Made by a program: the position numbers and the translations under genes. Of a stretch of 63,029 nucleotides of DNA, positions 1 to 63,029 are shown piece after piece. A model generated the notes under the pieces. It did no database searches. It was not told the origin of the DNA and was given only the letters and a program-made list of their open reading frames with translations. Source of the stretch: an uncultured Oscillospiraceae bacterium (lineage in GTDB: Bacteria; Bacillota; Clostridia; Oscillospirales; Oscillospiraceae). The stretch spans positions 1 to 63,029 of the forward strand of contig CANQRM010000019.1 in NCBI GenBank assembly GCA_947626265.1. Reading direction: 5' to 3'. The first letter of the stretch is position 1. Each line of letters begins with the position of its first letter.

Positions 1-10
1 GCATATAACA

Positions 11-49
11 AAGATAGTAGACACGCATTTCTGTGTCTACTATCTTTTT
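11..49 (+). terminator. Strong rho-independent terminator
   Basis: A perfect 14-bp stem (11-24 with 33-46) encloses an 8-nt loop and is followed by T45-T49. It would end transcription entering from the left, before the sigma-like gene. The A-rich 5' side means it could also work in the reverse direction. Confidence 0.85.
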
Positions 50-88
50 ACCTCTTCACACCGTGAGACGTATTTCCCGCCCCATGAC

Positions 89-538
89 GTGACCGCCGGG
101 CCTCGTATTCAAAATCAGTTTGGAGCCTTCTGCGCCAAGGTCTTGAAGAACGAGGCCAGAAACATCTGCCGGGAGTACGCGCACCTTCACGACCGGGAGA
201 AGTCCCTCGACGGCATGACCGCCGCCGAGTTGGAGCAGACCGCCGCGCTGGACAGATACTTTGAGGACGAACACACCTTTGACGTGCTGGGCGTCCCCGT
301 GGTCGTATGCGGCGATACTCTGGCCGGGGCGTTGGCGCGGCTGCCGGAGGGCAAGCGGGCCGTGATCCTCTTGACCTACTTCCTGGGTATGACAGACCGG
401 GAGATCGGCCGGCGGCTGAACGTCGCCCATCAAACCATATCCAAGCGGCGGCTCACGGCGCTGAAAGAACTGCGAAGGTATATGACGGAGGAGGGAACTG
501 TATGGCCGGACGAGCAGCGCCCATCCCGGTGCCCGTGA
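89..538 (+). CDS. Sigma-70-like factor of a conjugative transposon
   Basis: This 149-residue protein resembles the short sigma factors carried by Firmicute conjugative transposons. The C-terminal part has a region-4-like helix-turn-helix (LGMTDREIGRRLNVAHQTI, about residues 99-117). The N-terminal part keeps the FGAFCAKVLKNEARNI signature of the family. The role, inferred, is to direct RNA polymerase to element promoters. The start is uncertain: GTG at 89 has no clear Shine-Dalgarno. An alternative frame opening at GTG 63 reads V-R-R-I-S-R-P-M-T, which looks like the natural N-terminus of such proteins, and then hits TGA at 90. A frameshift near 88 is therefore possible. The end overlaps the next gene by 37 bp. 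Confidence 0.8.
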   Translation: MTAGPRIQNQFGAFCAKVLKNEARNICREYAHLHDREKSLDGMTAAELEQTAALDRYFEDEHTFDVLGVPVVVCGDTLAGALARLPEGKRAVILLTYFLGMTDREIGRRLNVAHQTISKRRLTALKELRRYMTEEGTVWPDEQRPSRCP

Positions 539-741
539 TCCTGGCCGCCATAGCCGGGGACGAGGCCGCCCTTGCCGCCGTTGTGGGGCACTACCGGGGC
601 TATATTTGCGCCCTTGCCACAAGGCCCCTCAAAGACGCCTATGGAAACAGCACCCTCCGCGTCGATGAAGATATGCGGCTGCGGCTGGAATCGAAGCTGA
701 TCCACAGCATATTAACGGGCTTTAAAGTGCGCTCTGCCTGA
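502..741 (+). CDS. HTH_16-like small protein of a conjugative transposon
   Basis: A 79-residue protein starts at ATG 502, preceded by a GGAGG-type ribosome-binding site at 489-494 inside the sigma gene. The sequence begins MAGRAAPIPVPVILAAIAGD and has the short acidic helical pattern of the helix-turn-helix proteins that follow the sigma factor in Tn916/Tn4451-like elements. Overlap with the sigma gene suggests translational coupling. Function in the element is not established; regulation of transfer or excision is an inference. Confidence 0.7.
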   Translation: MAGRAAPIPVPVILAAIAGDEAALAAVVGHYRGYICALATRPLKDAYGNSTLRVDEDMRLRLESKLIHSILTGFKVRSA

Positions 742-1095
742 TATAGCCCATGACTAACAAAGAAAGCGACGCCATATCTGACGGCGCAGTATAGGGCAGC
801 CAGATACGTTCCGTGTGTGAGGAGCCAAGCGGCGGGTGCGCCAAAACGTCCCCCTGGGGCAGAGCGAGAGACACCAGCGCCGCACACAGCTTTGGCAAAG
901 CTGTCGGCCAGGATACGCACACGGAGAAGATACTTGCGTCGGCTATGCGTCACAGCGTAGGACGCCCCGCCACGGGCATGGAGGGAGGCTCACCACCTAT
1001 GGAGCGGCTTGTCAGCCGCCGTCTGATCTTGTCCTGAATAACACTACTCTGCACCTGGATAAAATAACGATTGAACCATCAAAGGAGGCGGTCAT
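742..1095. other. Intergenic stretch without a recognised gene
   Basis: About 350 bp between the HTH gene and the next small frame. Short open frames here lack ribosome-binding sites and family resemblance. One 14-codon frame begins at ATG 750, probably by chance. Near the right end is a good Shine-Dalgarno (AAAGGAGG, 1081-1088) that serves the frame at 1096. No RNA gene was recognised. Confidence 0.4.
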
Positions 1096-1272
1096 ATAGT
1101 CGCAAAGGAGATCAAGGCCGGCGTTATCATTCTTCGTATCCATGACGAGATGTGCCGGCCGCTTGATGATATACACACCGCCTCCATAAGCCATATCGTC
1201 TCGGAGGCGTACAGAAAACGAAGCCTCCCCTCTCCCCGGACCACAGACAACGCACCTTCCACGCCGCAATGA
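1096..1272 (+). CDS. Small unrecognised ORF with strong RBS but no standard start
   Basis: An open frame of 58 codons follows AAAGGAGG (1081-1088). It encodes a basic, plausible peptide that includes EIKAGVIILRIHDEMCRPL and ends at TGA 1270-1272, 88 bp before the recombinase start. There is no ATG, GTG or TTG at the expected distance; the codon 7 nt after the Shine-Dalgarno is ATA. Either a start codon has been lost (ATG to ATA), or ATA is used weakly, or translation starts at the internal ATG 1153 (20 codons in). Its place just before the recombinase is where these elements often keep a small gene. Family not recognised. Confidence 0.35.
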   Translation: MVAKEIKAGVIILRIHDEMCRPLDDIHTASISHIVSEAYRKRSLPSPRTTDNAPSTPQ

Positions 1273-1360
1273 CTTTGCGGCGCTTCCATTATTTGGAGCG
1301 CCTCATATATTTGACACCGTTTGCGCTATTTTCTATAATATTCTTGAAAGGAGGCCCCAA

Positions 1361-2893
1361 ATGGAGCAATACGTCATGTATCTGCGAAAATCCCGCTTTG
1401 ACCGTGACTATGCCGAGTTCAGTGTAGAGGAAACACTCAAGCGCCATAAGGCGATCTTGGACAAGCTGGCGAGTGATCGTGGGTACCGTATTGCAAAAGT
1501 TTATTATGAGGTCGTTTCAGGCGAGTCCATCGCCGCCAGGCCGCAGATCCAGGAGATGCTGGCCGAGGTGAGCGAGGAGTTCTACGCGGGGGTCCTGGTA
1601 GTGGACCTGGAACGTCTGGCCCGCGGCAACGGCGCCGACCAGGCGTACATCAGCCAGGTGTTCCAGTTCTCCGGCACCAAGATCATCACCCCCAACAAAA
1701 TTTATGACCCCAGCAATGAGTTTGACGAAGAATACTTTGAGTTTGGCCTGTTCATGAGCCGCCGGGAATACAAGACCATCAACCGGCGTCTTATCCGGGG
1801 CCGTGAAAGCTCCGCCGCCGAGGGAAAGTATCTGGGCAGTATCGCCCCCTACGGCTACCAGCGCATCAAGCTGCCCAACGAAAAGGGCTACTCCCTGGAG
1901 CCTCTGCCGGAGGAAGCGGAGGTGGTAAGGACCGTCTTTGATATGTACCTGGGCGGCGACGGGACTGTGATGATCGCCAATTACCTGAACGACCACCACA
2001 TCCCCACCCGGCATGGAGAGCTGTGGACCTACTCTTCCATCTTCAACATGCTCAAAAACCCGGTCTACTGCGGCAAGATACGCCGGGGCTGGTGCAAGCA
2101 GGTCAAGCGCATCGAAAACGGCGAGGTCAAGCGGCATATCAAGCACCTGCAGGACCCCAGCGACTATGAGATATTCCAGGGCCTGCACCCGCCGCTCATC
2201 AGCGAGGACATCTTCACCGAGGCCCAGCGCGTCCGCACAGAGCGCCCATCCAACGCCCATGTCAAAGAGGACTTTGAACTGCAAAACGCCTTTGCCGGTC
2301 TTATCTACTGCGCCAAGTGCGGCAAGCGCATAGGCCGCACCGTTTCCAACCGGGGCGTCCCCCGGTTCCGGTGCGTCAACCACCGCAACTGCCACACCGC
2401 CAGCTACGACTACGCCAAGACCGAGGAGCAGGTCATCTCCGCTCTGCGCCAATGGGTAAAGGGCTACACGGTGGAGATCGAAAACGTGGGCTTTGAGAGC
2501 GAGGCGGATTCCTGCCGGGACAGGATCGGGCAGCTCACCGCCGAACTGGAAAAGCTGAACGCCCAACTGGATAACGCTTTTGACCTGGTGGAACAGGGCC
2601 TCTACACAAAAGAGGAGTTCCGCCGGCGCAAAGAGAAGATCACCGGCAGCCAGAAAGCCGTCCAGTCCCAGCTTGACAGCCTCTATGAACGGCTGCCCGC
2701 CCTGGAGGAACAGGCGGACTTCCATGAGAACGTGATACCCCAGACGGAGGCGCTGCTGGACAGCTACGACCAGATGGCCGCGACAGAGCGCAACAAGCTC
2801 CTGAAGGAGATACTCTACCGCATCGAGTACCGCAAGGACCATGACGGCGCGCTGGAGATCGACATCTATCCGAAGATACCCATGAAACAGTAG
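1361..2893 (+). CDS. Large serine site-specific recombinase of the element
   Basis: This 510-residue protein should excise and integrate the element through attachment-site recombination. The N-terminal resolvase domain begins MEQYVMYLRKSRFDRD, with the probable catalytic Ser at residue 11 and downstream arginines in DLERLARGNG. The Recombinase domain follows (about 160-280, with the APYGYQR motif). A zinc ribbon (CAKCGKRIGR, then CVNHRNC) and a C-terminal coiled coil of about 390-455 complete the usual large-serine-integrase plan at full length. The start has AAAGGAGG at 1347-1354. The gene points at the element end, with the stop 21 bp from the proposed att site. Confidence 0.93.
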   Translation: MEQYVMYLRKSRFDRDYAEFSVEETLKRHKAILDKLASDRGYRIAKVYYEVVSGESIAARPQIQEMLAEVSEEFYAGVLVVDLERLARGNGADQAYISQVFQFSGTKIITPNKIYDPSNEFDEEYFEFGLFMSRREYKTINRRLIRGRESSAAEGKYLGSIAPYGYQRIKLPNEKGYSLEPLPEEAEVVRTVFDMYLGGDGTVMIANYLNDHHIPTRHGELWTYSSIFNMLKNPVYCGKIRRGWCKQVKRIENGEVKRHIKHLQDPSDYEIFQGLHPPLISEDIFTEAQRVRTERPSNAHVKEDFELQNAFAGLIYCAKCGKRIGRTVSNRGVPRFRCVNHRNCHTASYDYAKTEEQVISALRQWVKGYTVEIENVGFESEADSCRDRIGQLTAELEKLNAQLDNAFDLVEQGLYTKEEFRRRKEKITGSQKAVQSQLDSLYERLPALEEQADFHENVIPQTEALLDSYDQMAATERNKLLKEILYRIEYRKDHDGALEIDIYPKIPMKQ

Positions 2894-3864
2894 TCCCCTG
2901 TTGGCATGAAGGCGATGACACACACGTGGGTCACCGCGCCGATGAGCTTGCCGTTTTGCAATATGGGGCTGCCGGACATGCCCTGGACGATGCCGCCGGT
3001 GCGGGCCAGCAGCTCCGGGTCCGTCACGTGTACGGACAGATCCCGGCCGCTGCCCGCGGCCATGCCGGTGCGGGCGATCTCCACGTCATATTCCTTGATC
3101 TGGCTGCCTGCCACGCAGGCCAGGATGGTGGCAGGACCCTTCTGCACGTCCTCCGCCCCGCCCACGGGCATGGGCGGCCGCAGGGAGCCCAGGCCCCCGG
3201 TGATGGTGCCGAAGATGCCGCAGGGGGTGTTGGTGTTGATGCACCCGATGACGGCCCCCGGGTCAAAGCTGCCGGAAAGCTCCCCGGGTGTGCCGCTCTG
3301 GCCCCGCTTCACGTCCACGATCTGGGCCCGGCACACGTCCCCGTCCGCCACGGGCAGCAGCACGCCGGTGTCCACGTCGTTCACCCCGTGGCCCAGGGCG
3401 CCGAAGGCCCCGGTCTCCGGGTCGATATAGGTGACCGTGCCGATGCCGGCCACCCCATCCCGGAGCCACAGCCCCAGCCGCAGGCCGCCCTCCGTCTCCC
3501 GGGCGGGCGTCACGGAAAGGGTGCGATTGCCGCCGTTGCGCCGCACCGTCACTTCAACGCTTCCGCCGTCCTTATCCTCCACCGCCTGGATGAGCTCGGC
3601 GGCGGTCTCCACCGCCTTGCCCTCCACGGCCAGGATCATGTCGCCGGTGCGAAGGCCGGCGTCCCGGGCAGGGCTGACGCACCCCGCTGCCGTCTCCACG
3701 TCGGACAGGCCCGCCACCAGCACGCCCTCCATTTCGATCTGTATGCCTACCGTCTCTCCCACGGGGATGAGCGCCCCGTCCGCAAAGGCCGTCACCGCAA
3801 AGACGACCGTCAGTATCCACGCCGTGACCGCCACAGGCAGTCCCTTGAGCCAACGCTTTCCCAT
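2866..3864 (-). CDS. spoIVB: SpoIVB-type peptidase (S55), 5' fragment cut by the element
   Basis: SpoIVB is a serine peptidase secreted from the forespore that triggers pro-sigma-K processing. Visible here are a signal/membrane anchor (about 8-28), a PDZ domain (about 45-120), the S55 region with ALGHGVND, and the catalytic Ser motif GMSGSPI (about 295-301). After GAVTHV (309-314), where SpoIVB proteins normally continue with a conserved tail of about 20-30 residues, the reading frame enters element DNA. It encodes 18 unrelated residues (CVIAFMPTGDYCFMGIFG) before a stop inside the recombinase gene. The fragment keeps the catalytic residues but lacks the native C-terminus. The start has GGGAGG 9 nt upstream. 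A CATACTG sequence at about 3898-3904 (minus strand) could be a sporulation -10 element, but this is weak. Confidence 0.88.
   Translation of the reverse strand: MGKRWLKGLPVAVTAWILTVVFAVTAFADGALIPVGETVGIQIEMEGVLVAGLSDVETAAGCVSPARDAGLRTGDMILAVEGKAVETAAELIQAVEDKDGGSVEVTVRRNGGNRTLSVTPARETEGGLRLGLWLRDGVAGIGTVTYIDPETGAFGALGHGVNDVDTGVLLPVADGDVCRAQIVDVKRGQSGTPGELSGSFDPGAVIGCINTNTPCGIFGTITGGLGSLRPPMPVGGAEDVQKGPATILACVAGSQIKEYDVEIARTGMAAGSGRDLSVHVTDPELLARTGGIVQGMSGSPILQNGKLIGAVTHVCVIAFMPTGDYCFMGIFG
2914..2935. other. Probable attachment-site junction of the element in spoIVB
   Basis: This 22-bp imperfect palindrome has 16 of 22 positions symmetric and begins GATGACACACACGTG. It spans the point where spoIVB coding similarity ends, and it lies 21 bp beyond the recombinase stop. 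Large serine recombinases act on short imperfect inverted repeats with a 2-bp core. The core cannot be assigned without the left junction. Confidence 0.6.
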
Positions 3865-4081
3865 AGTTCATCCTCCCGTCATTTCTGTCGGCCTCATCAG
3901 TATGCGAGAAAGCGGGCATGAAAACCGCGCTAAAATATTTCAGCGCTTCCACCGGGCCCGAAAGCCGCGCGCCCTTGGCGTCCGCCGGCGAAAGGCGATA
4001 TTTTCCAGTTCAAATACGGTTTCGCATCATAGCTATGGTATCCGCGCGCGCGGGAAAACACCATGGCAATTTCTCCGCGAA

Positions 4082-4109
4082 AAAGCCTCCCCAAAGTTGG
4101 GGAGGCTTT
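4082..4109 (-). terminator. Terminator after the TRAP operon
   Basis: An 11-bp GC-rich stem (4082-4092 with 4099-4109) has A residues on the plus strand at 4079-4084, giving a T-run when read on the minus strand. It lies 20 bp beyond the permease stop and would end the TRAP transcript before spoIVB. Confidence 0.8.
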
Positions 4110-4128
4110 CCAAATTTTCGCTTGTTTT

Positions 4129-6120
4129 TCAGGCGGGAGAGGCAGCCTTTTTGCTCATCATGGTCTGGAACAGGAAGATGCCCACCACCACGGCCAGGCC
4201 CACCAGGTCGCTGACGGTGCCCGGATAGATGAGGAACAGGCCCGCAGCCAAGGCCACGACGCGGAGCACCCAAGGCACATTGCCTTTTAGATATCCCTCC
4301 AGGCCCACGCCCAGGGCCAGGATGCCCAGGATGGAGGTGATGACCACCTGCACCACCTGCAGGGCGGTGGTGTCCACCAGGAGCATGGCCGGGTTCAAAG
4401 CGAAGATGTAGGGCACAACGAAGGCGGCGATGGCCAGCTTCGTGGCGTTCAGGGCCGTCTTCATGGGCGGCGCCTTGGCGATGGCGGAGCCGGCGTAGGC
4501 CGCCAGGGCCACCGGCGGGGTGATGTCCGCCACGATGCCGAAGTAGAACACGAAGAAGTGGGCCGCCACGGGGGCGATGCCGATGGCGTCGCTCATGAGG
4601 ATGGGTGCGCAGGTGGAGGCCATGATGCAGTAGTTGGCGGTGGTGGGCACGCCCATGCCCAGCACGATGCAGCAGAGCATCGTGAGGAACAGGGCAATGA
4701 TGGCCCGGCCGCCGGAGATGGCCACCACGGCGGTGATGAGCTTGGAGGCAAGACCGGTGGAGGTGATGCACCCGGCCACCAAGCCGGCCATGGCGCAGGC
4801 CACGGCCACGGTGATGGTGCTCTTGGCGCCGGCCGCCAGGGCGTCGAAGAACTTCGCCAAGGTGAGGCAGTCGGTCTTGTCGTCGCTCTTGGTGACCTTG
4901 GCCACCACGTTGTTCACCAAGCCTATGGCGATGGTCACCAGGATGGCGATGGCGGCGGAAAACTGCATGGTGCGGGTGTTGGTGGACACCAGCCAGACAA
5001 GGATGATCAAGGGCAGCAGCAGGTATATCTTCGGCAGCAGCTTCATGAACCTGGGAAGCTCCGCCCGGGGGATGCCCCGCAGGCCCAGCTTTTTGGCCTC
5101 CAAATGCACCACGATGTAGATGCCGGTGAAGTAGAGCACCGCGGGCAGGATGGCCTTCAGGGCCACCTGGCCGTAGGGGATGCCCATGTACTCGCTCATG
5201 AGGAAGGCCGCCGCGCCCATGATGGGGGGCATGATCTGTCCGCCGGTGGAGGCGGCCGCCTCCACGGCTCCGGCGAATTCGCCCTTGTAGCCGGTCTTCT
5301 TCATCATGGGGATGGTGACGGAGCCGGTGGTCACGGTGTTGCCCACGGAGGAGCCGGACACCATGCCGCACAGGGCGGAGGAGATGACCGCCACCTTGGC
5401 CGGGCCGCCGGAGGAGGCGCCCGCCACGCAGTTGGCAAGATTTATGAAGAAGGTGGATATGCCCGTCCGCTCCAGAAACGCGCCGAAGATGATGAACACC
5501 ACGATATACTTGGAGCAGACGTTGATGGGCGTGTTCATAAGGCCCGTGGTTGTGTAGAAGAGGTCATAGATGACCTTGCCGAAGCGGACGTTGGCGAAGG
5601 TGTAGACGCCCAGCGCCCCCACCACACACAGGATGGGGATGCCCACGCACCGGCGGCACAGCTCCATGAACGCCAGGATGGACACGATGGCCATGACCAC
5701 CATCTTGGGGTCACGGGTCACGCGGGTGGCAAGACCGATGATACTGCGGGCGTTCAGGGCGAAGTAGAAAAACGGCAGCGCCCCGGCCACCATGATGATG
5801 ATGTCGTACCAGGGCAGGGAGTTGACCCGTACATGCCCCTTCTTGATGGGGTAGTTGAGGTAGCCCAGGATCAAGATCAGGCCCAGGAACACGTTCAGCT
5901 TCTGCTCCGGCATCCACGTCAGAAACAGCGTGGACACGATGCAGTACACCGAGAAGGCGGCGGCCAGCCCGTTCATCATGTACTTCTGCCAGCCCTCCCA
6001 GACCCGGACGTTGGACTCCCGGTCGTATTTCTTCATGACCTCCTCCACGTCGGCGGCGGTACCGGTGGCGGTATCGGTCTCCGGCGCGGGCGGGGTCACG
6101 GTCTTCTTCTCCTCTGCCAT
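4129..6120 (-). CDS. TRAP transporter fused permease (DctQM, TAXI type)
   Basis: This 663-residue membrane protein combines the small DctQ-like and large DctM-like subunits of a TRAP transporter in one chain, as in TAXI-type systems. A short soluble N-terminus (about 1-45) is followed by many hydrophobic helices. Typical DctM sequences include GGQIMPPIMGAAAFLM and GMGVPTTANYCIMAS. It would import an organic acid or similar solute using an ion gradient. It lies downstream of the TAXI binding protein, separated by 139 bp that include a perfect hairpin. The substrate cannot be told from sequence. Confidence 0.92.
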   Translation of the reverse strand: MAEEKKTVTPPAPETDTATGTAADVEEVMKKYDRESNVRVWEGWQKYMMNGLAAAFSVYCIVSTLFLTWMPEQKLNVFLGLILILGYLNYPIKKGHVRVNSLPWYDIIIMVAGALPFFYFALNARSIIGLATRVTRDPKMVVMAIVSILAFMELCRRCVGIPILCVVGALGVYTFANVRFGKVIYDLFYTTTGLMNTPINVCSKYIVVFIIFGAFLERTGISTFFINLANCVAGASSGGPAKVAVISSALCGMVSGSSVGNTVTTGSVTIPMMKKTGYKGEFAGAVEAAASTGGQIMPPIMGAAAFLMSEYMGIPYGQVALKAILPAVLYFTGIYIVVHLEAKKLGLRGIPRAELPRFMKLLPKIYLLLPLIILVWLVSTNTRTMQFSAAIAILVTIAIGLVNNVVAKVTKSDDKTDCLTLAKFFDALAAGAKSTITVAVACAMAGLVAGCITSTGLASKLITAVVAISGGRAIIALFLTMLCCIVLGMGVPTTANYCIMASTCAPILMSDAIGIAPVAAHFFVFYFGIVADITPPVALAAYAGSAIAKAPPMKTALNATKLAIAAFVVPYIFALNPAMLLVDTTALQVVQVVITSILGILALGVGLEGYLKGNVPWVLRVVALAAGLFLIYPGTVSDLVGLAVVVGIFLFQTMMSKKAASPA

Positions 6121-6205
6121 TGGGGGAACTCCTTTCTTCCGCGGGATACATGGCTGCGCATCTTAAAGGCGGTGCGCGGCCATCTGTCCCGCCCATCCAT
6201 TTAGG

Positions 6206-6235
6206 TTGCCGCGGCGGGCAAGCCCGCCGCGGCAA
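6206..6235 (-). other. Intercistronic hairpin in the TRAP operon
   Basis: A perfect 14-bp inverted repeat (6206-6219 with 6222-6235) is centred on AA, GC-rich, and without a T-run on either side. It sits between the binding-protein and permease genes. Hairpins here commonly protect the upstream binding-protein message or partly attenuate transcription, giving more binding protein than permease. That role is inferred. Confidence 0.6.
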
Positions 6236-6259
6236 GATATCAAAGCTCGGTAAGAGATA

Positions 6260-7246
6260 TCACTCGGCTTCCTTCACAGGGACCTCGAAGCCCTTGTCGG
6301 CATAGTAGGCAGCCGCGCCGGGGTGATAGGGGACGTCCGCGACGGAGGTGGCGAACTCCAGGCTCAGCTCCTTGGCCTTATCGTGGCTCAGGTTGTCCAG
6401 GTTCTCAAACACGCCGTACAGGAAGTTGTAAACATCCGCGTCGGACACGTCGTCCCGGGCGATGACCACGGCGCCGATGGCCACGGTGGTCACGTCATCG
6501 TCGGTGCCGTAGGCGTCCTTGGAGATGACGTTCTTGCTGTAGTAGGGGCTGGTCTCCTGCAGGGCCTCGATGTGCTCGTCGTCCAGGCTCACCAGATACA
6601 CGGGGCTGGTGGCGGCCAGGGAGGTGACGGCGGTGGTGGGAGCGCCGGCGACCACGAAGGCGGCGTCGATCTGGCCGTCCTGCAGAGCCTCGGCGGAATC
6701 ACCGAAGGACTGGTAGGTGGGCTCGATGTCCTCTTCGGTCAGGCCATAAGCGCCCAGCACGTCGATGGCGTTGAAGTAAACGCCGGAACCGGCAGCGCCG
6801 ATGGAGACCTTCTTGCCGGCCAGGTCGGCCACGGTCTTGATCTCGGGGTCAAGAGTGACGATCTGGACCTGCTCCATGTACAGAGCACCGACGGTGGAAA
6901 AATCGGTGATGGCGCCGTCTTCCTCGAACAGGCGCTCGCCGTTGTAGGCGTAAGCCATAACGTCGGACTGGACGAAGGCCAGCTCCGCGTCGCCGTCCTG
7001 CAGGGCGTAGATGTTGGCCTGGGAGCCGCCGGAGGTGATGGCGGTGACGGAGGTGCTGGTGACCTCGCCGATCTTCTGGGCCATGACGCCGCCAAAGCCG
7101 TAGTAGGTGCCCTGGTCGCCGCCGGTGGTGAAATTCAGGGCGGAGCCGCCCTCCTTGGCCTCAGCGGCAAAGGCGACAGCGCCCATGCAGCCGAACACCA
7201 TGACCAGCGCCATGACCAGCGCCAGCATCTTCAGTGTCTTCTTCAT
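6260..7246 (-). CDS. TAXI family TRAP solute-binding protein
   Basis: This 328-residue extracytoplasmic binding protein captures the solute for the fused permease downstream. A signal peptide (about 1-24) ends with AVAFA before AEAKEGG, suggesting type I cleavage; a Cys at about residue 20 makes a lipoprotein form possible, but the lipobox is poor. TAXI features include TGGDQGTYYGFGG and VSIGAAGSGVYFNAIDVL. ATG 7246 was chosen because AGGAGGAA lies 8 nt upstream; an in-frame ATG at 7264 overlaps that Shine-Dalgarno and would place charged residues before the signal peptide. Confidence 0.92.
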   Translation of the reverse strand: MKKTLKMLALVMALVMVFGCMGAVAFAAEAKEGGSALNFTTGGDQGTYYGFGGVMAQKIGEVTSTSVTAITSGGSQANIYALQDGDAELAFVQSDVMAYAYNGERLFEEDGAITDFSTVGALYMEQVQIVTLDPEIKTVADLAGKKVSIGAAGSGVYFNAIDVLGAYGLTEEDIEPTYQSFGDSAEALQDGQIDAAFVVAGAPTTAVTSLAATSPVYLVSLDDEHIEALQETSPYYSKNVISKDAYGTDDDVTTVAIGAVVIARDDVSDADVYNFLYGVFENLDNLSHDKAKELSLEFATSVADVPYHPGAAAYYADKGFEVPVKEAE

Positions 7247-7475
7247 GATATGGTTCCTCCTCATTGATATGTGTTTGCATTTTTCGCTTTCGCGATTTTC
7301 GTTACGAGCCGATTATACCGGCTTGGCGTCGATTTTTCAAGGGAAAAATGAAATTCATGGTTTCAAAACTTTCAAAATCATCAATTCCCACGATATATCC
7401 CGCCGCCCCGGCGGCATTTTTGTATGAATCTACAACTGTAAATCGTCAAAGCGCCCGGGACCAGGCGGTTTTACG

Positions 7476-7503
7476 TTGACTTTTGGCCGGTATCCGTTAT
7501 AAT
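7476..7503 (+). promoter_or_regulatory. Sigma-A promoter for the alpha-hydroxy-acid oxidase gene
   Basis: TTGACT (7476-7481) and a perfect TATAAT (7498-7503) are 16 bp apart, and the coding start is about 50 bp downstream. This is the best consensus promoter in the chromosomal part of the window. The remainder of 7247-7475 is AT-rich and must carry the divergent TRAP promoter, which I could not place. Confidence 0.8.
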
Positions 7504-7553
7504 GGATGCAAGAAGGCTACATATAAATTAAGATGCAACGGAGGTACACAGCC

Positions 7554-8573
7554 ATGACATATAACGAGATACTGGCCGCCGCCCGGGACCAGGTGGGCCC
7601 CATCTGCAGGGCCTGCCCTGTCTGCGACGGAAAGGCATGCGGCAACCTCATCCCCGGCCCCGGCTGCAAGGCGCCCAACAACACCGCCGCCCGCAACTAT
7701 GCCAAGTGGCAGGAGGTGCTGGTGAACATGGACACCCTCTGCCCCAACGCCACGCCGGATACCTCCTTCCGCCTGTTCGGCTGGGACTTTAAGGCTCCCA
7801 TCTTCATCGCCCCCCTGGGCTCCTTAAAACTCCACTACGGCGAGAAGTACGACGACTTTGCCTACAACAGCATCCTGGTCCCCGCCGCGGCGGAATACGG
7901 CGTCGCCGCCTTCACCGGCGACGGGGTGGACCCAGAGATCATGAAAAGCTCCGTGGAGGACATGAAAAAGGTCCAGGGCATCGGCGTGCCCACCATCAAG
8001 CCCTGGAACAAGGAGGCCGTTTTCGAGAAGCTGGACATCCTGAACAAGGCCGGCGTCTTCGCCGCCGCCATGGATGTGGACGGCGCGGGCCTGCCGTTTT
8101 TGAAGGCCATGAACCCCAACGCCGGCAGCAAGTCCGTGCCGGAGCTCAAAGAGATCACCGCCTACGCCAAGATGCCCTTCATCGTCAAGGGCGTCATGAC
8201 CGTCCGGGGGGCCGAGAAGGCCATCGAGGGCGGCGCGTCCGCCATCGTGGTGTCCAACCACGGCGGCCGGGTGCTGGGCGGCGTGCCCGCCACGGCGGAG
8301 GTGCTGCCCGCCATCGCCAAGGCGGTAAACGGCCGCGTGCCCGTGCTGGTGGACGGGGGCATCCGCTCCGGCGTGGACGTGTTCCGGGCTCTGGCCCTGG
8401 GCGCGGACGCCGTGCTGGTGGGCCGGCCGGTGGTGCCCTTCGTGTACGCGGCCGGGGCCGAGGGCCTGAACGTATATCTGGACAAGATGATCGCGGAGCT
8501 CAAGGACACCATGACCATGTGCGGCACGCCCACCCTGGCCGACCTCGGCCCGGACAACGTGACCGTATTCTGA
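7554..8573 (+). CDS. FMN-dependent alpha-hydroxy-acid oxidizing protein
   Basis: A 339-residue TIM-barrel flavoprotein of the lactate oxidase/glycolate oxidase/L-lactate dehydrogenase family, predicted to oxidise a 2-hydroxy acid to a 2-oxo acid. Hallmarks are PFIVKGVMTVRGAEKA (the lysine near FMN), VSNHGGR with the catalytic His and Arg pair, and DGGIRSGVDVFRALALGADAV, which binds the FMN phosphate. The N-terminus has a Cys-rich stretch (CRACPVCDGKACG), as in many Clostridial members. ATG 7554 has GGAGG 8 nt upstream; the in-frame ATG 7533 lies before that Shine-Dalgarno. It has its own sigma-A promoter and is followed 10 bp later by the hybrid kinase gene. Substrate not assignable. Confidence 0.9.
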   Translation: MTYNEILAAARDQVGPICRACPVCDGKACGNLIPGPGCKAPNNTAARNYAKWQEVLVNMDTLCPNATPDTSFRLFGWDFKAPIFIAPLGSLKLHYGEKYDDFAYNSILVPAAAEYGVAAFTGDGVDPEIMKSSVEDMKKVQGIGVPTIKPWNKEAVFEKLDILNKAGVFAAAMDVDGAGLPFLKAMNPNAGSKSVPELKEITAYAKMPFIVKGVMTVRGAEKAIEGGASAIVVSNHGGRVLGGVPATAEVLPAIAKAVNGRVPVLVDGGIRSGVDVFRALALGADAVLVGRPVVPFVYAAGAEGLNVYLDKMIAELKDTMTMCGTPTLADLGPDNVTVF

Positions 8574-8583
8574 TCGCTTTAAG

Positions 8584-10473
8584 ATGAACGCTGATATTCT
8601 GGCCCTGGCGGCGGGCTACGACCTGCTGCCGGGCCCGGCCCTTCTGGTCCGTCCCGATGGGCCCAACGGCTGGAAATGTGAATACGAAAATCCGGCGGCG
8701 GTCAGCCTGGCGGACAGGTCCGCTCTGCTCCCGTGGCTGGCGCCCTTTTTGGACAAGGTCCGGGCCGGGGAACTGGAAGAAGAGCACAACGTGGAGTGGG
8801 CCGGCCGGCAGATGGAGCTGTGGGCAGCCCCCGCCGGGGAGGGACTGTATCTCGTTCTCCTCCGGGACATGACCGACGAGCAGCGCCGCCAGCAGGAGCG
8901 CCTGGAGGCGGCCAGCGCCGCCCTGCGCAGCGCCCTGGACGCGGCCAACGCCGCCAACCAGGCCAAGAGCGACTTCCTCTCCCACATGTCCCACGACATC
9001 CGCACGCCCCTGAACGCCATCATCGGCATGACCACCATCGCCCAGGCCCATATGGACGAGCGGGCCCGGGTGGAGGACTGCCTGGGGAAGATAGACCTGT
9101 CCTCCCGGCACCTTTTGAGCCTTATCAACGACATCCTGGATATGTCCCGCATCGAGAGCGGGAAGATGACCCTGAGCCCGGAGCCCTTCTCCATGGAGGA
9201 GTTCCTCCGGGGGCTTCTGGCGGTGCTCCAGCCCCAGGCGGACAAAAAGCGCCAAAACCTCACCGTGGACATGAGCGGCGTCACCTGCGGCCAGGTCCGG
9301 GGCGACCAGCTGCGTATCCAGCAGGTGCTCATCAACATCCTCAACAACTCTGTGAAGTTCACCCCCGAGGAGGGGACCATCTCCCTGACCATCCGCCAGG
9401 TCGGCGACACCCACACCAGCGCCGGCCACGTCTTTTACGAGTTCGTCATCCGGGACACCGGCATGGGCATGACCCCGGAATTCCTCGCGAAGATATTCCA
9501 GCCCTTCGAGCGGGCGGAGGGCACCGGCCGCATCGAGGGCACGGGTCTCGGCATGACCATCACCCACAACCTGGTGAAGATGATGAACGGCTCCATCGCC
9601 GTCACCAGCGCCCTTGGCCAGGGCAGCTGCTTCACGGTGACCCTGCCCCTGGAGCAGCTGGACGAGAGCCAGGAGGGCGCCGGAAAGCTCCAGGGTCTGC
9701 GGCTGCTGGCGGCGGAAAAGGAGACCGCCCTGGCCCACATCCGGGAGATGGCCCAGGCGCTGGGCATGGACTGCGACACGAGCGCCGGCACGCCGGAGGC
9801 GCTGGACATGGCCGCCCGGGCCCACATGGAGGGCCGGGATTACGGCGCGGTGCTCCTGGGCTGGCGCATGCCTGTGGTGGACGGCGTCCAGGCCGCCCGG
9901 GAACTGCGGGCCATGCTGGGGGACGGCGTGGTGATATTGCTCACCTCCTCCTACCAGTGGCCCCACAGTGAGGACGACACCCGGAAGATGGGCATAGACG
10001 CCTTCCTGCCCAGCCCTCTGTACCTGGCCCAGCTGAGCAAGACCCTGGGCGCGCTGATGACCCGCCGGGAGACCGCCGCGCCCGCGGACTACTCCGGCAA
10101 GCGCATCCTCCTGGCCGAGGACAACGATATCAACCGGGAGATCGCCCTGGAGCTCATCGGTGAAGAGGGCCCCGCCATCGACGAGGCCGAGGACGGCAAA
10201 CAGGCCCTGGACATGTTCTCCGCCAGTGCCGAGGGCTACTACGACCTCATCTTCATGGACGTGCGCATGCCCGTGATGGACGGCCTGACCGCCACCCGGG
10301 CCATCCGCGCCCTGAAGCGCCCCGACGCGGCCACGGTGCCCATCGTGGCCATGACCGCCAACGCCTTCGTGGAGGACATCCGCGCCTGTGAAGAGGCGGG
10401 GATGAACGCCCACCTGGCCAAGCCCATCGGCGTGCCCCAGCTCCGGGACACCCTGCGCAAGTACCTGGGGTGA
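8584..10473 (+). CDS. Soluble hybrid sensor histidine kinase with two receiver domains
   Basis: This 629-residue kinase has no transmembrane segment, so it senses a cytoplasmic signal. A PAS-like region (about 1-105) leads through a short coiled coil into HisKA, with the phospho-acceptor His137 in SHMSHDIRTPLN. The HATPase domain has NILNNSVKF, DTGMGM and GTGLGMTI. The first receiver domain (about 370-490) reads LLGWRMPVVDG where an Asp is expected (LMDW in relatives), so it is probably not phosphorylatable. The second (about 505-625) is complete, with Asp559 in FMDVRMPVMDG. The 10-bp gap to the next gene suggests co-transcription with the HD-GYP-like protein. Confidence 0.92.
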   Translation: MNADILALAAGYDLLPGPALLVRPDGPNGWKCEYENPAAVSLADRSALLPWLAPFLDKVRAGELEEEHNVEWAGRQMELWAAPAGEGLYLVLLRDMTDEQRRQQERLEAASAALRSALDAANAANQAKSDFLSHMSHDIRTPLNAIIGMTTIAQAHMDERARVEDCLGKIDLSSRHLLSLINDILDMSRIESGKMTLSPEPFSMEEFLRGLLAVLQPQADKKRQNLTVDMSGVTCGQVRGDQLRIQQVLINILNNSVKFTPEEGTISLTIRQVGDTHTSAGHVFYEFVIRDTGMGMTPEFLAKIFQPFERAEGTGRIEGTGLGMTITHNLVKMMNGSIAVTSALGQGSCFTVTLPLEQLDESQEGAGKLQGLRLLAAEKETALAHIREMAQALGMDCDTSAGTPEALDMAARAHMEGRDYGAVLLGWRMPVVDGVQAARELRAMLGDGVVILLTSSYQWPHSEDDTRKMGIDAFLPSPLYLAQLSKTLGALMTRRETAAPADYSGKRILLAEDNDINREIALELIGEEGPAIDEAEDGKQALDMFSASAEGYYDLIFMDVRMPVMDGLTATRAIRALKRPDAATVPIVAMTANAFVEDIRACEEAGMNAHLAKPIGVPQLRDTLRKYLG

Positions 10474-10483
10474 GGGGGCGGCC

Positions 10484-12340
10484 ATGAGGGAGTATCAGGA
10501 AAAATATCTGGACTTGCTGGCAGAGCTGCGCCGGGACGCGGACGTGCCCACCGGGCAGGAGAGCGCCCAGGCCCTGCTGAACGACGTCTCCCAGGCCACC
10601 GGCCGCTCCCGGGAGCAGGCGGACAAGGGCATGGCGCTGCTGCGCGCCGAGCTCTTCCCCGCGCTGGACAACATCTTCTCCGCCTCGGCGGAGGACATCG
10701 CCGACCTGCAGGAATTTGCCGACAAGCTCATGCAGGGCGTGGCCCAGAAGGACTCCGCCCTGGCCTATCGCATCCACATGGCCCTGGTGAACTACGCCCG
10801 CCAGAAAAACGACCGGGACATGCTCATCCGGGAGCTCTACTGGGTGGGCATGGGCTTATATAACATGGAGACCTCCCTCTCTCCCGGCGGGGCGCGGCTG
10901 TTCACCTACCGGATGCGCCTGAGCTTCGCCGAGAGTGCGTCCTACTTCGAAACCGCCTACGACGACATCACCGACCCGGAGATACGGGGCTATATCCACC
11001 GGAGCATGGGAAACCTGGCTCTCACCTACTCCACCAGCAATCTGGATGACGCCAAGGCAAAGCTGGCCGCCACCATGCGGTCCATCCGCATCCTCTCCGA
11101 CCCGGAGATACGGGCCAAGACCCCCTCCCTGCCCTGGGACCGATACCTCTACCTGAGCCACCAGGAGCAGACCACCATGCTGGCTTTCCTCCGCCAGGGC
11201 GGCGCGGAGCCTGACATGTTCGTCCAGGTCATGGAGTCGGCCCAGCTCATCCAGCAGAAACAGATGGAGCAGGCCCGGGAGCGGGGCGAGCCCCTGCAGC
11301 CCCGGTGGCAGTATACCTACTACGCCGCGCTGTACCACTGCGGGGCCATATCCCTGGAGGAATTTCTGGACGTGCTGTACGCCCTGTCCACCGCCCGGCT
11401 GGAGGACGACTTCGACCCCCAGAGCATGTTCTCCCACCTGAGCGCCCCGGCCATGTTCATGGAGTACAGCAAGACCCTGAGCCAGCGGAAGATGGCGGGC
11501 CAGAAGCCCCGGGTCAAAAAGATGCTCCGGCGCATGTTCCGGTGGCTGGCCCAGGTGCCGGGAAGCGACTACGCCCGGCAGATGGGCTTTTACCTGCGCC
11601 AGGTCCTGTACGCCTACCGGGAGCTGCCCGGATGCACCAGCTACTATGATCTGCTGCTGAACGTGTTCGCCTGCCAGCACCCCACCGGCTACGCCCGGAT
11701 GTGGCGGACCGCCCAGATCGCCCGGGCCCTCTGCCGCTGGGCCATCAAGGACTGCCCGGAGCAGTTTGTGGGCTTCATGGACTGCGCCGATACCGCGGCC
11801 GTGGCCGCCAGGGCGGAGGAACTTGAGGACTTTGCCTGGCGGGCCGGGCGGGTATACGACGCGGGCATGGTCCACTGCATCGACATGGTGCGCACCACCT
11901 GCCGGGGCCTTCTGGAGGAGGAGTTCTCCCTCCTGCAGCTGCACGCCTACTATGGGGCGAATCTGCTGAGCAAGCGGCCCTCCACCGCCCCCTACGCCGA
12001 CGTGGCCTACGGCCACCACTGCCATTACGACGAGCAGGGCGGCTACCCCGTGAGCTTCAGCCCCGGCGCCTCTCCCGCCCGGGCCATGATATACATCATC
12101 TCCGTGGCCGACACCGTCTCCGCCGCCACGGACAGCGTGGGCCGGTACTACAGCCCCGCCAAGGACCTGGAGGAACTATACGGGGAGCTGAAGGACCTGT
12201 CCGGCACCTGGTACGCCCCCTTCGTGGTGGACCTGCTTGCAGACCCCGCCCGCCGGGAGGAGCTTAAAAAAGACCTGGACCGCTGGATCGGGGAGAGCTA
12301 TGAGGACCTCTTCCGCCGGCGGCAGGAGATGATGAAGTGA
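10484..12340 (+). CDS. HD-GYP-like signalling protein with degenerate HD pair
   Basis: This 618-residue protein is probably the output partner of the upstream hybrid kinase. The first ~400 residues are helical and TPR-like, without a recognised family. The C-terminus follows the HD-GYP plan: VYDAGMVHC stands where LLHDIGKI is normal, then LQLHAYYGANLL, then YGHHCHYDEQGGYP (His511, His512, Asp516), then VADTVSAATD. The HD pair is replaced by Tyr458-Asp459, and the GYP loop is kept as GGYP. Cyclic-di-GMP hydrolysis may therefore be lost or altered. This assignment rests on motif spacing read by eye. It starts at ATG 10484 after GAGGGGGCGG. Confidence 0.6.
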   Translation: MREYQEKYLDLLAELRRDADVPTGQESAQALLNDVSQATGRSREQADKGMALLRAELFPALDNIFSASAEDIADLQEFADKLMQGVAQKDSALAYRIHMALVNYARQKNDRDMLIRELYWVGMGLYNMETSLSPGGARLFTYRMRLSFAESASYFETAYDDITDPEIRGYIHRSMGNLALTYSTSNLDDAKAKLAATMRSIRILSDPEIRAKTPSLPWDRYLYLSHQEQTTMLAFLRQGGAEPDMFVQVMESAQLIQQKQMEQARERGEPLQPRWQYTYYAALYHCGAISLEEFLDVLYALSTARLEDDFDPQSMFSHLSAPAMFMEYSKTLSQRKMAGQKPRVKKMLRRMFRWLAQVPGSDYARQMGFYLRQVLYAYRELPGCTSYYDLLLNVFACQHPTGYARMWRTAQIARALCRWAIKDCPEQFVGFMDCADTAAVAARAEELEDFAWRAGRVYDAGMVHCIDMVRTTCRGLLEEEFSLLQLHAYYGANLLSKRPSTAPYADVAYGHHCHYDEQGGYPVSFSPGASPARAMIYIISVADTVSAATDSVGRYYSPAKDLEELYGELKDLSGTWYAPFVVDLLADPARREELKKDLDRWIGESYEDLFRRRQEMMK

Positions 12341-12342
12341 AA

Positions 12343-12376
12343 AAACGGGCCTGTGCACATCAGCACAGGCCCGTTT
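12343..12376. terminator. Bidirectional terminator between the signalling operon and rsmI
   Basis: A perfect 14-bp stem (12343-12356 with 12363-12376) has a 6-nt loop, with A residues before and T residues after. It lies between convergent genes and can serve both strands. Confidence 0.88.
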
Positions 12377-12387
12377 CCTATTCTTTT

Positions 12388-13275
12388 TCAGCTGAACATG
12401 TCCTTGAGCTTCAGGCTCGCGGCGTAGAGCTCGTTTTTGCTGTAGGTGTTGGCCTCATCGGCCAGCACCACCTTGATGGCGTCCTTGGGCCGGCAGCTCT
12501 CCCGCACCATGGCGTCCACCAGCAGCGCCTCGGCGGAGACCACATGCTCCTGCTTCGGCGCGAGGAATTCCTCTGAAAGCTCCACCACCAGGCAGAACTC
12601 CCCCTTTTCATACTCCCCCTTGGCCAAAAGCTGGTCCCGGACCTCCGAGGGGCTTCCACGAAAGGCGGTCTCGTGAAGCTTGGTGAGGTCGTTCAAAAGG
12701 CACATCCGGCAGGGGACGGCCTCCCGCAGGAAGAACTCCACCGCGTCCATCACCCGCTTGGGGGACTCGTAAAACACATAGGTCCGCACCGCCCCCCGGC
12801 GCATCTGGTCCAGGAGCCTGCCCCTGTCGGCGTTCTCCCGGGGCAGGAACCCCCGGAACACGAAGGAGGAGAGGTCGAACCCGCTCACCGACAGGGCCGT
12901 CACCGCGGCGCAGGGCCCCGGCACGCCCACCACCCGTATGCCCTCCTCCACGGCGCACTTGATGAGCTCGTTGCCCGGGTCGGAGATGCAGGGGGTTCCC
13001 GCGTCGGTGATGACCGCCACGCTCTGGCCCGCCTTCAGAAGGTCCACGAAGTACCGGGCCTTGCCGTGCTCGTTGAACTTGTGGTTGCTGGCCAGCTTAT
13101 TGCGGATGCCCAGCTTATTTAAGAGCACCACGCTCCGGCGGGTGTCCTCCGCGGCGATGACGTCCACGCTCTCCAATATGTCGGTGCCCCGGGGGGACAT
13201 GTCCCGGGCGTTGCCGATGGGCGTGGCCACGATGAACAGCACGCCATAGCCGTTCTCGGTCTGCATTTTATCCAT
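12388..13275 (-). CDS. rsmI: 16S rRNA (cytidine-1402-2'-O)-methyltransferase RsmI
   Basis: This 295-residue protein of the SAM-dependent tetrapyrrole-methylase fold 2'-O-methylates C1402 in the ribosomal P site. The family signature is clear: VATPIGNARDMSPR, AEDTRRS, TDAGTPCISDPG, VPGPCAA and FYESPKR. Length is normal. ATG 13275 follows AGGAG with 6 nt spacing. It is a single gene, and its transcript ends in the shared terminator at 12343-12376. Confidence 0.95.
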   Translation of the reverse strand: MDKMQTENGYGVLFIVATPIGNARDMSPRGTDILESVDVIAAEDTRRSVVLLNKLGIRNKLASNHKFNEHGKARYFVDLLKAGQSVAVITDAGTPCISDPGNELIKCAVEEGIRVVGVPGPCAAVTALSVSGFDLSSFVFRGFLPRENADRGRLLDQMRRGAVRTYVFYESPKRVMDAVEFFLREAVPCRMCLLNDLTKLHETAFRGSPSEVRDQLLAKGEYEKGEFCLVVELSEEFLAPKQEHVVSAEALLVDAMVRESCRPKDAIKVVLADEANTYSKNELYAASLKLKDMFS

Positions 13276-13368
13276 AGTTTTCTCCTCCCGGCCCGCGGCT
13301 GTCCGTTTTATGGGACGGCCCGCGGGCTATCCTTCTGTCATAAACAAAAACAGAAGGGAGATACATCG

Positions 13369-13476
13369 ATGTCCAAGCACAAACATCTTGTTCAGAATGT
13401 GGTATTTTTCGCGGTCCTGGGTCTGGCCGTCACGGCGGAGGGCTGGATGGACCTGCTGTGCCGGGTGATTTTCTAA
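13369..13476 (+). CDS. Small hydrophobic peptide of 35 residues, unknown
   Basis: This 35-codon frame begins MSKHKHLVQNVVFFAVLGLA with GGGAG 9 nt upstream of ATG 13369. It has a basic N-terminus and a hydrophobic segment (about 9-24), so the product may be a single-span membrane peptide. It overlaps the convergent WYL regulator gene by 4 bp at the stop codons. An imperfect GC-rich inverted repeat lies upstream at about 13290-13328. The family is not recognised. Confidence 0.5.
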   Translation: MSKHKHLVQNVVFFAVLGLAVTAEGWMDLLCRVIF

Positions 13477-14462
13477 TCGTACAGGGCCGCCACGGTCCTG
13501 AGATGCTTTGCCATCTCCTCCGCGGCGGAGGCAGGGGCCAGGATCCTGGCCCTCGTGCCAAAGCCGGAGAGCCAGCCGAAGAACTGCACGTTCACCGCCA
13601 CGTTCACCGTCACGGAGAAGTGGCCCTCGTCCAGGGGCACCAGGCTCACCTCTGAGCCGAACTGGTCGATGACCGGCCCGGCCAGGGCATTTTCAAAGCT
13701 GAGCCGCACTGGCTGCACGTCCCCGGAGAACATGCCGAAGTGGGTGTTGGTGTAGGCGGCCATGTCCAGTTTCCCGAAGGCCTCCCTCCCCTGCCGGGGC
13801 CCGTCCCCCAGGGCGATGGAGGCCATTTTGTCCACCCGATAATGCTTCATCTGCCCCGCCTCGGGGTCGTAGGCCAGCAGATAGTAGTTTTCGTCGTCCC
13901 ACATGAGGGCCCAGGGGCTCACGGCGTAGCGCCTGCCGTCGTGGCGCCATACCCGGCGCTTTTCCCGGTCCCACTCGAAGTATTTGAAGGTGATGGGCCT
14001 GTCCCCGTCGATGGCGGACTGGAGCTCGTCCACGTTGTAGTAGATGGACTCGTTCATGGTCTTGATGCGGCCCCGGACGTACACATGGCGGTGAAGCTCC
14101 TTCGCCTCCAGGTCGCTGGCCAGGCTCTCCAGCTTTCGGATGAGCTCCAGGCTCTTGCGCTCGGTGATGAACTTGGAGGACTGGACCGCGTCCACCAGCA
14201 ATTTCAACTCCGGCAGCTGGAAGCCCCGGTCGCCGATGAAGTACCCGGTGGCGGAGCCCACGCGCACGCTCTGCACGTCCAGGCCGAACAGCCGCAGGGC
14301 CTCCATGTCGTCGTAGACGCTCTTGCGCTCGGCGGCGATGTCCTGCGCGGCCAGGTGCTCGATCATCTGCGCCACCGTCACGGGGTGGGATTCGTCGGAG
14401 GCCCGCATCAGGTACCGGGCCAGGTACAGCAGTTTCAGCTTTTGGTTGGATGACCTTGCCAT
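13473..14462 (-). CDS. WYL-domain transcriptional regulator
   Basis: This 329-residue regulator has an N-terminal winged helix (about 1-80, including HPVTVAQMIEHLAAQ and RKSVYDDMEAL), a middle helical region and a WYL domain (about 150-330). The WYL domain carries AVSPWALMWDDENYYLLAYD and HYRVDKM. WYL domains bind small ligands or nucleic acids and switch DNA binding; the target here is unknown. It starts 10 bp after the murI stop, so the two are probably co-transcribed from upstream of murI. Confidence 0.9.
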   Translation of the reverse strand: MARSSNQKLKLLYLARYLMRASDESHPVTVAQMIEHLAAQDIAAERKSVYDDMEALRLFGLDVQSVRVGSATGYFIGDRGFQLPELKLLVDAVQSSKFITERKSLELIRKLESLASDLEAKELHRHVYVRGRIKTMNESIYYNVDELQSAIDGDRPITFKYFEWDREKRRVWRHDGRRYAVSPWALMWDDENYYLLAYDPEAGQMKHYRVDKMASIALGDGPRQGREAFGKLDMAAYTNTHFGMFSGDVQPVRLSFENALAGPVIDQFGSEVSLVPLDEGHFSVTVNVAVNVQFFGWLSGFGTRARILAPASAAEEMAKHLRTVAALYD

Positions 14463-14472
14463 AGTCCCCTCC

Positions 14473-15282
14473 TCACAGCGCGGCGAGCTCTGTCCGGGGG
14501 CCTATATCCCACCCCAGGAAGGCGGAGCCCGTCTTCACGAACCGCTCCAAACCGGCGCTGCAGAAAAACCTGCGGCCGCCGGTCTTTTCTTTGTCTCCCA
14601 GGGCATCCCGCGCCGCCAGGGCCTGCAGAAGCGCCCCCACAGAGGCGGCCCCGGAATCAATGAGCGCTATACCCGGCCCCAATGCGGCGCGGATGGCAGC
14701 CTCAATGATGGGATAGTGGGTGCAGCCCAGTATCACCGTGTCCGCGCCCGCCGCTTTCAGGGGCGCGGCGTATTCCGCCGCGGCGGCCATGAGCTCCCCG
14801 TCGGCGGGGTCGGTGCGGCCGCTCTCCACCAATGGCACCAGCTTGGGACAGGCCACCGCGGTGACAAGAGCCTCCGGCATGAGGGCTCGCACCGCCCGCT
14901 CATATGCCCCGCTCGCCACCGTGGCGTGGGTGGCCAGCACGCCCACGCGGCCTGTCTTCGTGGCGGCCGCCGCCGCGGCCGCGGCGGGCTCGATGACGCC
15001 GAGGACCGGCATATCCGGATTGTCGGAGAGCATCTGGTCCATGGCGTTGGCGTTGGAGGTATTGCAGGCCACCAGCAGGGCCTTCACCCCCTGGGCCCGG
15101 AGAAAGCCGGTGTTCTGCCGGGAAAAGCCCCGTATTTCCGCCGGGGTCCTGTCCCCATAGGGGGCGTTGGCCGTGTCGCCGAGATACACGAAGCTCTCCC
15201 AGGGGGCGGCGGCCATCAGTGCCTTCACGGCGGTGAGACCGCCGACGCCGGAGTCGAATATGCCGATGGGACGGGTATCCAT
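14473..15282 (-). CDS. murI: Glutamate racemase
   Basis: This 269-residue enzyme makes D-glutamate for peptidoglycan. All family motifs are present: IGIFDSGVGGLTAVKAL at the N-terminus, YLGDTANAPYGDR, the first catalytic Cys in LLVACNTSNA and the second in VILGCTHYPI. Length is typical. It is divergent from the second racemase gene at 15361, with only 78 bp between them, and upstream of the WYL gene. Confidence 0.95.
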   Translation of the reverse strand: MDTRPIGIFDSGVGGLTAVKALMAAAPWESFVYLGDTANAPYGDRTPAEIRGFSRQNTGFLRAQGVKALLVACNTSNANAMDQMLSDNPDMPVLGVIEPAAAAAAAATKTGRVGVLATHATVASGAYERAVRALMPEALVTAVACPKLVPLVESGRTDPADGELMAAAAEYAAPLKAAGADTVILGCTHYPIIEAAIRAALGPGIALIDSGAASVGALLQALAARDALGDKEKTGGRRFFCSAGLERFVKTGSAFLGWDIGPRTELAAL

Positions 15283-15360
15283 AGAACGGTCCTCCGTGAG
15301 ATAATGCTTGACGCGGGGGCGCGGTGCGCCTAAAATAGGGAAAAAACGGGAGGCGGGGAT

Positions 15361-16071
15361 ATGAAAAAGACACTGGGCGTCATCGGCGGCATGGGCCCCG
15401 CGGCCACCTGCGACCTAATGGAGAAGATCATCTCTCTCACCCGGGCCGCCTCGGACCAGGAGCATATCCACATGCTGGCCGACGTGAACACCGCCATCCC
15501 GGACAGAACCGCCGCCATACTCCGCGGCGGGCCAGACCCGGTGCCGGAGCTCACGAAGAGCGCGCGGCGCCTTGTGTCCGCCGGGGCGGACATCCTTCTC
15601 ATGCCCTGCAACACCGCCCACTATTTTTATGACGACGTGGCCCGGGCCGTGTCTGTCCCGGTGCTGCACATGCCCCGGGAGGCCGCGGCGGCGCTGAAGG
15701 CCGCCGGGGTGAAAAAGGCGGGCGTTCTCGCCACGGACGGCACCGTCCGGGCCGGGGTCTACGAAAAGGCCCTCGTTGAGGCGGGCATAGAGCTCCTGTA
15801 CCCCTCCCCCGCCATGCAGGCGGAGGTCATGCGCCTCATCTACGACGGCGTAAAGGGCCGGAGCGCGCCGTTGGAGAGCATCCCCGTCGGAGACATCCTG
15901 CAGGATTTACGGGGCCAAGGCGCGGAAAAGGTGGTGCTGGCCTGCACGGAGCTGCCCATCGCCTTTGCGGAGCTGGGACTCATGGAGGGGTGTCTCGACG
16001 CCACCCGGGCACTGGCCTTTGCCGCCGTGCGGGCGGCGGGGGCGGAGACCACAGCCCCGGACCCTTGGTGA
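15361..16071 (+). CDS. Aspartate/glutamate racemase family protein
   Basis: This 236-residue cofactor-independent racemase has KKTLGVIGGMGPAATCDL at the N-terminus, the first catalytic Cys in LLMPCNTAHYFYDD and the second in VVLACTELPIAF. It is closer to RacD/YgeA-type aspartate racemases than to MurI, although the substrate (Asp or Glu) is not certain. The start has GGAGGCGGGG upstream. The gene lies before proC, separated by 80 bp with no obvious terminator. Confidence 0.88.
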   Translation: MKKTLGVIGGMGPAATCDLMEKIISLTRAASDQEHIHMLADVNTAIPDRTAAILRGGPDPVPELTKSARRLVSAGADILLMPCNTAHYFYDDVARAVSVPVLHMPREAAAALKAAGVKKAGVLATDGTVRAGVYEKALVEAGIELLYPSPAMQAEVMRLIYDGVKGRSAPLESIPVGDILQDLRGQGAEKVVLACTELPIAFAELGLMEGCLDATRALAFAAVRAAGAETTAPDPW

Positions 16072-16151
16072 AGTATACCACACCCGTCGCGAATACGCAA
16101 CAGCCGCTGTCCCATTCTTGGGACAACGCCATCATACAAGGAGGAAAAACT

Positions 16152-16952
16152 ATGTACCTGTTAGGCTTTATCGGCGTGGGCAACATGGGCGGCGCCATGG
16201 CCCGGGCCGCCGGGACCGCCACCGCGCCCTCGGACGTCATCGTCGCCAACCGCACCCCCGCCAAGGCGGAGGCTCTGGCCCAGGAGCTGGGCTATGCCGT
16301 AGGCACGGCGGAAGATGTGGCCGCCCAGGCAAAATACATCTTCTTGGGCGTGAAGCCGAAGGACATGCCCGGCATGCTCACCTCCATCGCCCCCGCTCTC
16401 GCCGCCCGGACCGACCGGTTCGTGCTGGTGAGCCTGGCCGCCGGGATGGACTGCGCCCGGGTGCAGGAGCTGGCCGGCGGGGCCTATCCCGTCATCCGCC
16501 TCTGCCCCAATACCCCCGTGGCCGTGGGGAAGGGGCTCATCGCCTGGTGCGAGAAGGACACTGAGGCCGGGGATGCAGAAGCGCTCACCGCCGCCATGGC
16601 CGGGGCGGGCACATGGGACCCCTGCCCGGAGCATCTCATGGACGTGGCCGGCACCATCGGCGGGTGCACCCCCGCCTTCGCCTATATGTTCATCGAGGCC
16701 CTGTCCGACGGGGCGGTGGCCTGCGGCATGCCCCGGGCTCAGGCGATGCGCTACGCCGCCCGGGCGGTGGAGGGGGCCGCGGCCCTTTATCAGGCGGACG
16801 GCCGCCATCCCGGCGCTTTGAAGGACGCGGTATGCTCCCCCGGCGGCTCCACCATCCAGGGTGTGCTCACGTTGGAGCGCAGCGCCTTCCGGGCCGCCGC
16901 CGCCGACGCCGTCATCGACGCGGTGGAAAAGACGAAGGTCATGGGCAAATGA
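16152..16952 (+). CDS. proC: Pyrroline-5-carboxylate reductase
   Basis: This 266-residue enzyme reduces pyrroline-5-carboxylate to proline with NAD(P)H. The Rossmann motif GFIGVGNMGGAMARA opens the protein. IFLGVKPKDM and the C-terminal signature DAVCSPGGSTIQGV follow, as usual for ProC. ATG 16152 was chosen because AAGGAGG lies 7 nt upstream. Its stop overlaps the next start as ATGA, indicating translational coupling with the ybaK-type gene. Confidence 0.94.
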   Translation: MYLLGFIGVGNMGGAMARAAGTATAPSDVIVANRTPAKAEALAQELGYAVGTAEDVAAQAKYIFLGVKPKDMPGMLTSIAPALAARTDRFVLVSLAAGMDCARVQELAGGAYPVIRLCPNTPVAVGKGLIAWCEKDTEAGDAEALTAAMAGAGTWDPCPEHLMDVAGTIGGCTPAFAYMFIEALSDGAVACGMPRAQAMRYAARAVEGAAALYQADGRHPGALKDAVCSPGGSTIQGVLTLERSAFRAAAADAVIDAVEKTKVMGK

Positions 16953-17416
16953 GCGGCCCCACGAAAACCAACGCCCTGCGGCTCTTGGACGCCGCCGGCA
17001 TTCCCTACAGCACGCGGGAATTTGACTACAACGATGCGGACCCCTGCGGCACAAGTGACCTCGCCCTGCGGGAGCGGATGTTCAAGACCCTGGTGGCCCG
17101 GGGGGACCGGCGGGGACTTCTGGTCTTCTGCATCCCGGTGGACCAGGAGCTGGACCTTAAAAAATGCGCGGCGGCCGCCGGGGACAAGCGGGTGGAGATG
17201 ATACACCTCAAAGAGCTTTTGCCCCTCACCGGCTACGTCCATGGGGGCTGCTCCCCGGTGGGCATGAAAAAGGCCCTGCCCACCCTCTTCGACGAGACAG
17301 CGCTCCTCTACGACCGCATATTCGTCAGCGCCGGCCAGCGGGGCCTGCAGATGGAGCTGACCCCGGAGGACCTCATCAGCTACGTGGGCGCGGACACCGC
17401 CGACCTCACAAAATAA
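16949..17416 (+). CDS. ybaK: Cys-tRNA(Pro)/Cys-tRNA(Cys) deacylase-type protein (YbaK/EbsC)
   Basis: This 155-residue protein of the YbaK/ProX editing family clears mischarged tRNA. Family motifs include KTLVARGDRRGL, the central KCAAAAGDKRVEMI and GYVHGGCSPVGMKK near the C-terminus. It overlaps proC by 4 nt (ATGA). The pairing with a proline biosynthesis gene fits a role in proline-tRNA quality control, but the exact substrate is inferred from family. A terminator follows at 17423. Confidence 0.88.
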   Translation: MSGPTKTNALRLLDAAGIPYSTREFDYNDADPCGTSDLALRERMFKTLVARGDRRGLLVFCIPVDQELDLKKCAAAAGDKRVEMIHLKELLPLTGYVHGGCSPVGMKKALPTLFDETALLYDRIFVSAGQRGLQMELTPEDLISYVGADTADLTK

Positions 17417-17422
17417 AAAGAC

Positions 17423-17457
17423 CGCCCCGGCTCGGTGAGTCGGGGCGATGTGTTTTT
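17423..17457. terminator. Terminator between ybaK and mscL
   Basis: A 10-bp stem with one G-T pair (17423-17432 with 17438-17447) is followed by GTTTTT. A residues precede it on the plus strand, so it can serve both convergent genes. Confidence 0.78.
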
Positions 17458-17459
17458 GC

Positions 17460-17939
17460 TTATTCCTTGCTCAACTCGGAGGTGCAGTGGGGGCACTTGG
17501 TGGCGCCGATGGGGATCTCCGACAGGCAGTAGGGGCAGGTCTTGGTGGTGGGGGCGGCGGGGGCCTCCTCGGGCTTCTTGCGCAGGGAGCTTGCCTTGTT
17601 CAGCGCCTTGATCATCAGGAAGATGACGAAGGCCATGATGATAAAGTCGATGACCGCGGAGATGAACGCGCCGTAGTTGAACGTGGTGACGCCCAGCTCC
17701 GTGGCGGTGGCGAGGCTGGTCACCTGGGCCCGTTCCACGCCCTCCGGCAGGCGCAGGATGAAGAAGGCGTCGTTGAAGTTGGAGTTGCCGGTGATGAGGC
17801 CGATGAGGGGCATGACCAGGTCGTTGACCGCGGAAGTCACGATCTTCTGGAAGGCGGCGCCGATGATGACGCCGACGGCCAGGTCCACCACGTTGCCCCG
17901 GGTGGCGAATTCCTTGAATTCCTGGAAGAACTTTTTCAT
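17460..17939 (-). CDS. mscL: Large-conductance mechanosensitive channel MscL with C-terminal zinc ribbon
   Basis: This 159-residue channel opens under membrane tension to release solutes in hypo-osmotic shock. The N-terminus [20 protein letters not shown] and the second helix around residues 85-110 match MscL. After the usual cytoplasmic bundle the protein gains a Pro/Ala linker and a zinc-ribbon-like tail, CPYC then CPHC (about 136-153), which standard MscL lacks. ATG 17939 follows AAGGT. An extended -10 promoter lies 45-75 bp upstream. Confidence 0.94.
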
Positions 17940-17983
17940 GTTTTTCCGACCTTTCTTATGTTGTGTCGCATTTGCTTGAGGGC

Positions 17984-18012
17984 ATTATAACACGATATAT
18001 GGATTTGCGCCA
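17984..18012 (-). promoter_or_regulatory. Promoter of mscL
   Basis: Read on the minus strand, a perfect TATAAT (17984-17989) has an extended TG one base upstream, and a poor TGGCGC -35 lies 17 bp away. It is about 45 bp from the mscL start. Confidence 0.6.
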
Positions 18013-18048
18013 CACTTTCCCAAAAAAGTTACGCCACTTTTCCGCGGC

Positions 18049-18059
18049 TGTGCTATAAT
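18049..18059 (+). promoter_or_regulatory. Extended -10 promoter of the anion permease gene
   Basis: TGTGCTATAAT contains the TGn extension directly before a perfect TATAAT (18054-18059), 41 bp before the permease start. No good -35 was found. Confidence 0.6.
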
Positions 18060-18100
18060 CATCGGGCGCGCCTGATGAGAGGCGCCAAGAGGAGTCAAAA

Positions 18101-19204
18101 ATGATCGCATACCTGAAGCGGGAGAAGGTGCTGACCATCTCCCTCATCCTGGCGGTGATATCCGCCTTCTTCGTGCCTCCGGACAGGGGGTATCTGGACT
18201 ATATCGACCTGCGGGTGCTGGGGCTGTTGTTCTGCCTCATGCTCCTGGTCCGGGGATTTCAGCACGCGGGGCTTTTTGACCTGCTCATCGAAAAGCTCTT
18301 CGGGGATGTGACGAGCAGCCGGCGGCTGTGCCTCACGCTGGTGCTCCTGTGCTTTTTCACCAGCATGGTCATCACCAACGACGTGGCCCTCATCACTTTC
18401 GTCCCCTTTGCCATTATGACCCTGGAGCTGTGCGAAAAGCGGGAGCTCATCATCCCCGTGGTGGTCCTGCAGACCATCGCGGCGAACCTGGGCAGTATGG
18501 CCACGCCCATCGGCAACCCCCAGAACCTCTACCTCTTCTCCGCCTCCGGCATGAGCTCCGGGGCGTTTCTGCGGGTGATGCTGCCGCCCACGGCGCTGTC
18601 CTTTGTTCTGGTGACGGGGGCGGCCCTGGCCCTGCCCGCGGGGCCGGTGACTATGAAAAGGGGCCCCGGCGCGGCGGCCATGCCCAAAAAAGAGGTGCTG
18701 GTCTACACGGGGCTGTTCCTTTTGAATCTGCTCGTGGTGTTCCGGGTGCTGAGCTGGGTGCCGGCCCTCGTCGCCACCGTGGCAGGTGTGGTGCTCATCG
18801 GGAAAAAGCATCTCCTGGGCCGGGTGGACTACGCCCTGCTTCTCACCTTCGTTGGCTTTTTCATCTTCGTGGGCAACCTGGGCCGGATAGAGCCGGTCCG
18901 GGAGCTGGTGACCCGGCTCATACAGGGCCGGGAGGTGCTGATGTCCGCGCTGTTCAGCCAGGCTTTGAGCAATGTGCCCGCGGCGCTGCTGCTCTCCGGC
19001 TTCACTGACGACTGGGCGGGGCTGCTGCTGGGAGTGAACATCGGCGGCCTCGGCACCCTCATCGCCTCCATGGCCAGCCTCATCTCCTACAAGCTCTACG
19101 CCGCCCGCCCCGGCGCCCAGGCGGGGAAATACTTCCTCCGATTCACCCTCTGGAACATCGCCTTCCTGGCCATCCTCCTCCCCTTCGGGGTGGTCATACA
19201 CTGA
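18101..19204 (+). CDS. SLC13/ArsB/CitMHS-like anion permease
   Basis: This 367-residue polytopic protein has the ion-transporter superfamily motifs ITNDVALITFVPFAIM and GSMATPIGNPQNLYLF, which line the substrate site in ArsB, NhaD and citrate-type carriers. About ten hydrophobic segments are visible. It is shorter than most relatives (about 420-430 residues), but the N- and C-terminal helices look intact. The substrate may be a carboxylate, arsenite or sulfate; nothing nearby decides it. The start has GAGG 9 nt upstream. Confidence 0.82.
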   Translation: MIAYLKREKVLTISLILAVISAFFVPPDRGYLDYIDLRVLGLLFCLMLLVRGFQHAGLFDLLIEKLFGDVTSSRRLCLTLVLLCFFTSMVITNDVALITFVPFAIMTLELCEKRELIIPVVVLQTIAANLGSMATPIGNPQNLYLFSASGMSSGAFLRVMLPPTALSFVLVTGAALALPAGPVTMKRGPGAAAMPKKEVLVYTGLFLLNLLVVFRVLSWVPALVATVAGVVLIGKKHLLGRVDYALLLTFVGFFIFVGNLGRIEPVRELVTRLIQGREVLMSALFSQALSNVPAALLLSGFTDDWAGLLLGVNIGGLGTLIASMASLISYKLYAARPGAQAGKYFLRFTLWNIAFLAILLPFGVVIH

Positions 19205-19215
19205 AAAAGCCCATA

Positions 19216-19255
19216 GCAAAAGGCAGGCACACCCGTGCCTGCCTTTTGCGTTTTT
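19216..19255. terminator. Bidirectional terminator after the anion permease
   Basis: A perfect 15-bp stem (19216-19230 with 19235-19249) has a 4-nt loop and is followed by GTTTTT. It separates convergent genes. Confidence 0.88.
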
Positions 19256-19592
19256 ACTGCTTGCCCTTGGCGGCCTTGCGCTCGGCGATCTTGTCCAGGG
19301 CTTTGTTCCGGTAGTAGATGAGGATGCCCACCAGGACCATGGCGGCGTTGATGAAATAGAACACCATCACGTACCACTTCACCGTCACCCACCAGTGCTG
19401 GGGGGCGTAGTAGGCGATGAGGATGAACTTGCCGACGATGGCGAAGACATAGCCAATGAAGATGAAGAAATAGAAGAGCACACTGGTGCCCTTGGCGGTC
19501 CGGGCCTTCCAGGCCTTGGCGATGTTCAGGGGCCAGGATACGCCAAAGCAGATGACCATCAGCATCTCCATGATGCTCGCAATAGTTAACAT
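19254..19592 (-). CDS. Small PQ-loop-like membrane protein
   Basis: This 112-residue protein has three hydrophobic helices and a basic C-terminal tail. The stretch FGVSWPLNIAKAWKARTAKG followed by TSVLFYFFIFIGY resembles the PQ-loop/SemiSWEET repeat (Pro in the first helix, then a Lys-rich turn). It lies 18 bp after the CoA-transferase stop, so it is probably the last gene of the kor operon. Transport function is not shown. Confidence 0.65.
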   Translation of the reverse strand: MLTIASIMEMLMVICFGVSWPLNIAKAWKARTAKGTSVLFYFFIFIGYVFAIVGKFILIAYYAPQHWWVTVKWYVMVFYFINAAMVLVGILIYYRNKALDKIAERKAAKGKQ

Positions 19593-19610
19593 AACACTTT
19601 CTCCTTTTGT

Positions 19611-21128
19611 TTATTCGATGGGCTCCAGCATGGTGCCGGTCTCCCGGAAGCGCCTGTGGAACGAGAAGGCCTCGTCCAGGATGTGGGGGGTCTGGGCCCC
19701 GTGGCTTACCTCGCAGGCCCGTTCAAAGTACCGCCGCAGCTGGGGCCGGAAGTCGGGGTGGGCGCAGTGCTCGATGATGAGCGCGGCCCGCTCCTTGGGG
19801 GACCTGCCCCGCAGGTCGGCGTAGCCCTGCTCCGTCACCAGCACGTCCACGTCGTGCTCCGTGTGGTCCACGTGGGTCACCATGGGCACGATGGAGCTTA
19901 TCTTCCCGCCCTTGGCGCTGGAGGCAGTCATGAAGATGGTGACCGAGGCGTTGCGGGCATAGTCACCGGAGCCGCCGATGCCGTTGTAGATGGTGGTGCC
20001 GTTCATCTGGGAGGAGTTGATGTTGCCGTAGATGTCCGCCTCCACGGCGGTGTTCATGGCGATGACCCCCAGGCGCCGTATGGTCTCCGCGCCGTTGGAT
20101 ATCTCCGAGTCCCGCAGGACGATGCGGCCCCGGTAGGATTCCAGGTTCTCCTTAAAGTGCATCATCCCCTCATGGGACATGCTGAGGCTGGTGGCGGAGG
20201 CCATGTCCGCGCACCCGGCGTCCAGGAGCCGTATGACTCCGTCCTGGATGACCTCAGAGAAGAAGGTGAGGTGTTCAAACCCCGCTTTTTCCAGGCCCAT
20301 GAGCACGGCGTTCGCCACCGAGCCCACTCCGGACTGCAAGGGCACATCCCCGGCGGACAGGCGGCCCGCCGCCTTCTCCGCCTTTAAAAAGGCCACGATG
20401 TTGTCCGCGATGGCCTGGCTCACGGCGTCCGCCGGGGCCAGGGGCCGGGGGTTCACGGAGAGAGAGCACTCCACCACGGCGGCGATCTTGTCCGCGCCGC
20501 AGGTGATGTAAGGCTTTCCTATGCGCTGGTCTACCCGGGTCAAAGGGATGGGCTCTCTATGGGGCGGGTCCGCGGGCATATAGATGTCGTGGAACCCCTC
20601 CAGCCCCTCCGGCTGGATGGAGTTCACCTCCACGATCACCTTCTTGGCCAAAGCCACGTAGGTTTGCGTGCAGCCCACGGCGGTGGATGGGATGATGTTG
20701 CCCTCCTCCGTGATGGCCACGGCCTCCACAATGGCCACGTCGATGGGCCCGTAAAAGCCGTAGCGGGCGTTTTGGGCGGTCATGCCCAGGTGCTGGTCAA
20801 GGTACGCCACGCCCTGCTCGCTCGCCCCATTCACCGCCTTGCGCAGGGCCGTGCTGGTGATGTAGGGCACCCGCCGGGCGATCATGTCCAGCTCCGCCCA
20901 GGTGTTGTCTATCTCCGGGCCGGTGGAGGCGCCGGAGAGAAGGTTGACGCGGACCTTCCTCTGCCCCGAGCGGACCTGCTCCGCCAGGGCCAGGGGCACG
21001 GCCTTGGGATTGCCGGAAGGGGTGAAGCCGCTGACGGCCACGGTCATGCCATCCTCGATGAGCATGGCGGCCCGGTCCGCGGTCATGACCTTATCCAAGA
21101 CTGCTTTGCATCTTATGCGCTCTGCCAT
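19611..21128 (-). CDS. Acetyl-CoA hydrolase/transferase family (succinyl-CoA:acetate type)
   Basis: This 505-residue CoA-transferase resembles the Cat1/AarC group that moves CoA between acyl donors and acetate. It has two-lobed family sequences such as VAVSGFTPSGNPKAVPLAL, the probable catalytic Glu in FFSEVIQDG, and GIGGSGDYARNA near the second CoA-binding loop. It lies 9 bp after the korC-type gene, so it probably acts on the acyl-CoA made by the ferredoxin oxidoreductase. Direction and substrate are inferred, with 2-oxoglutarate to succinyl-CoA to succinate the simplest reading. Confidence 0.87.
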   Translation of the reverse strand: MAERIRCKAVLDKVMTADRAAMLIEDGMTVAVSGFTPSGNPKAVPLALAEQVRSGQRKVRVNLLSGASTGPEIDNTWAELDMIARRVPYITSTALRKAVNGASEQGVAYLDQHLGMTAQNARYGFYGPIDVAIVEAVAITEEGNIIPSTAVGCTQTYVALAKKVIVEVNSIQPEGLEGFHDIYMPADPPHREPIPLTRVDQRIGKPYITCGADKIAAVVECSLSVNPRPLAPADAVSQAIADNIVAFLKAEKAAGRLSAGDVPLQSGVGSVANAVLMGLEKAGFEHLTFFSEVIQDGVIRLLDAGCADMASATSLSMSHEGMMHFKENLESYRGRIVLRDSEISNGAETIRRLGVIAMNTAVEADIYGNINSSQMNGTTIYNGIGGSGDYARNASVTIFMTASSAKGGKISSIVPMVTHVDHTEHDVDVLVTEQGYADLRGRSPKERAALIIEHCAHPDFRPQLRRYFERACEVSHGAQTPHILDEAFSFHRRFRETGTMLEPIE

Positions 21129-21137
21129 AGATTCCCC

Positions 21138-21701
21138 TCAATCCAGGCTCTGGCGGAACGCGGCGGCCTGCTCGTCGCTCACCAGGGCCGCGCCGGCCTC
21201 CAGGGCCTTCCAGTTCAGCTCCTCGGTGCCCGCCGGGATGTGGCGGCGCACGCCCTCGTAAAGAGCCTCCTCGTCAAAGAGGCCCAGAGCCTTGTTGATG
21301 GCCCCCACCGCCACGATGTTGGCGGTCATCAGCTTGCCCACCTTATCTCTCGCTGTGTCCAGGATGGGCAGGCGCAGCACCTGGCTCTCGTCCAGCCCCG
21401 CCGGCACGGTGAGGCTGCTGTCCGCCATGACCACGGCGCCCTCCGCCAGGTCCCCGGCAAATTTGTCCAAGCTCTGCTGGGTCAGGGCCAGCAGGAAGTT
21501 GGGCCGGATGACCTTGGAAAACCATATCTGGTCCCGGCTCAGGATGGTCTCGGCCTTGCACATGCCGCCTCTCGCCTCCGGGCCGTAGGCCTGGGACTGG
21601 ACGGTGTTGAGCCCCGCCGCCACCGCGGCCTCCGCCACGATGACGCTGGCCAGGATGACCCCCTGGCCGCCGGAGCCGGAAAAACGCATCTCATATCGCA
21701 T
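21138..21701 (-). CDS. korC: 2-oxoacid:ferredoxin oxidoreductase gamma subunit
   Basis: This 187-residue subunit begins MRYEMRFSGSGGQGVILASV, the GGQG motif typical of the gamma subunit, and continues with AYGPEARGGMCKAE. In the four-gene family the gamma subunit helps bind CoA. It is separated by 9 bp from the beta gene. The symbol follows KorDABC order, but a branched-chain (Vor) substrate is not excluded. Confidence 0.9.
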   Translation of the reverse strand: MRYEMRFSGSGGQGVILASVIVAEAAVAAGLNTVQSQAYGPEARGGMCKAETILSRDQIWFSKVIRPNFLLALTQQSLDKFAGDLAEGAVVMADSSLTVPAGLDESQVLRLPILDTARDKVGKLMTANIVAVGAINKALGLFDEEALYEGVRRHIPAGTEELNWKALEAGAALVSDEQAAAFRQSLD

Positions 21702-21710
21702 AGCTTTTCC

Positions 21711-22556
21711 TCACTTTCCCGCCTTGGCCTGGGCCCGCTCGATGAGCTTGGCGTACTCCGCGGTGTACTCGGGGAAATCGGTGTGGGTCAGGGTGCCCAC
21801 CAGGAGCTTTCCCTTCTTCTCCTCCTCGCTCATGGCGTAGTACCGGGCCGCGGGGATCATGTGCTCCTTCTGCCACTGGAGCATCTCCACGGCGCCGCCC
21901 TTGTGGTTTTTGCGGCCATAGTAGGTGGGGCAGACGGAATAGACGTCAATGAGGGAAAAGCCCTTGTGCATGATGCCCTGGCGGATGAGCTCGGTGGTCT
22001 CCCGCGTGTGGTAGGCCGAGCCCCGGGCGGTGAAGGTGGCCCCGGCGCCCGCGGCAAGCTGGGCAATGTCGAAGGGCCTGTCGATGTTGCCGTAGGGGGC
22101 GGTGGTGGCCATGTCCCCGGTGGGGGTGGTGGGGGAATACTGCCCGCCGGTCATGCCGTAGATGTCGTTGTTGAAGGTGACCACCGTGAGGCCGATATTG
22201 CGCCGGGCGGCGTGGATGAGGTGGTTGCCGCCGATGGCGGAGCAGTCCCCGTCGCCGGTGAGGACGATGACCTCCAGCTCCGGGTGGGCGATCTTGATGC
22301 CCGTGGCGAAGGCGATGGCCCGGCCGTGGGTGGTGTGGATGGAGTCGAAGTCCATGTAGCCCGCCGCCCGGCTGGAGCAGCCGATGCCGGATACCACCAC
22401 CACCTTGCCCCGGTTCAGGTTCACCTCCGGGTCGTCGATAAGCTCCTGCAGCGCCACGGCCACGTCCCGCATGATGATGCCGTTGCCGCAGCCGGCGCAC
22501 CAGATGTGGGGCAGGTGGTCGATGCGCATGAATTTATGTATAAGCTCGCTGGGCAT
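21711..22556 (-). CDS. korB: 2-oxoacid:ferredoxin oxidoreductase beta subunit (TPP-binding)
   Basis: This 281-residue subunit binds thiamine diphosphate through GDGDCSAIGGNHLIHAARRN and NNDIYGMTGGQ. HIWCAGCGNGIIMRD carries the Cys pair of this family, and the length is normal. It decarboxylates the 2-oxoacid with the alpha chain. The start is 4 bp after the korA stop. Confidence 0.93.
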   Translation of the reverse strand: MPSELIHKFMRIDHLPHIWCAGCGNGIIMRDVAVALQELIDDPEVNLNRGKVVVVSGIGCSSRAAGYMDFDSIHTTHGRAIAFATGIKIAHPELEVIVLTGDGDCSAIGGNHLIHAARRNIGLTVVTFNNDIYGMTGGQYSPTTPTGDMATTAPYGNIDRPFDIAQLAAGAGATFTARGSAYHTRETTELIRQGIMHKGFSLIDVYSVCPTYYGRKNHKGGAVEMLQWQKEHMIPAARYYAMSEEEKKGKLLVGTLTHTDFPEYTAEYAKLIERAQAKAGK

Positions 22557-22560
22557 GGTT

Positions 22561-23700
22561 TCAGCCCTCCATTTCCCGCAGTTTTTGAAGGATGTCCGCC
22601 GGGGGGATCACGGTGCCGTCGAAGCGGCCCAAAAACTCCACCGGCAGTCTCTCCGCCGCCACCCGCTGGACCTCCAGCAGCATCTGGCCGTAGTTGTGCT
22701 CCACCACCAATATGCGCTTGAGCCCATGGATACGGGCGCGGAGCCGCGCCTCCGGGAAGGGCCAGACGGTGACGGGCCGGAACATGCCGACCTTCATACC
22801 GGCGGCTCTCGCCTCCTGGATGGCGCTCATGACGGCCCGGGTGGTGCCGCCGAAGCATACCACGGCGGTGTCCGCGTCGTCCAGCATGTACTCCTCCACC
22901 CGGATGATGTCGTCCAGGTTGTGGTCTATCTTCTCCATGAGCCGGGTGTACAGCGCCCCCGCCACGGCGTTGCTGCCGGTGGGGAAGCCGGACACGTCGT
23001 GAGCCAGGCCCGTGATGTTGTACCGCTCGCCCTGGCCGAAGGGCTTCATGGCGGGCACGTACTGCCCCTCCGGTACATAGTAGCACTGCTTGTTGGCCCC
23101 GTCGTGATAGGAGATGTGGCGCTTGTTGATGATGAGCTCGTCGGCCCCGGGCAGCACCACGCCCTCCCGCATATGGCCCACGATCTCGTCCATGAGGAAG
23201 ATGACCGGCGTGCGGTATTTCTCCGAGAGGTTGAAGGCCCGGATGATGAGCCTGTATGTCTCCTGGACGGAGGCGGGGCTCAGGGCGATGACCGGGTGGT
23301 CGCCGTGGGTGCCCCACCGGGCCTGCATATAGTCCCCCTGGGCGGGGCTGGTGGGAAGGCCCGTGGAGGGGCCGGAGCGCTGCACGTCCACCACCACGCA
23401 GGGTATCTCCGCGAGACACCCGTACCCCAGGTTCTCCTGCTTCAGGGAAAAGCCCGGCCCGGAGGTGGCGGTCATGGCCTTCACGCCGGTGACCGACGCG
23501 CCCAGCACGGCGGCCATGCTGGCCAGCTCGTCCTCCATCTGGACGAATTTGCCCCCCACCTGGGGCAGGCGCACGGCGCACTGCTCCGCGATCTCGGTAG
23601 ACGGGGTGATGGGGTAGCCGGCGTAAAAACGCATGCCCGCGGCGATGGCGCCCTCCACGCAGGCCTCGTTGCCCTGCATCAAAACAGCCTTTTTACTCAT
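22561..23700 (-). CDS. korA: 2-oxoacid:ferredoxin oxidoreductase alpha subunit
   Basis: This 379-residue pyrimidine-binding subunit begins MSKKAVLMQGNEACVEGAI and has MRFYAGYPITPSTEIAEQ and TATSGPGFSLKQENLGY, the family's substrate and TPP-contact motifs. ATG 23700 was chosen over an upstream in-frame ATG because GGAGG lies just before it and the start overlaps the ferredoxin stop as ATGA. It forms the catalytic core with the beta subunit. Confidence 0.93.
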   Translation of the reverse strand: MSKKAVLMQGNEACVEGAIAAGMRFYAGYPITPSTEIAEQCAVRLPQVGGKFVQMEDELASMAAVLGASVTGVKAMTATSGPGFSLKQENLGYGCLAEIPCVVVDVQRSGPSTGLPTSPAQGDYMQARWGTHGDHPVIALSPASVQETYRLIIRAFNLSEKYRTPVIFLMDEIVGHMREGVVLPGADELIINKRHISYHDGANKQCYYVPEGQYVPAMKPFGQGERYNITGLAHDVSGFPTGSNAVAGALYTRLMEKIDHNLDDIIRVEEYMLDDADTAVVCFGGTTRAVMSAIQEARAAGMKVGMFRPVTVWPFPEARLRARIHGLKRILVVEHNYGQMLLEVQRVAAERLPVEFLGRFDGTVIPPADILQKLREMEG

Positions 23701-23897
23701 TCCTCCAGGTCCTCCAGCCACACGGCGTAATCCGGGCAGCGCTGCTCGCACTGGCCGCACAGCACGCACTCGTTAGGGTCCTTGAGATGTGCCTTCTCCC
23801 CCACCAGCTCCAGGGCGTTCCTGGGGCAGAAGGCCACGCAGATGCCGCAGCCTTTGCACCAGGCCGGGTCCAGCACCAGCTTTCTCTTTCCTGCCAT
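23697..23897 (-). CDS. korD: 4Fe-4S ferredoxin-like delta subunit of the 2-oxoacid oxidoreductase
   Basis: This 66-residue protein carries two 4Fe-4S motifs, CKGCGICVAFCP and CVLCGQCEQRCP, and would pass electrons from the TPP site to ferredoxin. ATG 23897 follows AAGGAGAGAGG. It is the first gene of the operon korD-korA-korB-korC-CoA-transferase and is coupled to korA by a 4-nt overlap. Confidence 0.92.
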   Translation of the reverse strand: MAGKRKLVLDPAWCKGCGICVAFCPRNALELVGEKAHLKDPNECVLCGQCEQRCPDYAVWLEDLEE

Positions 23898-23955
23898 ATA
23901 CCTCTCTCCTTTTTTCCGGCATAAACGGCACCCCTGTAGGATGCCGTTCAAAGCA

Positions 23956-24756
23956 TTATTCCTGCGCCGGGGCCTTTTCCGGCTCCAGCGGTTTGGTCTT
24001 CAGATTCTCCACCGCCACGAAGGCCCAGATCAAAAACTGCATGGCCGCAGCGGCATAGGTGACGCTCTCCGCCATGGAGCTCTGGTCGATGGCGCTCATG
24101 ACGCACAGAAACGCCCCGAAATTACAGCTGAATATGGTCCAGAAGGGGTGGGGGGAGTTGAAAAACCACCCGGCGGCATGGTACACGGCGAGCAAGGCCA
24201 TGCACCGGGCCAGGATGCCCACCACGAACCGCCACACCACGGGGTCCCCCGCCGCGTCCCGGTAGCCTGTGACCAGCCACGCGCCTACAAAGAGGAGCAT
24301 CATCCCCGCGCCCTTCCGGCAGGCGGCCGCGCCGTCCTCTTTCACCGCGTTCATGGCGACCACGCCCGCGCCCAAGCCGCCCAGCACCGTGAAGGCCCCG
24401 CAGATGCGGTGGGTGGTGGTCCACAGCACGTCCCCGGGATGGACCAGGCGCAAAAGGCCCGCCGCCGCCAGCAGGATGGCCGGCGCCAGGCTCACCACCC
24501 CGTACAGGGGGGTGTGGCCCTCGTAGGCCGCCTGAGGGGTCATGGGCGGGACGAACTGCCTCAGCCGCAGCACCAGCAGGGCCAGGATGAGCGCCGTCAG
24601 GGCGATGACGCCCGCCACCAGAAAGCTGATGGGGGCGTGGTCCGCAAGGCCGTTCTCCTCGTCCAGGATGCGCATGTCCTGCAGCCACCGCAGCAGAAAG
24701 CCCAGGGCGCTTATGATGATGGTGAAACCGGATAATTTATACGCTTCGCTTCGCAT
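23956..24756 (-). CDS. Polytopic membrane protein of unknown function
   Basis: This 266-residue protein has about seven hydrophobic segments and a short charged C-terminus. No family motif was recognised. ATG 24756 follows GGAG with 9 nt spacing; an in-frame ATG at 24822 has no ribosome-binding site. It lies 58 bp upstream of korD on the same strand, so it may share the transcript. A sensor or transport role cannot be argued from sequence. Confidence 0.65.
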   Translation of the reverse strand: MRSEAYKLSGFTIIISALGFLLRWLQDMRILDEENGLADHAPISFLVAGVIALTALILALLVLRLRQFVPPMTPQAAYEGHTPLYGVVSLAPAILLAAAGLLRLVHPGDVLWTTTHRICGAFTVLGGLGAGVVAMNAVKEDGAAACRKGAGMMLLFVGAWLVTGYRDAAGDPVVWRFVVGILARCMALLAVYHAAGWFFNSPHPFWTIFSCNFGAFLCVMSAIDQSSMAESVTYAAAAMQFLIWAFVAVENLKTKPLEPEKAPAQE

Positions 24757-24866
24757 ACGCCGCTCCGTAGTACCATAGTATTTTCCACCGGCGATTATAT
24801 ACCCAACCGCCGGTACAGTCAAGAAGCGGCCGGGGTTTTTCCGGCCCGGGAGGGAGGCGGTCCGGG

Positions 24867-25787
24867 ATGAAGCACGCGGCCTATTGCCTGGCCTGGTGCG
24901 CCCTGGTCATGGCCCTGGCACTGCTGTTCGCCCGGGCCGCCCCGGAGGCGCCCGCCGGGACCCTGGACGACAGTACATACCTCACCGTCCTGACGGCGGA
25001 GGGCCCGGTCCGGATGTCCATGGCGGACTGGCTGCCCCATGCCGTGGCGGCGGAGATGCCCGTGTCCTTCGGCCCCGAGGCCCTGAAGGCCCAAGCCGTG
25101 GCCGCCCGGACCTACGCCATGAGCGCCCGCCGGCATGACAATGCCGATATCTGCATCCTGGACGGGGGCTGCTGCGTGGCTTACCGGGACGAGGCGGCTC
25201 TGCACGAGCTGTGGGGCGGGGATTATGAAAAAAATATGGCCGCCGTTCTGGCGGCCGTTCGGGATACGGACGGGCAGTATCTTTCCTATAATGGCGAGGC
25301 CATCCAGGCGGTGTTCCACGCAAGCTCCTACGGTTCCACCGAGGCCAGCGCGGCCATCTGGACGGACCAGCCCTATCTTGTGAGCGTGTCCACTCCGGAG
25401 ACGGCCGATGACGTGCCGGACCTCATCACCACCGCCGCCTTCACGGCGGCGGAGCTGGCCGCGGCCTTGGATGTCTCCCCCGCCGGGGACCCTGCCAAAT
25501 GGCTGGGGGAGCCCACATTGGACGGCGCGGGCCGGGTAGCAAGCATGGCCGTGGGCGGCAAGGCGTTTTCCGGCGCGGAGCTGCGCCGGGCTCTGGGCCT
25601 TCGCAGCACCGCCTTCACGGCAGACTGGGACGGAGAAAAATTCCTCTTCACCGCCGCCGGTCACGGCCACGGGGTGGGCATGAGCCAGTACGGGGCCGCC
25701 GCCTATGCCGCCATGGGCTGGGGGTACGAGGCCATATTGGCCCACTACTACCCGGGGACAGCGCTCACATCTCTATCTTCCCGATGA
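24867..25787 (+). CDS. SpoIID/LytB-domain protein, probable sporulation lytic transglycosylase
   Basis: This 306-residue protein has an N-terminal signal anchor (about 5-24) and the SpoIID domain. AAEMPVSFGPEALKAQAVAA holds the probable catalytic Glu, and ARTYAMSARRH follows. The C-terminal GHGHGVGMSQYGA is the usual zinc-site signature. SpoIID cleaves septal peptidoglycan during engulfment, but several spoIID paralogues usually exist, so the symbol is not given. The start follows GGGAGGCGG. It overlaps the convergent thioesterase gene by 23 bp. Confidence 0.88.
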   Translation: MKHAAYCLAWCALVMALALLFARAAPEAPAGTLDDSTYLTVLTAEGPVRMSMADWLPHAVAAEMPVSFGPEALKAQAVAARTYAMSARRHDNADICILDGGCCVAYRDEAALHELWGGDYEKNMAAVLAAVRDTDGQYLSYNGEAIQAVFHASSYGSTEASAAIWTDQPYLVSVSTPETADDVPDLITTAAFTAAELAAALDVSPAGDPAKWLGEPTLDGAGRVASMAVGGKAFSGAELRRALGLRSTAFTADWDGEKFLFTAAGHGHGVGMSQYGAAAYAAMGWGYEAILAHYYPGTALTSLSSR

Positions 25788-26175
25788 AGAACATCTCCAC
25801 CTGGGCGGTGACGATGAGCTCCTCCCGGTCATTATAGAGCTTCACGTCGGCCAGGGCCATGTGCAGGCCCTCATGGACCACCTCCGCCCGGGCGGTCACG
25901 TACGCCCCGTCGCCGGGGTGGATGTAGTGCACGTCCGCCGAGCGGCCCACCACGTTCCGGCCCCGGGTGCTGGCGGCGATGCCGGCCACGCTGTCGCACA
26001 GTGTGAACAGAAACCCGCCGTGGGCCATGCCGTGGGGGTTCACCTTGTCCGGGCCCATGGGGGCTCTGGCCTCGCAGAAACCGGGGGCCAGCTTGGTGAC
26101 CTCGATGCCGTTGAAACGCATATAGCCCTCCCGGCTGTTCACCAGGTCCTTGAATTTTTCCAGGTCCATCTCCAT
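25765..26175 (-). CDS. PaaI-like hotdog thioesterase
   Basis: This 136-residue single-domain hotdog protein has the PaaI motif VNPHGMAHGGFLFTLCDSVA and predicted acyl-CoA thioesterase activity. The start follows GAGGTAAC. It is preceded by a hairpin that probably ends the clpC transcript, and it overlaps the 3' end of the convergent SpoIID gene. The acyl substrate is unknown. Confidence 0.85.
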   Translation of the reverse strand: MEMDLEKFKDLVNSREGYMRFNGIEVTKLAPGFCEARAPMGPDKVNPHGMAHGGFLFTLCDSVAGIAASTRGRNVVGRSADVHYIHPGDGAYVTARAEVVHEGLHMALADVKLYNDREELIVTAQVEMFFIGKIEM

Positions 26176-26199
26176 CTCTATGTTACCTCCTCAAGGAAA

Positions 26200-26221
26200 C
26201 GGGCGGGCTCATGCCCGCCCG
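26200..26221 (-). terminator. Hairpin after clpC
   Basis: A perfect 9-bp GC stem (26200-26208 with 26213-26221) with a 4-nt loop lies 15 bp after the clpC stop. There is no clear T-run on the minus strand, so it may be a weak terminator or RNA-stability hairpin. Confidence 0.5.
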
Positions 26222-26235
26222 CGCCGATGATTTTA

Positions 26236-28701
26236 TCATTCTCCCCCCGTTTCGTCAACCTTTTCCACCCGTATCGCCCCGTCCCGGAGGGTCACGCGCA
26301 CCCTGTCCCCCGGACCGGCGGCGCCGGAAAGGAGCATCTCCGCCAACGGGTCCTCCACCGCCTGCCGCAGTTTCCGGCGCAGGGGCCGGGCCCCATAGTC
26401 CGGGTCGTAGCCCTGCCTTGCCAGCTCGTCCAGGGCCTCGGGGGTGATCTCCAATATGATATCCTTGTCTTTGAGCCGCGCCGCCACCTTGTCCGTGAGC
26501 CCGGCGGCGATAGCGCGTATCTCCTCCCGCTCCAGCGCCCTGAACACCACGATGGCGTCCACCCGGTTCAAAAGCTCCGGCCGGAATACCTGCCGGGCCT
26601 CCGCCAGGACCTGTTCCTTCAATTGTTCATACCGCGCCCCGGCGCCCTCCTCCCGACCCGAAAAGCCCAGCTTTCGCCCGCCGCCCAAAATGGCCCGAGC
26701 CCCCACGTTGGAGGTCATGACCACCACGGCGTTTTTGAAGTCCGCTTTCCGGCCGTGGGAGTCGGTGAGGACGCCGTCCTCCAATATCTGCAATAAGAGC
26801 CCCCACACGTCCTCGTGGGCCTTCTCCATCTCATCAAAGAGCACCACGCTCCATGGCCGCCGCCGCACCCGGTCCGTGAGCCAGCCCCCCTCCTCGTGGC
26901 CCACATATCCCGGGGGCGCGCCGATAAGCCTACTGACCGCGTGCTTTTCCATATACTCGGACATGTCCACCCGGATGACGGCCTTTTCCTCCCCATAGAC
27001 CGCCTCCGCGAGAGCGCGGCAGAGCTCCGTTTTGCCCACGCCGGTGGGGCCGAGGAAGAGGAAGCTCCCCACAGGCCGCCCCGGGTCGGCCAGGCCCACC
27101 CGGCCCAGGCGGATGGCCCGGCATACGGCGGACACCGCCTCCTCCTGGCCGATAAGCCGCCGGTGGATGATCTCCTCCAAATGGGAAAGCCGTTCGCTCT
27201 CCTCCTTGGTAAGGCTCTCCACCGGCACCCCCGTCCAGCCGGAGACCACCGCCGCCACGTCCTGGGCGGTCACCTGTCGGCGCCCGCCCCCGGCCCGGGC
27301 GGTCCAGGCGCTTCTCTCCGCGTCCAGGGCCTCCCGCTGCCGCCGCTCCTGGTCCCGGAGGGAGGCGGCCCCCTCGAAGTCCTGATTCTTCACCGCCTGC
27401 TCCTTCATGGCCCGCAGGCTCTCCACCCGTTCCTCCGCCGCCCGGACCCCCTCGGGCACCCGGGAGCCCGCCATGCGCACCCGGCTGGCCGCCTCGTCCA
27501 TCAGGTCGATGGCCTTGTCCGGCAGGAACCTGTCCGGGATATACCGGGCGGACAGGGCCACCGCCGCCCGGATAGCCTCATTGGTGATGATGAGGCCGTG
27601 GTGGCTCTCATACCTGTCCCGCAGACCCTCCAGGATGCGCACGCTCTCCTCCCGGCCCGGCTCCGGCACCGTCACGGGCTGGAACCTACGCTCCAGGGCC
27701 GCGTCCTTCTCCACATGGGTGCGGTACTCGTCCAGGGTGGTGGCGCCTATCATCTGGATGAGCCCCCGGCTCAGGGCGGGCTTTAGGATATTGGCCGCGT
27801 CGATGGCCCCCTCCGCCGCCCCGGCGCCGATGATGGTGTGCATCTCGTCCACGAATAGGATGACATCCCCCACCCGGGAGACCTCCCGGATGACCGCCTT
27901 CACCCTATCCTCGAAATCTCCCCGGTACTTGGTGCCCGCCAGCATGCTGGGCACGTCCAGGGCCACGATGCGCTTTTTTCGCAAATGCTCCGGCACGTCC
28001 CCGGCGGCCACCCGCCGGGCCAATGCCTCCGCCACCGCCGTCTTTCCCACCCCGGGCTCCCCGATGAGCACCGGGTTATTTTTCGTCCGGCGGGAGAGTA
28101 TCTGAATGACCCGCTCCAGCTCCCGCTCCCGGCCCACCACCGGGTCCAGCTTGCCCCGGGCGGCCAGGTCGGTCAGGTCCCGGCTGTACTGGTCCAGGGT
28201 GCGGGTATCCCCCCGGCGGGCCGCGGCCCGGGCCCCGCCCTCCTCCGGCCGGGTGCGGTATTCGGGCCGGTCAAATACGTCCAGGACGTCCGTATAGAGC
28301 TTGTTGGGGTCCACCCCCGCCTCCTCCACGGCCCGGGTCCCCGCGCAGTCGGACTGGCGCAGGATACCCATGAGGATATGCTCTGTACCCACAAAGCCGT
28401 GGCCCAGGCGGGCCGCGTCCTCGCAGGCCAGCTCTATGCTCCGCTTGGCCTTGGGGGTGAGCCCCTGGGCCGGCGGGCCCGGTGTGCCCTTCCCGGCAGC
28501 CGCCGTCACCAGCTCCGTCACCATGCCCGCCTCCAGGCCGCTGCGCCGGAGGCACCGGCAGGCCAGGCCCTCCCCCTCCCGCATGAGCCCCAGGAGCAGA
28601 TGCTCCGTGCCCACATAGCTGTGGCCCAGCTGGTGGCTGGCCTGGTACGCCTCCTCGATGGCCTTCTGGGCCCTTAAGGTGAACCGCTCCGTGTGTTTCA
28701 T
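26236..28701 (-). CDS. clpC: ATP-dependent Clp protease ATP-binding subunit ClpC
   Basis: This 821-residue AAA+ unfoldase feeds proteins to ClpP. Two N-terminal Clp repeats (about 1-145) are followed by the first AAA domain (Walker A GEPGVGKT) and a middle domain with a UVR-like helix pair (AMKEQAVKNQDFEGAASLRD). The second AAA domain (Walker A GPTGVGKT, then VLFDEMEKAH) is followed by a C-terminal D2-small domain. The order and length fit ClpC rather than ClpB. The mcsA-mcsB-ctsR genes that often precede clpC are absent here, and no CtsR operator was recognised upstream. Confidence 0.94.
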   Translation of the reverse strand: MKHTERFTLRAQKAIEEAYQASHQLGHSYVGTEHLLLGLMREGEGLACRCLRRSGLEAGMVTELVTAAAGKGTPGPPAQGLTPKAKRSIELACEDAARLGHGFVGTEHILMGILRQSDCAGTRAVEEAGVDPNKLYTDVLDVFDRPEYRTRPEEGGARAAARRGDTRTLDQYSRDLTDLAARGKLDPVVGRERELERVIQILSRRTKNNPVLIGEPGVGKTAVAEALARRVAAGDVPEHLRKKRIVALDVPSMLAGTKYRGDFEDRVKAVIREVSRVGDVILFVDEMHTIIGAGAAEGAIDAANILKPALSRGLIQMIGATTLDEYRTHVEKDAALERRFQPVTVPEPGREESVRILEGLRDRYESHHGLIITNEAIRAAVALSARYIPDRFLPDKAIDLMDEAASRVRMAGSRVPEGVRAAEERVESLRAMKEQAVKNQDFEGAASLRDQERRQREALDAERSAWTARAGGGRRQVTAQDVAAVVSGWTGVPVESLTKEESERLSHLEEIIHRRLIGQEEAVSAVCRAIRLGRVGLADPGRPVGSFLFLGPTGVGKTELCRALAEAVYGEEKAVIRVDMSEYMEKHAVSRLIGAPPGYVGHEEGGWLTDRVRRRPWSVVLFDEMEKAHEDVWGLLLQILEDGVLTDSHGRKADFKNAVVVMTSNVGARAILGGGRKLGFSGREEGAGARYEQLKEQVLAEARQVFRPELLNRVDAIVVFRALEREEIRAIAAGLTDKVAARLKDKDIILEITPEALDELARQGYDPDYGARPLRRKLRQAVEDPLAEMLLSGAAGPGDRVRVTLRDGAIRVEKVDETGGE

Positions 28702-28809
28702 GTGTATCCATCGCCTCCGGGAGGATTATAGCCGTTCCCAGCCAAATAAAAGCGCGGATGGCGGCTTATTTTGTCGGAACGCTTAATTATGGCACGGCGC
28801 AAAAAACTG

Positions 28810-28839
28810 TTGCATTACCCCCTTTCTTTGTGTTAGTAT
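28810..28839 (+). promoter_or_regulatory. Promoter of the ferredoxin gene
   Basis: TTGCAT (28810-28815) and TAGTAT (28834-28839) are 18 bp apart, about 33 bp before the coding start. Moderate match to sigma-A consensus. The rest of 28702-28809 is AT-rich, with the divergent clpC promoter expected but not located. Confidence 0.5.
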
Positions 28840-28871
28840 ATGGCCGTACATAAAAAACGGAGGTAATCGAC

Positions 28872-29042
28872 ATGGCTTATAAGATCTCTGATGCTTGCAT
28901 CTCCTGCGGCTCCTGCGCCGACCAGTGCCCCGTGGAAGCCATCAGCGAGGGCGATGCCCACTATGTCATTGATCCCGACAAGTGCATCTCCTGCGGTTCC
29001 TGCGCCGAGCAGTGCCCCATGAGCGCCATTGCTGAGGAGTAA
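28872..29042 (+). CDS. 2[4Fe-4S] ferredoxin
   Basis: This 56-residue clostridial ferredoxin has two cluster motifs, CISCGSCADQCP and CISCGSCAEQCP, with the usual pseudo-twofold symmetry. It is an electron carrier for oxidoreductases such as the kor complex in this window. ATG 28872 follows CGGAGG with 9 nt spacing. A promoter and a downstream hairpin make it a single-gene transcript. Confidence 0.95.
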   Translation: MAYKISDACISCGSCADQCPVEAISEGDAHYVIDPDKCISCGSCAEQCPMSAIAEE

Positions 29043-29060
29043 ATCCACAAGCAGACCTGC

Positions 29061-29087
29061 GGGCGGTATGCGCTGAGCATACCGCCC
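29061..29087 (+). terminator. Hairpin after the ferredoxin gene
   Basis: A perfect 11-bp stem (29061-29071 with 29077-29087) has a 5-nt loop, 18 bp after the ferredoxin stop. The following bases are only partly T-rich, so termination may be incomplete. Confidence 0.65.
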
Positions 29088-29110
29088 GTCACTATTTATG
29101 AGGATGTTTT

Positions 29111-29812
29111 ATGAAGCTGCTATGGCCCGGCGGGCCCTCCTATTCGGACGACCCGACCTTTAAAATAACCACCGACTCGGTGCTTCTGGCCCATTTCACC
29201 GCCGGCGCGGGGGACTTCTCCCGGGCGATGGACATCGGCTGCGGCGGCGGGCTTTTGAGCGTGCTCATCCACGCCCGGGCGCCGGAGGCAGAATACGACA
29301 GCGTGGACATCCGCCCTGACGCGGTGCGGCTTTGCCGGGAAAATTACCGGGCCAACGGCATCCAGGGCTATGTGGACTGTCTGGACGCCCGGGAGTACCG
29401 GGCCATGGGCGGCCAGGGGGAGTATGACCTGGTGGTCTGCAACCCGCCCTACTACTACGCGGGCAAGACCTCCCCCGACGGGGCCCGGGCCGCGGCGAGG
29501 GGCGACAGCCTCTCCCCCGCCCAGTTCTCCGGCGCGGCGGCCTATCTTTTACGCCGGGGCGGGGCCTTCTGCCTGGTCCATAAGCCGGAATTCCTCACGG
29601 ACATTTTCTCCGCCATGCGCTTGGCGGACATTGAGCCGAAGCGCCTGCGCCTGGTGTGCCATAAGGCCGACAGCGCCCCCGCCCTGGTCCTCATCGAGGG
29701 CCGCCGGGGCGGCCGCCCCGGCCTCACCGCCCAGCCCAACCTGATTTTGACCGCCCCTGACGGCTCCCCCACCGGCGAGGTACGGGAGATATACCACATG
29801 CGGGGGAAGTGA
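29111..29812 (+). CDS. TrmN6-like tRNA(adenine-N6) methyltransferase
   Basis: This 233-residue SAM-dependent methyltransferase begins near the FKITTDSVLLAHF motif of the TrmN6 family. The SAM-binding loop is AMDIGCGGGLLSVLI and the catalytic motif is VVCNPPYYYAGK, typical of N6-adenine methylation. The family modifies A37 of tRNA1(Val) in enterobacteria; the tRNA target here is not known. ATG 29111 follows AGGATG. The next gene starts 8 bp downstream. Confidence 0.85.
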   Translation: MKLLWPGGPSYSDDPTFKITTDSVLLAHFTAGAGDFSRAMDIGCGGGLLSVLIHARAPEAEYDSVDIRPDAVRLCRENYRANGIQGYVDCLDAREYRAMGGQGEYDLVVCNPPYYYAGKTSPDGARAAARGDSLSPAQFSGAAAYLLRRGGAFCLVHKPEFLTDIFSAMRLADIEPKRLRLVCHKADSAPALVLIEGRRGGRPGLTAQPNLILTAPDGSPTGEVREIYHMRGK

Positions 29813-29820
29813 GGGCGGCT

Positions 29821-30369
29821 ATGGAACGGAACATAAAGACCTGCACGGCGCAGTATAAAACGGCGGCGCTGGACCTTATAGAGACCGTCTTCACTGAGCA
29901 TGAGAACGCCGCGGAGGGAAAGATGGTCCGGCGGCTGGCGGAGGAGATACGGGCAAAGGAATACTACGTCCCGGAGCTGGAGCTCATCATGACGGATGAG
30001 GCCGATGAGGTCATCGGCTACGCCATGTTTTCCCGGTTCCACCTGGAAGGCCGGTATTCGGACGAGCTGCTGCTCCTGTCCCCCGTGGCCGTGAAGACCG
30101 CGCTCCAGCGGCAGCATATCTCCAAAGAGCTCATCGAATACGGCCTCAGGAAGGCCCGGGCCCTCGGCTATAAGGCCGTGCTGGTGGAGGGCGATCCCCG
30201 CAATTACCGGCCCCGGGGGTTCAAAACGGCGGCCGATTACGGCATCTGCCCGGGCCCGAATGTGCACCTGCCCCACATCGACTGTCTCATGGTGCGGGAG
30301 CTCGTCCCCGGCGGCCTTGCTCATATCCACGGCCTTGTCGATTACGGGTTCTACGAGGCGCTGAGGTGA
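29821..30369 (+). CDS. GNAT family N-acetyltransferase
   Basis: This 182-residue GNAT protein resembles YhbS-type acetyltransferases. The strand-helix motif LSPVAVKTALQRQHISKELI precedes a coenzyme-A-contact region, and VLVEGDPRNYRPRGF is typical. ATG 29821 was chosen with GAGGGCGG just upstream; an earlier GTG at 29809 overlaps the preceding gene. The substrate is unknown. Confidence 0.82.
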   Translation: MERNIKTCTAQYKTAALDLIETVFTEHENAAEGKMVRRLAEEIRAKEYYVPELELIMTDEADEVIGYAMFSRFHLEGRYSDELLLLSPVAVKTALQRQHISKELIEYGLRKARALGYKAVLVEGDPRNYRPRGFKTAADYGICPGPNVHLPHIDCLMVRELVPGGLAHIHGLVDYGFYEALR

Positions 30370-30385
30370 CAACGACATAGAAACA

Positions 30386-30410
30386 CCCGGGACGGCAATT
30401 CCGTCCCGGG
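30386..30410. terminator. Bidirectional terminator between the GNAT gene and argH
   Basis: A perfect 10-bp stem (30386-30395 with 30401-30410) has a 5-nt loop. It sits between convergent genes and is followed by a mixed T-rich stretch. Confidence 0.75.
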
Positions 30411-30416
30411 TTCCAT

Positions 30417-31751
30417 TTATTGTTCTTTCAAAAACGTTTCCAGCGCTGCCAGTTCCTCGTCCACCGGCAAATTCCGCCGCTTGACGCAGGCGTCCAGGTC
30501 CACGGCGGCGTACACGCCCTCGTCAAAGGCGGGGTGAGCGGCCCTGTATTCCTCCAGACTCAGGTCCTCCAGAGGTTTGCCGCCATGGACCAGCTTTGCC
30601 GCGACGGCGTAGGCCTCCCGGAAGGGCACCCCCCGGCCCACCAAATAGTCGGCGCAGTCGGTGGCGTTGATGAACCCCGCCCCGGCGGCTTTTCGCATGG
30701 CGTCGGGATGGGGCTCCATGCCCGCGATCATGGGCGAGAGCACGGAAAGGCACAGCGCTGCCGTGTCCAGGCCGTCGAAGAGGGCCTGCTTATCCTCCTG
30801 CATGTCCTTGTTGTAGGCCAGGGGCAGGCCCTTGAGCACCGTGAGCATCCCCATCAGGTCCCCATAGACCCGGCCGGTCTTGCCCCGGATGAGCTCGGCC
30901 ATGTCCGGGTTCTTCTTCTGGGGCATGATGGAGGAGCCGGTGACGAACCCCTCGGGGAGGGTGACGAAGCCGAATTCCAGGCTGGACCAGAGCACCAGCT
31001 CCTCCGCCATCCGGCTCATGTGGGCGGCCAGCAGCGCCAGCGCGGACAGCACCTCCACGCAGAAGTCCCGGTCGGACACCGCGTCCAGGCTGTTGAGCAC
31101 CGGCCCATCGAACCCCAATGCTGCGGCGGTCATATCCCTGTCGATGGGGAACGTGGTCCCCGCGAGGGCGCATGCCCCCAGGGGGCATTGGTTCAGGCGC
31201 TTCCGGGCGTCGGAGAGCCGGCCCGCGTCCCGCACCAGCATCATGGCCCAGGCGCAGAGGTAGTGGCCGAAGGTCACCGGCTGGGCCCGCTGCAGATGGG
31301 TGTAGCCGGGCATGACCGCGTCGGCGTATGCCGCCGCCTTGTCGTGGATGGCGGCCACGGCCTCGCGGATGAGGCCTACGAGGGCGTCTATCTGTCCCCG
31401 GGTGTAGAGCCGCAGGTCCGTGGCCACCTGGTCGTTGCGGCTGCGGGCGGTGTGCAGGCGCTTGCCCGCCTCGCCGATACGGGCGGTGAGGGTCATCTCC
31501 ACGAAGGTGTGGATGTCCTCGGCGGTCATGTCGATGGCAAGGGCCCCGCTCTCCAGGTCTGCCAATATGCCCTCCAGGCCCGCCTTGATGGCCGCGCCGT
31601 CGGCTTCGGAGAGGATGCCCTGCTTTGTCAGCATGGCGGCGTGGGCCAGGGAGCCCTGGATATCCTCCCGCCACATGCGGCTGTCCACGGCGATGGAGGA
31701 GTTGAGCTCCCGCGCCGCGTCGGCGATGGCGCCGCCCCAGAGGTTATTCAT
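30417..31751 (-). CDS. argH: Argininosuccinate lyase
   Basis: This 444-residue enzyme splits argininosuccinate into arginine and fumarate. The family signature [12 protein letters not shown] is intact, with [15 protein letters not shown] and [15 protein letters not shown] also present. ATG 31751 overlaps the argG stop by 8 nt, which implies translational coupling. An earlier in-frame start would extend into argG and add unrelated residues. Confidence 0.95.
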
Positions 31752-32961
31752 GGTTTTCGGCGTCCACCATGGCCTGGACCTTGATGGGCAGGCCATAGAG
31801 GTTGATAAAGCCCGTGGCGTCGGCCTGGTTATAGTCCGACTCGCCGAAGGTGGCGATCTTTTCAGAATACAGGCTGTAGGGGCTCCACACCCCGGCGTTG
31901 ATCATATTGCCCTTGTAGAGCTTCAGGCGCACCTTGCCGGTGACCCGCTCCTGGGTCTTGTCCACAAAGGCGCTGAGGGCCTCCCGCAGGGGGGTGAACC
32001 ACTGGCCGTTGTAGACCAGCTCCGCGAAGGTGATGGAAAGGCGCTGCTTTTCATGGGCGGTCATCTTGTCCAGGCACACGCTCTCCAGCACGCTGTGGGC
32101 CTTGTAGAGGATGGCCCCGCCCGGGGTCTCGTACACGCCCCGGCATTTCATGCCCACGAGGCGGTTCTCCACGATGTCCAGAAGGCCGATGCCGTTGGCT
32201 CCGCCCAATTCGTTGAGCTTCAGGATGATGTCCTTGGCCTTCATCCTCTCCCCGTCCAGGGCCACGGGCACGCCCTTGTCGAACTCCAGCGTCACATAGG
32301 TGGGCTTATCCGGGGCCTGGAGGGGGCTCACGCCCATCTCCAAAAACCCGGGCTTTTCATACTGGGGCTCATTGCCGGTGTCCTCCAGGTCCAGGCCCTC
32401 GTGGGAAAGGTGCCACAGGTTCTTGTCCTTGGAATAATTCGTCTCCCGGTTTATGCGCAGGGGCACATGGTGGGCCTCGGCGAAGTCTATCTCCTCGTCC
32501 CGGCTCTTGATGGACCACTCCCGCCAGGGGGCGATGATCTTCATCTCGGGGGCGAAATGCTTGATGGCCAGTTCGAAGCGGACCTGGTCGTTGCCCTTGC
32601 CGGTGCAGCCATGGACGATGGCGTCGGCGTGCTCCTTTTTGGCCACCTCCACCAGCCCCTTGGCGATGCAGGGGCGGGCGTGGCTGGTGCCCAGCAGATA
32701 TTCCTCGTACACCGCCCCCGCCTTCATGGTGGGGATGATGTAATTGTCCACGTAATCGTCGGTCAGGTCCAGCACATAGAGCTTGCTGGCGCCGGTCTTG
32801 AGGGCCTTTTCCTCCAGCCCCTCCAGCTCGTCCGCCTGGCCCACGTTGCCGGCCACGGCGATGACCTCGCAGTTATCATAGTTCTCCTTCAGCCACGGGA
32901 TGATGATGGATGTATCCAGTCCCCCTGAATAGGCCAGGACGACTTTCTTTATCTCGGACAT
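31744..32961 (-). CDS. argG: Argininosuccinate synthase
   Basis: This 405-residue enzyme joins citrulline and aspartate using ATP. It begins [20 protein letters not shown] with the SGGLDTS pyrophosphate-binding motif, and includes [15 protein letters not shown]. It is the first gene of the argGH operon, with AGGAGGAAACCC ahead of ATG 32961. AT-rich inverted repeats upstream are candidate operators. Confidence 0.96.
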
Positions 32962-33015
32962 GTGGGTTTCCTCCTACATATAAAACACAGTATGCGTATC
33001 ATACCGCCCCGGGCG

Positions 33016-33053
33016 GTGAATATCAATAGTTTTATTCACAATTTTTATGAATA
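33016..33053. promoter_or_regulatory. AT-rich inverted repeats upstream of argG, possible ArgR-type operator
   Basis: GTGAATA (33016-33022) and TATTCAC (33033-33039) form a palindrome with a 10-bp spacer, and a further TATGAATA lies at 33046-33053. ArgR boxes contain TGAAT and ATTCA half-sites, but the spacing here is wider than usual. The site is 55-92 bp upstream of argG and between divergent genes. No protein was identified to bind it. Confidence 0.35.
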
Positions 33054-33114
33054 TTTCCAGCATCCCTTCCCTATTGCAATAGGCCCCTATGGGGTGTATC
33101 ATCTTCCCGGGGAG

Positions 33115-34350
33115 ATGATGGGCGTGAAGAAAAAGAAAGCGTTCTCCGGGGCTATGGGGTTCATCCTGCTGTTCGGCGTCGTGAGCCTCTTCTCCGACAT
33201 GACCCACGAGGGCGCCGCCAGCATCCGGGGGGCCTACATGGCTCTGATGGGCGCTTCTGCGGCGGCCATCGGCTTCGCCTCGGGGCTGGGGGAGCTGGTG
33301 GGCTACTCCATGCGCTATGTGTTTGGCGCGCTTACGGACAAGACAGGCCGGTACTGGCCCATGACCATCCTGGGCTATGTGCTGGACATTCTGGCCGTGC
33401 CGGCCCTGGCGCTGGTGGGGGAGCGCGGGTGGGTCGCCGCCTGCGCGCTTCTCATCGTCCAGCGCATGGGCAAGGCCATCAAAAAGCCCGCCAAGGACAC
33501 CATCATGTCCTTCGCCGCCAGCCAGCTGGGGGCGGGAAAGAGCTTCGGCATCCAGGAGCTTCTGGACCAGATCGGCGCGTTCCTGGGCCCGGTGCTCCTG
33601 TACGTGGTGATGCTCTTTCGCCGGGGCGGGGACACGTTTTCCACCTACGCCTTCTGCTTCGCCGTGCTGGCCGTCCCCGGAGCCGTCACCGTCATTCTTC
33701 TTCTCGTGACCCGCTCCCGCTTCCCCCACCCGGAGCGCTTCGAGCCGGAGCCGAAGGAATACGTCCCCTTTAAGCTCAAAAAGTCCTTCAAGCTCTACAT
33801 CACGGGCATCAGCCTCTTCGCCTTCGGCTTCGCGGACTACTCCCTCATCATCATGCACGTGTCCCGCAAGTTTACGGCGGTGGCCGGAAGTTTGGCCGAC
33901 ACCGGCGCGCTGGTGAGCACCGGGGACCTACCCCTTCTCTACGCCGGGGCCATGCTGGTGGACGCCATAGCGGCCCTGGCCTTCGGGTATCTCTACGACA
34001 AAAAAGGACTCAAGGCCCTGGTGTGGTCCACGGTCCTCTCCGCCCCCTTCGCGCCGCTGGTGTTTCTGGCGGACAGCGTGCCGGTGCTGCTCATCGGCGT
34101 CGCCCTCTGGGGCGCGGGCATGGGAGCCCAGGAATCCATATTGAAGGCCGCCGTGGCCGGCATGGTGCCCAAGGCCAGCCGGGCCACCGGGTACGGGGTG
34201 TTCGAGTGCTCCTTCGGCGTGTTCTGGTTCCTGGGCAGCTGGACCCTGGGGGCGCTATATGACGTGAGCCTCCCCGCCATGGCGGCGGTATCCGTCCTCG
34301 CCCAGCTCGCCGCCATCCCCCTGTACCTCGCCGCGGGGAGAGGGGAATAA
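33115..34350 (+). CDS. MFS transporter
   Basis: A major-facilitator protein of 411 residues from ATG 33115, with about 12 hydrophobic segments. YVFGALTDKTGRYWPM is the loop between helices 2 and 3 and matches the MFS motif A pattern. Start choice is uncertain: ATG 33115, ATG 33118 and GTG 33124 are all in frame beside CGGGGAG, and GTG 33124 has the best spacing. Sequence upstream of this is AT-rich and unlike the protein. Substrate not known. Confidence 0.8.
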   Translation: MMGVKKKKAFSGAMGFILLFGVVSLFSDMTHEGAASIRGAYMALMGASAAAIGFASGLGELVGYSMRYVFGALTDKTGRYWPMTILGYVLDILAVPALALVGERGWVAACALLIVQRMGKAIKKPAKDTIMSFAASQLGAGKSFGIQELLDQIGAFLGPVLLYVVMLFRRGGDTFSTYAFCFAVLAVPGAVTVILLLVTRSRFPHPERFEPEPKEYVPFKLKKSFKLYITGISLFAFGFADYSLIIMHVSRKFTAVAGSLADTGALVSTGDLPLLYAGAMLVDAIAALAFGYLYDKKGLKALVWSTVLSAPFAPLVFLADSVPVLLIGVALWGAGMGAQESILKAAVAGMVPKASRATGYGVFECSFGVFWFLGSWTLGALYDVSLPAMAAVSVLAQLAAIPLYLAAGRGE

Positions 34351-34357
34351 CAAACTG

Positions 34358-34382
34358 AGCCGGGAGCTTCACGCTCCCGGCT
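34358..34382. terminator. Terminator between the two MFS genes
   Basis: A perfect 10-bp stem (34358-34367 with 34373-34382) with a 5-nt loop is shared by convergent transporter genes and overlaps the end of the second. Confidence 0.75.
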
Positions 34383-35544
34383 TTGCCGTCTTTTTATCCC
34401 GCACGCCCAGGGCCATCACCAGCGCCCCCAGACAGGCGGAGGCCGACGTGACCGCGAGGGCTGCCTTGAGCCCCAATGCGTCGATGAGCACGCCCCCGAA
34501 ACCGGAGGCGCATACGCTGCCCAATGTGGACAGGGCCGTCACATAGGCCTGGGCCCGGTTGGCGTTTTGAGGGCCGGAGAGCTCCCCGGCATAGCGTACC
34601 GACGCGGGGATGAACAGCGCGTAGCCCAGAAGCTGGAAGGTCATGCCCCCGTATACGCCCCCCAGGGAGCCGGAAACGAGCACCAGCAGATTCTTCACGG
34701 CGAAGAACACCGCCGCGAACCGGAGCATCCCGGCGCAGGAAAAGCGCCGCAAAAGCCGGTCGAAGAGGAACATGGTGGGCAGCTCCAGCACCGCCACGTA
34801 CATGGTGAGCATGCCCATGTCGGCGTCGTCCCCGCCCACGCCCCGGACGATCTGGAGCATGTAGCCGGAGAGAAAGCTGTGGCTGAAGAAGAGCAGCACC
34901 GCCGCTATAAGCAGCGCCCGGAAGCGGCTGTCTTTGAGCACGCTCCCCGCCCCGGAGGAGATATCCCTCTCCGCCGCCGGGGACGGCGTCCCCGCCCGGG
35001 AGAACCAGGCCATGAGGGCCAGCATCAGCGCTGCCGTGACGAGCCCCGCGGCGGGCACCGCGTTCACGCCGGTGCGCAGTATCACCCGGCCCAGCACCGC
35101 GGCCAGCACGCCGTAGGTAAGCGACCCCACCGCCCGGCACACGCCGAAGGGGATGGCCGTGCCCAGCCGCTCGATATAATAGGCAAAGGCGTTCACCAGG
35201 GGCTGGAGCATGATGATAAGCGCCAGCCACAGCACGTATACCGCCGTCAGCACCGGCCCCCGGCCCGGCAGGAACAGCACCGCCGCCGTCACGGCCCCCA
35301 CCGCGAGGGTGGACCCGCCGATGACCGCCAGCGGCGCTCTCGCCGTCCGGTCCGCCAGGGCCGCCGCCGGGGTCTGCAGCGCCAGGCCCAGGATATACCC
35401 CGCCGCCACGATGGCGCCCAGGGCGCTGTTGGAATACCCCCGCCCCAGCAGGAAGTTGGAGGAAAAAGAGTACGCCAGGCAGCACAGCATCCAGTAGACG
35501 CCGTTCAGGGCCCCGTAGGCCCCCCGCAGGCTCCGGGAGCTCAC
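34369..35544 (-). CDS. MFS transporter, LacY/HcaT-like
   Basis: A 391-residue transporter with about 12 hydrophobic segments. The layout and the GLALQTPAAALADRTARAPL loop resemble the MFS_1-like group (3-phenylpropionate/oligosaccharide permeases). Its start overlaps the upstream TIGR04255 gene by 4 nt (ATGA type), so they are co-transcribed. The substrate is unknown. Confidence 0.78.
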   Translation of the reverse strand: MSSRSLRGAYGALNGVYWMLCCLAYSFSSNFLLGRGYSNSALGAIVAAGYILGLALQTPAAALADRTARAPLAVIGGSTLAVGAVTAAVLFLPGRGPVLTAVYVLWLALIIMLQPLVNAFAYYIERLGTAIPFGVCRAVGSLTYGVLAAVLGRVILRTGVNAVPAAGLVTAALMLALMAWFSRAGTPSPAAERDISSGAGSVLKDSRFRALLIAAVLLFFSHSFLSGYMLQIVRGVGGDDADMGMLTMYVAVLELPTMFLFDRLLRRFSCAGMLRFAAVFFAVKNLLVLVSGSLGGVYGGMTFQLLGYALFIPASVRYAGELSGPQNANRAQAYVTALSTLGSVCASGFGGVLIDALGLKAALAVTSASACLGALVMALGVRDKKTAKPGA

Positions 35545-36311
35545 GGCCGGTCCATCCGGGCCCGGAGGGCGTCCGTGACCGCGGCCTCGAACACCTGGCA
35601 GGCCGCGGCGTGGTACTCATCCAGTTTGGCCGCTACCGCCCCTGGGTCCATGGGCGTCTGGCAGTAGGTGTCCGTGTCCAGGATGAACTCCCGCCGCCGG
35701 TTGGGCCGGGGGTATTCCCCGTTGAAGATGCCGTAGCGGATGGTGGCCCGGTCTGTACCGTAATTCAGCTCCGTGGTGCACATGTGCCGCGCCAGCGCCC
35801 CGTCGTTGGCCGCGAAGCGCAGTCCGCCCAGCAGCCACGGGTTAACATAATGTTCCCAAAAATCCGCTCCCAGACCCGGTCCGGCATCGGCCTCAGGGAG
35901 TTTTATCTCATTTACATAACGCATTCCCAGCCGCCGCACCTTCAGCGCCGGGAACTGGCTCTGCATGGCGTCCAGCAGCTCCAGAAAACCGTCCCGCAGG
36001 CCGGCATAGCCCTCGTACCGGGGCTGGGACAGGAACACGTACTCGCTGCACACCGCCGCGTGCATGGTCCGGCCCTCGGTCCAGAAGTTATGCTCCAGAA
36101 AGTTGATGGTCCGGGTGTCCCGGACGGGCCCCTGGGGCGTCTTCTGGACCCGGACCTCGGTCCGGGAGCGGTTGATGCTGTTCCGCTCGGGGTAGTCCTC
36201 CAGGGCCGGCAGCAGCGCCGCCGGGAAGGGCCCGGCAAAGGGGGCCGTGCCGGAGACGAAGTCCGCCCGCAGCACCACCTGGGTCAAAAAATCTCTCGCA
36301 TATCGGGGCAT
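35541..36311 (-). CDS. TIGR04255 family protein
   Basis: This 256-residue soluble protein is of the sporadically distributed TIGR04255 family, recognised from SQPRYEGYAGLRDGFLELL, RLGMRYVNEIKL and the C-terminal LDTDTYCQTPMDP. No enzymatic function is known for the family. It is upstream of and overlaps the MFS gene by 4 nt. The start has AAGGCGGG upstream. Confidence 0.75.
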   Translation of the reverse strand: MPRYARDFLTQVVLRADFVSGTAPFAGPFPAALLPALEDYPERNSINRSRTEVRVQKTPQGPVRDTRTINFLEHNFWTEGRTMHAAVCSEYVFLSQPRYEGYAGLRDGFLELLDAMQSQFPALKVRRLGMRYVNEIKLPEADAGPGLGADFWEHYVNPWLLGGLRFAANDGALARHMCTTELNYGTDRATIRYGIFNGEYPRPNRRREFILDTDTYCQTPMDPGAVAAKLDEYHAAACQVFEAAVTDALRARMDRP

Positions 36312-36426
36312 GATACCGCCCGCCTTTCATCCCGCGTTTGCCCCTATTATAGGCCATCCCGCCCCGGTTGTAAAGCGCGGCGGCGGTTGACAAGGGGGGC
36401 TGCGGATGGTATATTGGTTGGGCTGT

Positions 36427-36468
36427 GGAAGCGTATCGAAGTGGTCATAACGGGCCTGACTCGAAATC
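36427..36468 (+). repeat. 42-bp copy of the 5' half of tRNA-Ser
   Basis: These 42 bases are identical to the first 42 bases of the complete tRNA-Ser gene at 36505, covering the 5' acceptor strand, D arm and anticodon loop. They break off 4 bp after the anticodon. Only 36 bp separate the fragment from the intact gene. It cannot fold as a tRNA and looks like a relic of duplication or integration. Confidence 0.9.
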
Positions 36469-36504
36469 CGCTTTCGCCCCCAGGATTTATATAAAACTAA
36501 ATAC

Positions 36505-36593
36505 GGAAGCGTATCGAAGTGGTCATAACGGGCCTGACTCGAAATCAGGTAGACCGCAAGGTCTCGTGGGTTCGAATCCCACCGCTTCCGCCA
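36505..36593 (+). tRNA. tRNA-Ser (anticodon CGA)
   Basis: A complete class II tRNA of 89 nt including encoded CCA. The acceptor stem GGAAGCG pairs with CGCTTCC. The anticodon stem CCTGA/TCAGG encloses CTCGAAA, so the anticodon is CGA (reads UCG). The long variable arm AGACCGCAAGGTCT and the T arm GTGGGTTCGAATCCCAC are intact. It is followed by a terminator and probable ICE DNA, consistent with use as an integration target. Confidence 0.96.
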
Positions 36594-36596
36594 CAG

Positions 36597-36632
36597 AAAA
36601 GCCTTGAAAGCCTTGCCTTTCAAGGCTTTTTT
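36597..36632 (+). terminator. Terminator of tRNA-Ser
   Basis: A perfect 14-bp stem (36597-36610 with 36617-36630) with a 6-nt loop and T-run lies 4 bp past the CCA end. Confidence 0.9.
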
Positions 36633-36796
36633 CATTTTATGGATGGCGCGCTGAAGTTCGGCTTCTCCGCGCCTATTTTCGTTTTGTTGAAATTTTTTCA
36701 CTAAAATGCTGATAACACGGCTTTGGTCTTGTGCTGAATTTGCTGTTTCTTAGTGTGAAAAGCGTGAAATTTGACACTGAGAATCACATATGAAGC

Positions 36797-36822
36797 TATA
36801 TCAAGATATATCGCCGTATATC
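36797..36822. repeat. Three TATATC repeats at exact 10-bp spacing
   Basis: TATATC occurs at 36797-36802, 36807-36812 and 36817-36822, one helical turn apart, about 30 bp before the first ICE gene. Such phasing suits cooperative binding of a regulator on one face of DNA. The flanking 36633-36796 contains no recognised gene. Confidence 0.55.
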
Positions 36823-36852
36823 AATTTACATTAATTTAAGGAGGACATCATC

Positions 36853-37233
36853 ATGCCGAAAACGAACGTCACCAGCAGCACCATGGAGAAGAAGGACAAG
36901 GCTATGCCATCCACCGCTGACCTTATCAACATGATCTCAGGGGCCTACACATCCCCGCTTTGGGATGAGCTTCGTTACTATGCGAGTTCTCTGGACACGC
37001 TCCGCAGAATCCAAACGGCCATCATCGCACTTCAAGAGTGCGGAAAAAGCACAGAGGCATTCGGCCTCATTATCGCTCTCCATGACCTCACCGACCTTGA
37101 TGTGCCGGAGGCCGTCGCAGGTTTGGAGCCCTTTCCCGACGGCATAAAAATGTTTGTAGGCGAGTTCATCGCAGATACGAAAGACATTATGTGTGACTTT
37201 GAAGCCGAGGAAGCCGCCAGCGAGGGAAGTTGA
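36853..37233 (+). CDS. Hypothetical ICE protein, 126 residues
   Basis: A soluble, acidic, mainly helical protein with no recognised family. ATG 36853 follows AAGGAGG with good spacing. It is the first gene after the tRNA and lies 88 bp upstream of the adhesin gene in the same direction, so it may share its transcript. The phased TATATC repeats sit just upstream. Confidence 0.65.
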   Translation: MPKTNVTSSTMEKKDKAMPSTADLINMISGAYTSPLWDELRYYASSLDTLRRIQTAIIALQECGKSTEAFGLIIALHDLTDLDVPEAVAGLEPFPDGIKMFVGEFIADTKDIMCDFEAEEAASEGS

Positions 37234-37321
37234 TATTGTTCAAAGCGAGGGCAACGCGCCCTCTATTTGGAAGTCGCTCATGTAATGAGCGGCTATCTTT
37301 ATTTTACAAGGAGGAAAACCA

Positions 37322-40300
37322 GTGAAGAAGCTCAAACACCTGCTGCCCCTGCTCTTGGTTGCTGTGCTTTTGATGAGCTTGTTACCTCTCGGCGCATTTG
37401 CCCAAGAGGGAGCCAGCACGGACCCGGCAGAGGCAACGCCCACCCCGGCAGCGCCGGGTGACATCGTTTCTTCGGGCAGTGACCCGGAAACGACTACACC
37501 CCCGGCAGAAACCGCCGCGCCCACGGCCACGCCTGCCCCCGCACCCACAGCGGAGCCCACGCCCGCACCAACGGCGGCTCCGACTGAAACGCCTGCCCCC
37601 ACCGAGGCCCCGGAGATCGCCCCGCCTATCGAGGAGGGACCCAGCATCGACGAGCCTTATGGAGACGGCATCGTAATGGGACCGAACAATCCCCCGGAGG
37701 ATGGCCCGGCCATTTTTTCTACGATCAGCGGCACCGCCTCGATTGCGGTGCATAATTGCTACAATTCCAGCGGAGGGCAGATAAAATACGTCAGCTCATT
37801 CTATTGGAACGGGAAAAATGTGGGCGGTTCCGGCAGTCCCCGTTACCAGATCACCGCCAACGGGTCCCCGGCATACTGCATCGAACCTGGCGGCTATCTT
37901 CCTGGCGGCTCTACTGTTTCGACCAGCACAGCAAAGGTGTGGAACAGCCTTTCAGTGGACAAACGAAACGCCATTAAGGTGGCGCTGCTGTGCGGTGAAC
38001 CGGGCAACAGTTCCGCCCTCTCTGGCAATTTTGGGAGCCAGTACACCGCGACGCAAATGATCGTTTGGGAGATTATCGTAGGGGTCCGCAGCACTTCCTC
38101 ACCGTACAGCTGCTCCGACTCAAAGGTGATAAACTCCGTTTGCAGCGGTGGGGCCAACAGCGAGGTCAAGACCGTCTATGACCAGATCTCCAATGCCATG
38201 CGGTCATATAGTGTCCTGCCCAGCTTTGTAAGCTCCCTCAACGCGCCGCCCCCGACCAGCGAAATGACCTACCAGAATGGCAACTTCACCCTTACATTGA
38301 CCGACAGCAATAACGTGTTGCCATATTACAATTTCACCAGCAATAACGGCAGCCTCCGCTTTAGCACGTCGGGCAATCGGCTGACGATCACATCCTCGTC
38401 CCCGGTCAATAGTGCCACGGTGAATGTTACCAAGAAATCCGCCGTGTCTGCCAGTTCGACCATCACGGCCTATGCTGGGAGCGGCTTGCAGGAAACTATC
38501 GTGGGCGTTGAAGCGGCGGACAACACCTCCGGCTGGTTTTGCGTCAACGCAGAGGGCGAGGCACCCCCGCCTGCCGCAAAATCAACGCTGACGATCCGAA
38601 AGACCGCCGAGGACAACAACATCTATAATATCTATTTCACCATTGATGGAATGGGCGGCGATGTGGCGAACAAACACTACAATGTCTACACCGATTATTC
38701 CGGCTATATCACACAGGAGCTTGATCCGGGCACCTATATGATAACCGAGCAGACCCCCAGCGGATATGAGGCGTCTCCGAGAGCCCAGCAGGTCACTCTC
38801 CAGAGCGGTGATTCAAAATCCATCAGCTTCCATAACACATTGAAGCGCGGGACGATTCAGATTGTCAAGACCTCGGATGATGGGGTCGTCAGCGGTATCA
38901 CATTCAGCGTTTCCGGCCCCAGCGGGACGCAGACTGTGACCACCGGCTATTACGGGAGACTCAATGTGCCCGATCTCCTTCCCGGCACCTACACCGTAAC
39001 GGAGCAGGTCCCCGCTGGCTATACCGCAGATAAAGCCTCACAGACCGTCACGGTCAAAGCGGACCAGGTGGCAGAGGTCGATTTCCACAACACCACACAG
39101 AAAGGCGGTTTGAAGATAACCAAAACCTCCAGCGACGGCAAAGTGGCCGGGATCACGTTCACGGTGAAGGGAAATGGCGTCAACAAGACCGTCACCACCG
39201 GTTCGGGCGGCACCATATCTATCCCTGACCTCACTCCGGGCAACTACACTGTGACCGAAGCCGTCCCCAGCGGCTACACCGCAGACAAAGCCTCGCAGAC
39301 CGTCACCGTCAAGAGCGATGAAACCACAACCGTAAACTTCCGCAACACACTCAAGGTGGGCAACCTCAAAATTGCCAAGACCTCGGATGATGGTCATATC
39401 AGCGGCATCCAGTTCACCGTTAAGGGCGGTTCTGTCGATCAGACCGTCACCAGCGGAACGGACGGCACGATCACCGTCCCCGGCCTCGTTCCCGGCCAGT
39501 ACGCCGTGACCGAAACAGTCCCGGAGGGCTATGTGTGCGAGAATCCGTCCCAGACCGTCACCGTGGAATACGACAAGACCGCCGAGGTCCGCTTTGAGAA
39601 CGAGCTGAAGATGTGGCGCGTGGCCGTTACCAAGGTAGACGCCGATGCAAACGCGAAGCGGAGCAGCCGCGCCACGCTGGAGGGCGCACAGTACGGCGTG
39701 TATCATGACGGCGCACTCCAGGACACCTACACCACGGACAGCGGCGGTCATTTTACCACCAACTTTTATGTTTGTGGAACCGGCTGGACCTTGCAGGAGA
39801 TCAACGCCCCCACGGGCTACACCGTGGACCCCAATTCGTACTCCATCGGCCTGGAACCTGGGACTACCCAGCTTGCGGTCAACGACACGGAGCTTACCGT
39901 GCCGGAGGAGATCATAGAGGGCAAGCTGCTTATCACCAAGCAGGACGGCCTCACCCAGACGCCCCTCGCCGGAGCCGTGTTCACCGTCATGGATGAGACT
40001 GGGGCCACCGTGACCGAGGCCACCACCGGGGAGGACGGCACCGCCACCGTGGACTCTCTGCCCTTTGGCACCTACACCGCCAAAGAGACAAAAGCCCCGG
40101 AGGGCTACCAACTGGACGAGACCGTTTTCGATTTTGCCATTGAAACAGACGGCCAGACTGTGACCCTCACGCGGGAGAATGTCTACAATGTCGGCTCCAT
40201 CACCGTCCACAAGGCCGATACCCAGGGCAACACCCTCGCCGGCGCGACCTATCTTCTGGAATGGTCCCAGGACGGCGGACTCTGGCAGCCCGTCACGTTC

Positions 40301-40687
40301 CGCTCGGATACCACTCCCGCCATCGGCGGCTGTACAACTCTGGACCTCAACGCCGGCCAGCTCACCACCGGGGCGGATGGCACGGTGAAGTTTGACGGCC
40401 TCGTTGCCAACGGCAAAGTCCAGTACCGGCTCACAGAGACAAAGGCCCCGGAGGGTCTGTCTCTGCTGAAAGACCCCGTGTTCCAGGGAACGCTCCCCTT
40501 TGACGCCGCGACCGGCCCTCTGTACGACATCGCCTATACCGTCACCAACAACCGCATCACCAATCTGCCGCAGACAGGCTCTTCCGGCCTGCTGTTGCCC
40601 GTGGCTGTCGGCACCGCCCTTCTGGGACTGGCCGGCTGCGCGGGCTTTTTTGTTGTCCGAAACCGCAAGAAATCCAAATCCAACTAA
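37322..40687 (+). CDS. Thioester-domain, CnaB-repeat surface adhesin with LPQTG anchor (tip pilin-like)
   Basis: This 1121-residue secreted adhesin has a signal peptide (1-28), then a Pro/Thr/Ala-rich stalk (about 30-105). A TQXA-type thioester domain follows, with Cys186 in AYCIEPGG and Gln245 in TATQMIVWE, the pair that forms the internal thioester. Seven CnaB/SpaA-like modules occupy about 420-1080, most ending in GTYTVTE or GYTADK-type sequence; modules 2-4 are close copies. The sorting signal LPQTG (1082-1086), a hydrophobic helix and a basic tail close the protein. With the following pilin and sortases it forms a pilus locus; covalent host or surface attachment is inferred from the thioester pair. 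Confidence 0.9.
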   Translation: MKKLKHLLPLLLVAVLLMSLLPLGAFAQEGASTDPAEATPTPAAPGDIVSSGSDPETTTPPAETAAPTATPAPAPTAEPTPAPTAAPTETPAPTEAPEIAPPIEEGPSIDEPYGDGIVMGPNNPPEDGPAIFSTISGTASIAVHNCYNSSGGQIKYVSSFYWNGKNVGGSGSPRYQITANGSPAYCIEPGGYLPGGSTVSTSTAKVWNSLSVDKRNAIKVALLCGEPGNSSALSGNFGSQYTATQMIVWEIIVGVRSTSSPYSCSDSKVINSVCSGGANSEVKTVYDQISNAMRSYSVLPSFVSSLNAPPPTSEMTYQNGNFTLTLTDSNNVLPYYNFTSNNGSLRFSTSGNRLTITSSSPVNSATVNVTKKSAVSASSTITAYAGSGLQETIVGVEAADNTSGWFCVNAEGEAPPPAAKSTLTIRKTAEDNNIYNIYFTIDGMGGDVANKHYNVYTDYSGYITQELDPGTYMITEQTPSGYEASPRAQQVTLQSGDSKSISFHNTLKRGTIQIVKTSDDGVVSGITFSVSGPSGTQTVTTGYYGRLNVPDLLPGTYTVTEQVPAGYTADKASQTVTVKADQVAEVDFHNTTQKGGLKITKTSSDGKVAGITFTVKGNGVNKTVTTGSGGTISIPDLTPGNYTVTEAVPSGYTADKASQTVTVKSDETTTVNFRNTLKVGNLKIAKTSDDGHISGIQFTVKGGSVDQTVTSGTDGTITVPGLVPGQYAVTETVPEGYVCENPSQTVTVEYDKTAEVRFENELKMWRVAVTKVDADANAKRSSRATLEGAQYGVYHDGALQDTYTTDSGGHFTTNFYVCGTGWTLQEINAPTGYTVDPNSYSIGLEPGTTQLAVNDTELTVPEEIIEGKLLITKQDGLTQTPLAGAVFTVMDETGATVTEATTGEDGTATVDSLPFGTYTAKETKAPEGYQLDETVFDFAIETDGQTVTLTRENVYNVGSITVHKADTQGNTLAGATYLLEWSQDGGLWQPVTFRSDTTPAIGGCTTLDLNAGQLTTGADGTVKFDGLVANGKVQYRLTETKAPEGLSLLKDPVFQGTLPFDAATGPLYDIAYTVTNNRITNLPQTGSSGLLLPVAVGTALLGLAGCAGFFVVRNRKKSKSN

Positions 40688-40703
40688 AAAAGGAGACTGA
40701 ACA

Positions 40704-42584
40704 ATGAAAGCTATGAAGAAAACCGTTTCCCTCATTCTGGCCGTCATCCTGGCCCTGTCCCTGTGCGTGTTCGGCTATGCCGCTCCCGGCCCCACCATCG
40801 ACACCAGCAAGACGGCATCGCTGAACATCTATAAGTACGATCTGACCAGCGCCGAGGCCGCGGGTGCCTGGGACGCCGGGGCCCATGTGTCCTCCGGCGT
40901 CTACGACAGCTCCGTGAACGACGCCCTGGGAGGGGCGGTCAACTACGCCATCAAAGGCGTAAAATTCACCTATCTGAAGGTGGCCGACATCGCTACCTAT
41001 ACCAGCTCGGACGGCAGCGGCCAGACGGCCACCACCGTTTACGCCATGCCGGTGGGCTCTACCACCACCTCTTTCCTCACCGCTCTGGGTCTTTCCTATG
41101 AGAACGCCCACCACCAGACCGAGGACATCTACTACTTCACTTCCGACACCCTGATCTCCGCGTTGGAAAAGGCCCTCGCGGACAATTCGACCGTCACGAA
41201 GAACGCCCTGGAGATCTATATCGGCTCCAACGGCGGCGTGACCATGCCGGAAACGGATGAATACGGCCACAGCTCCGCCAGCGGCCTGCCCCTGGGCCTC
41301 TACCTTCTCGTGGAGACCGCCGTGCCCGAAAATGTCACCAGCACCACGGACCCCTTCTTGGTATCTCTGCCCATGACCTCCATTGACGGCGCTTCCTGGA
41401 ACTACGATGTGACCGTGTACCCCAAGAACAACACCGGCGCGCCTACCCTTGAAAAGACCGTCCGTGAGGCCAGCGCCTCCACCGGCAAGAATACCGGCGC
41501 GGCTGACAGCATCTCGGACGGCTATGCCCACACCGCCACCGGCTCGGACGGCGATGTGATGCAGTATCAGATCATTTCCACGCTGCCCACCATCACCAGC
41601 GCAGCCTCCCAGCTCACCACCTATACCTTCGTGGACAATCTGAGCCAGGGCCTCGCCTATAACCAGAATGACGTTGTGATCGAGTTCTTCAAGGACAAGA
41701 GCTGCACCGACAAGATCACCACCTGGGCCCAGAGCGAGGGCAAGTTCAGCGCCGACTACACCGCCGAGGACGGCGGGGCGGCCATGACCATCACCATGAC
41801 CGGCACGGGCCTCTCGGAGATCAACACCAGCACCGAAGTATACGGCCCCACCGGGCAGCAGCAGGGGTACTCCGCCTGCACCATGCGTATCACTTACAGC
41901 GCCACCATCCATTCTGACGCCAGCGTGGTCTATGGCAATACTGGCAACCCCAACAACGTGACCCTCACCTGGCGCCGGACCAACGCCGAATATTACGACA
42001 CGCTCAAAGATGACTGTCATGTGTATGTCTATGGCCTCGACCTGACCAAGCAGTTTTCCGATGGCGCGGGCCACTTTGAGAACGTGAAGATGCTCCTCCA
42101 CAACGACACGGACAACTACTACGTCCAGGCCACCCAGCAGGACGGCATCTATTTTGTGACCGGCCACACCACCGAGGAGGCCCAGGCCACCGTGTTCATC
42201 CCCACGGCAGAGGGGAAGATCATCGTCAAGGGCTTGGAGGACGACGCCTATTCCATCACCGAAACCGCCACCGATGACGGCTTCGTGCTGCTCAAGGAGC
42301 CCGTTAAGGTCGTTATCACCACCGCAGACGGCACCGTTTGTGATGTGTGCAAAAAGCCCATGCTGACGGCCTCCGCCACGGTGAACGGCAACGCGGCGGA
42401 GATGGCGGCCTCCAACGAATCTGCAAACGCTTTCGTCACCCTGACCGTGGTGAACACCAAGGGCTTCGACCTGCCCCAGACAGGCGGCAGAGGCACCTGG
42501 CTCTATGCCACCATCGGGATCGTCCTCATGGCGGGCGCTGCGGCGGCTATCTTTATTTTCAGCCGGCGGCGCAGCCATAGATGA
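40704..42584 (+). CDS. SpaH/EbpB-like major pilin with LPQTG anchor
   Basis: This 626-residue major pilin has a signal peptide (1-27). The pilin motif with the polymerising Lys is VTVYPKNN (Lys241). A central isopeptide-type domain (about 245-420), a CnaB-like C-terminal domain and LPQTG (590-594) with membrane helix and basic tail follow. Its start is 16 bp after the adhesin stop with AAAGGAG. The class C sortases immediately downstream should polymerise it through Lys241. Confidence 0.92.
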   Translation: MKAMKKTVSLILAVILALSLCVFGYAAPGPTIDTSKTASLNIYKYDLTSAEAAGAWDAGAHVSSGVYDSSVNDALGGAVNYAIKGVKFTYLKVADIATYTSSDGSGQTATTVYAMPVGSTTTSFLTALGLSYENAHHQTEDIYYFTSDTLISALEKALADNSTVTKNALEIYIGSNGGVTMPETDEYGHSSASGLPLGLYLLVETAVPENVTSTTDPFLVSLPMTSIDGASWNYDVTVYPKNNTGAPTLEKTVREASASTGKNTGAADSISDGYAHTATGSDGDVMQYQIISTLPTITSAASQLTTYTFVDNLSQGLAYNQNDVVIEFFKDKSCTDKITTWAQSEGKFSADYTAEDGGAAMTITMTGTGLSEINTSTEVYGPTGQQQGYSACTMRITYSATIHSDASVVYGNTGNPNNVTLTWRRTNAEYYDTLKDDCHVYVYGLDLTKQFSDGAGHFENVKMLLHNDTDNYYVQATQQDGIYFVTGHTTEEAQATVFIPTAEGKIIVKGLEDDAYSITETATDDGFVLLKEPVKVVITTADGTVCDVCKKPMLTASATVNGNAAEMAASNESANAFVTLTVVNTKGFDLPQTGGRGTWLYATIGIVLMAGAAAAIFIFSRRRSHR

Positions 42585-43462
42585 GCTGGCTCAAAATAGC
42601 CGTCTGCGCGCTGGTATTCCTGCTGGCGCTGGGTATCACGCTCTATCCATTCGTCAGCAACTACCTCGCGGAGAAATATCAATCCACCGCGATGGCCGCC
42701 TACTCTGACGCCATCTCCCGCATGGACGATACCACGCTCATGCGGGAGCGTGAGGCGGCGCAGCAGTTCAACCGCAGCATCGGGGTCATCTCTATGAGTG
42801 GCCCCGATGCCATTTCCCGCCTCAACGCCGCACGGGACGGCTATGATGACCTGTTGAACGTGAACAACAACGGCATCATGGGCTATATCCGCATCCCGGC
42901 CATTGATGTGGAGCTGCCCATATATCACGGCGTAGAAAACAGCACCTTGGAACAGGGCGTGGGGCATCTGCCCGGTTCGTCCCTGCCCGTGGGCGGCGAA
43001 AGCACCCACGCGGTCCTCGCGGCCCATTCCGGCCTTGCCTCCCAGCGTATGTTCACCGACCTGGAACAACTGCGGGAGGGCGACAGGTTCTATCTGAGCG
43101 TTCTGGGCGAGACACTGGCTTATGAGATCGACCAAATGCTGGTCGTAGAACCGGATGACGCTGCCGCATTGGAGCTTCAGCCGGGAATGGACCTCGTGAC
43201 ACTCATTACTTGTACGCCGTATGCAGTTAATACCCACCGCCTGCTTGTCCGGGGAAAGCGCGTCCCATACGAGCCGGCGCAAGATGAGGTCGTGGAGGCC
43301 GAAGCCGCACCGGAGCCCTCCACCTGGCGGCGGCAGTACGTCAAGGGCTTGGCCTTGGGCGTTGGGATCATGGCGGGATGCAGCGCCGTGGCGGTCATTG
43401 GATGGAGGCTCTATCTCGCAAAGCACACACGCAGGAGGTATGGCAAGCATGAGGCACGTTAA
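42581..43462 (+). CDS. Class C sortase (pilin polymerase)
   Basis: This 293-residue membrane transpeptidase has an N-terminal helix (about 5-25), the sortase core and a C-terminal membrane helix (about 250-275), the class C layout. The catalytic triad reads His149 (AAHSG), Cys211 (LITCTPYAVNTHR) and Arg220. The start overlaps the pilin stop as ATGA. It builds the pilin polymer. Confidence 0.93.
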   Translation: MSWLKIAVCALVFLLALGITLYPFVSNYLAEKYQSTAMAAYSDAISRMDDTTLMREREAAQQFNRSIGVISMSGPDAISRLNAARDGYDDLLNVNNNGIMGYIRIPAIDVELPIYHGVENSTLEQGVGHLPGSSLPVGGESTHAVLAAHSGLASQRMFTDLEQLREGDRFYLSVLGETLAYEIDQMLVVEPDDAAALELQPGMDLVTLITCTPYAVNTHRLLVRGKRVPYEPAQDEVVEAEAAPEPSTWRRQYVKGLALGVGIMAGCSAVAVIGWRLYLAKHTRRRYGKHEAR

Positions 43463-44228
43463 ACCGCATCCGAGTCGCAGTGCAAAGACGCGGGCGCTTA
43501 TCTCCCTGGCCTGCGCCATCTTCCTCGCGGGCTTTATCGTCTGCTTCTGGCCCCAGCTCGTGGGCGTCCATTTGGACCGGCAGGCCCATAAAGCTGTGAG
43601 CGACTTCTTCGATATGTCCGCCGCGGGAGAGAATGACGCCGACGTGACCTTTGAATATGTGGAGGGTCCCATGCCATCGCCCACGCCCAGGCCATATTCG
43701 GAGCTATATGACGCAATGGCGCGGTACAACGCCCAGATCTACGCCAACGGACAGACAGGGCTTTGCGATGCCTGGGCATACCAGCAGCCCTCCTTTGACC
43801 TCACCGCCTACGGCGTGGAGAATGGCGCGATGGGCGTGATCTCCATACCCAAAATGGACGTGGAGCTGCCTATTTATCTTGGCGCGACCTATGACAACAT
43901 GGCCGCTGGCGCGGTGCATTTGTCCCAGACCAGCCTTCCCATCGGCGGCCCGGACACCAACTGCGTGATCGCCGCCCACCGGGGATGGTATGGCGCGCTT
44001 TATTTTCGATATATTGACGCGCTTGAAGTGAGCGACCAGGTGTATATCACAAATCTATGGGAAACGCTGACCTATGAGGTCACGTCCATCAAGGTCATAA
44101 AGCCCAACGACATCAACGAGATACTGATCCAGCCGGGGCGGGATATGCTGACGCTGCTCACCTGCCACCCCTACGCCTCCGGGGGCAAGTACAGATATGT
44201 GGTCTACTGTGACCGCGTGGCCGGATAA
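43449..44228 (+). CDS. Second class C-like sortase
   Basis: This 259-residue sortase has one N-terminal membrane helix and the triad His177 (AAHRG), Cys239 (LLTCHPYASGGKYR) and Arg249. It lacks the C-terminal membrane helix of the first. ATG 43449 has CAGGAGG about 9 nt upstream; an alternative in-frame ATG at 43440 is too close to that site. It overlaps the first sortase by 14 nt. It may attach the tip adhesin or anchor the polymer. Confidence 0.88.
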   Translation: MRHVKPHPSRSAKTRALISLACAIFLAGFIVCFWPQLVGVHLDRQAHKAVSDFFDMSAAGENDADVTFEYVEGPMPSPTPRPYSELYDAMARYNAQIYANGQTGLCDAWAYQQPSFDLTAYGVENGAMGVISIPKMDVELPIYLGATYDNMAAGAVHLSQTSLPIGGPDTNCVIAAHRGWYGALYFRYIDALEVSDQVYITNLWETLTYEVTSIKVIKPNDINEILIQPGRDMLTLLTCHPYASGGKYRYVVYCDRVAG

Positions 44229-44229
44229 A

Positions 44230-44262
44230 AAGCATGGGCTTCAAGTAGAAGCCCATGCTTTA
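44230..44262. terminator. Terminator of the pilus operon
   Basis: A perfect 14-bp stem (44230-44243 with 44249-44262) with a 5-nt loop, directly after the second sortase stop and facing the convergent hepT. Confidence 0.88.
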
Positions 44263-44286
44263 CATTATACCGTGATAGTTAATTTT

Positions 44287-44643
44287 TCAGTTGTTTCGCG
44301 GTTCCAGTAAAGAAAGACAGAATCGTTTGAGGTCAGGAATATCCTTTTCGACCACTTCCCATGTGATTGTGTTGTCCACCGTTCCATACCGATGGGCAAC
44401 GATGTTCCGCATGAGTTTGATTTGCCGCCACGGGATTTGCCCGTTTGCCGCCTTGAAATCATCTGACAGATGACCTACCAACTCGCCAATCTGCACTATG
44501 CAAAGGGATACGGAATTTCGATATACCGGGTCATTGTCAAATAATTCAAAGCTGCGCCCAAAGCGTTCCACGGCCATGTCGATCTGTTCACAATAGGTCA
44601 AAATATGTTCCAAAATACGCAAATCACGCTCTTGCACGTTCAT
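44287..44643 (-). CDS. hepT: HepT-like toxin (DUF86)
   Basis: This 118-residue HEPN protein has the RNase motif R-X4-H-X-Y as RNIVAHRYG. It is the toxin of the MntA/HepT pair. ATG 44643 begins MNVQERDLRILEHILTYCEQ; an earlier in-frame ATG adds residues overlapping the antitoxin end. It overlaps mntA by 20 nt, so expression is coupled. In characterised pairs the antitoxin inactivates HepT by adding AMP to the motif Tyr. Confidence 0.9.
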   Translation of the reverse strand: MNVQERDLRILEHILTYCEQIDMAVERFGRSFELFDNDPVYRNSVSLCIVQIGELVGHLSDDFKAANGQIPWRQIKLMRNIVAHRYGTVDNTITWEVVEKDIPDLKRFCLSLLEPRNN

Positions 44644-44923
44644 AAAGCAATACCTCGTCCGGGCGAATCGCATCAAGAAATTTCTGGTCCATGCCCGTGG
44701 TGGGAATCAAATCAACGGGCATTTTGAGAGCATCCTCCAAATCACCAAGCAAATATGCAAATTGCAGACCGCGGATAGAACCCTTGTCGATTCGCAAATC
44801 AATATCGCTGTCACTGTGCATATCGCCCCGTGCATAGGAGCCAAAAAGATACACGCGGTCCGCTCCATAACGCTGGGCCAGAGGACTGACTATGGCCCGC
44901 AACTCTGGAATCGAATATGACAT
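44624..44923 (-). CDS. mntA: MntA-like nucleotidyltransferase antitoxin
   Basis: This 99-residue minimal nucleotidyltransferase has GSYARGDMHSDSDIDLRI, the GSX10DXD motif. ATG 44923 follows TAGGAGG with 8 nt spacing. It is the first gene of the pair and has its own promoter. Confidence 0.9.
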   Translation of the reverse strand: MSYSIPELRAIVSPLAQRYGADRVYLFGSYARGDMHSDSDIDLRIDKGSIRGLQFAYLLGDLEDALKMPVDLIPTTGMDQKFLDAIRPDEVLLYERARA

Positions 44924-44953
44924 AGCAGAACCTCCTACTATATTTTCTGTTTT

Positions 44954-44981
44954 AGTATAACATATCATCACAAGAAGTAAA
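44954..44981 (-). promoter_or_regulatory. Promoter of mntA-hepT
   Basis: Read on the minus strand, TTTACT (44976-44981) and TATACT (44954-44959) are 16 bp apart, about 30 bp before mntA. Confidence 0.6.
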
Positions 44982-45007
44982 AGAGCGTTTTAGCTCCGTA
45001 CCTACAT

Positions 45008-45032
45008 ATCCGTCCGTATTATGCGGGCGGAT
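45008..45032 (+). promoter_or_regulatory. Leader hairpin upstream of parA copy 1
   Basis: ATCCGTCCG (45008-45016) pairs with CGGGCGGAT (45024-45032), with one G-T pair. It matches a hairpin at the same place before the second parA. A partition or autoregulation site, or an RNA element, is possible. Confidence 0.5.
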
Positions 45033-45058
45033 GATTTTATATAGAAGGAGGAACCAAA

Positions 45059-45880
45059 ATGGCAAAGCCGAAAGTGATCGCCGTTGCGAACCAAAAAGGC
45101 GGCGTAGGGAAAAGCACCACTGTATTCAATCTGGGCGCGGGCCTCGCGGCCCAGGGAAAGCGTGTGCTTCTCCTGGATGTTGACCCCCAGGGCGACCTCA
45201 CGAAAATGCTGGGCCTGCGCCAGCCCCACGACTTGAAGATGACCCTGGCGACCGTGATGAATGATGTGGTGGAGGACATCAGCAGAGAAGGACATCCCGA
45301 AATCCTCCACCATGACGAGGGCTTCGACTTCATTCCCGGCAATCGCGCCCTGTCCGCCGTGGAGGTCGGCCTTGTGAACGTGATGAGCCGCGAGACGGTC
45401 TTGAAGCAGTATCTGGCCGGCGTCAAGAAGGACTATGACTATGTGCTGCTGGACTGCCGCCCGTCGCTGGGTATGCTGGTCCTCAACTGCCTGGCCGCCG
45501 CCGATTACGTCATTATCCCGGTCCAGGCCGACTACCTTGCCGCCGAGGATATGACGGAGCTGGTGGGGACGGTGAACAGCCTCAAACGGCAGGTGAACCG
45601 CAATCTCAAAATCGGCGGCGTGGTCCTCACGATGGTCAATAATACCGCGTTCCGCATGGATATTGTGGAATCGGTCAGAAATGGCATCGGCAAGAGCATC
45701 CCCATATTTGATTCCGTGATCCCCGCCACGGTGCGTCTGGCGGAGGTCAGCCTGGAGGACAAGAGTATCTTCCGTCACGACCCCCATGGAAAAGCGGCGG
45801 AGGCATACCGAAATTTAGTAAAGGAGGTGCTGGACATTGGCGAGAAAAAGCGCAGCCGGTCTGCTGACCTCGCTCGATGA
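45059..45880 (+). CDS. parA: ParA-like ATPase, copy 1
   Basis: This 273-residue Soj/ParA ATPase acts in partition of plasmid-like elements. The deviant Walker A is NQKGGVGKSTT (about 12-22), Walker B is YVLLDCRPSLG, and DVDPQGDLTKML is typical. ATG 45059 follows AAGGAGG. The gene overlaps its parB by 44 nt. It differs from copy 2 at five residues, including Met/Lys in TAFR(M/K)D. Confidence 0.92.
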   Translation: MAKPKVIAVANQKGGVGKSTTVFNLGAGLAAQGKRVLLLDVDPQGDLTKMLGLRQPHDLKMTLATVMNDVVEDISREGHPEILHHDEGFDFIPGNRALSAVEVGLVNVMSRETVLKQYLAGVKKDYDYVLLDCRPSLGMLVLNCLAAADYVIIPVQADYLAAEDMTELVGTVNSLKRQVNRNLKIGGVVLTMVNNTAFRMDIVESVRNGIGKSIPIFDSVIPATVRLAEVSLEDKSIFRHDPHGKAAEAYRNLVKEVLDIGEKKRSRSADLAR

Positions 45881-46469
45881 CCTGTTCACCACGCAGGAAG
45901 AACGGGACGAGGCCAAGCGGGAACACCTTGTGGACATTCCGCTGGACAAAATCAGCGACTTTCCCGACCACCCGTTCAAGGTGCGGATGGACGAGGATAT
46001 GACTGATCTTGTGGACAGCATCAAGTCCCACGGCGTACTTGTCCCGGCGCTGGTGCGGCCCATGGGCGACGGCTATCAGATGGTGGCCGGACACCGGCGC
46101 AAGGCGGCCTCGGAGCTGGCGGGCGTGGCAACCATTCCCTGCATCGTCCGCGAGATGTCCGACGATGACGCTATCCTGGCGATGGTGGAGAGCAACCTCC
46201 AGCGGGAGAAGATACTCCCCAGCGAAAAGGCTTTTGCCTACAAAATGAAGCTGGACGCAATGAAACGCCAGGGGCAGCGGGCAGATTTAACTTCGGCTCC
46301 AGTGGAGCCGAAGTCACATTCACGATCGAATGAAGAATTGGCATCACAAAGTCCCGACAGCCGTGCCCAAATTCAGCGGTATATCCGTCTGACCCACCTC
46401 ACGCCGGAGCTGCTTTCCCTGGTAGACGAGAACAGGATCGCCATGCGCCCCGCCGTGGAGCTTTCCTAG
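45837..46469 (+). pseudogene. ParB copy 1, truncated after 210 residues
   Basis: The protein has the ParB N-terminal domain (about 30-120, including AGHRRKAASELAG) and part of the HTH region, but ends at AMRPAVELS. The second copy continues for about 100 more residues after that point. The stop TAG arises right at the junction with AT-rich DNA. TTG 45837 is the start, with AAAGGAGGTG 7 nt upstream. It may still bind DNA but lacks the C-terminal part. Confidence 0.85.
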
Positions 46470-46563
46470 TTACGTCGTTATACTAAGTTCTAACAAAAAA
46501 GAGGCAACCATACCGTCCGGCAGCGTAACTCTGCTTGACCTTTTCAAAACACCACAGATATTG

Positions 46564-47841
46564 TCACCAAATGATGGCTGTCCCGTTCATTATAGAATCA
46601 AGATCCGTTTCTCTCAGAATCATACTCAATGCATCGCATAGTGCCTGTGCACTCTTTTGGGTATCACTGCCGCTTGGAGCATAGTATGCTATATCTTTAT
46701 ATCTGCCACTGATGTAGGCGAGGATAACGTCTGCCGGTAAATCCAATGTATTAAATGACAATGCCCGCCAACTCCAGAATATGGAATAAGCATAATAATA
46801 CTCGATAGTTTCAAAGCCTTTGCTTGCATGAGCGACCACAACAGCATATTTTTGCATATTATTTGCCAACAGCCAAGCAATTGCAAAGGAACGATACTGC
46901 TTATCCCATACAGCTGTCCGCATCCTAATAACAGCATCGAGGTCGCCAGCATCTTTCATTATTTCCTCTAGAGCACTTGCCCCCGCAATCTCATCCTGTA
47001 TGGACTGGGGAGAAGATTCGCTAAAGGTGGATGCCTGCTTTACGTTTAATATTTTCTGAAGAAATGGAAGCAATTTATTCGCTATGGTTTTGATATCTTC
47101 ATCGGCATCTACGCGGTATTGACTGCCTCTAAAAAAGAGCCATTCTTTCTCTATATTTGTTAAAGACCTGTAGGTAAATTCTGTAATAAACTGTGCGGGA
47201 TCTGTAGGCTCCGGTGCCGATGAACTCTCCATGGGATGCTCATAGATTATAATGGGTTCATCGGGTGCATTCAAATTAGATACATCATCCAACATAGATG
47301 GTTCTTCTGTTTTGGTAATAGATTCATATTTTTCTACAAATGAAGTAGCAACCTTCTGACAAAGGTAAGTATTTGCAGAAGCAACAGTGCCGATAGGAAA
47401 GAGCGGCACGATAATCAGTATTATCACAGCAAATTTGAATGGTTTTCTTTTCCATAATAAATGAAGACTGATCATGCACAGTTGAAATGTTGTTTTGCAA
47501 GAATTGAGAAGCTGGTTTAGAGCGTTATCGACGAAAGAAAACCTGCTTCTCTCATGAGGAATATCCGATGAATCGGCGGGGATATCTTTGTTTAATTCTT
47601 TAGCAAAATCATTAAAAGGCTTTGCAAATAATTTCTTGAGTATATATGCAACGCTTGCTCCTACTACGGCAACATAATACCAACGTGTATACTTCCAAAC
47701 AACTGCCAACCATTTTGCTACATTGAGAATGGATTGTTCGTTGAGTACTCCAAGAATTAACGTCACCACCAACCAGAGCAAAATCAGCAAGATTTTGCTC
47801 CGCCATTTGTATATCCATTTTAGCAGTTGCTTAATCCTCAT
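46564..47841 (-). CDS. Unrecognised membrane protein in an AT-rich insert
   Basis: This 425-residue protein has three N-terminal hydrophobic helices (about 15-35, 50-65 and 130-155), then a long soluble acidic C-terminal domain of about 270 residues. No family was recognised. Base composition is far more AT-rich than any neighbour, and the gene is opposite to the ICE genes, so the insert was acquired separately. ATG 47841 is preferred; an in-frame GTG lies 9 bases upstream. Neither has a strong ribosome-binding site. Possible defence or surface cargo, but nothing in the sequence shows it. Confidence 0.7.
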   Translation of the reverse strand: MRIKQLLKWIYKWRSKILLILLWLVVTLILGVLNEQSILNVAKWLAVVWKYTRWYYVAVVGASVAYILKKLFAKPFNDFAKELNKDIPADSSDIPHERSRFSFVDNALNQLLNSCKTTFQLCMISLHLLWKRKPFKFAVIILIIVPLFPIGTVASANTYLCQKVATSFVEKYESITKTEEPSMLDDVSNLNAPDEPIIIYEHPMESSSAPEPTDPAQFITEFTYRSLTNIEKEWLFFRGSQYRVDADEDIKTIANKLLPFLQKILNVKQASTFSESSPQSIQDEIAGASALEEIMKDAGDLDAVIRMRTAVWDKQYRSFAIAWLLANNMQKYAVVVAHASKGFETIEYYYAYSIFWSWRALSFNTLDLPADVILAYISGRYKDIAYYAPSGSDTQKSAQALCDALSMILRETDLDSIMNGTAIIW

Positions 47842-47850
47842 GCGTATCAC

Positions 47851-48338
47851 ATCCGTATCTTTTTGGGGAAATGGATATTACTACTACACTACTGCGAAAT
47901 GATGTAAGGAATAAAAAGATGCTCCAACTCAAGCAAAGCCTACACCTGCCGGAATTGGAGCACTATTTGTCTTAAAACGGTAATACGTTTCAGAAAGCGT
48001 GTCAGCCCGGTGGTGCGAAATCAAACTTTTTGAAGATGTAGACAACTGTAATCATTATGAAATCCTACCAACATTTTGGTTTACATATATTTTATTTCCA
48101 TTAGTAACGATTGTCAATTCATGTGTTCTGAAAAGTAATACAAAGATATATATAATTATCTCTTATATTTCGTGACATTACACAATTGTAAAGGCTTATA
48201 TCTTTACCATAATATTGTGAATCTGCGTATGTATGGAAGGAAGCCATGACCACAAAATATAGCGTGTAAGTATACATTGCGACATATAGTTTCATGGTGT
48301 CATTTGTAAAAGTATAACTTTATGATATTGTCTTACAT
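47851..48338. other. AT-rich intergenic region between the foreign gene and parA copy 2
   Basis: Nearly 490 bp with low GC and no open frame with a ribosome-binding site. It should contain the promoter of the minus-strand membrane protein and that of the second parA. No repeat ends, RNA gene or attachment site was recognised. Confidence 0.4.
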
Positions 48339-48365
48339 ATCCGTCCGTGCTGCCCACGGACGGAT
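48339..48365 (+). promoter_or_regulatory. Leader hairpin upstream of parA copy 2
   Basis: A perfect 11-bp inverted repeat (48339-48349 with 48355-48365, ATCCGTCCGTG arm) with a 5-nt loop, 26 bp before parA. Stem pairing is kept in both copies although loop and adjacent bases differ. Confidence 0.55.
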
Positions 48366-48390
48366 CATTTCATGTAAAGGAGGAACCCAA

Positions 48391-49212
48391 ATGGCAAAAC
48401 CGAAAGTGATCGCCGTGGCCAACCAAAAAGGCGGCGTAGGGAAAAGCACCACCGTGTTCAACCTGGGGGCGGGCCTCGCGGCCCAGGGAAAGCGTGTGTT
48501 GCTCCTGGACGTTGACCCCCAGGGCGACCTTACGAAAATGCTGGGCTTGCGCCAGCCCCACGACTTGAAGATGACCCTGGCGACCGTGATGAATGATGTG
48601 GTGGAGGACATCAGCAGAGAGGGACATCCCGAAATCCTACACCATGACGAGGGCTTTGACTTCATTCCCGGCAACCGCGCCCTGTCCGCCGTGGAGGTCG
48701 GCCTTGTGAACGTCATGAGCCGCGAGACCGTCTTGAAGCAGTATCTGGCCGGCGTCAAGAAGGACTACGACTATGTGCTGCTTGATTGCCGCCCGTCGCT
48801 GGGTATGCTGGTCCTCAACTGCCTGGCCGCTGCCGATTACGTCATTATCCCGGTCCAGGCCGACTACCTTGCCGCCGAGGATATGACGGAGCTGGTGGGG
48901 ACGGTGAACAGCCTCAAACGGCAGGTTAACCGCAATCTCAAAATCGGCGGCGTGGTCCTCACGATGGTCAACAATACCGCGTTTCGCAAGGATATTGTGG
49001 AATCGGTCAGGAACGGCATCGGAAAGAGCATCCCCATATTCGATTCCGTAATCCCCGCCACAGTGCGTCTGGCGGAGGTCAGCCTGGAGGACAAGAGTAT
49101 CTTCCGCCACGATCCCCGTGGAAAGGCGGCGGAAGCATACCGAAATCTGGTTAAGGAGGTGCTGAACATTGGCGAGAAAAAGCGCAGCCGGTCTGTTGAC
49201 CTCACTCGATGA
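48391..49212 (+). CDS. parA: ParA-like ATPase, copy 2
   Basis: 273 residues, nearly identical in protein to copy 1 but with many silent differences. NQKGGVGKST and LLDCRPSLG motifs are intact. ATG 48391 follows AAAGGAGGA; an in-frame ATG at 48322 lies before the leader hairpin and is unlikely. It overlaps the complete parB by 44 nt. Confidence 0.92.
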   Translation: MAKPKVIAVANQKGGVGKSTTVFNLGAGLAAQGKRVLLLDVDPQGDLTKMLGLRQPHDLKMTLATVMNDVVEDISREGHPEILHHDEGFDFIPGNRALSAVEVGLVNVMSRETVLKQYLAGVKKDYDYVLLDCRPSLGMLVLNCLAAADYVIIPVQADYLAAEDMTELVGTVNSLKRQVNRNLKIGGVVLTMVNNTAFRKDIVESVRNGIGKSIPIFDSVIPATVRLAEVSLEDKSIFRHDPRGKAAEAYRNLVKEVLNIGEKKRSRSVDLTR

Positions 49213-50113
49213 CCTGTTTACCACCCAGGCTCAGCGCGACGAGGCAAAGAGAGAACACCTCATTGACATTCCATTGGACGAGATCAGCGACTTCCCCGAC
49301 CATCCGTTCAAGGTGCGGATAGACGAGGACATGACCGACCTCGCAGACAGCATCAAGTCCCACGGCGTACTTGTCCCGGCGCTGGTCCGGCCCGTGGGGG
49401 ACAGCTATCAGATGGTGGCGGGGCACCGCCGCAAGGCCGCCTCAGAGCTGGCCGGCGTGGAAACGCTGCCGTGCATTGTCCGGGATATGACCGACGACGA
49501 GGCCATCATCGTCATGGTGGACAGCAATCTTCAGCGGGAGAAGATACTTCCCAGTGAAAAGGCGTTTGCCTACAAAATGAAGCTGGACGCCATGAAACGG
49601 CAGCAAGGTGAAAGGACTGATTTAACTTGTGACCCGGTGGGGCACAAGTTGTCCGGGATGCGTTCTGTAGAGGTTTTAGCCAACAACACAAACGATAGCA
49701 AGACCCAAATCCAACGCTATATCCGATTGACCTCGCTCACCCCGGAGCTGCTCTCTCTGGTGGACGAGAACAAAATCGCCATGCGGCCCGCTGTGGAGCT
49801 GTCCTATCTGTCCCAGGCCGAGCAAAAGGCCCTTTGCGATACGATGGAGAAGGAGGATTGTACCCCGTCCCACGCCCAGGCTATCAAAATGCGGAAGTTT
49901 TCTGAGGATGGCAAGTTGAGCCAAGACGTTATTCTCTCCATCATGGAGGAGGAAAAACCAAACCAGGTGGAGAAGTTCACGATGCCCAAAAACAAGTTGA
50001 GCCAGTATTTTGAGCCAGGAACGCCCTCGCAGACGATAGAGGACACTATTTTGAAGGCGCTGGAAATGTACCGCCAGCGGCAACGGCAGCGGCAGCGTGA
50101 TATGGAGCGGTGA
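49169..50113 (+). CDS. parB: ParB-like partition protein, complete copy
   Basis: This 314-residue ParB has an N-terminal ParB/sulfiredoxin domain (about 28-120, AGHRRKAASELAG) and the central HTH (about 150-215, with TQIQRYIRLTSLTPELLSL). A Gln/Arg-rich tail follows, ending in alternating Gln-Arg residues. TTG 49169 is the start, with AAGGAGGTG 7 nt upstream. It works with ParA in segregation of an excised element. Confidence 0.9.
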   Translation: MARKSAAGLLTSLDDLFTTQAQRDEAKREHLIDIPLDEISDFPDHPFKVRIDEDMTDLADSIKSHGVLVPALVRPVGDSYQMVAGHRRKAASELAGVETLPCIVRDMTDDEAIIVMVDSNLQREKILPSEKAFAYKMKLDAMKRQQGERTDLTCDPVGHKLSGMRSVEVLANNTNDSKTQIQRYIRLTSLTPELLSLVDENKIAMRPAVELSYLSQAEQKALCDTMEKEDCTPSHAQAIKMRKFSEDGKLSQDVILSIMEEEKPNQVEKFTMPKNKLSQYFEPGTPSQTIEDTILKALEMYRQRQRQRQRDMER

Positions 50114-50194
50114 CAACCCGAAAGAAAAACGGCCAGCAGCGGCGGGAGCCGCTTATTTTTATGCCCAATTCTACTCTGAAAGGAGAACTGAACC

Positions 50195-50428
50195 ATGCAG
50201 CATGAACCCTATGAGAAGCGCCTGATCCGCATTTTTGAGGAAGCGGGGTATAAACCCGCCGACATTCTCTCCATGCCCCCGGAGGAGCTGGTGGAGATAC
50301 CCCACATCACCGTGCCCAACATCCGCACCGTTTTGTACCTCCAGCGTAAGGTCCCCATTCCCAAGCGGTGCGAGATCTGTCCAGACCAGGCCTTCGAGAT
50401 TTTTTTAGAGGAGATGGGGCTGGGATGA
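50195..50428 (+). CDS. Small ICE accessory protein, 77 residues
   Basis: A soluble 77-residue protein of unknown function, common in position after parB in this ICE family. It includes EEAGYKPADILSMPPEELVE and a short helical repeat. ATG 50195 follows AAAGGAG. The stop overlaps the next start as ATGA. Confidence 0.7.
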   Translation: MQHEPYEKRLIRIFEEAGYKPADILSMPPEELVEIPHITVPNIRTVLYLQRKVPIPKRCEICPDQAFEIFLEEMGLG

Positions 50429-51036
50429 TGGACACGGATAAACGCAAGGCTGGGGATTATGAGGTCATCCAGGCCATCACCCTGGGCGACCGGGAGATCG
50501 TCCTGGGCGAAAACCTCCAGGCCCCGGCAGATGAGCGATATATGTGCGCGTTCTGTCGTCACACTGACATGGCCTTATTTTACGAGGAAGTCATGGCCTA
50601 TGACAACTATCTGGAGGCCATGAAGGACTTTGCCGACCGCCTCACCGCCCAGCAGATCAAGGTCGAGGTGGAAATGCGTCAGCCCGCCGCCGAAGGCATT
50701 GACAACAGGCCCATCGGAATGGGAGGCTGTACGCTTGTCACCAGCAATGACGACCTGCGAAACCGGATCGTGGTCATCCAGCAGGATGTGCTACGCCCGG
50801 AATACCGAGCTGCCACCCATCAGATTAAACTCTGCACAGGCGGCTTTGGCGCAACGCCTCACGCCCATGGCCGCGCTTGTTACTGTGTTGATCTCTATAC
50901 CGGCAGGGAGGCCCGTTATGAGCGCCAAGACATTCTTGGCACCATGACCAAGGCCCAACTGCCCGAATGGGCCAAACACGGGTATGAGAAGTACCGGCAG
51001 GCCAAAAACCGCAGCGAAGGAAGGGAGGCCAGATAA
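50425..51036 (+). CDS. ICE accessory protein, 203 residues
   Basis: An unrecognised soluble protein beginning MMDTDKRKAGDYEVIQAITL. The first ~25 residues (IQAITLGDREIVLGENLQAP) resemble the start of the next gene's product, so the two share a small N-terminal module. It has Cys pairs (CAFC, then CYC) without a clear metal motif. It is coupled upstream by ATGA and ends one base before the next ATG. Confidence 0.7.
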   Translation: MMDTDKRKAGDYEVIQAITLGDREIVLGENLQAPADERYMCAFCRHTDMALFYEEVMAYDNYLEAMKDFADRLTAQQIKVEVEMRQPAAEGIDNRPIGMGGCTLVTSNDDLRNRIVVIQQDVLRPEYRAATHQIKLCTGGFGATPHAHGRACYCVDLYTGREARYERQDILGTMTKAQLPEWAKHGYEKYRQAKNRSEGREAR

Positions 51037-51303
51037 ATGGCAGAACGAATCAATGGCGGATACACCATCATCCAGTCCGTCAGCGTGGGCAACACCGAGT
51101 TCGTCCTCGGTGAAAATCAGAAAGCTCCCGACCCCTATGTGACATGGGAATGTAGGAACGAAACGAATTATTACTGGGGCCATTACTTTGGCAGCTATTA
51201 CCGGGCGCGCACAGACCTCTTTGAAAGGGCCAGAGACCTGTCCCAGCGTGAAGCAGAACGGGCGGAGGCCAAGGCACGTCGGGGAAAGGAGCGTGAGCGG
51301 TGA
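51037..51303 (+). CDS. ICE accessory protein, 88 residues
   Basis: A short protein whose N-terminus (IIQSVSVGNTEFVLGENQKA) repeats the module of the preceding protein; the C-terminus is Glu/Arg-rich and helical. Function unknown. It abuts the previous stop and its stop touches the next start. Confidence 0.68.
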   Translation: MAERINGGYTIIQSVSVGNTEFVLGENQKAPDPYVTWECRNETNYYWGHYFGSYYRARTDLFERARDLSQREAERAEAKARRGKERER

Positions 51304-52250
51304 TGGAAATGACGATCAGGCCCATGACGCCCCAGGAGAGGATGTATTCATACACCCAGAGCCAGCAGATCATGACGCAGACCGGCTGCATCGGCCATCT
51401 GCGCGGTGATTTGGACAGCGACGGGAACGGCTTTTTTACTTCCTGGGATGACCACAGGACAGACCTTAAAACAGATGCTTTCAAGGCGGAGCTGGACGAT
51501 GTGGTGAACGCCCTGCGTTTTGACCCGCAGTACGGCGGCGTTCTCAAAGATCGCAAGTCGCTGGGTGCCTACTGTTATTACATCCCGGAGAGCGGCTTCG
51601 GCAACGACCGGGAATACGGCTTCCGCGCCGACACAGCACAGTACACCTATTTTCTACGGCTCAATCCCAACCGGGGAGAGTACAACTTCTATATCTACTG
51701 CTACCGGCGAGAGTGGCTCGACCACCATCTGAACCGGGCAAAAGGGGGCATTCGCTTCATCAACTCCCGCTACAAAGAGCTGTTCCGCATCTCAGACGGT
51801 GACAGCATCCGTATCAACCGCACGGATGGTACGCATACAGACAGGACCTGCCGCTATATCGACGATTCCCATTTGGAGGTGGGAAAGGGTCTTTATCAAA
51901 TCTGCGAGTTTGCTGAGCTGATGGAACGGGCCGGAAACACTGTGGTCCCCCTCCGCTCCTCTCTGCCGGAGCAGTGCTATGTCTATCTTCCTACTACCCA
52001 GGAGATCGGCATCGTGAAGAAGGGCGAGAGCGGATACACCAGAAACGATGGGACGACCACTGTGCAAAAGGTCAACCAGGACCTCGTAGAAAAGTGCAAT
52101 CAAAGCGAGGGCGTGACCAAGGCACAGGCCGCAGCCATGTTTGCCGGGTCCATGTTCGGCTGGGCTGCCCCCGCCGCCGATCCAGCCAACTATGACGAGC
52201 AGGGCAAGCTCATGAAGCCCAGGCGCGCCGACAGAGGTGACGCGCGATAA
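51303..52250 (+). CDS. ICE accessory protein of the YodL-like type, paralogue 1
   Basis: A 315-residue soluble protein of a kind regularly found in these ICEs before the methylase/helicase. Motifs include YSYTQSQQIMTQTGCIGHLR, RFDPQYGGVLKD and GSMFGWAAPAADPANYDEQG. Function unknown. ATG 51303 follows AGGAGCG; GTG 51300 is also in frame. The next gene encodes a close paralogue. Confidence 0.7.
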   Translation: MEMTIRPMTPQERMYSYTQSQQIMTQTGCIGHLRGDLDSDGNGFFTSWDDHRTDLKTDAFKAELDDVVNALRFDPQYGGVLKDRKSLGAYCYYIPESGFGNDREYGFRADTAQYTYFLRLNPNRGEYNFYIYCYRREWLDHHLNRAKGGIRFINSRYKELFRISDGDSIRINRTDGTHTDRTCRYIDDSHLEVGKGLYQICEFAELMERAGNTVVPLRSSLPEQCYVYLPTTQEIGIVKKGESGYTRNDGTTTVQKVNQDLVEKCNQSEGVTKAQAAAMFAGSMFGWAAPAADPANYDEQGKLMKPRRADRGDAR

Positions 52251-52272
52251 CCACGCAAAGGAGTGAGCAAAA

Positions 52273-53229
52273 ATGGACATGACGATACGCCCCATGACAA
52301 AGCCGGAGCGTATGTATTCCTACACCCAGAGCCAGCAGATCATGGGGCAGACCGGCTGCATCGGCCATCTGCGCAGTGATTTGGGCACCTACGGGGGTAA
52401 CTTTTTCTGTTTGTGGGAAAAACACAACGCAGACCTTGATACAAACGCTTTCAATGTGGAGTTTAACAGCATATCAGACGCCATGCGCTTTGATCCGCAG
52501 TACGGCGGCATCCTCAAGGACCAGCAATCGATGCGGGACTACTGCTGCCGCCACCCGGATAGCAGCTTCGGCAACGACCGGGAATACGGCTTCCGCGCCG
52601 ACACAGCGCAGTACGCCTATCTTCTGCGGCTAAACCCCAACCAAGACGAGAACAACCTTTATATCTACTGCTACCGGCGCGACCGGCTCGACCGGCATCT
52701 GAAGCAAGCAGAACGGGGCATCCGCTTCATCAGCCCCAGCTACAAGGAACTGTTCCGCATCCCGGATGGCGACAGCATCCGTATCATCCGCAGGGACGGT
52801 ACGCACACCGACAAGACCTGCCGCTACATCGACGATGCCCATGTGGAGGTGGGCAGCGGCTGGGACCGAATATTCCACATCTGCCAATTTGCCGAGCAGA
52901 TGGAGCGGTGCGGAAATACCGTGATCCCTCTGCGGTCCTCTCTGCCGGAGCAGTGCTATGTCTATCTCCCCACTACCCAGGAGATCGGCATCGTGAAGAA
53001 GGGTGAGTCAGGTTATTACCGCAGCGACCTTTCTACTGTGTACGGCGAGGACGGGCAGGATTTCGTCGATGAGATGAACCGCAGCGGCGGCGTAACCAAG
53101 GCGCAGGCGGCGGCAATGAGCGCCGGCTCCATGTTCGGCTGGGCTACCCCTGCCGCCGACCCCTCCAACTATGACGAGCAGGGCATAGCGATCAAACCCA
53201 AGCACATTGACCGGGGTGACGCCAGATGA
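52273..53229 (+). CDS. ICE accessory protein of the YodL-like type, paralogue 2
   Basis: This 318-residue protein aligns end to end with the preceding one. The block FGNDREYGFRADTAQY is shared, and the CYVYLPTTQEIGIVKKGESG block is identical. The pair arose by tandem duplication or was captured as two alleles. ATG 52273 follows AAAGGAG. It overlaps the next gene by 4 nt. Confidence 0.7.
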   Translation: MDMTIRPMTKPERMYSYTQSQQIMGQTGCIGHLRSDLGTYGGNFFCLWEKHNADLDTNAFNVEFNSISDAMRFDPQYGGILKDQQSMRDYCCRHPDSSFGNDREYGFRADTAQYAYLLRLNPNQDENNLYIYCYRRDRLDRHLKQAERGIRFISPSYKELFRIPDGDSIRIIRRDGTHTDKTCRYIDDAHVEVGSGWDRIFHICQFAEQMERCGNTVIPLRSSLPEQCYVYLPTTQEIGIVKKGESGYYRSDLSTVYGEDGQDFVDEMNRSGGVTKAQAAAMSAGSMFGWATPAADPSNYDEQGIAIKPKHIDRGDAR

Positions 53230-53789
53230 CCGAGGGGGACCATCTCATTTGGAGCAACTACGACCTGGACTATGAGGACTGGCGGGAGGAACTGGAAGCA
53301 GACTACCCGGAACTGTCCGAAGATGAGCGTATCGCCCTTATGCATGAGATCAACGAGGATTATTGGAACGACGAATATGAAAATTTGAATATCCAGTTGA
53401 CCCAACCAATCCTTGTTATCGGAGATCTGGGCCTCTGGCATGGCCGGCGTATGGGCTACAAGGAAATCAACAGCGGCAACATCCGCGACTGCCTCTATAC
53501 GGAGCGGGACATTGACTATGCCACCTGGTATGTGGACAAGCTGGGCGACCTGCGCTGTGACGCCATACACCACGACGGCACAAACCACTACACCTACCGC
53601 GTTTACAAGGACGCCGCCACCGAAACCCAGAAAGAGCTTCTGAAAGAAAAGCTCTACCGGGGCATCGCCACCCGCGGCGACATCACCCGCGTGACCCGCA
53701 GGCTGGGTGACGAGATAGCCAAGGTCTATGGCTGGACGCTGCCCCGCCTGCGGCAGCCCGCCGTTCAAATGAGGAGCGAGGCCAGGTGA
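53226..53789 (+). CDS. ICE accessory protein, 187 residues
   Basis: A soluble, acidic protein with no recognised family; it includes DYEDWREELEADYPELSED. ATG 53226 overlaps the previous stop (ATGA), and its own stop overlaps the next GTG start, so the run is translationally coupled. Confidence 0.65.
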   Translation: MTEGDHLIWSNYDLDYEDWREELEADYPELSEDERIALMHEINEDYWNDEYENLNIQLTQPILVIGDLGLWHGRRMGYKEINSGNIRDCLYTERDIDYATWYVDKLGDLRCDAIHHDGTNHYTYRVYKDAATETQKELLKEKLYRGIATRGDITRVTRRLGDEIAKVYGWTLPRLRQPAVQMRSEAR

Positions 53790-54361
53790 AATATCAAATC
53801 TCCGTAAAAGTTACACAATATGGGAATATAGCTGTTGAGGCGCAAAACCAAAACGAAGCAAAGGTCCTTGCTGAATTGCAGTACAAAAAAGGGAATACAG
53901 ACTGGATCAACTGCGATGCAGAACTCCAGGATATACGGGAACTCCCCCAAGCAGAGATCTCCGAAAGCTGCCACAGCGCTGCTTGTGTACCTCATGCAGG
54001 TGGCGATGCCATGAAAGTAGTGTTCAATGAGGTTGAGATTCTGAAACGCCCCATGTTGTTCACACCTTACCGCATCGACCGCAGAACGGTTCCCGAAGGA
54101 CTGTATATGTACGAAGTACGGCGTGATGATATTCCCACGCGACTATCATGCCAAATCGCCAACTGGATCACCTTCGACTTCTGGGGAACACTGATCTCCA
54201 ACAGACCTTTGCCCCTGAACTCCCACCAAACACCTGAAAACCCTTATCGGAGCATTGAATATGGCCTGGACTGGGACTATACCGGCCAGGATTCCACGGT
54301 TCAGGAGTATATGAAAAAGCACCCGCCGAAAAAAGAAAAGCACCGAGATCTTGAGAGATAG
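53786..54361 (+). CDS. DpnD/PcfM-like and LPD28-like ICE protein
   Basis: A 191-residue protein with an N-terminal PcfM/DpnD-like segment (MKYQISVKVTQYGNIAVEA) and a C-terminal part that looks like the LPD28 domain of ICE proteins (RPMLFTPYRIDRRTVPEGLY). GTG 53786 is the start, overlapping the previous stop. It lies 16 bp before the methylase/helicase gene. Confidence 0.65.
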   Translation: MKYQISVKVTQYGNIAVEAQNQNEAKVLAELQYKKGNTDWINCDAELQDIRELPQAEISESCHSAACVPHAGGDAMKVVFNEVEILKRPMLFTPYRIDRRTVPEGLYMYEVRRDDIPTRLSCQIANWITFDFWGTLISNRPLPLNSHQTPENPYRSIEYGLDWDYTGQDSTVQEYMKKHPPKKEKHRDLER

Positions 54362-54377
54362 GAGGTAAGCCACCCAC

Positions 54378-57300
54378 ATGGCGAGAAGAACGGAACTCTT
54401 GGCCGAGCTGTACCAGCGGACGCAGCGAGAGGTCACGGCACCACAGGAATGGCAGAAGTTTTTGGCCTCCGCCTGCCGGAACTACCGGCTCTCCTTCGAG
54501 GAACAGCTTTTGGTCTATGCCCAGCGCCCAGACGCCACCGCCGTGCTGGAGATTGAACGCTGGAACAGGCAGTTCGGGCGCTGGGTCAACCGGGGAGCTA
54601 CCGGCATCCCCGTCTTTGACAGGGAATATGAGGGTCGGTCCCGGCTCAAATACTTCTTTGATGTTTCCGACACCCACCCCGGCAGATTTGCGCGCCCCCT
54701 GCCCATTTGGGTCATGCGCCCGGAGTATGAGGCCGAGGTCACAGAGACCCTGGAAAACAGCTTCGGGGAGTTGGAGAACAAATACACCTTCGCCCAGGCG
54801 CTCATATCCGCCGCGAAAAACGCTGTCCTGGACAATATGCCGGACTACCTCTCCGAGCTGCGTCAATATACAACGGACAGCTTTTTGGAGGAACTGGATG
54901 AACTCAACGTAGAGGTCATCTACCGGACCGCACTCCAGAACAGCACAGCATATATGCTTCTGGCCCGCTGCGGCCAGGACCCCGGAGTTTATTTTGACGA
55001 TGACGACTTCCGGGATGTGGTGAATTTCAACACGCCGGACACGTTGAACGCCTTGGGCAAGGCCACCAGCGACATCGCCCAAATGTGCCTTTCCGAGATC
55101 GCCCGGACCGCGCTTAACCTGCAAAGAGAAGCAGAAAAAGAGAATCGCACATTTGCGTTGGAGTCAGAATGGGATTATCCTGTCCCCAGAACAACAAATC
55201 AAACGCCAGAAAGGAGCGCAGACGATGAACGAGATAGGCTACACGATGGTGAACGGGTACAGGATACCCAACTTTCTGCCCCATCAGGAGCCGGAGGTCC
55301 AGCTTGGGAAGTACGCGCTTCTGCGCCGGAGGTTCCTGAAGCAGCACCGGCCTATAACCTTCACGAATCTTCTGACCAGCGGGAAACTGAACCCGCATCT
55401 GATGGAGATCGACCGGCAGGCCAGAGCCAGGATAGCCGAAATCACGGAGCAGATGGCGAAGGCCGAGGGCGTGACGGAGGAGCTGAAGGCCCAGGACCAG
55501 ATGAAGTGGGTGGGCCTGATGAACAACATCAAGAACGCGGCGGAACAGACGGTGTTTCAGGAATTGATCTACGCATAACCAATATCGTGGCCGAGAGCGC
55601 GAGGAGCAGCCAGCTCCCCGCGCTTTTGGATGAAAAGCCCATCATGGCCCTGCTATCCAATCGGGACAACGATCTTCTTTTCACCAAAGAGCAGATAGAG
55701 CTTTTCTTTTCTCTGCACCCCGGCATTGACGAGCGGACCGAGTACATCTGGCAGGCATACCCTTACCGTTTTACCGAACTTCTCATAGACGGAGAGCGGT
55801 ACGGATATGTGGCCCAGGACGACGGCCTTGTGATGTGGGCCGGGTCCTACACCTCCCCCACAAAGGAAGCACTGTACTCCTGGACCCTTATTGCCGAATG
55901 GGTGGGCCAGATCATCGACCGTCAGGAGTACGGCATCAACACCACTTCCAAGAAACTGCCAGACCAGGATGAGCAGCAAATGCTCATGTTCGGTTTCGGC
56001 GGCGAGGAACCGGCATCGTCTTTGGCGGATGAAGTACAGATTTCCTTTCTATCCGACCTCCGGCTCCCCCAGCAGGTCATTGACGAGGCCCTGTGCATAG
56101 GAGCAAACCACGAAAACAGCCGCCTCACCATCTGTGCGTGGATGATGAAGGACAAGCCCCTGGAGGATAACGCCCGGTTCCTGCGGGCACATTACGGCAC
56201 CAACGGCGCGGGCTTCTATCTGAATGGCAGACAGTATTCTATATGGTATACCCCAGAGGGCATCCGCATCGACACCGGCGACACCACCCAGCGGCCCGGA
56301 GCTACCGTCGTCACCTGGGACGAGGCCGCGAGGCGCATCCGGGAGCTTCTGGACCTGGGCCGGTATATGCCCCAGCGGGAGCTTGACCAAGCGCCCAGCT
56401 TTGAGCGCAGCGAACTGGCGGACAAGCTCTTGTATCTTTGTCAAGATGTTGAGGGAGATTCACGGGATACCTTGCTCCCTGTCACTATGGGCATCTATAA
56501 CACTCACCTGGGATTCCCGGAAGAAAGCGCCGCCATCCAGTCCTTATTGGAGCAGCCGGAGAGCTTGCAGATCCTTGTGGATGAGTTCCGCGAGTTTACG
56601 GACGCATACGAAAAGGACCCGGATATACTGCGTTTCCACAATCACAGGCCCAAAGAACTGCTGCAACGGCTCTCTGACCTGCAACGGGAACCAGTCATCT
56701 TCACCGCCGCCGAGGACTACGACCCCCAGCGGCGGTTTTTTATATCCGGCGATGAGATCGACCAGGTTCTGCGGGGCAGTACCGACTACCGCCTCGGCGT
56801 CTACTCCTACTTCCTTGCCCATACAGACCATGATGAGCGCCGAAAATATCTGAGAAAACTCCATGGCGAGTACAGCGGCTATCATGGCGACAACGACAAC
56901 GCCACTTGGAACAGCAAGGGTCTTTCTTTCAGCCATGGCACTATTGGTTCCCCCTATGCCCAAGTTGAACTGACATGGCCGAAGATAGAAAAGCGAGTCT
57001 CAGCCATGATAGATGCCGGGACATTCCTGGACGATGCTGACCGCGCCGCTATGCCCGACTATGAGCGGGAAAGACTTGCCCGACAGGTTTATGGCTTCTT
57101 TGCCAATGCCTCCGCCGTTTATCAGCGGCCTTTCCCAGATGGAATTGGCTACATTGACGCTTACAAACTTATATCGGAGCAACTGCGAGACCCGGACAGC
57201 GTGGAGCAGATATATCAGATGATGCTCCGGCTGCGGGTGAGTACGCCCCCGGATGACCGTGCTCATGACCTGCGGGAACAGGTGTTCATCGACTTCTCTG

Positions 57301-60300
57301 CCTACCGTGACGGCACATTCTCCCTGTTCGGGGAACACCGTGAGCCAAAGGAACGCCCGGAGGCCGCGCCCATATCCCATGACGAGGAATACGAGGCGGA
57401 GATGGCCCATGAAATACTGCATTTCTACGGAGAGTTTGACGGTCCCGGCTATCTGGGATCGTTGGGCGCTGTCAGCTACGATGACGCCATGGTAAAGACC
57501 CGGCAGGCCATACGGACGCCGGAGGGCCGGGCGCAGCTCATTCTCGTTCTGGAATCCTTTTTGAATGAGGCCAACACCCAGGAGGAGATATATGCCGACA
57601 TAGAACTGACCATTGAATCTCTGCGGCAGATGGATGATGAGCAGTCTCCTTTAATGGACCAGGCAAAAAAGCTCATAAATGAATACTGCCAGAAAGAGTT
57701 TCAGAGCGACGGCGACTTCTCTAATCTTTCCGATGTGGGCGTGGCGTACACCACCACCGAGGATGAACGGCACACGATCCAGGTCAGTGTCAATCTTATT
57801 GACTGGTCCCTGGACTTTTATCTGGATGATAAGCTGGTATACCAGAGGGTATATGACTCCCTCCAGGACCTAATTGACGCTGAATTAGAGTACCTTGACT
57901 TCAATGACCTCACTGACGTTCCGCTCCCGGAGGAAGAAGCGGAGATAGAAGCCCCGGCCAGCGGGCCGGGGCTACCAGCCGAAAAAGAACCGGAGGGCGG
58001 GAAACCCGCCCCTGCCTACGACCTGGGATTCGGTCATCTGGGGAATGGGCTCACTGTCTGGAACCGTCTGCGGACGGTGGATGGGGACTATCAGACCGTG
58101 GCTCATATCGAGCCGGACCGCTCTGTGACCATCTATGACACGGATATGCCGGACGAGGTGCGGCAGCGGATCTACGATGTGGCGGCCACCTCCGACGCCA
58201 GAATATCCGCGACCCAGGACGCGCCCGTATTTTCCACGCCTCCCCAGGTGCGGGAGCCGGATGTTGCAGAAAAGGCCATCCCTGCGCCCCCGCCCAGGCG
58301 GGAGCGCGTCACGTTTACCACCCTTCGCCCGGAGATACCTGCCGGCCAGCGCCACAACTTCCGCATCACCGACCCGGAATTGGGCTACGGCACCCCAGGC
58401 GAGAAGTTTGCCGCCAATGTCAAGGCCATCCGCGCCTTGAAGCGCATTGAGGCCGAGGAACGCCTTGCCACGCCGGAGGAACAGGAAGTCTTGTCCCGGT
58501 ATGTGGGATGGGGCGGTCTCGCGGATTGCTTCGATGAGCGACACAGCAAGTATCAGGAATTGAAAAACCTACTCAATGAGGACGAATACGCAGCGGCCAG
58601 GGCCAGTTCCCTGACCGCTTTTTATACGTCCCCGGTCATCATAGAGGCCATGTATAAGGCGTTGGCCCAGATGGGCTTTCAGAGCGGCAACATCCTGGAA
58701 CCCGCCTGCGGCGTCGGCAACTTCATCGGCATGATCCCGGAGGATATGGCTGGCAGCCATGCCTACGGTGTGGAGATCGACAGCATATCGGGCCGCATAG
58801 CCCAGCAGCTCTATCAGTTGAGCAGTATATCCGTAAACGGCTTTGAGAAGGTGCAGATGCCGGACAGCTTCTTTGATGTGGCCATCGGCAACGTGCCCTT
58901 TGGCGACCTGCGCGTGGCGGACAGGCGGTACGACAAGCACCACTGGCTCATTCACGACTACTTCTTCGGCAAGGCGCTGGACAAGGTGCGGCCTGGCGGC
59001 GTCATCGCGTTCATATCCAGCAAGGGCACCATGGACAAGGAGAGCAGTGCTTTCCGCAAGTATCTTGCCCAGCGCGCCGACCTTATTGGTGCTATCCGGC
59101 TGCCCGATAACGCTTTCAAACGCAACGCCGGCACGGAAGTCACCAGCGACATCATCTTTCTCCAGAAGCGGGACCGGCTCACCGACATCGAGCCGGATTG
59201 GGTGCATTTGGACACCACCGAGGATGGCATCCGCATGAACAGCTACTTTGTCCAGCACCCGGAGATGGTGCTGGGCAACATGGTCATGGAGTCCACCCGC
59301 TTTGGCATGGACAGCGCCTGCAAAGCCTATGAGGACGCCGACCTTTCCGAGCTGCTGGCCGAGGCCATCACCAACCTCCATGCGGAGATCACCGCCTACG
59401 AGCAGGACGAGCTGGACGAGGAACAGGACGAATCCATCCCCGCAGACCCCTCCATCCGCAACTTCAGCTTTGCCATTGTGGACGGCGTGATCTACTACCG
59501 GGAGAACTCTGTCATGCGCCCGGTCAGGACCTCTGCCACGGCGGAGAACCGCATCCGGGGCATGATAGCCCTCCGGGACTGTGTGCGCCGACTCATTGAG
59601 ATGCAAACCGAAAACTACCCGGACGGCGAGATCTCCGCGCAGCAGCAGAAGCTCAACCGGCTCTATGATGATTTCGTGCGGAAGTATGACCGGCTCAACA
59701 CCCGCGGCAACCGCCTTGCCTTTGAGGATGATTCCAGCTACTACCTGCTTTGCTCCCTGGAAGTGTACGACAAGGAGAACAACTTTGAGCGCAAGGCCGA
59801 TATGTTCACCAAACGCACCATCCGGCCCCATGAACCCGTCACCCATGTGGACACCGCGGCGGAGGCCCTGGCCGTGTCCATCACCGAGAAGGCCCGCGTG
59901 GATATGGCCTATATGTCCGAGCTGTCTGGCATGACGCCGGAGGCGCTGGAGGATGAACTGGCGGGGGTCATTTTTCGGGATGTGAACTGCGCCGAGGACC
60001 CCAAGGATATTACAGAGGAACAGATAGACCTGCTTCTGTACCCCCTGGTGCCCGCAGACGAGTATCTGTCCGGGAACGTCCGCAAGAAGCTCCGCATGGC
60101 CCAGGCCATGCGGGAGGCTCTACCGCCCGAAGAAAAAAGCCGGCTGGACCGGAACGTGTCGGCGCTGGAGGCAGTGCAGCCCCAGGACCTGACTGCGGGC
60201 GAGATCGGCGTCCGTATCGGCGCCAACTGGGTGCCCATTTCCGATTATGAGGATTTTATGTATGAGCTTTTTGGGACATCCTACTATGCACGGCAAAAAA

Positions 60301-61566
60301 TCAAAATCACCCATTCCAAGTTCAGCGGCGAGTGGAATATCTCCAACAAGACCTACGACCGGGTCAACATCAAGGCCCGCACCACCTACGGCACAGACCG
60401 GGTGAACGCATACCGTATCTTTGAGCAGACGCTCAATCAGAAGGATGTGCGTGTATTCGATTATGTGGAGGACCCCAATACAGGCAAGAAAAAGCCCATT
60501 TTCAACGCCAGGGAAACGGCCATTGCCCAAGACCGGCAGGAGCTTATCAAGCAGAAGTTCCAGGAATGGGTCTGGCGCGACATCGACCGCCGTGAGAGGC
60601 TGTGCCACATTTACAACGAGACTTTCAATGCTGTCCGGCCCCGTGAGTACGACGGCTCCCATCTCCAGTTTCCCGGTATGAACCCAGAGATCACGCTCCG
60701 GCCCCATCAAATCAATGCCATCGCCCATGTCATCTATGGAGGCAATACCCTGTTGGCCCATGAAGTTGGCGCGGGCAAGACCTATGAAATGGCCGCCGCT
60801 GCCATGGAGATGAAGCGGCTCGGCCTATGCACGAAATCGCTGTTTGTCGTGCCGAACCACATCACCGGCCAGTGGGCATCCGAGTTTTTGCAGCTCTATC
60901 CCTCTGCCAATCTTCTGGTGGTCACAAAACGGGACTTTGAAACGGCGCGCCGGAAGAAGATATGCGCCCGGATCGCCACCGGTGACTACGATGCCGTCAT
61001 CATTGGCCACAGCCAGTTGGAGAAGATCCCTATGTCTGCGGAGCGGCAGAGATACCTATTATGGAAGCAGATAGAGGAGATCAAAATGGCGATCTCGGAA
61101 GCCAAGAGAGGAGACGGGCCGCGATACACTGTCAAACAGATGGAGAAAACGAAGCACTCACTGAAAACGCGCCTGGATCGGCTCAATGATACCAGCCGAA
61201 AGGACAATGTGGTGGATTTTGAGGAGCTTGGCATTGACAGGCTGTTCATCGACGAGAGCCACTATTTCAAGAATCTGTACGTCGTGACCAAGATGCAGAA
61301 CGTAGGCGGCATATCCCAGACGGACGCCCAGAAATCCAGCGATCTCTATTTGAAAACGCAGTATATGGACGAGCTTACCGACTACCGGGGCACCATCTTT
61401 GCCACCGGCACTCCCATATCCAACAGCATGGTGGAGCTTTATACCATCCAGCGATACCTGCAGCACCAGGTGCTGGAGGAGATGGGTCTGGTCTTTTTTG
61501 ACGACTGGGCCAGCAACTTTGGCGAGACTGTTACGGCCATCGAGCTTACGCCAGAGGGCTATAATT

Positions 61567-61571
<5 letters not shown>
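54378..61571 (+). CDS. Giant ICE DNA methylase/SNF2-like helicase, truncated at the C-terminus
   Basis: 2397 residues remain of a protein that normally runs several hundred residues longer. The N-terminal ArdC-like region (about 1-250) is followed by low-complexity sequence (about 283-400) that is the shadow of tnpV in another frame. After accessory domains comes an N6-adenine methylase with EPACGVGNFIG at 1441 and NVPFGDL at 1505. The helicase part has Walker A EVGAGKT (2129-2135) and DESHYF at 2292. The frame leaves homologous sequence after AIELTPEG and stops three codons later, where the second element begins, so the second helicase lobe is missing. ATG 54378 follows AGGAGGT. Antirestriction or DNA processing during transfer is inferred. 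Confidence 0.85.
55225..55578 (+). CDS. tnpV: TnpV family protein nested out of frame inside the methylase/helicase gene
   Basis: This 117-residue protein lies wholly inside the large ORF in a different frame. It matches the TnpV proteins of Tn4451-type elements: NGYRIPNFLPHQE, LRRRFLKQHRPITFTNLLTS, AKAEGVTEELKAQDQMKWVG and the ending ELIYA. ATG 55225 has its own AAAGGAG with 8 nt spacing. The host frame in this stretch is low-complexity (Asp/Gly/Arg/Pro-rich) with no domain. TnpV function is not established. Confidence 0.87.
   Translation: MNEIGYTMVNGYRIPNFLPHQEPEVQLGKYALLRRRFLKQHRPITFTNLLTSGKLNPHLMEIDRQARARIAEITEQMAKAEGVTEELKAQDQMKWVGLMNNIKNAAEQTVFQELIYA

Positions 61572-63029
<1,458 letters not shown>

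Follow-up and report, generated by a model that had tools for sequence, protein, structure and literature searches.

How one stretch of DNA can hold two genes, and whether it has done so for long, is the question raised by a locus in contig CANQRM010000019.1 of an uncultured Oscillospiraceae bacterium (assembly GCA_947626265.1). The window analysed here, 63,029 nucleotides in length, contains a tnpV gene that lies out of frame within a giant gene of ICE type on the same strand, one of the DNA-handling genes that mobile elements of gut bacteria carry. The initial annotation of this DNA proposed either that the host protein had gained a linker by overprinting or that the two genes evolved as a fixed overlapping pair. 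As described below, the tnpV gene and its giant host gene very probably constitute an old, fixed, same-strand overlapping pair, a reading based on comparison of homologous loci.

The tnpV gene and its host in the window

The features of the locus are collected in Table 1. A complete TnpV-family gene with a dedicated ribosome-binding site at the right spacing had been recognized at the outset, and both assignments stand. In a Pfam scan, the window TnpV matches PF14198 with an E-value of 1.1e-40 and 138.4 bits, well over the family cut-off of 27 bits, and the match extends over positions 2-111 of the 111 in the profile, which places the protein in the family. The list of open reading frames opens this frame at an upstream TTG (position 55153, 141 aa); the ATG that is equipped with the ribosome site is at 55225. 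No other Pfam family, and no nuclease domain, matches TnpV at an E-value of 1 or better. A search of NCBIfam gave only a weak match to IcmW, far under the cut-off, a PADLOC search gave none, and comparison of the sequence with solved structures gave a single, chance-level match (E 0.71). Among the PHROG families, TnpV matches phrog_24764, whose function is unknown. The window's own genome (G000) contains 12 TnpV matches, two of which are fragments at the ends of contigs C57 and C65 and form parts of additional nested copies.

Table 1. Features of the tnpV locus and their positions in the window
Feature	Positions	Strand	Description	Evidence
Host gene, giant ICE protein	54378..61571	+	2397 aa; shortened copy	
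Parts of the host (N-domain, linker, repeated domains, methylase-like and SNF2 parts)	within 54378..61571	+		
Conserved host N-domain	54378..55217	+	Model positions 1-277; query of the host-first searches	
Ribosome-binding site AAAGGAG	55210..55216	+	8 nt 5' of the tnpV ATG	
tnpV (PF14198)	55225..55578	+	117 aa, stop codon ending at 55578; frame +1 relative to the host gene, over host codons 283-400	ORF list, Pfam, constraint, AlphaFold
Host residues 283-400 over tnpV	55225..55578	+	Linker rich in G/D/A/R/E/S/P	AlphaFold, composition
Sequence past the homology with the C57 paralogue	61559..63029	+	Contains the large serine recombinase gene	
Large serine recombinase gene	61756 to window end	+		

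Host residues before 1489 have no Pfam match at an E-value of 1 or better. Beyond this residue, ResIII and SNF2_rel are above the Pfam cut-offs, and an Eco57I methylase and a DEAD match are below. The SNF2_rel match, near the C-terminal end, covers only profile positions 19-139 of 290 in this shortened copy, and the Eco57I adenine-methylase match, upstream of the SNF2 part, has an E-value of 0.00095. The domain make-up appears to fit that of the giant multidomain polyvalent proteins, with methylase and SNF2 parts, of Tn1549-like conjugative elements, as described in the part of the source available (PMC5512222); these are the likely type of the host gene.

The host had been described as an ICE methylase/helicase gene, and a plus-strand open reading frame of SNF2/methylase type is indeed present; the description is to be corrected in that the window carries a shortened copy, whose homology ends at about 61558. 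It is there that the similarity to a paralogue with a longer open frame on contig C57 of the same genome stops. The copy on contig C65 has identical terminal residues and matches the window up to 61625. The host snf2 gene thus looks as though it has been interrupted by an inserted element with a serine recombinase. This putative interruption resembles the situation reported for ICEs of Streptococcus suis, in which mobilizable elements integrate into snf2 genes and carry tnpV as well (PMC9815147, in the part available).

Several other genes of the window can be noted. Directly upstream of the host gene, two genes of 316 and 318 aa (51300-52250 and 52273-53229), neither of which has a Pfam match, are apparent tandem paralogues by eye. 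Two ParA-type ATPase genes (45059-45880 and 48322-49212) are situated near each other, the second being followed by a ParB gene (49169-50113). At 42581-44228, two adjacent sortase genes occur beside pilin-like genes; their sortase domains are at separate places, and the listed frames overlap at their ends.

Conservation of the nested arrangement

Host relatives were collected using a profile of the host N-domain alone, so that TnpV could not bias the sample. With the window's genome included in each count, the profile matched 77 of 394 genomes of the order and 16 of 398 genomes of the phylum. We read 114 of these host-first loci, of which 7 were redundant; the remaining 107 include the window and one other locus of its genome, and further listed host places, often short, were left out. 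A single scan of genome contigs produced one host relative, and the survey therefore rests on genome searches, plasmids, phage records and viral contigs.

In 106 of the 107 loci, TnpV occupies the same place and frame (+1), and the host frame is uninterrupted there. In 103 of them TnpV is full, and in three it is partial: diverged in L101, cut by the contig end in L141, and represented by its first part only in L167. The lone locus lacking TnpV (L102) is a fragment that matches over 44 residues, and its frame is closed 36 nt downstream of the match. Intact host genes devoid of TnpV were not encountered among the 107 loci, nor were close relatives with and without tnpV, which would favour a recent insertion, seen in our samples. 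The fixed overlapping pair envisaged by the initial annotation is thereby upheld: instead of most relatives lacking an open TnpV frame, practically all of those sampled carry it.

A separate set comprised 39 viral, phage and plasmid loci. Ten of these are without an N-domain match and two are redundant; 19 have a full, nested TnpV, two offered less than 450 nt of remaining sequence, and six differ. In L057, the host frame is broken ahead of TnpV; this gene is an exception in the present set and is classed as nested in the comparison with free-standing genes below, being the second piece of a broken host. In L214, TnpV is truncated close to the end of the sequence. TnpV is absent from L217, L220, L222 and L223, the last three of which have a partial N-domain match only. 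On the viral contig L217, the N-domain frame closes 18 nt past the domain, and no tnpV was found nearby. Two plasmid loci found through TnpV, from Streptococcus suis (L046) and Virgibacillus (L047), are nested in the same frame and have a weak N-domain match. By sequence, the place and frame of TnpV are the same across the phylum as sampled.

Open frames beyond chance expectation

The two frames were examined in 133 nested and 68 free-standing tnpV genes, according to the following scheme: (i) Near-identical rows were removed (269 to 206 TnpV), and TnpV matches spanning fewer than 90 profile positions were dropped. (ii) The free-standing sample was hand-picked from the TnpV-first list, with known host places excluded. 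(iii) The expected number of stops was obtained by shuffling synonymous codons within each gene. Five genes (L038, L039, L277, L198 and L253) were placed in neither group. Of these, L038 and L039 seemed nested from the frame alone; their neighbours reveal free-standing tnpV genes in which the host frame is open by chance. L277 has a host match beyond TnpV, but its contig begins just before TnpV.

The nested genes contain no host-frame stops, compared to 319.4 expected (about 2.4 per gene), whereas the free-standing genes contain 337, itself below their shuffle expectation of 392.4. The reciprocal shuffle, of host codons in the nested genes, predicts 261.5 stops in the TnpV frame, and none is observed; stretches of equal length that flank TnpV on either side in these host genes contain 4.0-4.7 stops in that frame on average. 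Past TnpV, the host frame continues for a median of 2099 nt, a value bounded by the length fetched. The stop counts are partly circular, as a nested gene is one with a single open host ORF and a free-standing gene one with at least one stop; the host-first tally is the test that is free of this circularity. Judged by these counts, the overlap is far above chance.

Selection and structure of the two readings

Synonymous and nonsynonymous rates were compared in both frames, as the initial annotation had suggested, with the outcome that TnpV is constrained and the host reading weakly so at best. In the TnpV frame, NN/NS is 0.35 and 0.39 in the two divergence bins and SN/SS is 0.21 in both, with all intervals below 1; by this measure TnpV is under purifying selection. 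For the host reading of nested genes, NS/SS is 0.78 (0.57-1.07) and 0.75 (0.62-0.95), compared to 1.45 and 1.04 for the same frame in free-standing genes. The other ratio, NN/SN, shows no sign of host constraint (1.32 and 1.42 in nested versus 1.10 and 1.39 in free-standing genes). Host residues in the overlap thus appear to be weakly constrained at best. Among distant genes, the host-frame identity above a synonymous shuffle is 0.021 in 137 nested pairs and likewise 0.021 in 70 free-standing pairs. The idea that the overlap is due to conserved host residues is therefore unsupported, their conservation being no better than in tnpV genes that have no host. The host thus needs an open frame and almost no specific residue.

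The predicted structures differ accordingly in character. AlphaFold models TnpV with a mean pLDDT of 86.2 (15 rows), as a short hairpin followed by five helices. In the host, residues 256-417 have a pLDDT below 50, and no secondary structure is predicted from 260 to 419; the underlying host alignment is shallow, with 10 rows, and a pLDDT below 50 is also seen for residues 1-110 and 517-561, such that low confidence alone does not establish disorder. The composition of the linker, rich in G, D, A, R, E, S and P, agrees with the low-confidence coil. The host segment seems to behave as a tolerant linker: open, not extra-conserved, and modelled as coil. Both frames are open beyond chance and the inner one is under amino-acid selection, the pattern looked for in a functional same-strand overlap.

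Probable mode of TnpV expression

The internal ribosome site is retained in the homologues. Of 131 nested starts, 113 have a properly spaced SD core of 6 nt or longer in front of them, compared to 15 of 2648 controls (every frame +1 start codon inside the host N-domain); for each nested gene the best among the possible starts around the predicted position was taken, which favours the nested score somewhat. The other 18 of the 131 genes are without a 6-nt core, and in two of the 133 nested genes a start codon is missing from this region altogether. Loss of the site in most relatives, the outcome that would have weighed against the pairing, was thus not found. Upstream of its start, the TnpV frame is open for a median of 21 codons, and in 39 of the 133 genes a stop in this frame occurs within 10 codons of the expected start, leaving little room for a frameshift fusion. 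The simplest mechanism would be internal initiation on the host mRNA.

In such a scheme, both proteins would be translated from one mRNA. Ribosomes that load at the host start would produce the giant protein, in which the overlap forms a flexible spacer between folded parts, and other ribosomes would load at AAAGGAG and produce TnpV. TnpV would then appear whenever the giant protein does, and, since the spacer would tolerate almost any residues, TnpV could dictate the shared sequence.

History of nested and free-standing tnpV genes

Distances between N-domains and between their TnpV proteins are strongly correlated (Mantel r 0.835, n=139; maximum of 500 permutations 0.123), suggesting that the pair has largely been inherited together. 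In a tree of 206 TnpV genes, the nested label takes 12 changes, compared to a mean of 60 when shuffled; the tree is built on 117 columns with a midpoint root only and cannot tell gain from loss. Under that same root, nested genes occupy the deepest drawn branches. A single clade of free-standing genes was rejected (p_AU 0.014) in a quick tree of 122 rows, to which the set was thinned after removal of 12 long-branch and 5 unsettled rows. The non-monophyly of the free-standing genes fits repeated escape from the host, which is simpler than repeated identical insertion because the place and frame in the host are constant. Copies of tnpV would accordingly have moved out to other mobile contexts on more than one occasion, with decay of the host frame there. 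The free-standing copies in L036, L038 and L039 are 74-75% identical to the window TnpV and adjoin a gene that is 68% identical to the window ParB gene. Their old host frame is recognizable at 40-44%, part of which would be expected from TnpV similarity alone.

It is conceivable, albeit on balance improbable, that the TnpV family originated within the giant host gene: a second reading of the bases for a disordered linker would have given rise to a folded protein, which later escaped repeatedly. TnpV would then have been kept as a fixed partner throughout the phylum before it became the free-standing "transposon gene tnpV", which occurs behind serine recombinases and, in the literature, next to tetracycline-resistance genes. 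Birth inside the host is consistent with the failure of the free-standing genes to form a clade, the deep nested branches and a fold search that gave no relatives.

Putative function of TnpV

TnpV is carried by mobile elements: in the window it lies within an ICE-type gene, and among 66 free-standing loci, 15 have a serine recombinase gene upstream, 14 of which are encoded on the strand of tnpV. For 12 of these 15, the recombinase frame stops no more than 45 nt away from where TnpV starts, the end being exactly 29 nt upstream in nine, a spacing as in a shared operon. In locus L256, a free-standing tnpV (1585-1929, minus strand) is located directly behind a serine recombinase that is 75% identical to that of the window over 253 residues and whose frame runs 43 nt past the start of the TnpV profile. 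Judging from this locus, serine recombinase elements of the window type can carry a tnpV of their own.

In the available text of one published account, a role in excision was postulated for the TnpV of Tn4451 on the grounds of its homology with lambda Xis (PMC3158075), and other published cases include a tnpV that adjoins tet(O) (PMC11913394, also available in part). Fold comparison gave no PDB or viral match at an E-value of 0.001 or better that would support an Xis or winged-helix fold (best 5.5 and 0.57, respectively); the top viral match is an unnamed 1093-residue entry, with a probability of 0.98 at the E-value of 0.57. We suggest tentatively, with somewhat less than even confidence, that TnpV may be a small, helical accessory protein that assists the element in its excision, processing or establishment. 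In the nested form, this accessory protein would be co-produced with the giant protein.

Alternative explanations

The locus could be read as separate, in-line genes (an N-domain gene, tnpV and a helicase gene), the open host frame over tnpV being an accident. Some annotated records can indeed be taken this way: in L042, the listed TnpV is followed, about 1.9 kb downstream, by the start of an SNF2 gene, and in L043 the stretch has a listed TnpV but lacks a listed SNF2 gene. This reading is hardly credible, given that the host frame remains open through TnpV at 106 of the 107 host-first loci, where shuffling predicts about 2.4 stops per gene, that free-standing tnpV genes do carry such stops, and that the host frame runs far beyond TnpV. 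Conversely, the host might be the sole genuine gene, with codon bias having generated the TnpV frame as a side effect. This view might draw on the many long alternative frames in the ORF list of the window, but is extremely improbable: TnpV is a Pfam family also found free-standing, its frame is under purifying selection with a conserved ribosome site, and neighbouring windows contain about 4 stops in the same frame. On the shuffles, the free-standing control and the host-first tally, both the spurious-ORF and the accidental-open-frame readings were rejected.

Two further proposals accept both frames. Programmed frameshifting might join TnpV to the host N-domain in one polypeptide, and the frame is often open slightly upstream; the conserved ATG and SD core, and the nearby upstream stops in part of the genes, make this very unlikely compared to internal initiation. 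Alternatively, tnpV might be a recent selfish insert similar to the out-of-frame HNH insert (ShiLan) of phage methylases, in which the geometry is alike, the host frame being open and looping at the insert (PMC11855218, in the part available). We regard this too as very improbable, since the 107 host-first loci include no intact host devoid of TnpV, no nuclease domain is present, and TnpV divergence tracks that of the host N-domain. We thus favour the old, fixed overlapping pair.

Comparison with known systems and implications

The nearest parallels we found are the HNH insert of phage methylases (PMC11855218) and comS in srfA (PMC12350097), both as described in the available parts of these sources. 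Like tnpV, ShiLan is a small gene out of frame in a DNA-modifying host gene that is stop-free and predicted to form a loop there; unlike tnpV, it is described as a homing insert that encodes a nuclease. The tnpV gene occurs in essentially every intact host homologue sampled, with its own SD site and without an endonuclease domain, and thus does not conform to a homing insert of that kind. In Bacillus subtilis, comS is likewise nested out of frame, in the same sense, within the large gene srfA and has its own function, although the genes and the process are unrelated to those described here. The TnpV of Tn4451 and of C. difficile transposons is the same protein by name, and the available part of that account mentions no overlap (PMC3158075). 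In the main text of the polyvalent-protein paper, the terms "tnpv" and "overlap" each occur 0 times (PMC5512222). We found no description of the tnpV/host overlap in the literature covered, which largely excluded subscription papers.

The initial annotation also held that annotation pipelines drop one of the two genes. This is suggested by the four annotated nested records, each of which lists one gene over the overlap (TnpV in L042 and L043, the host in L046 and L047), their plasmid gene tables being incomplete in that pseudogenes are not listed. The overlap may explain why TnpV or the beginning of the giant protein goes missing when such elements are annotated.

The locus represents a long out-of-frame gene that is kept in essentially every sampled host relative across the phylum. 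The free-standing tnpV genes serve as natural controls that separate the needs of each frame, and the system thereby offers a test bed for the sharing of bases between genes. One stretch of DNA seems long to have encoded two proteins, and the nesting suggests a source for the widespread "transposon" gene tnpV.
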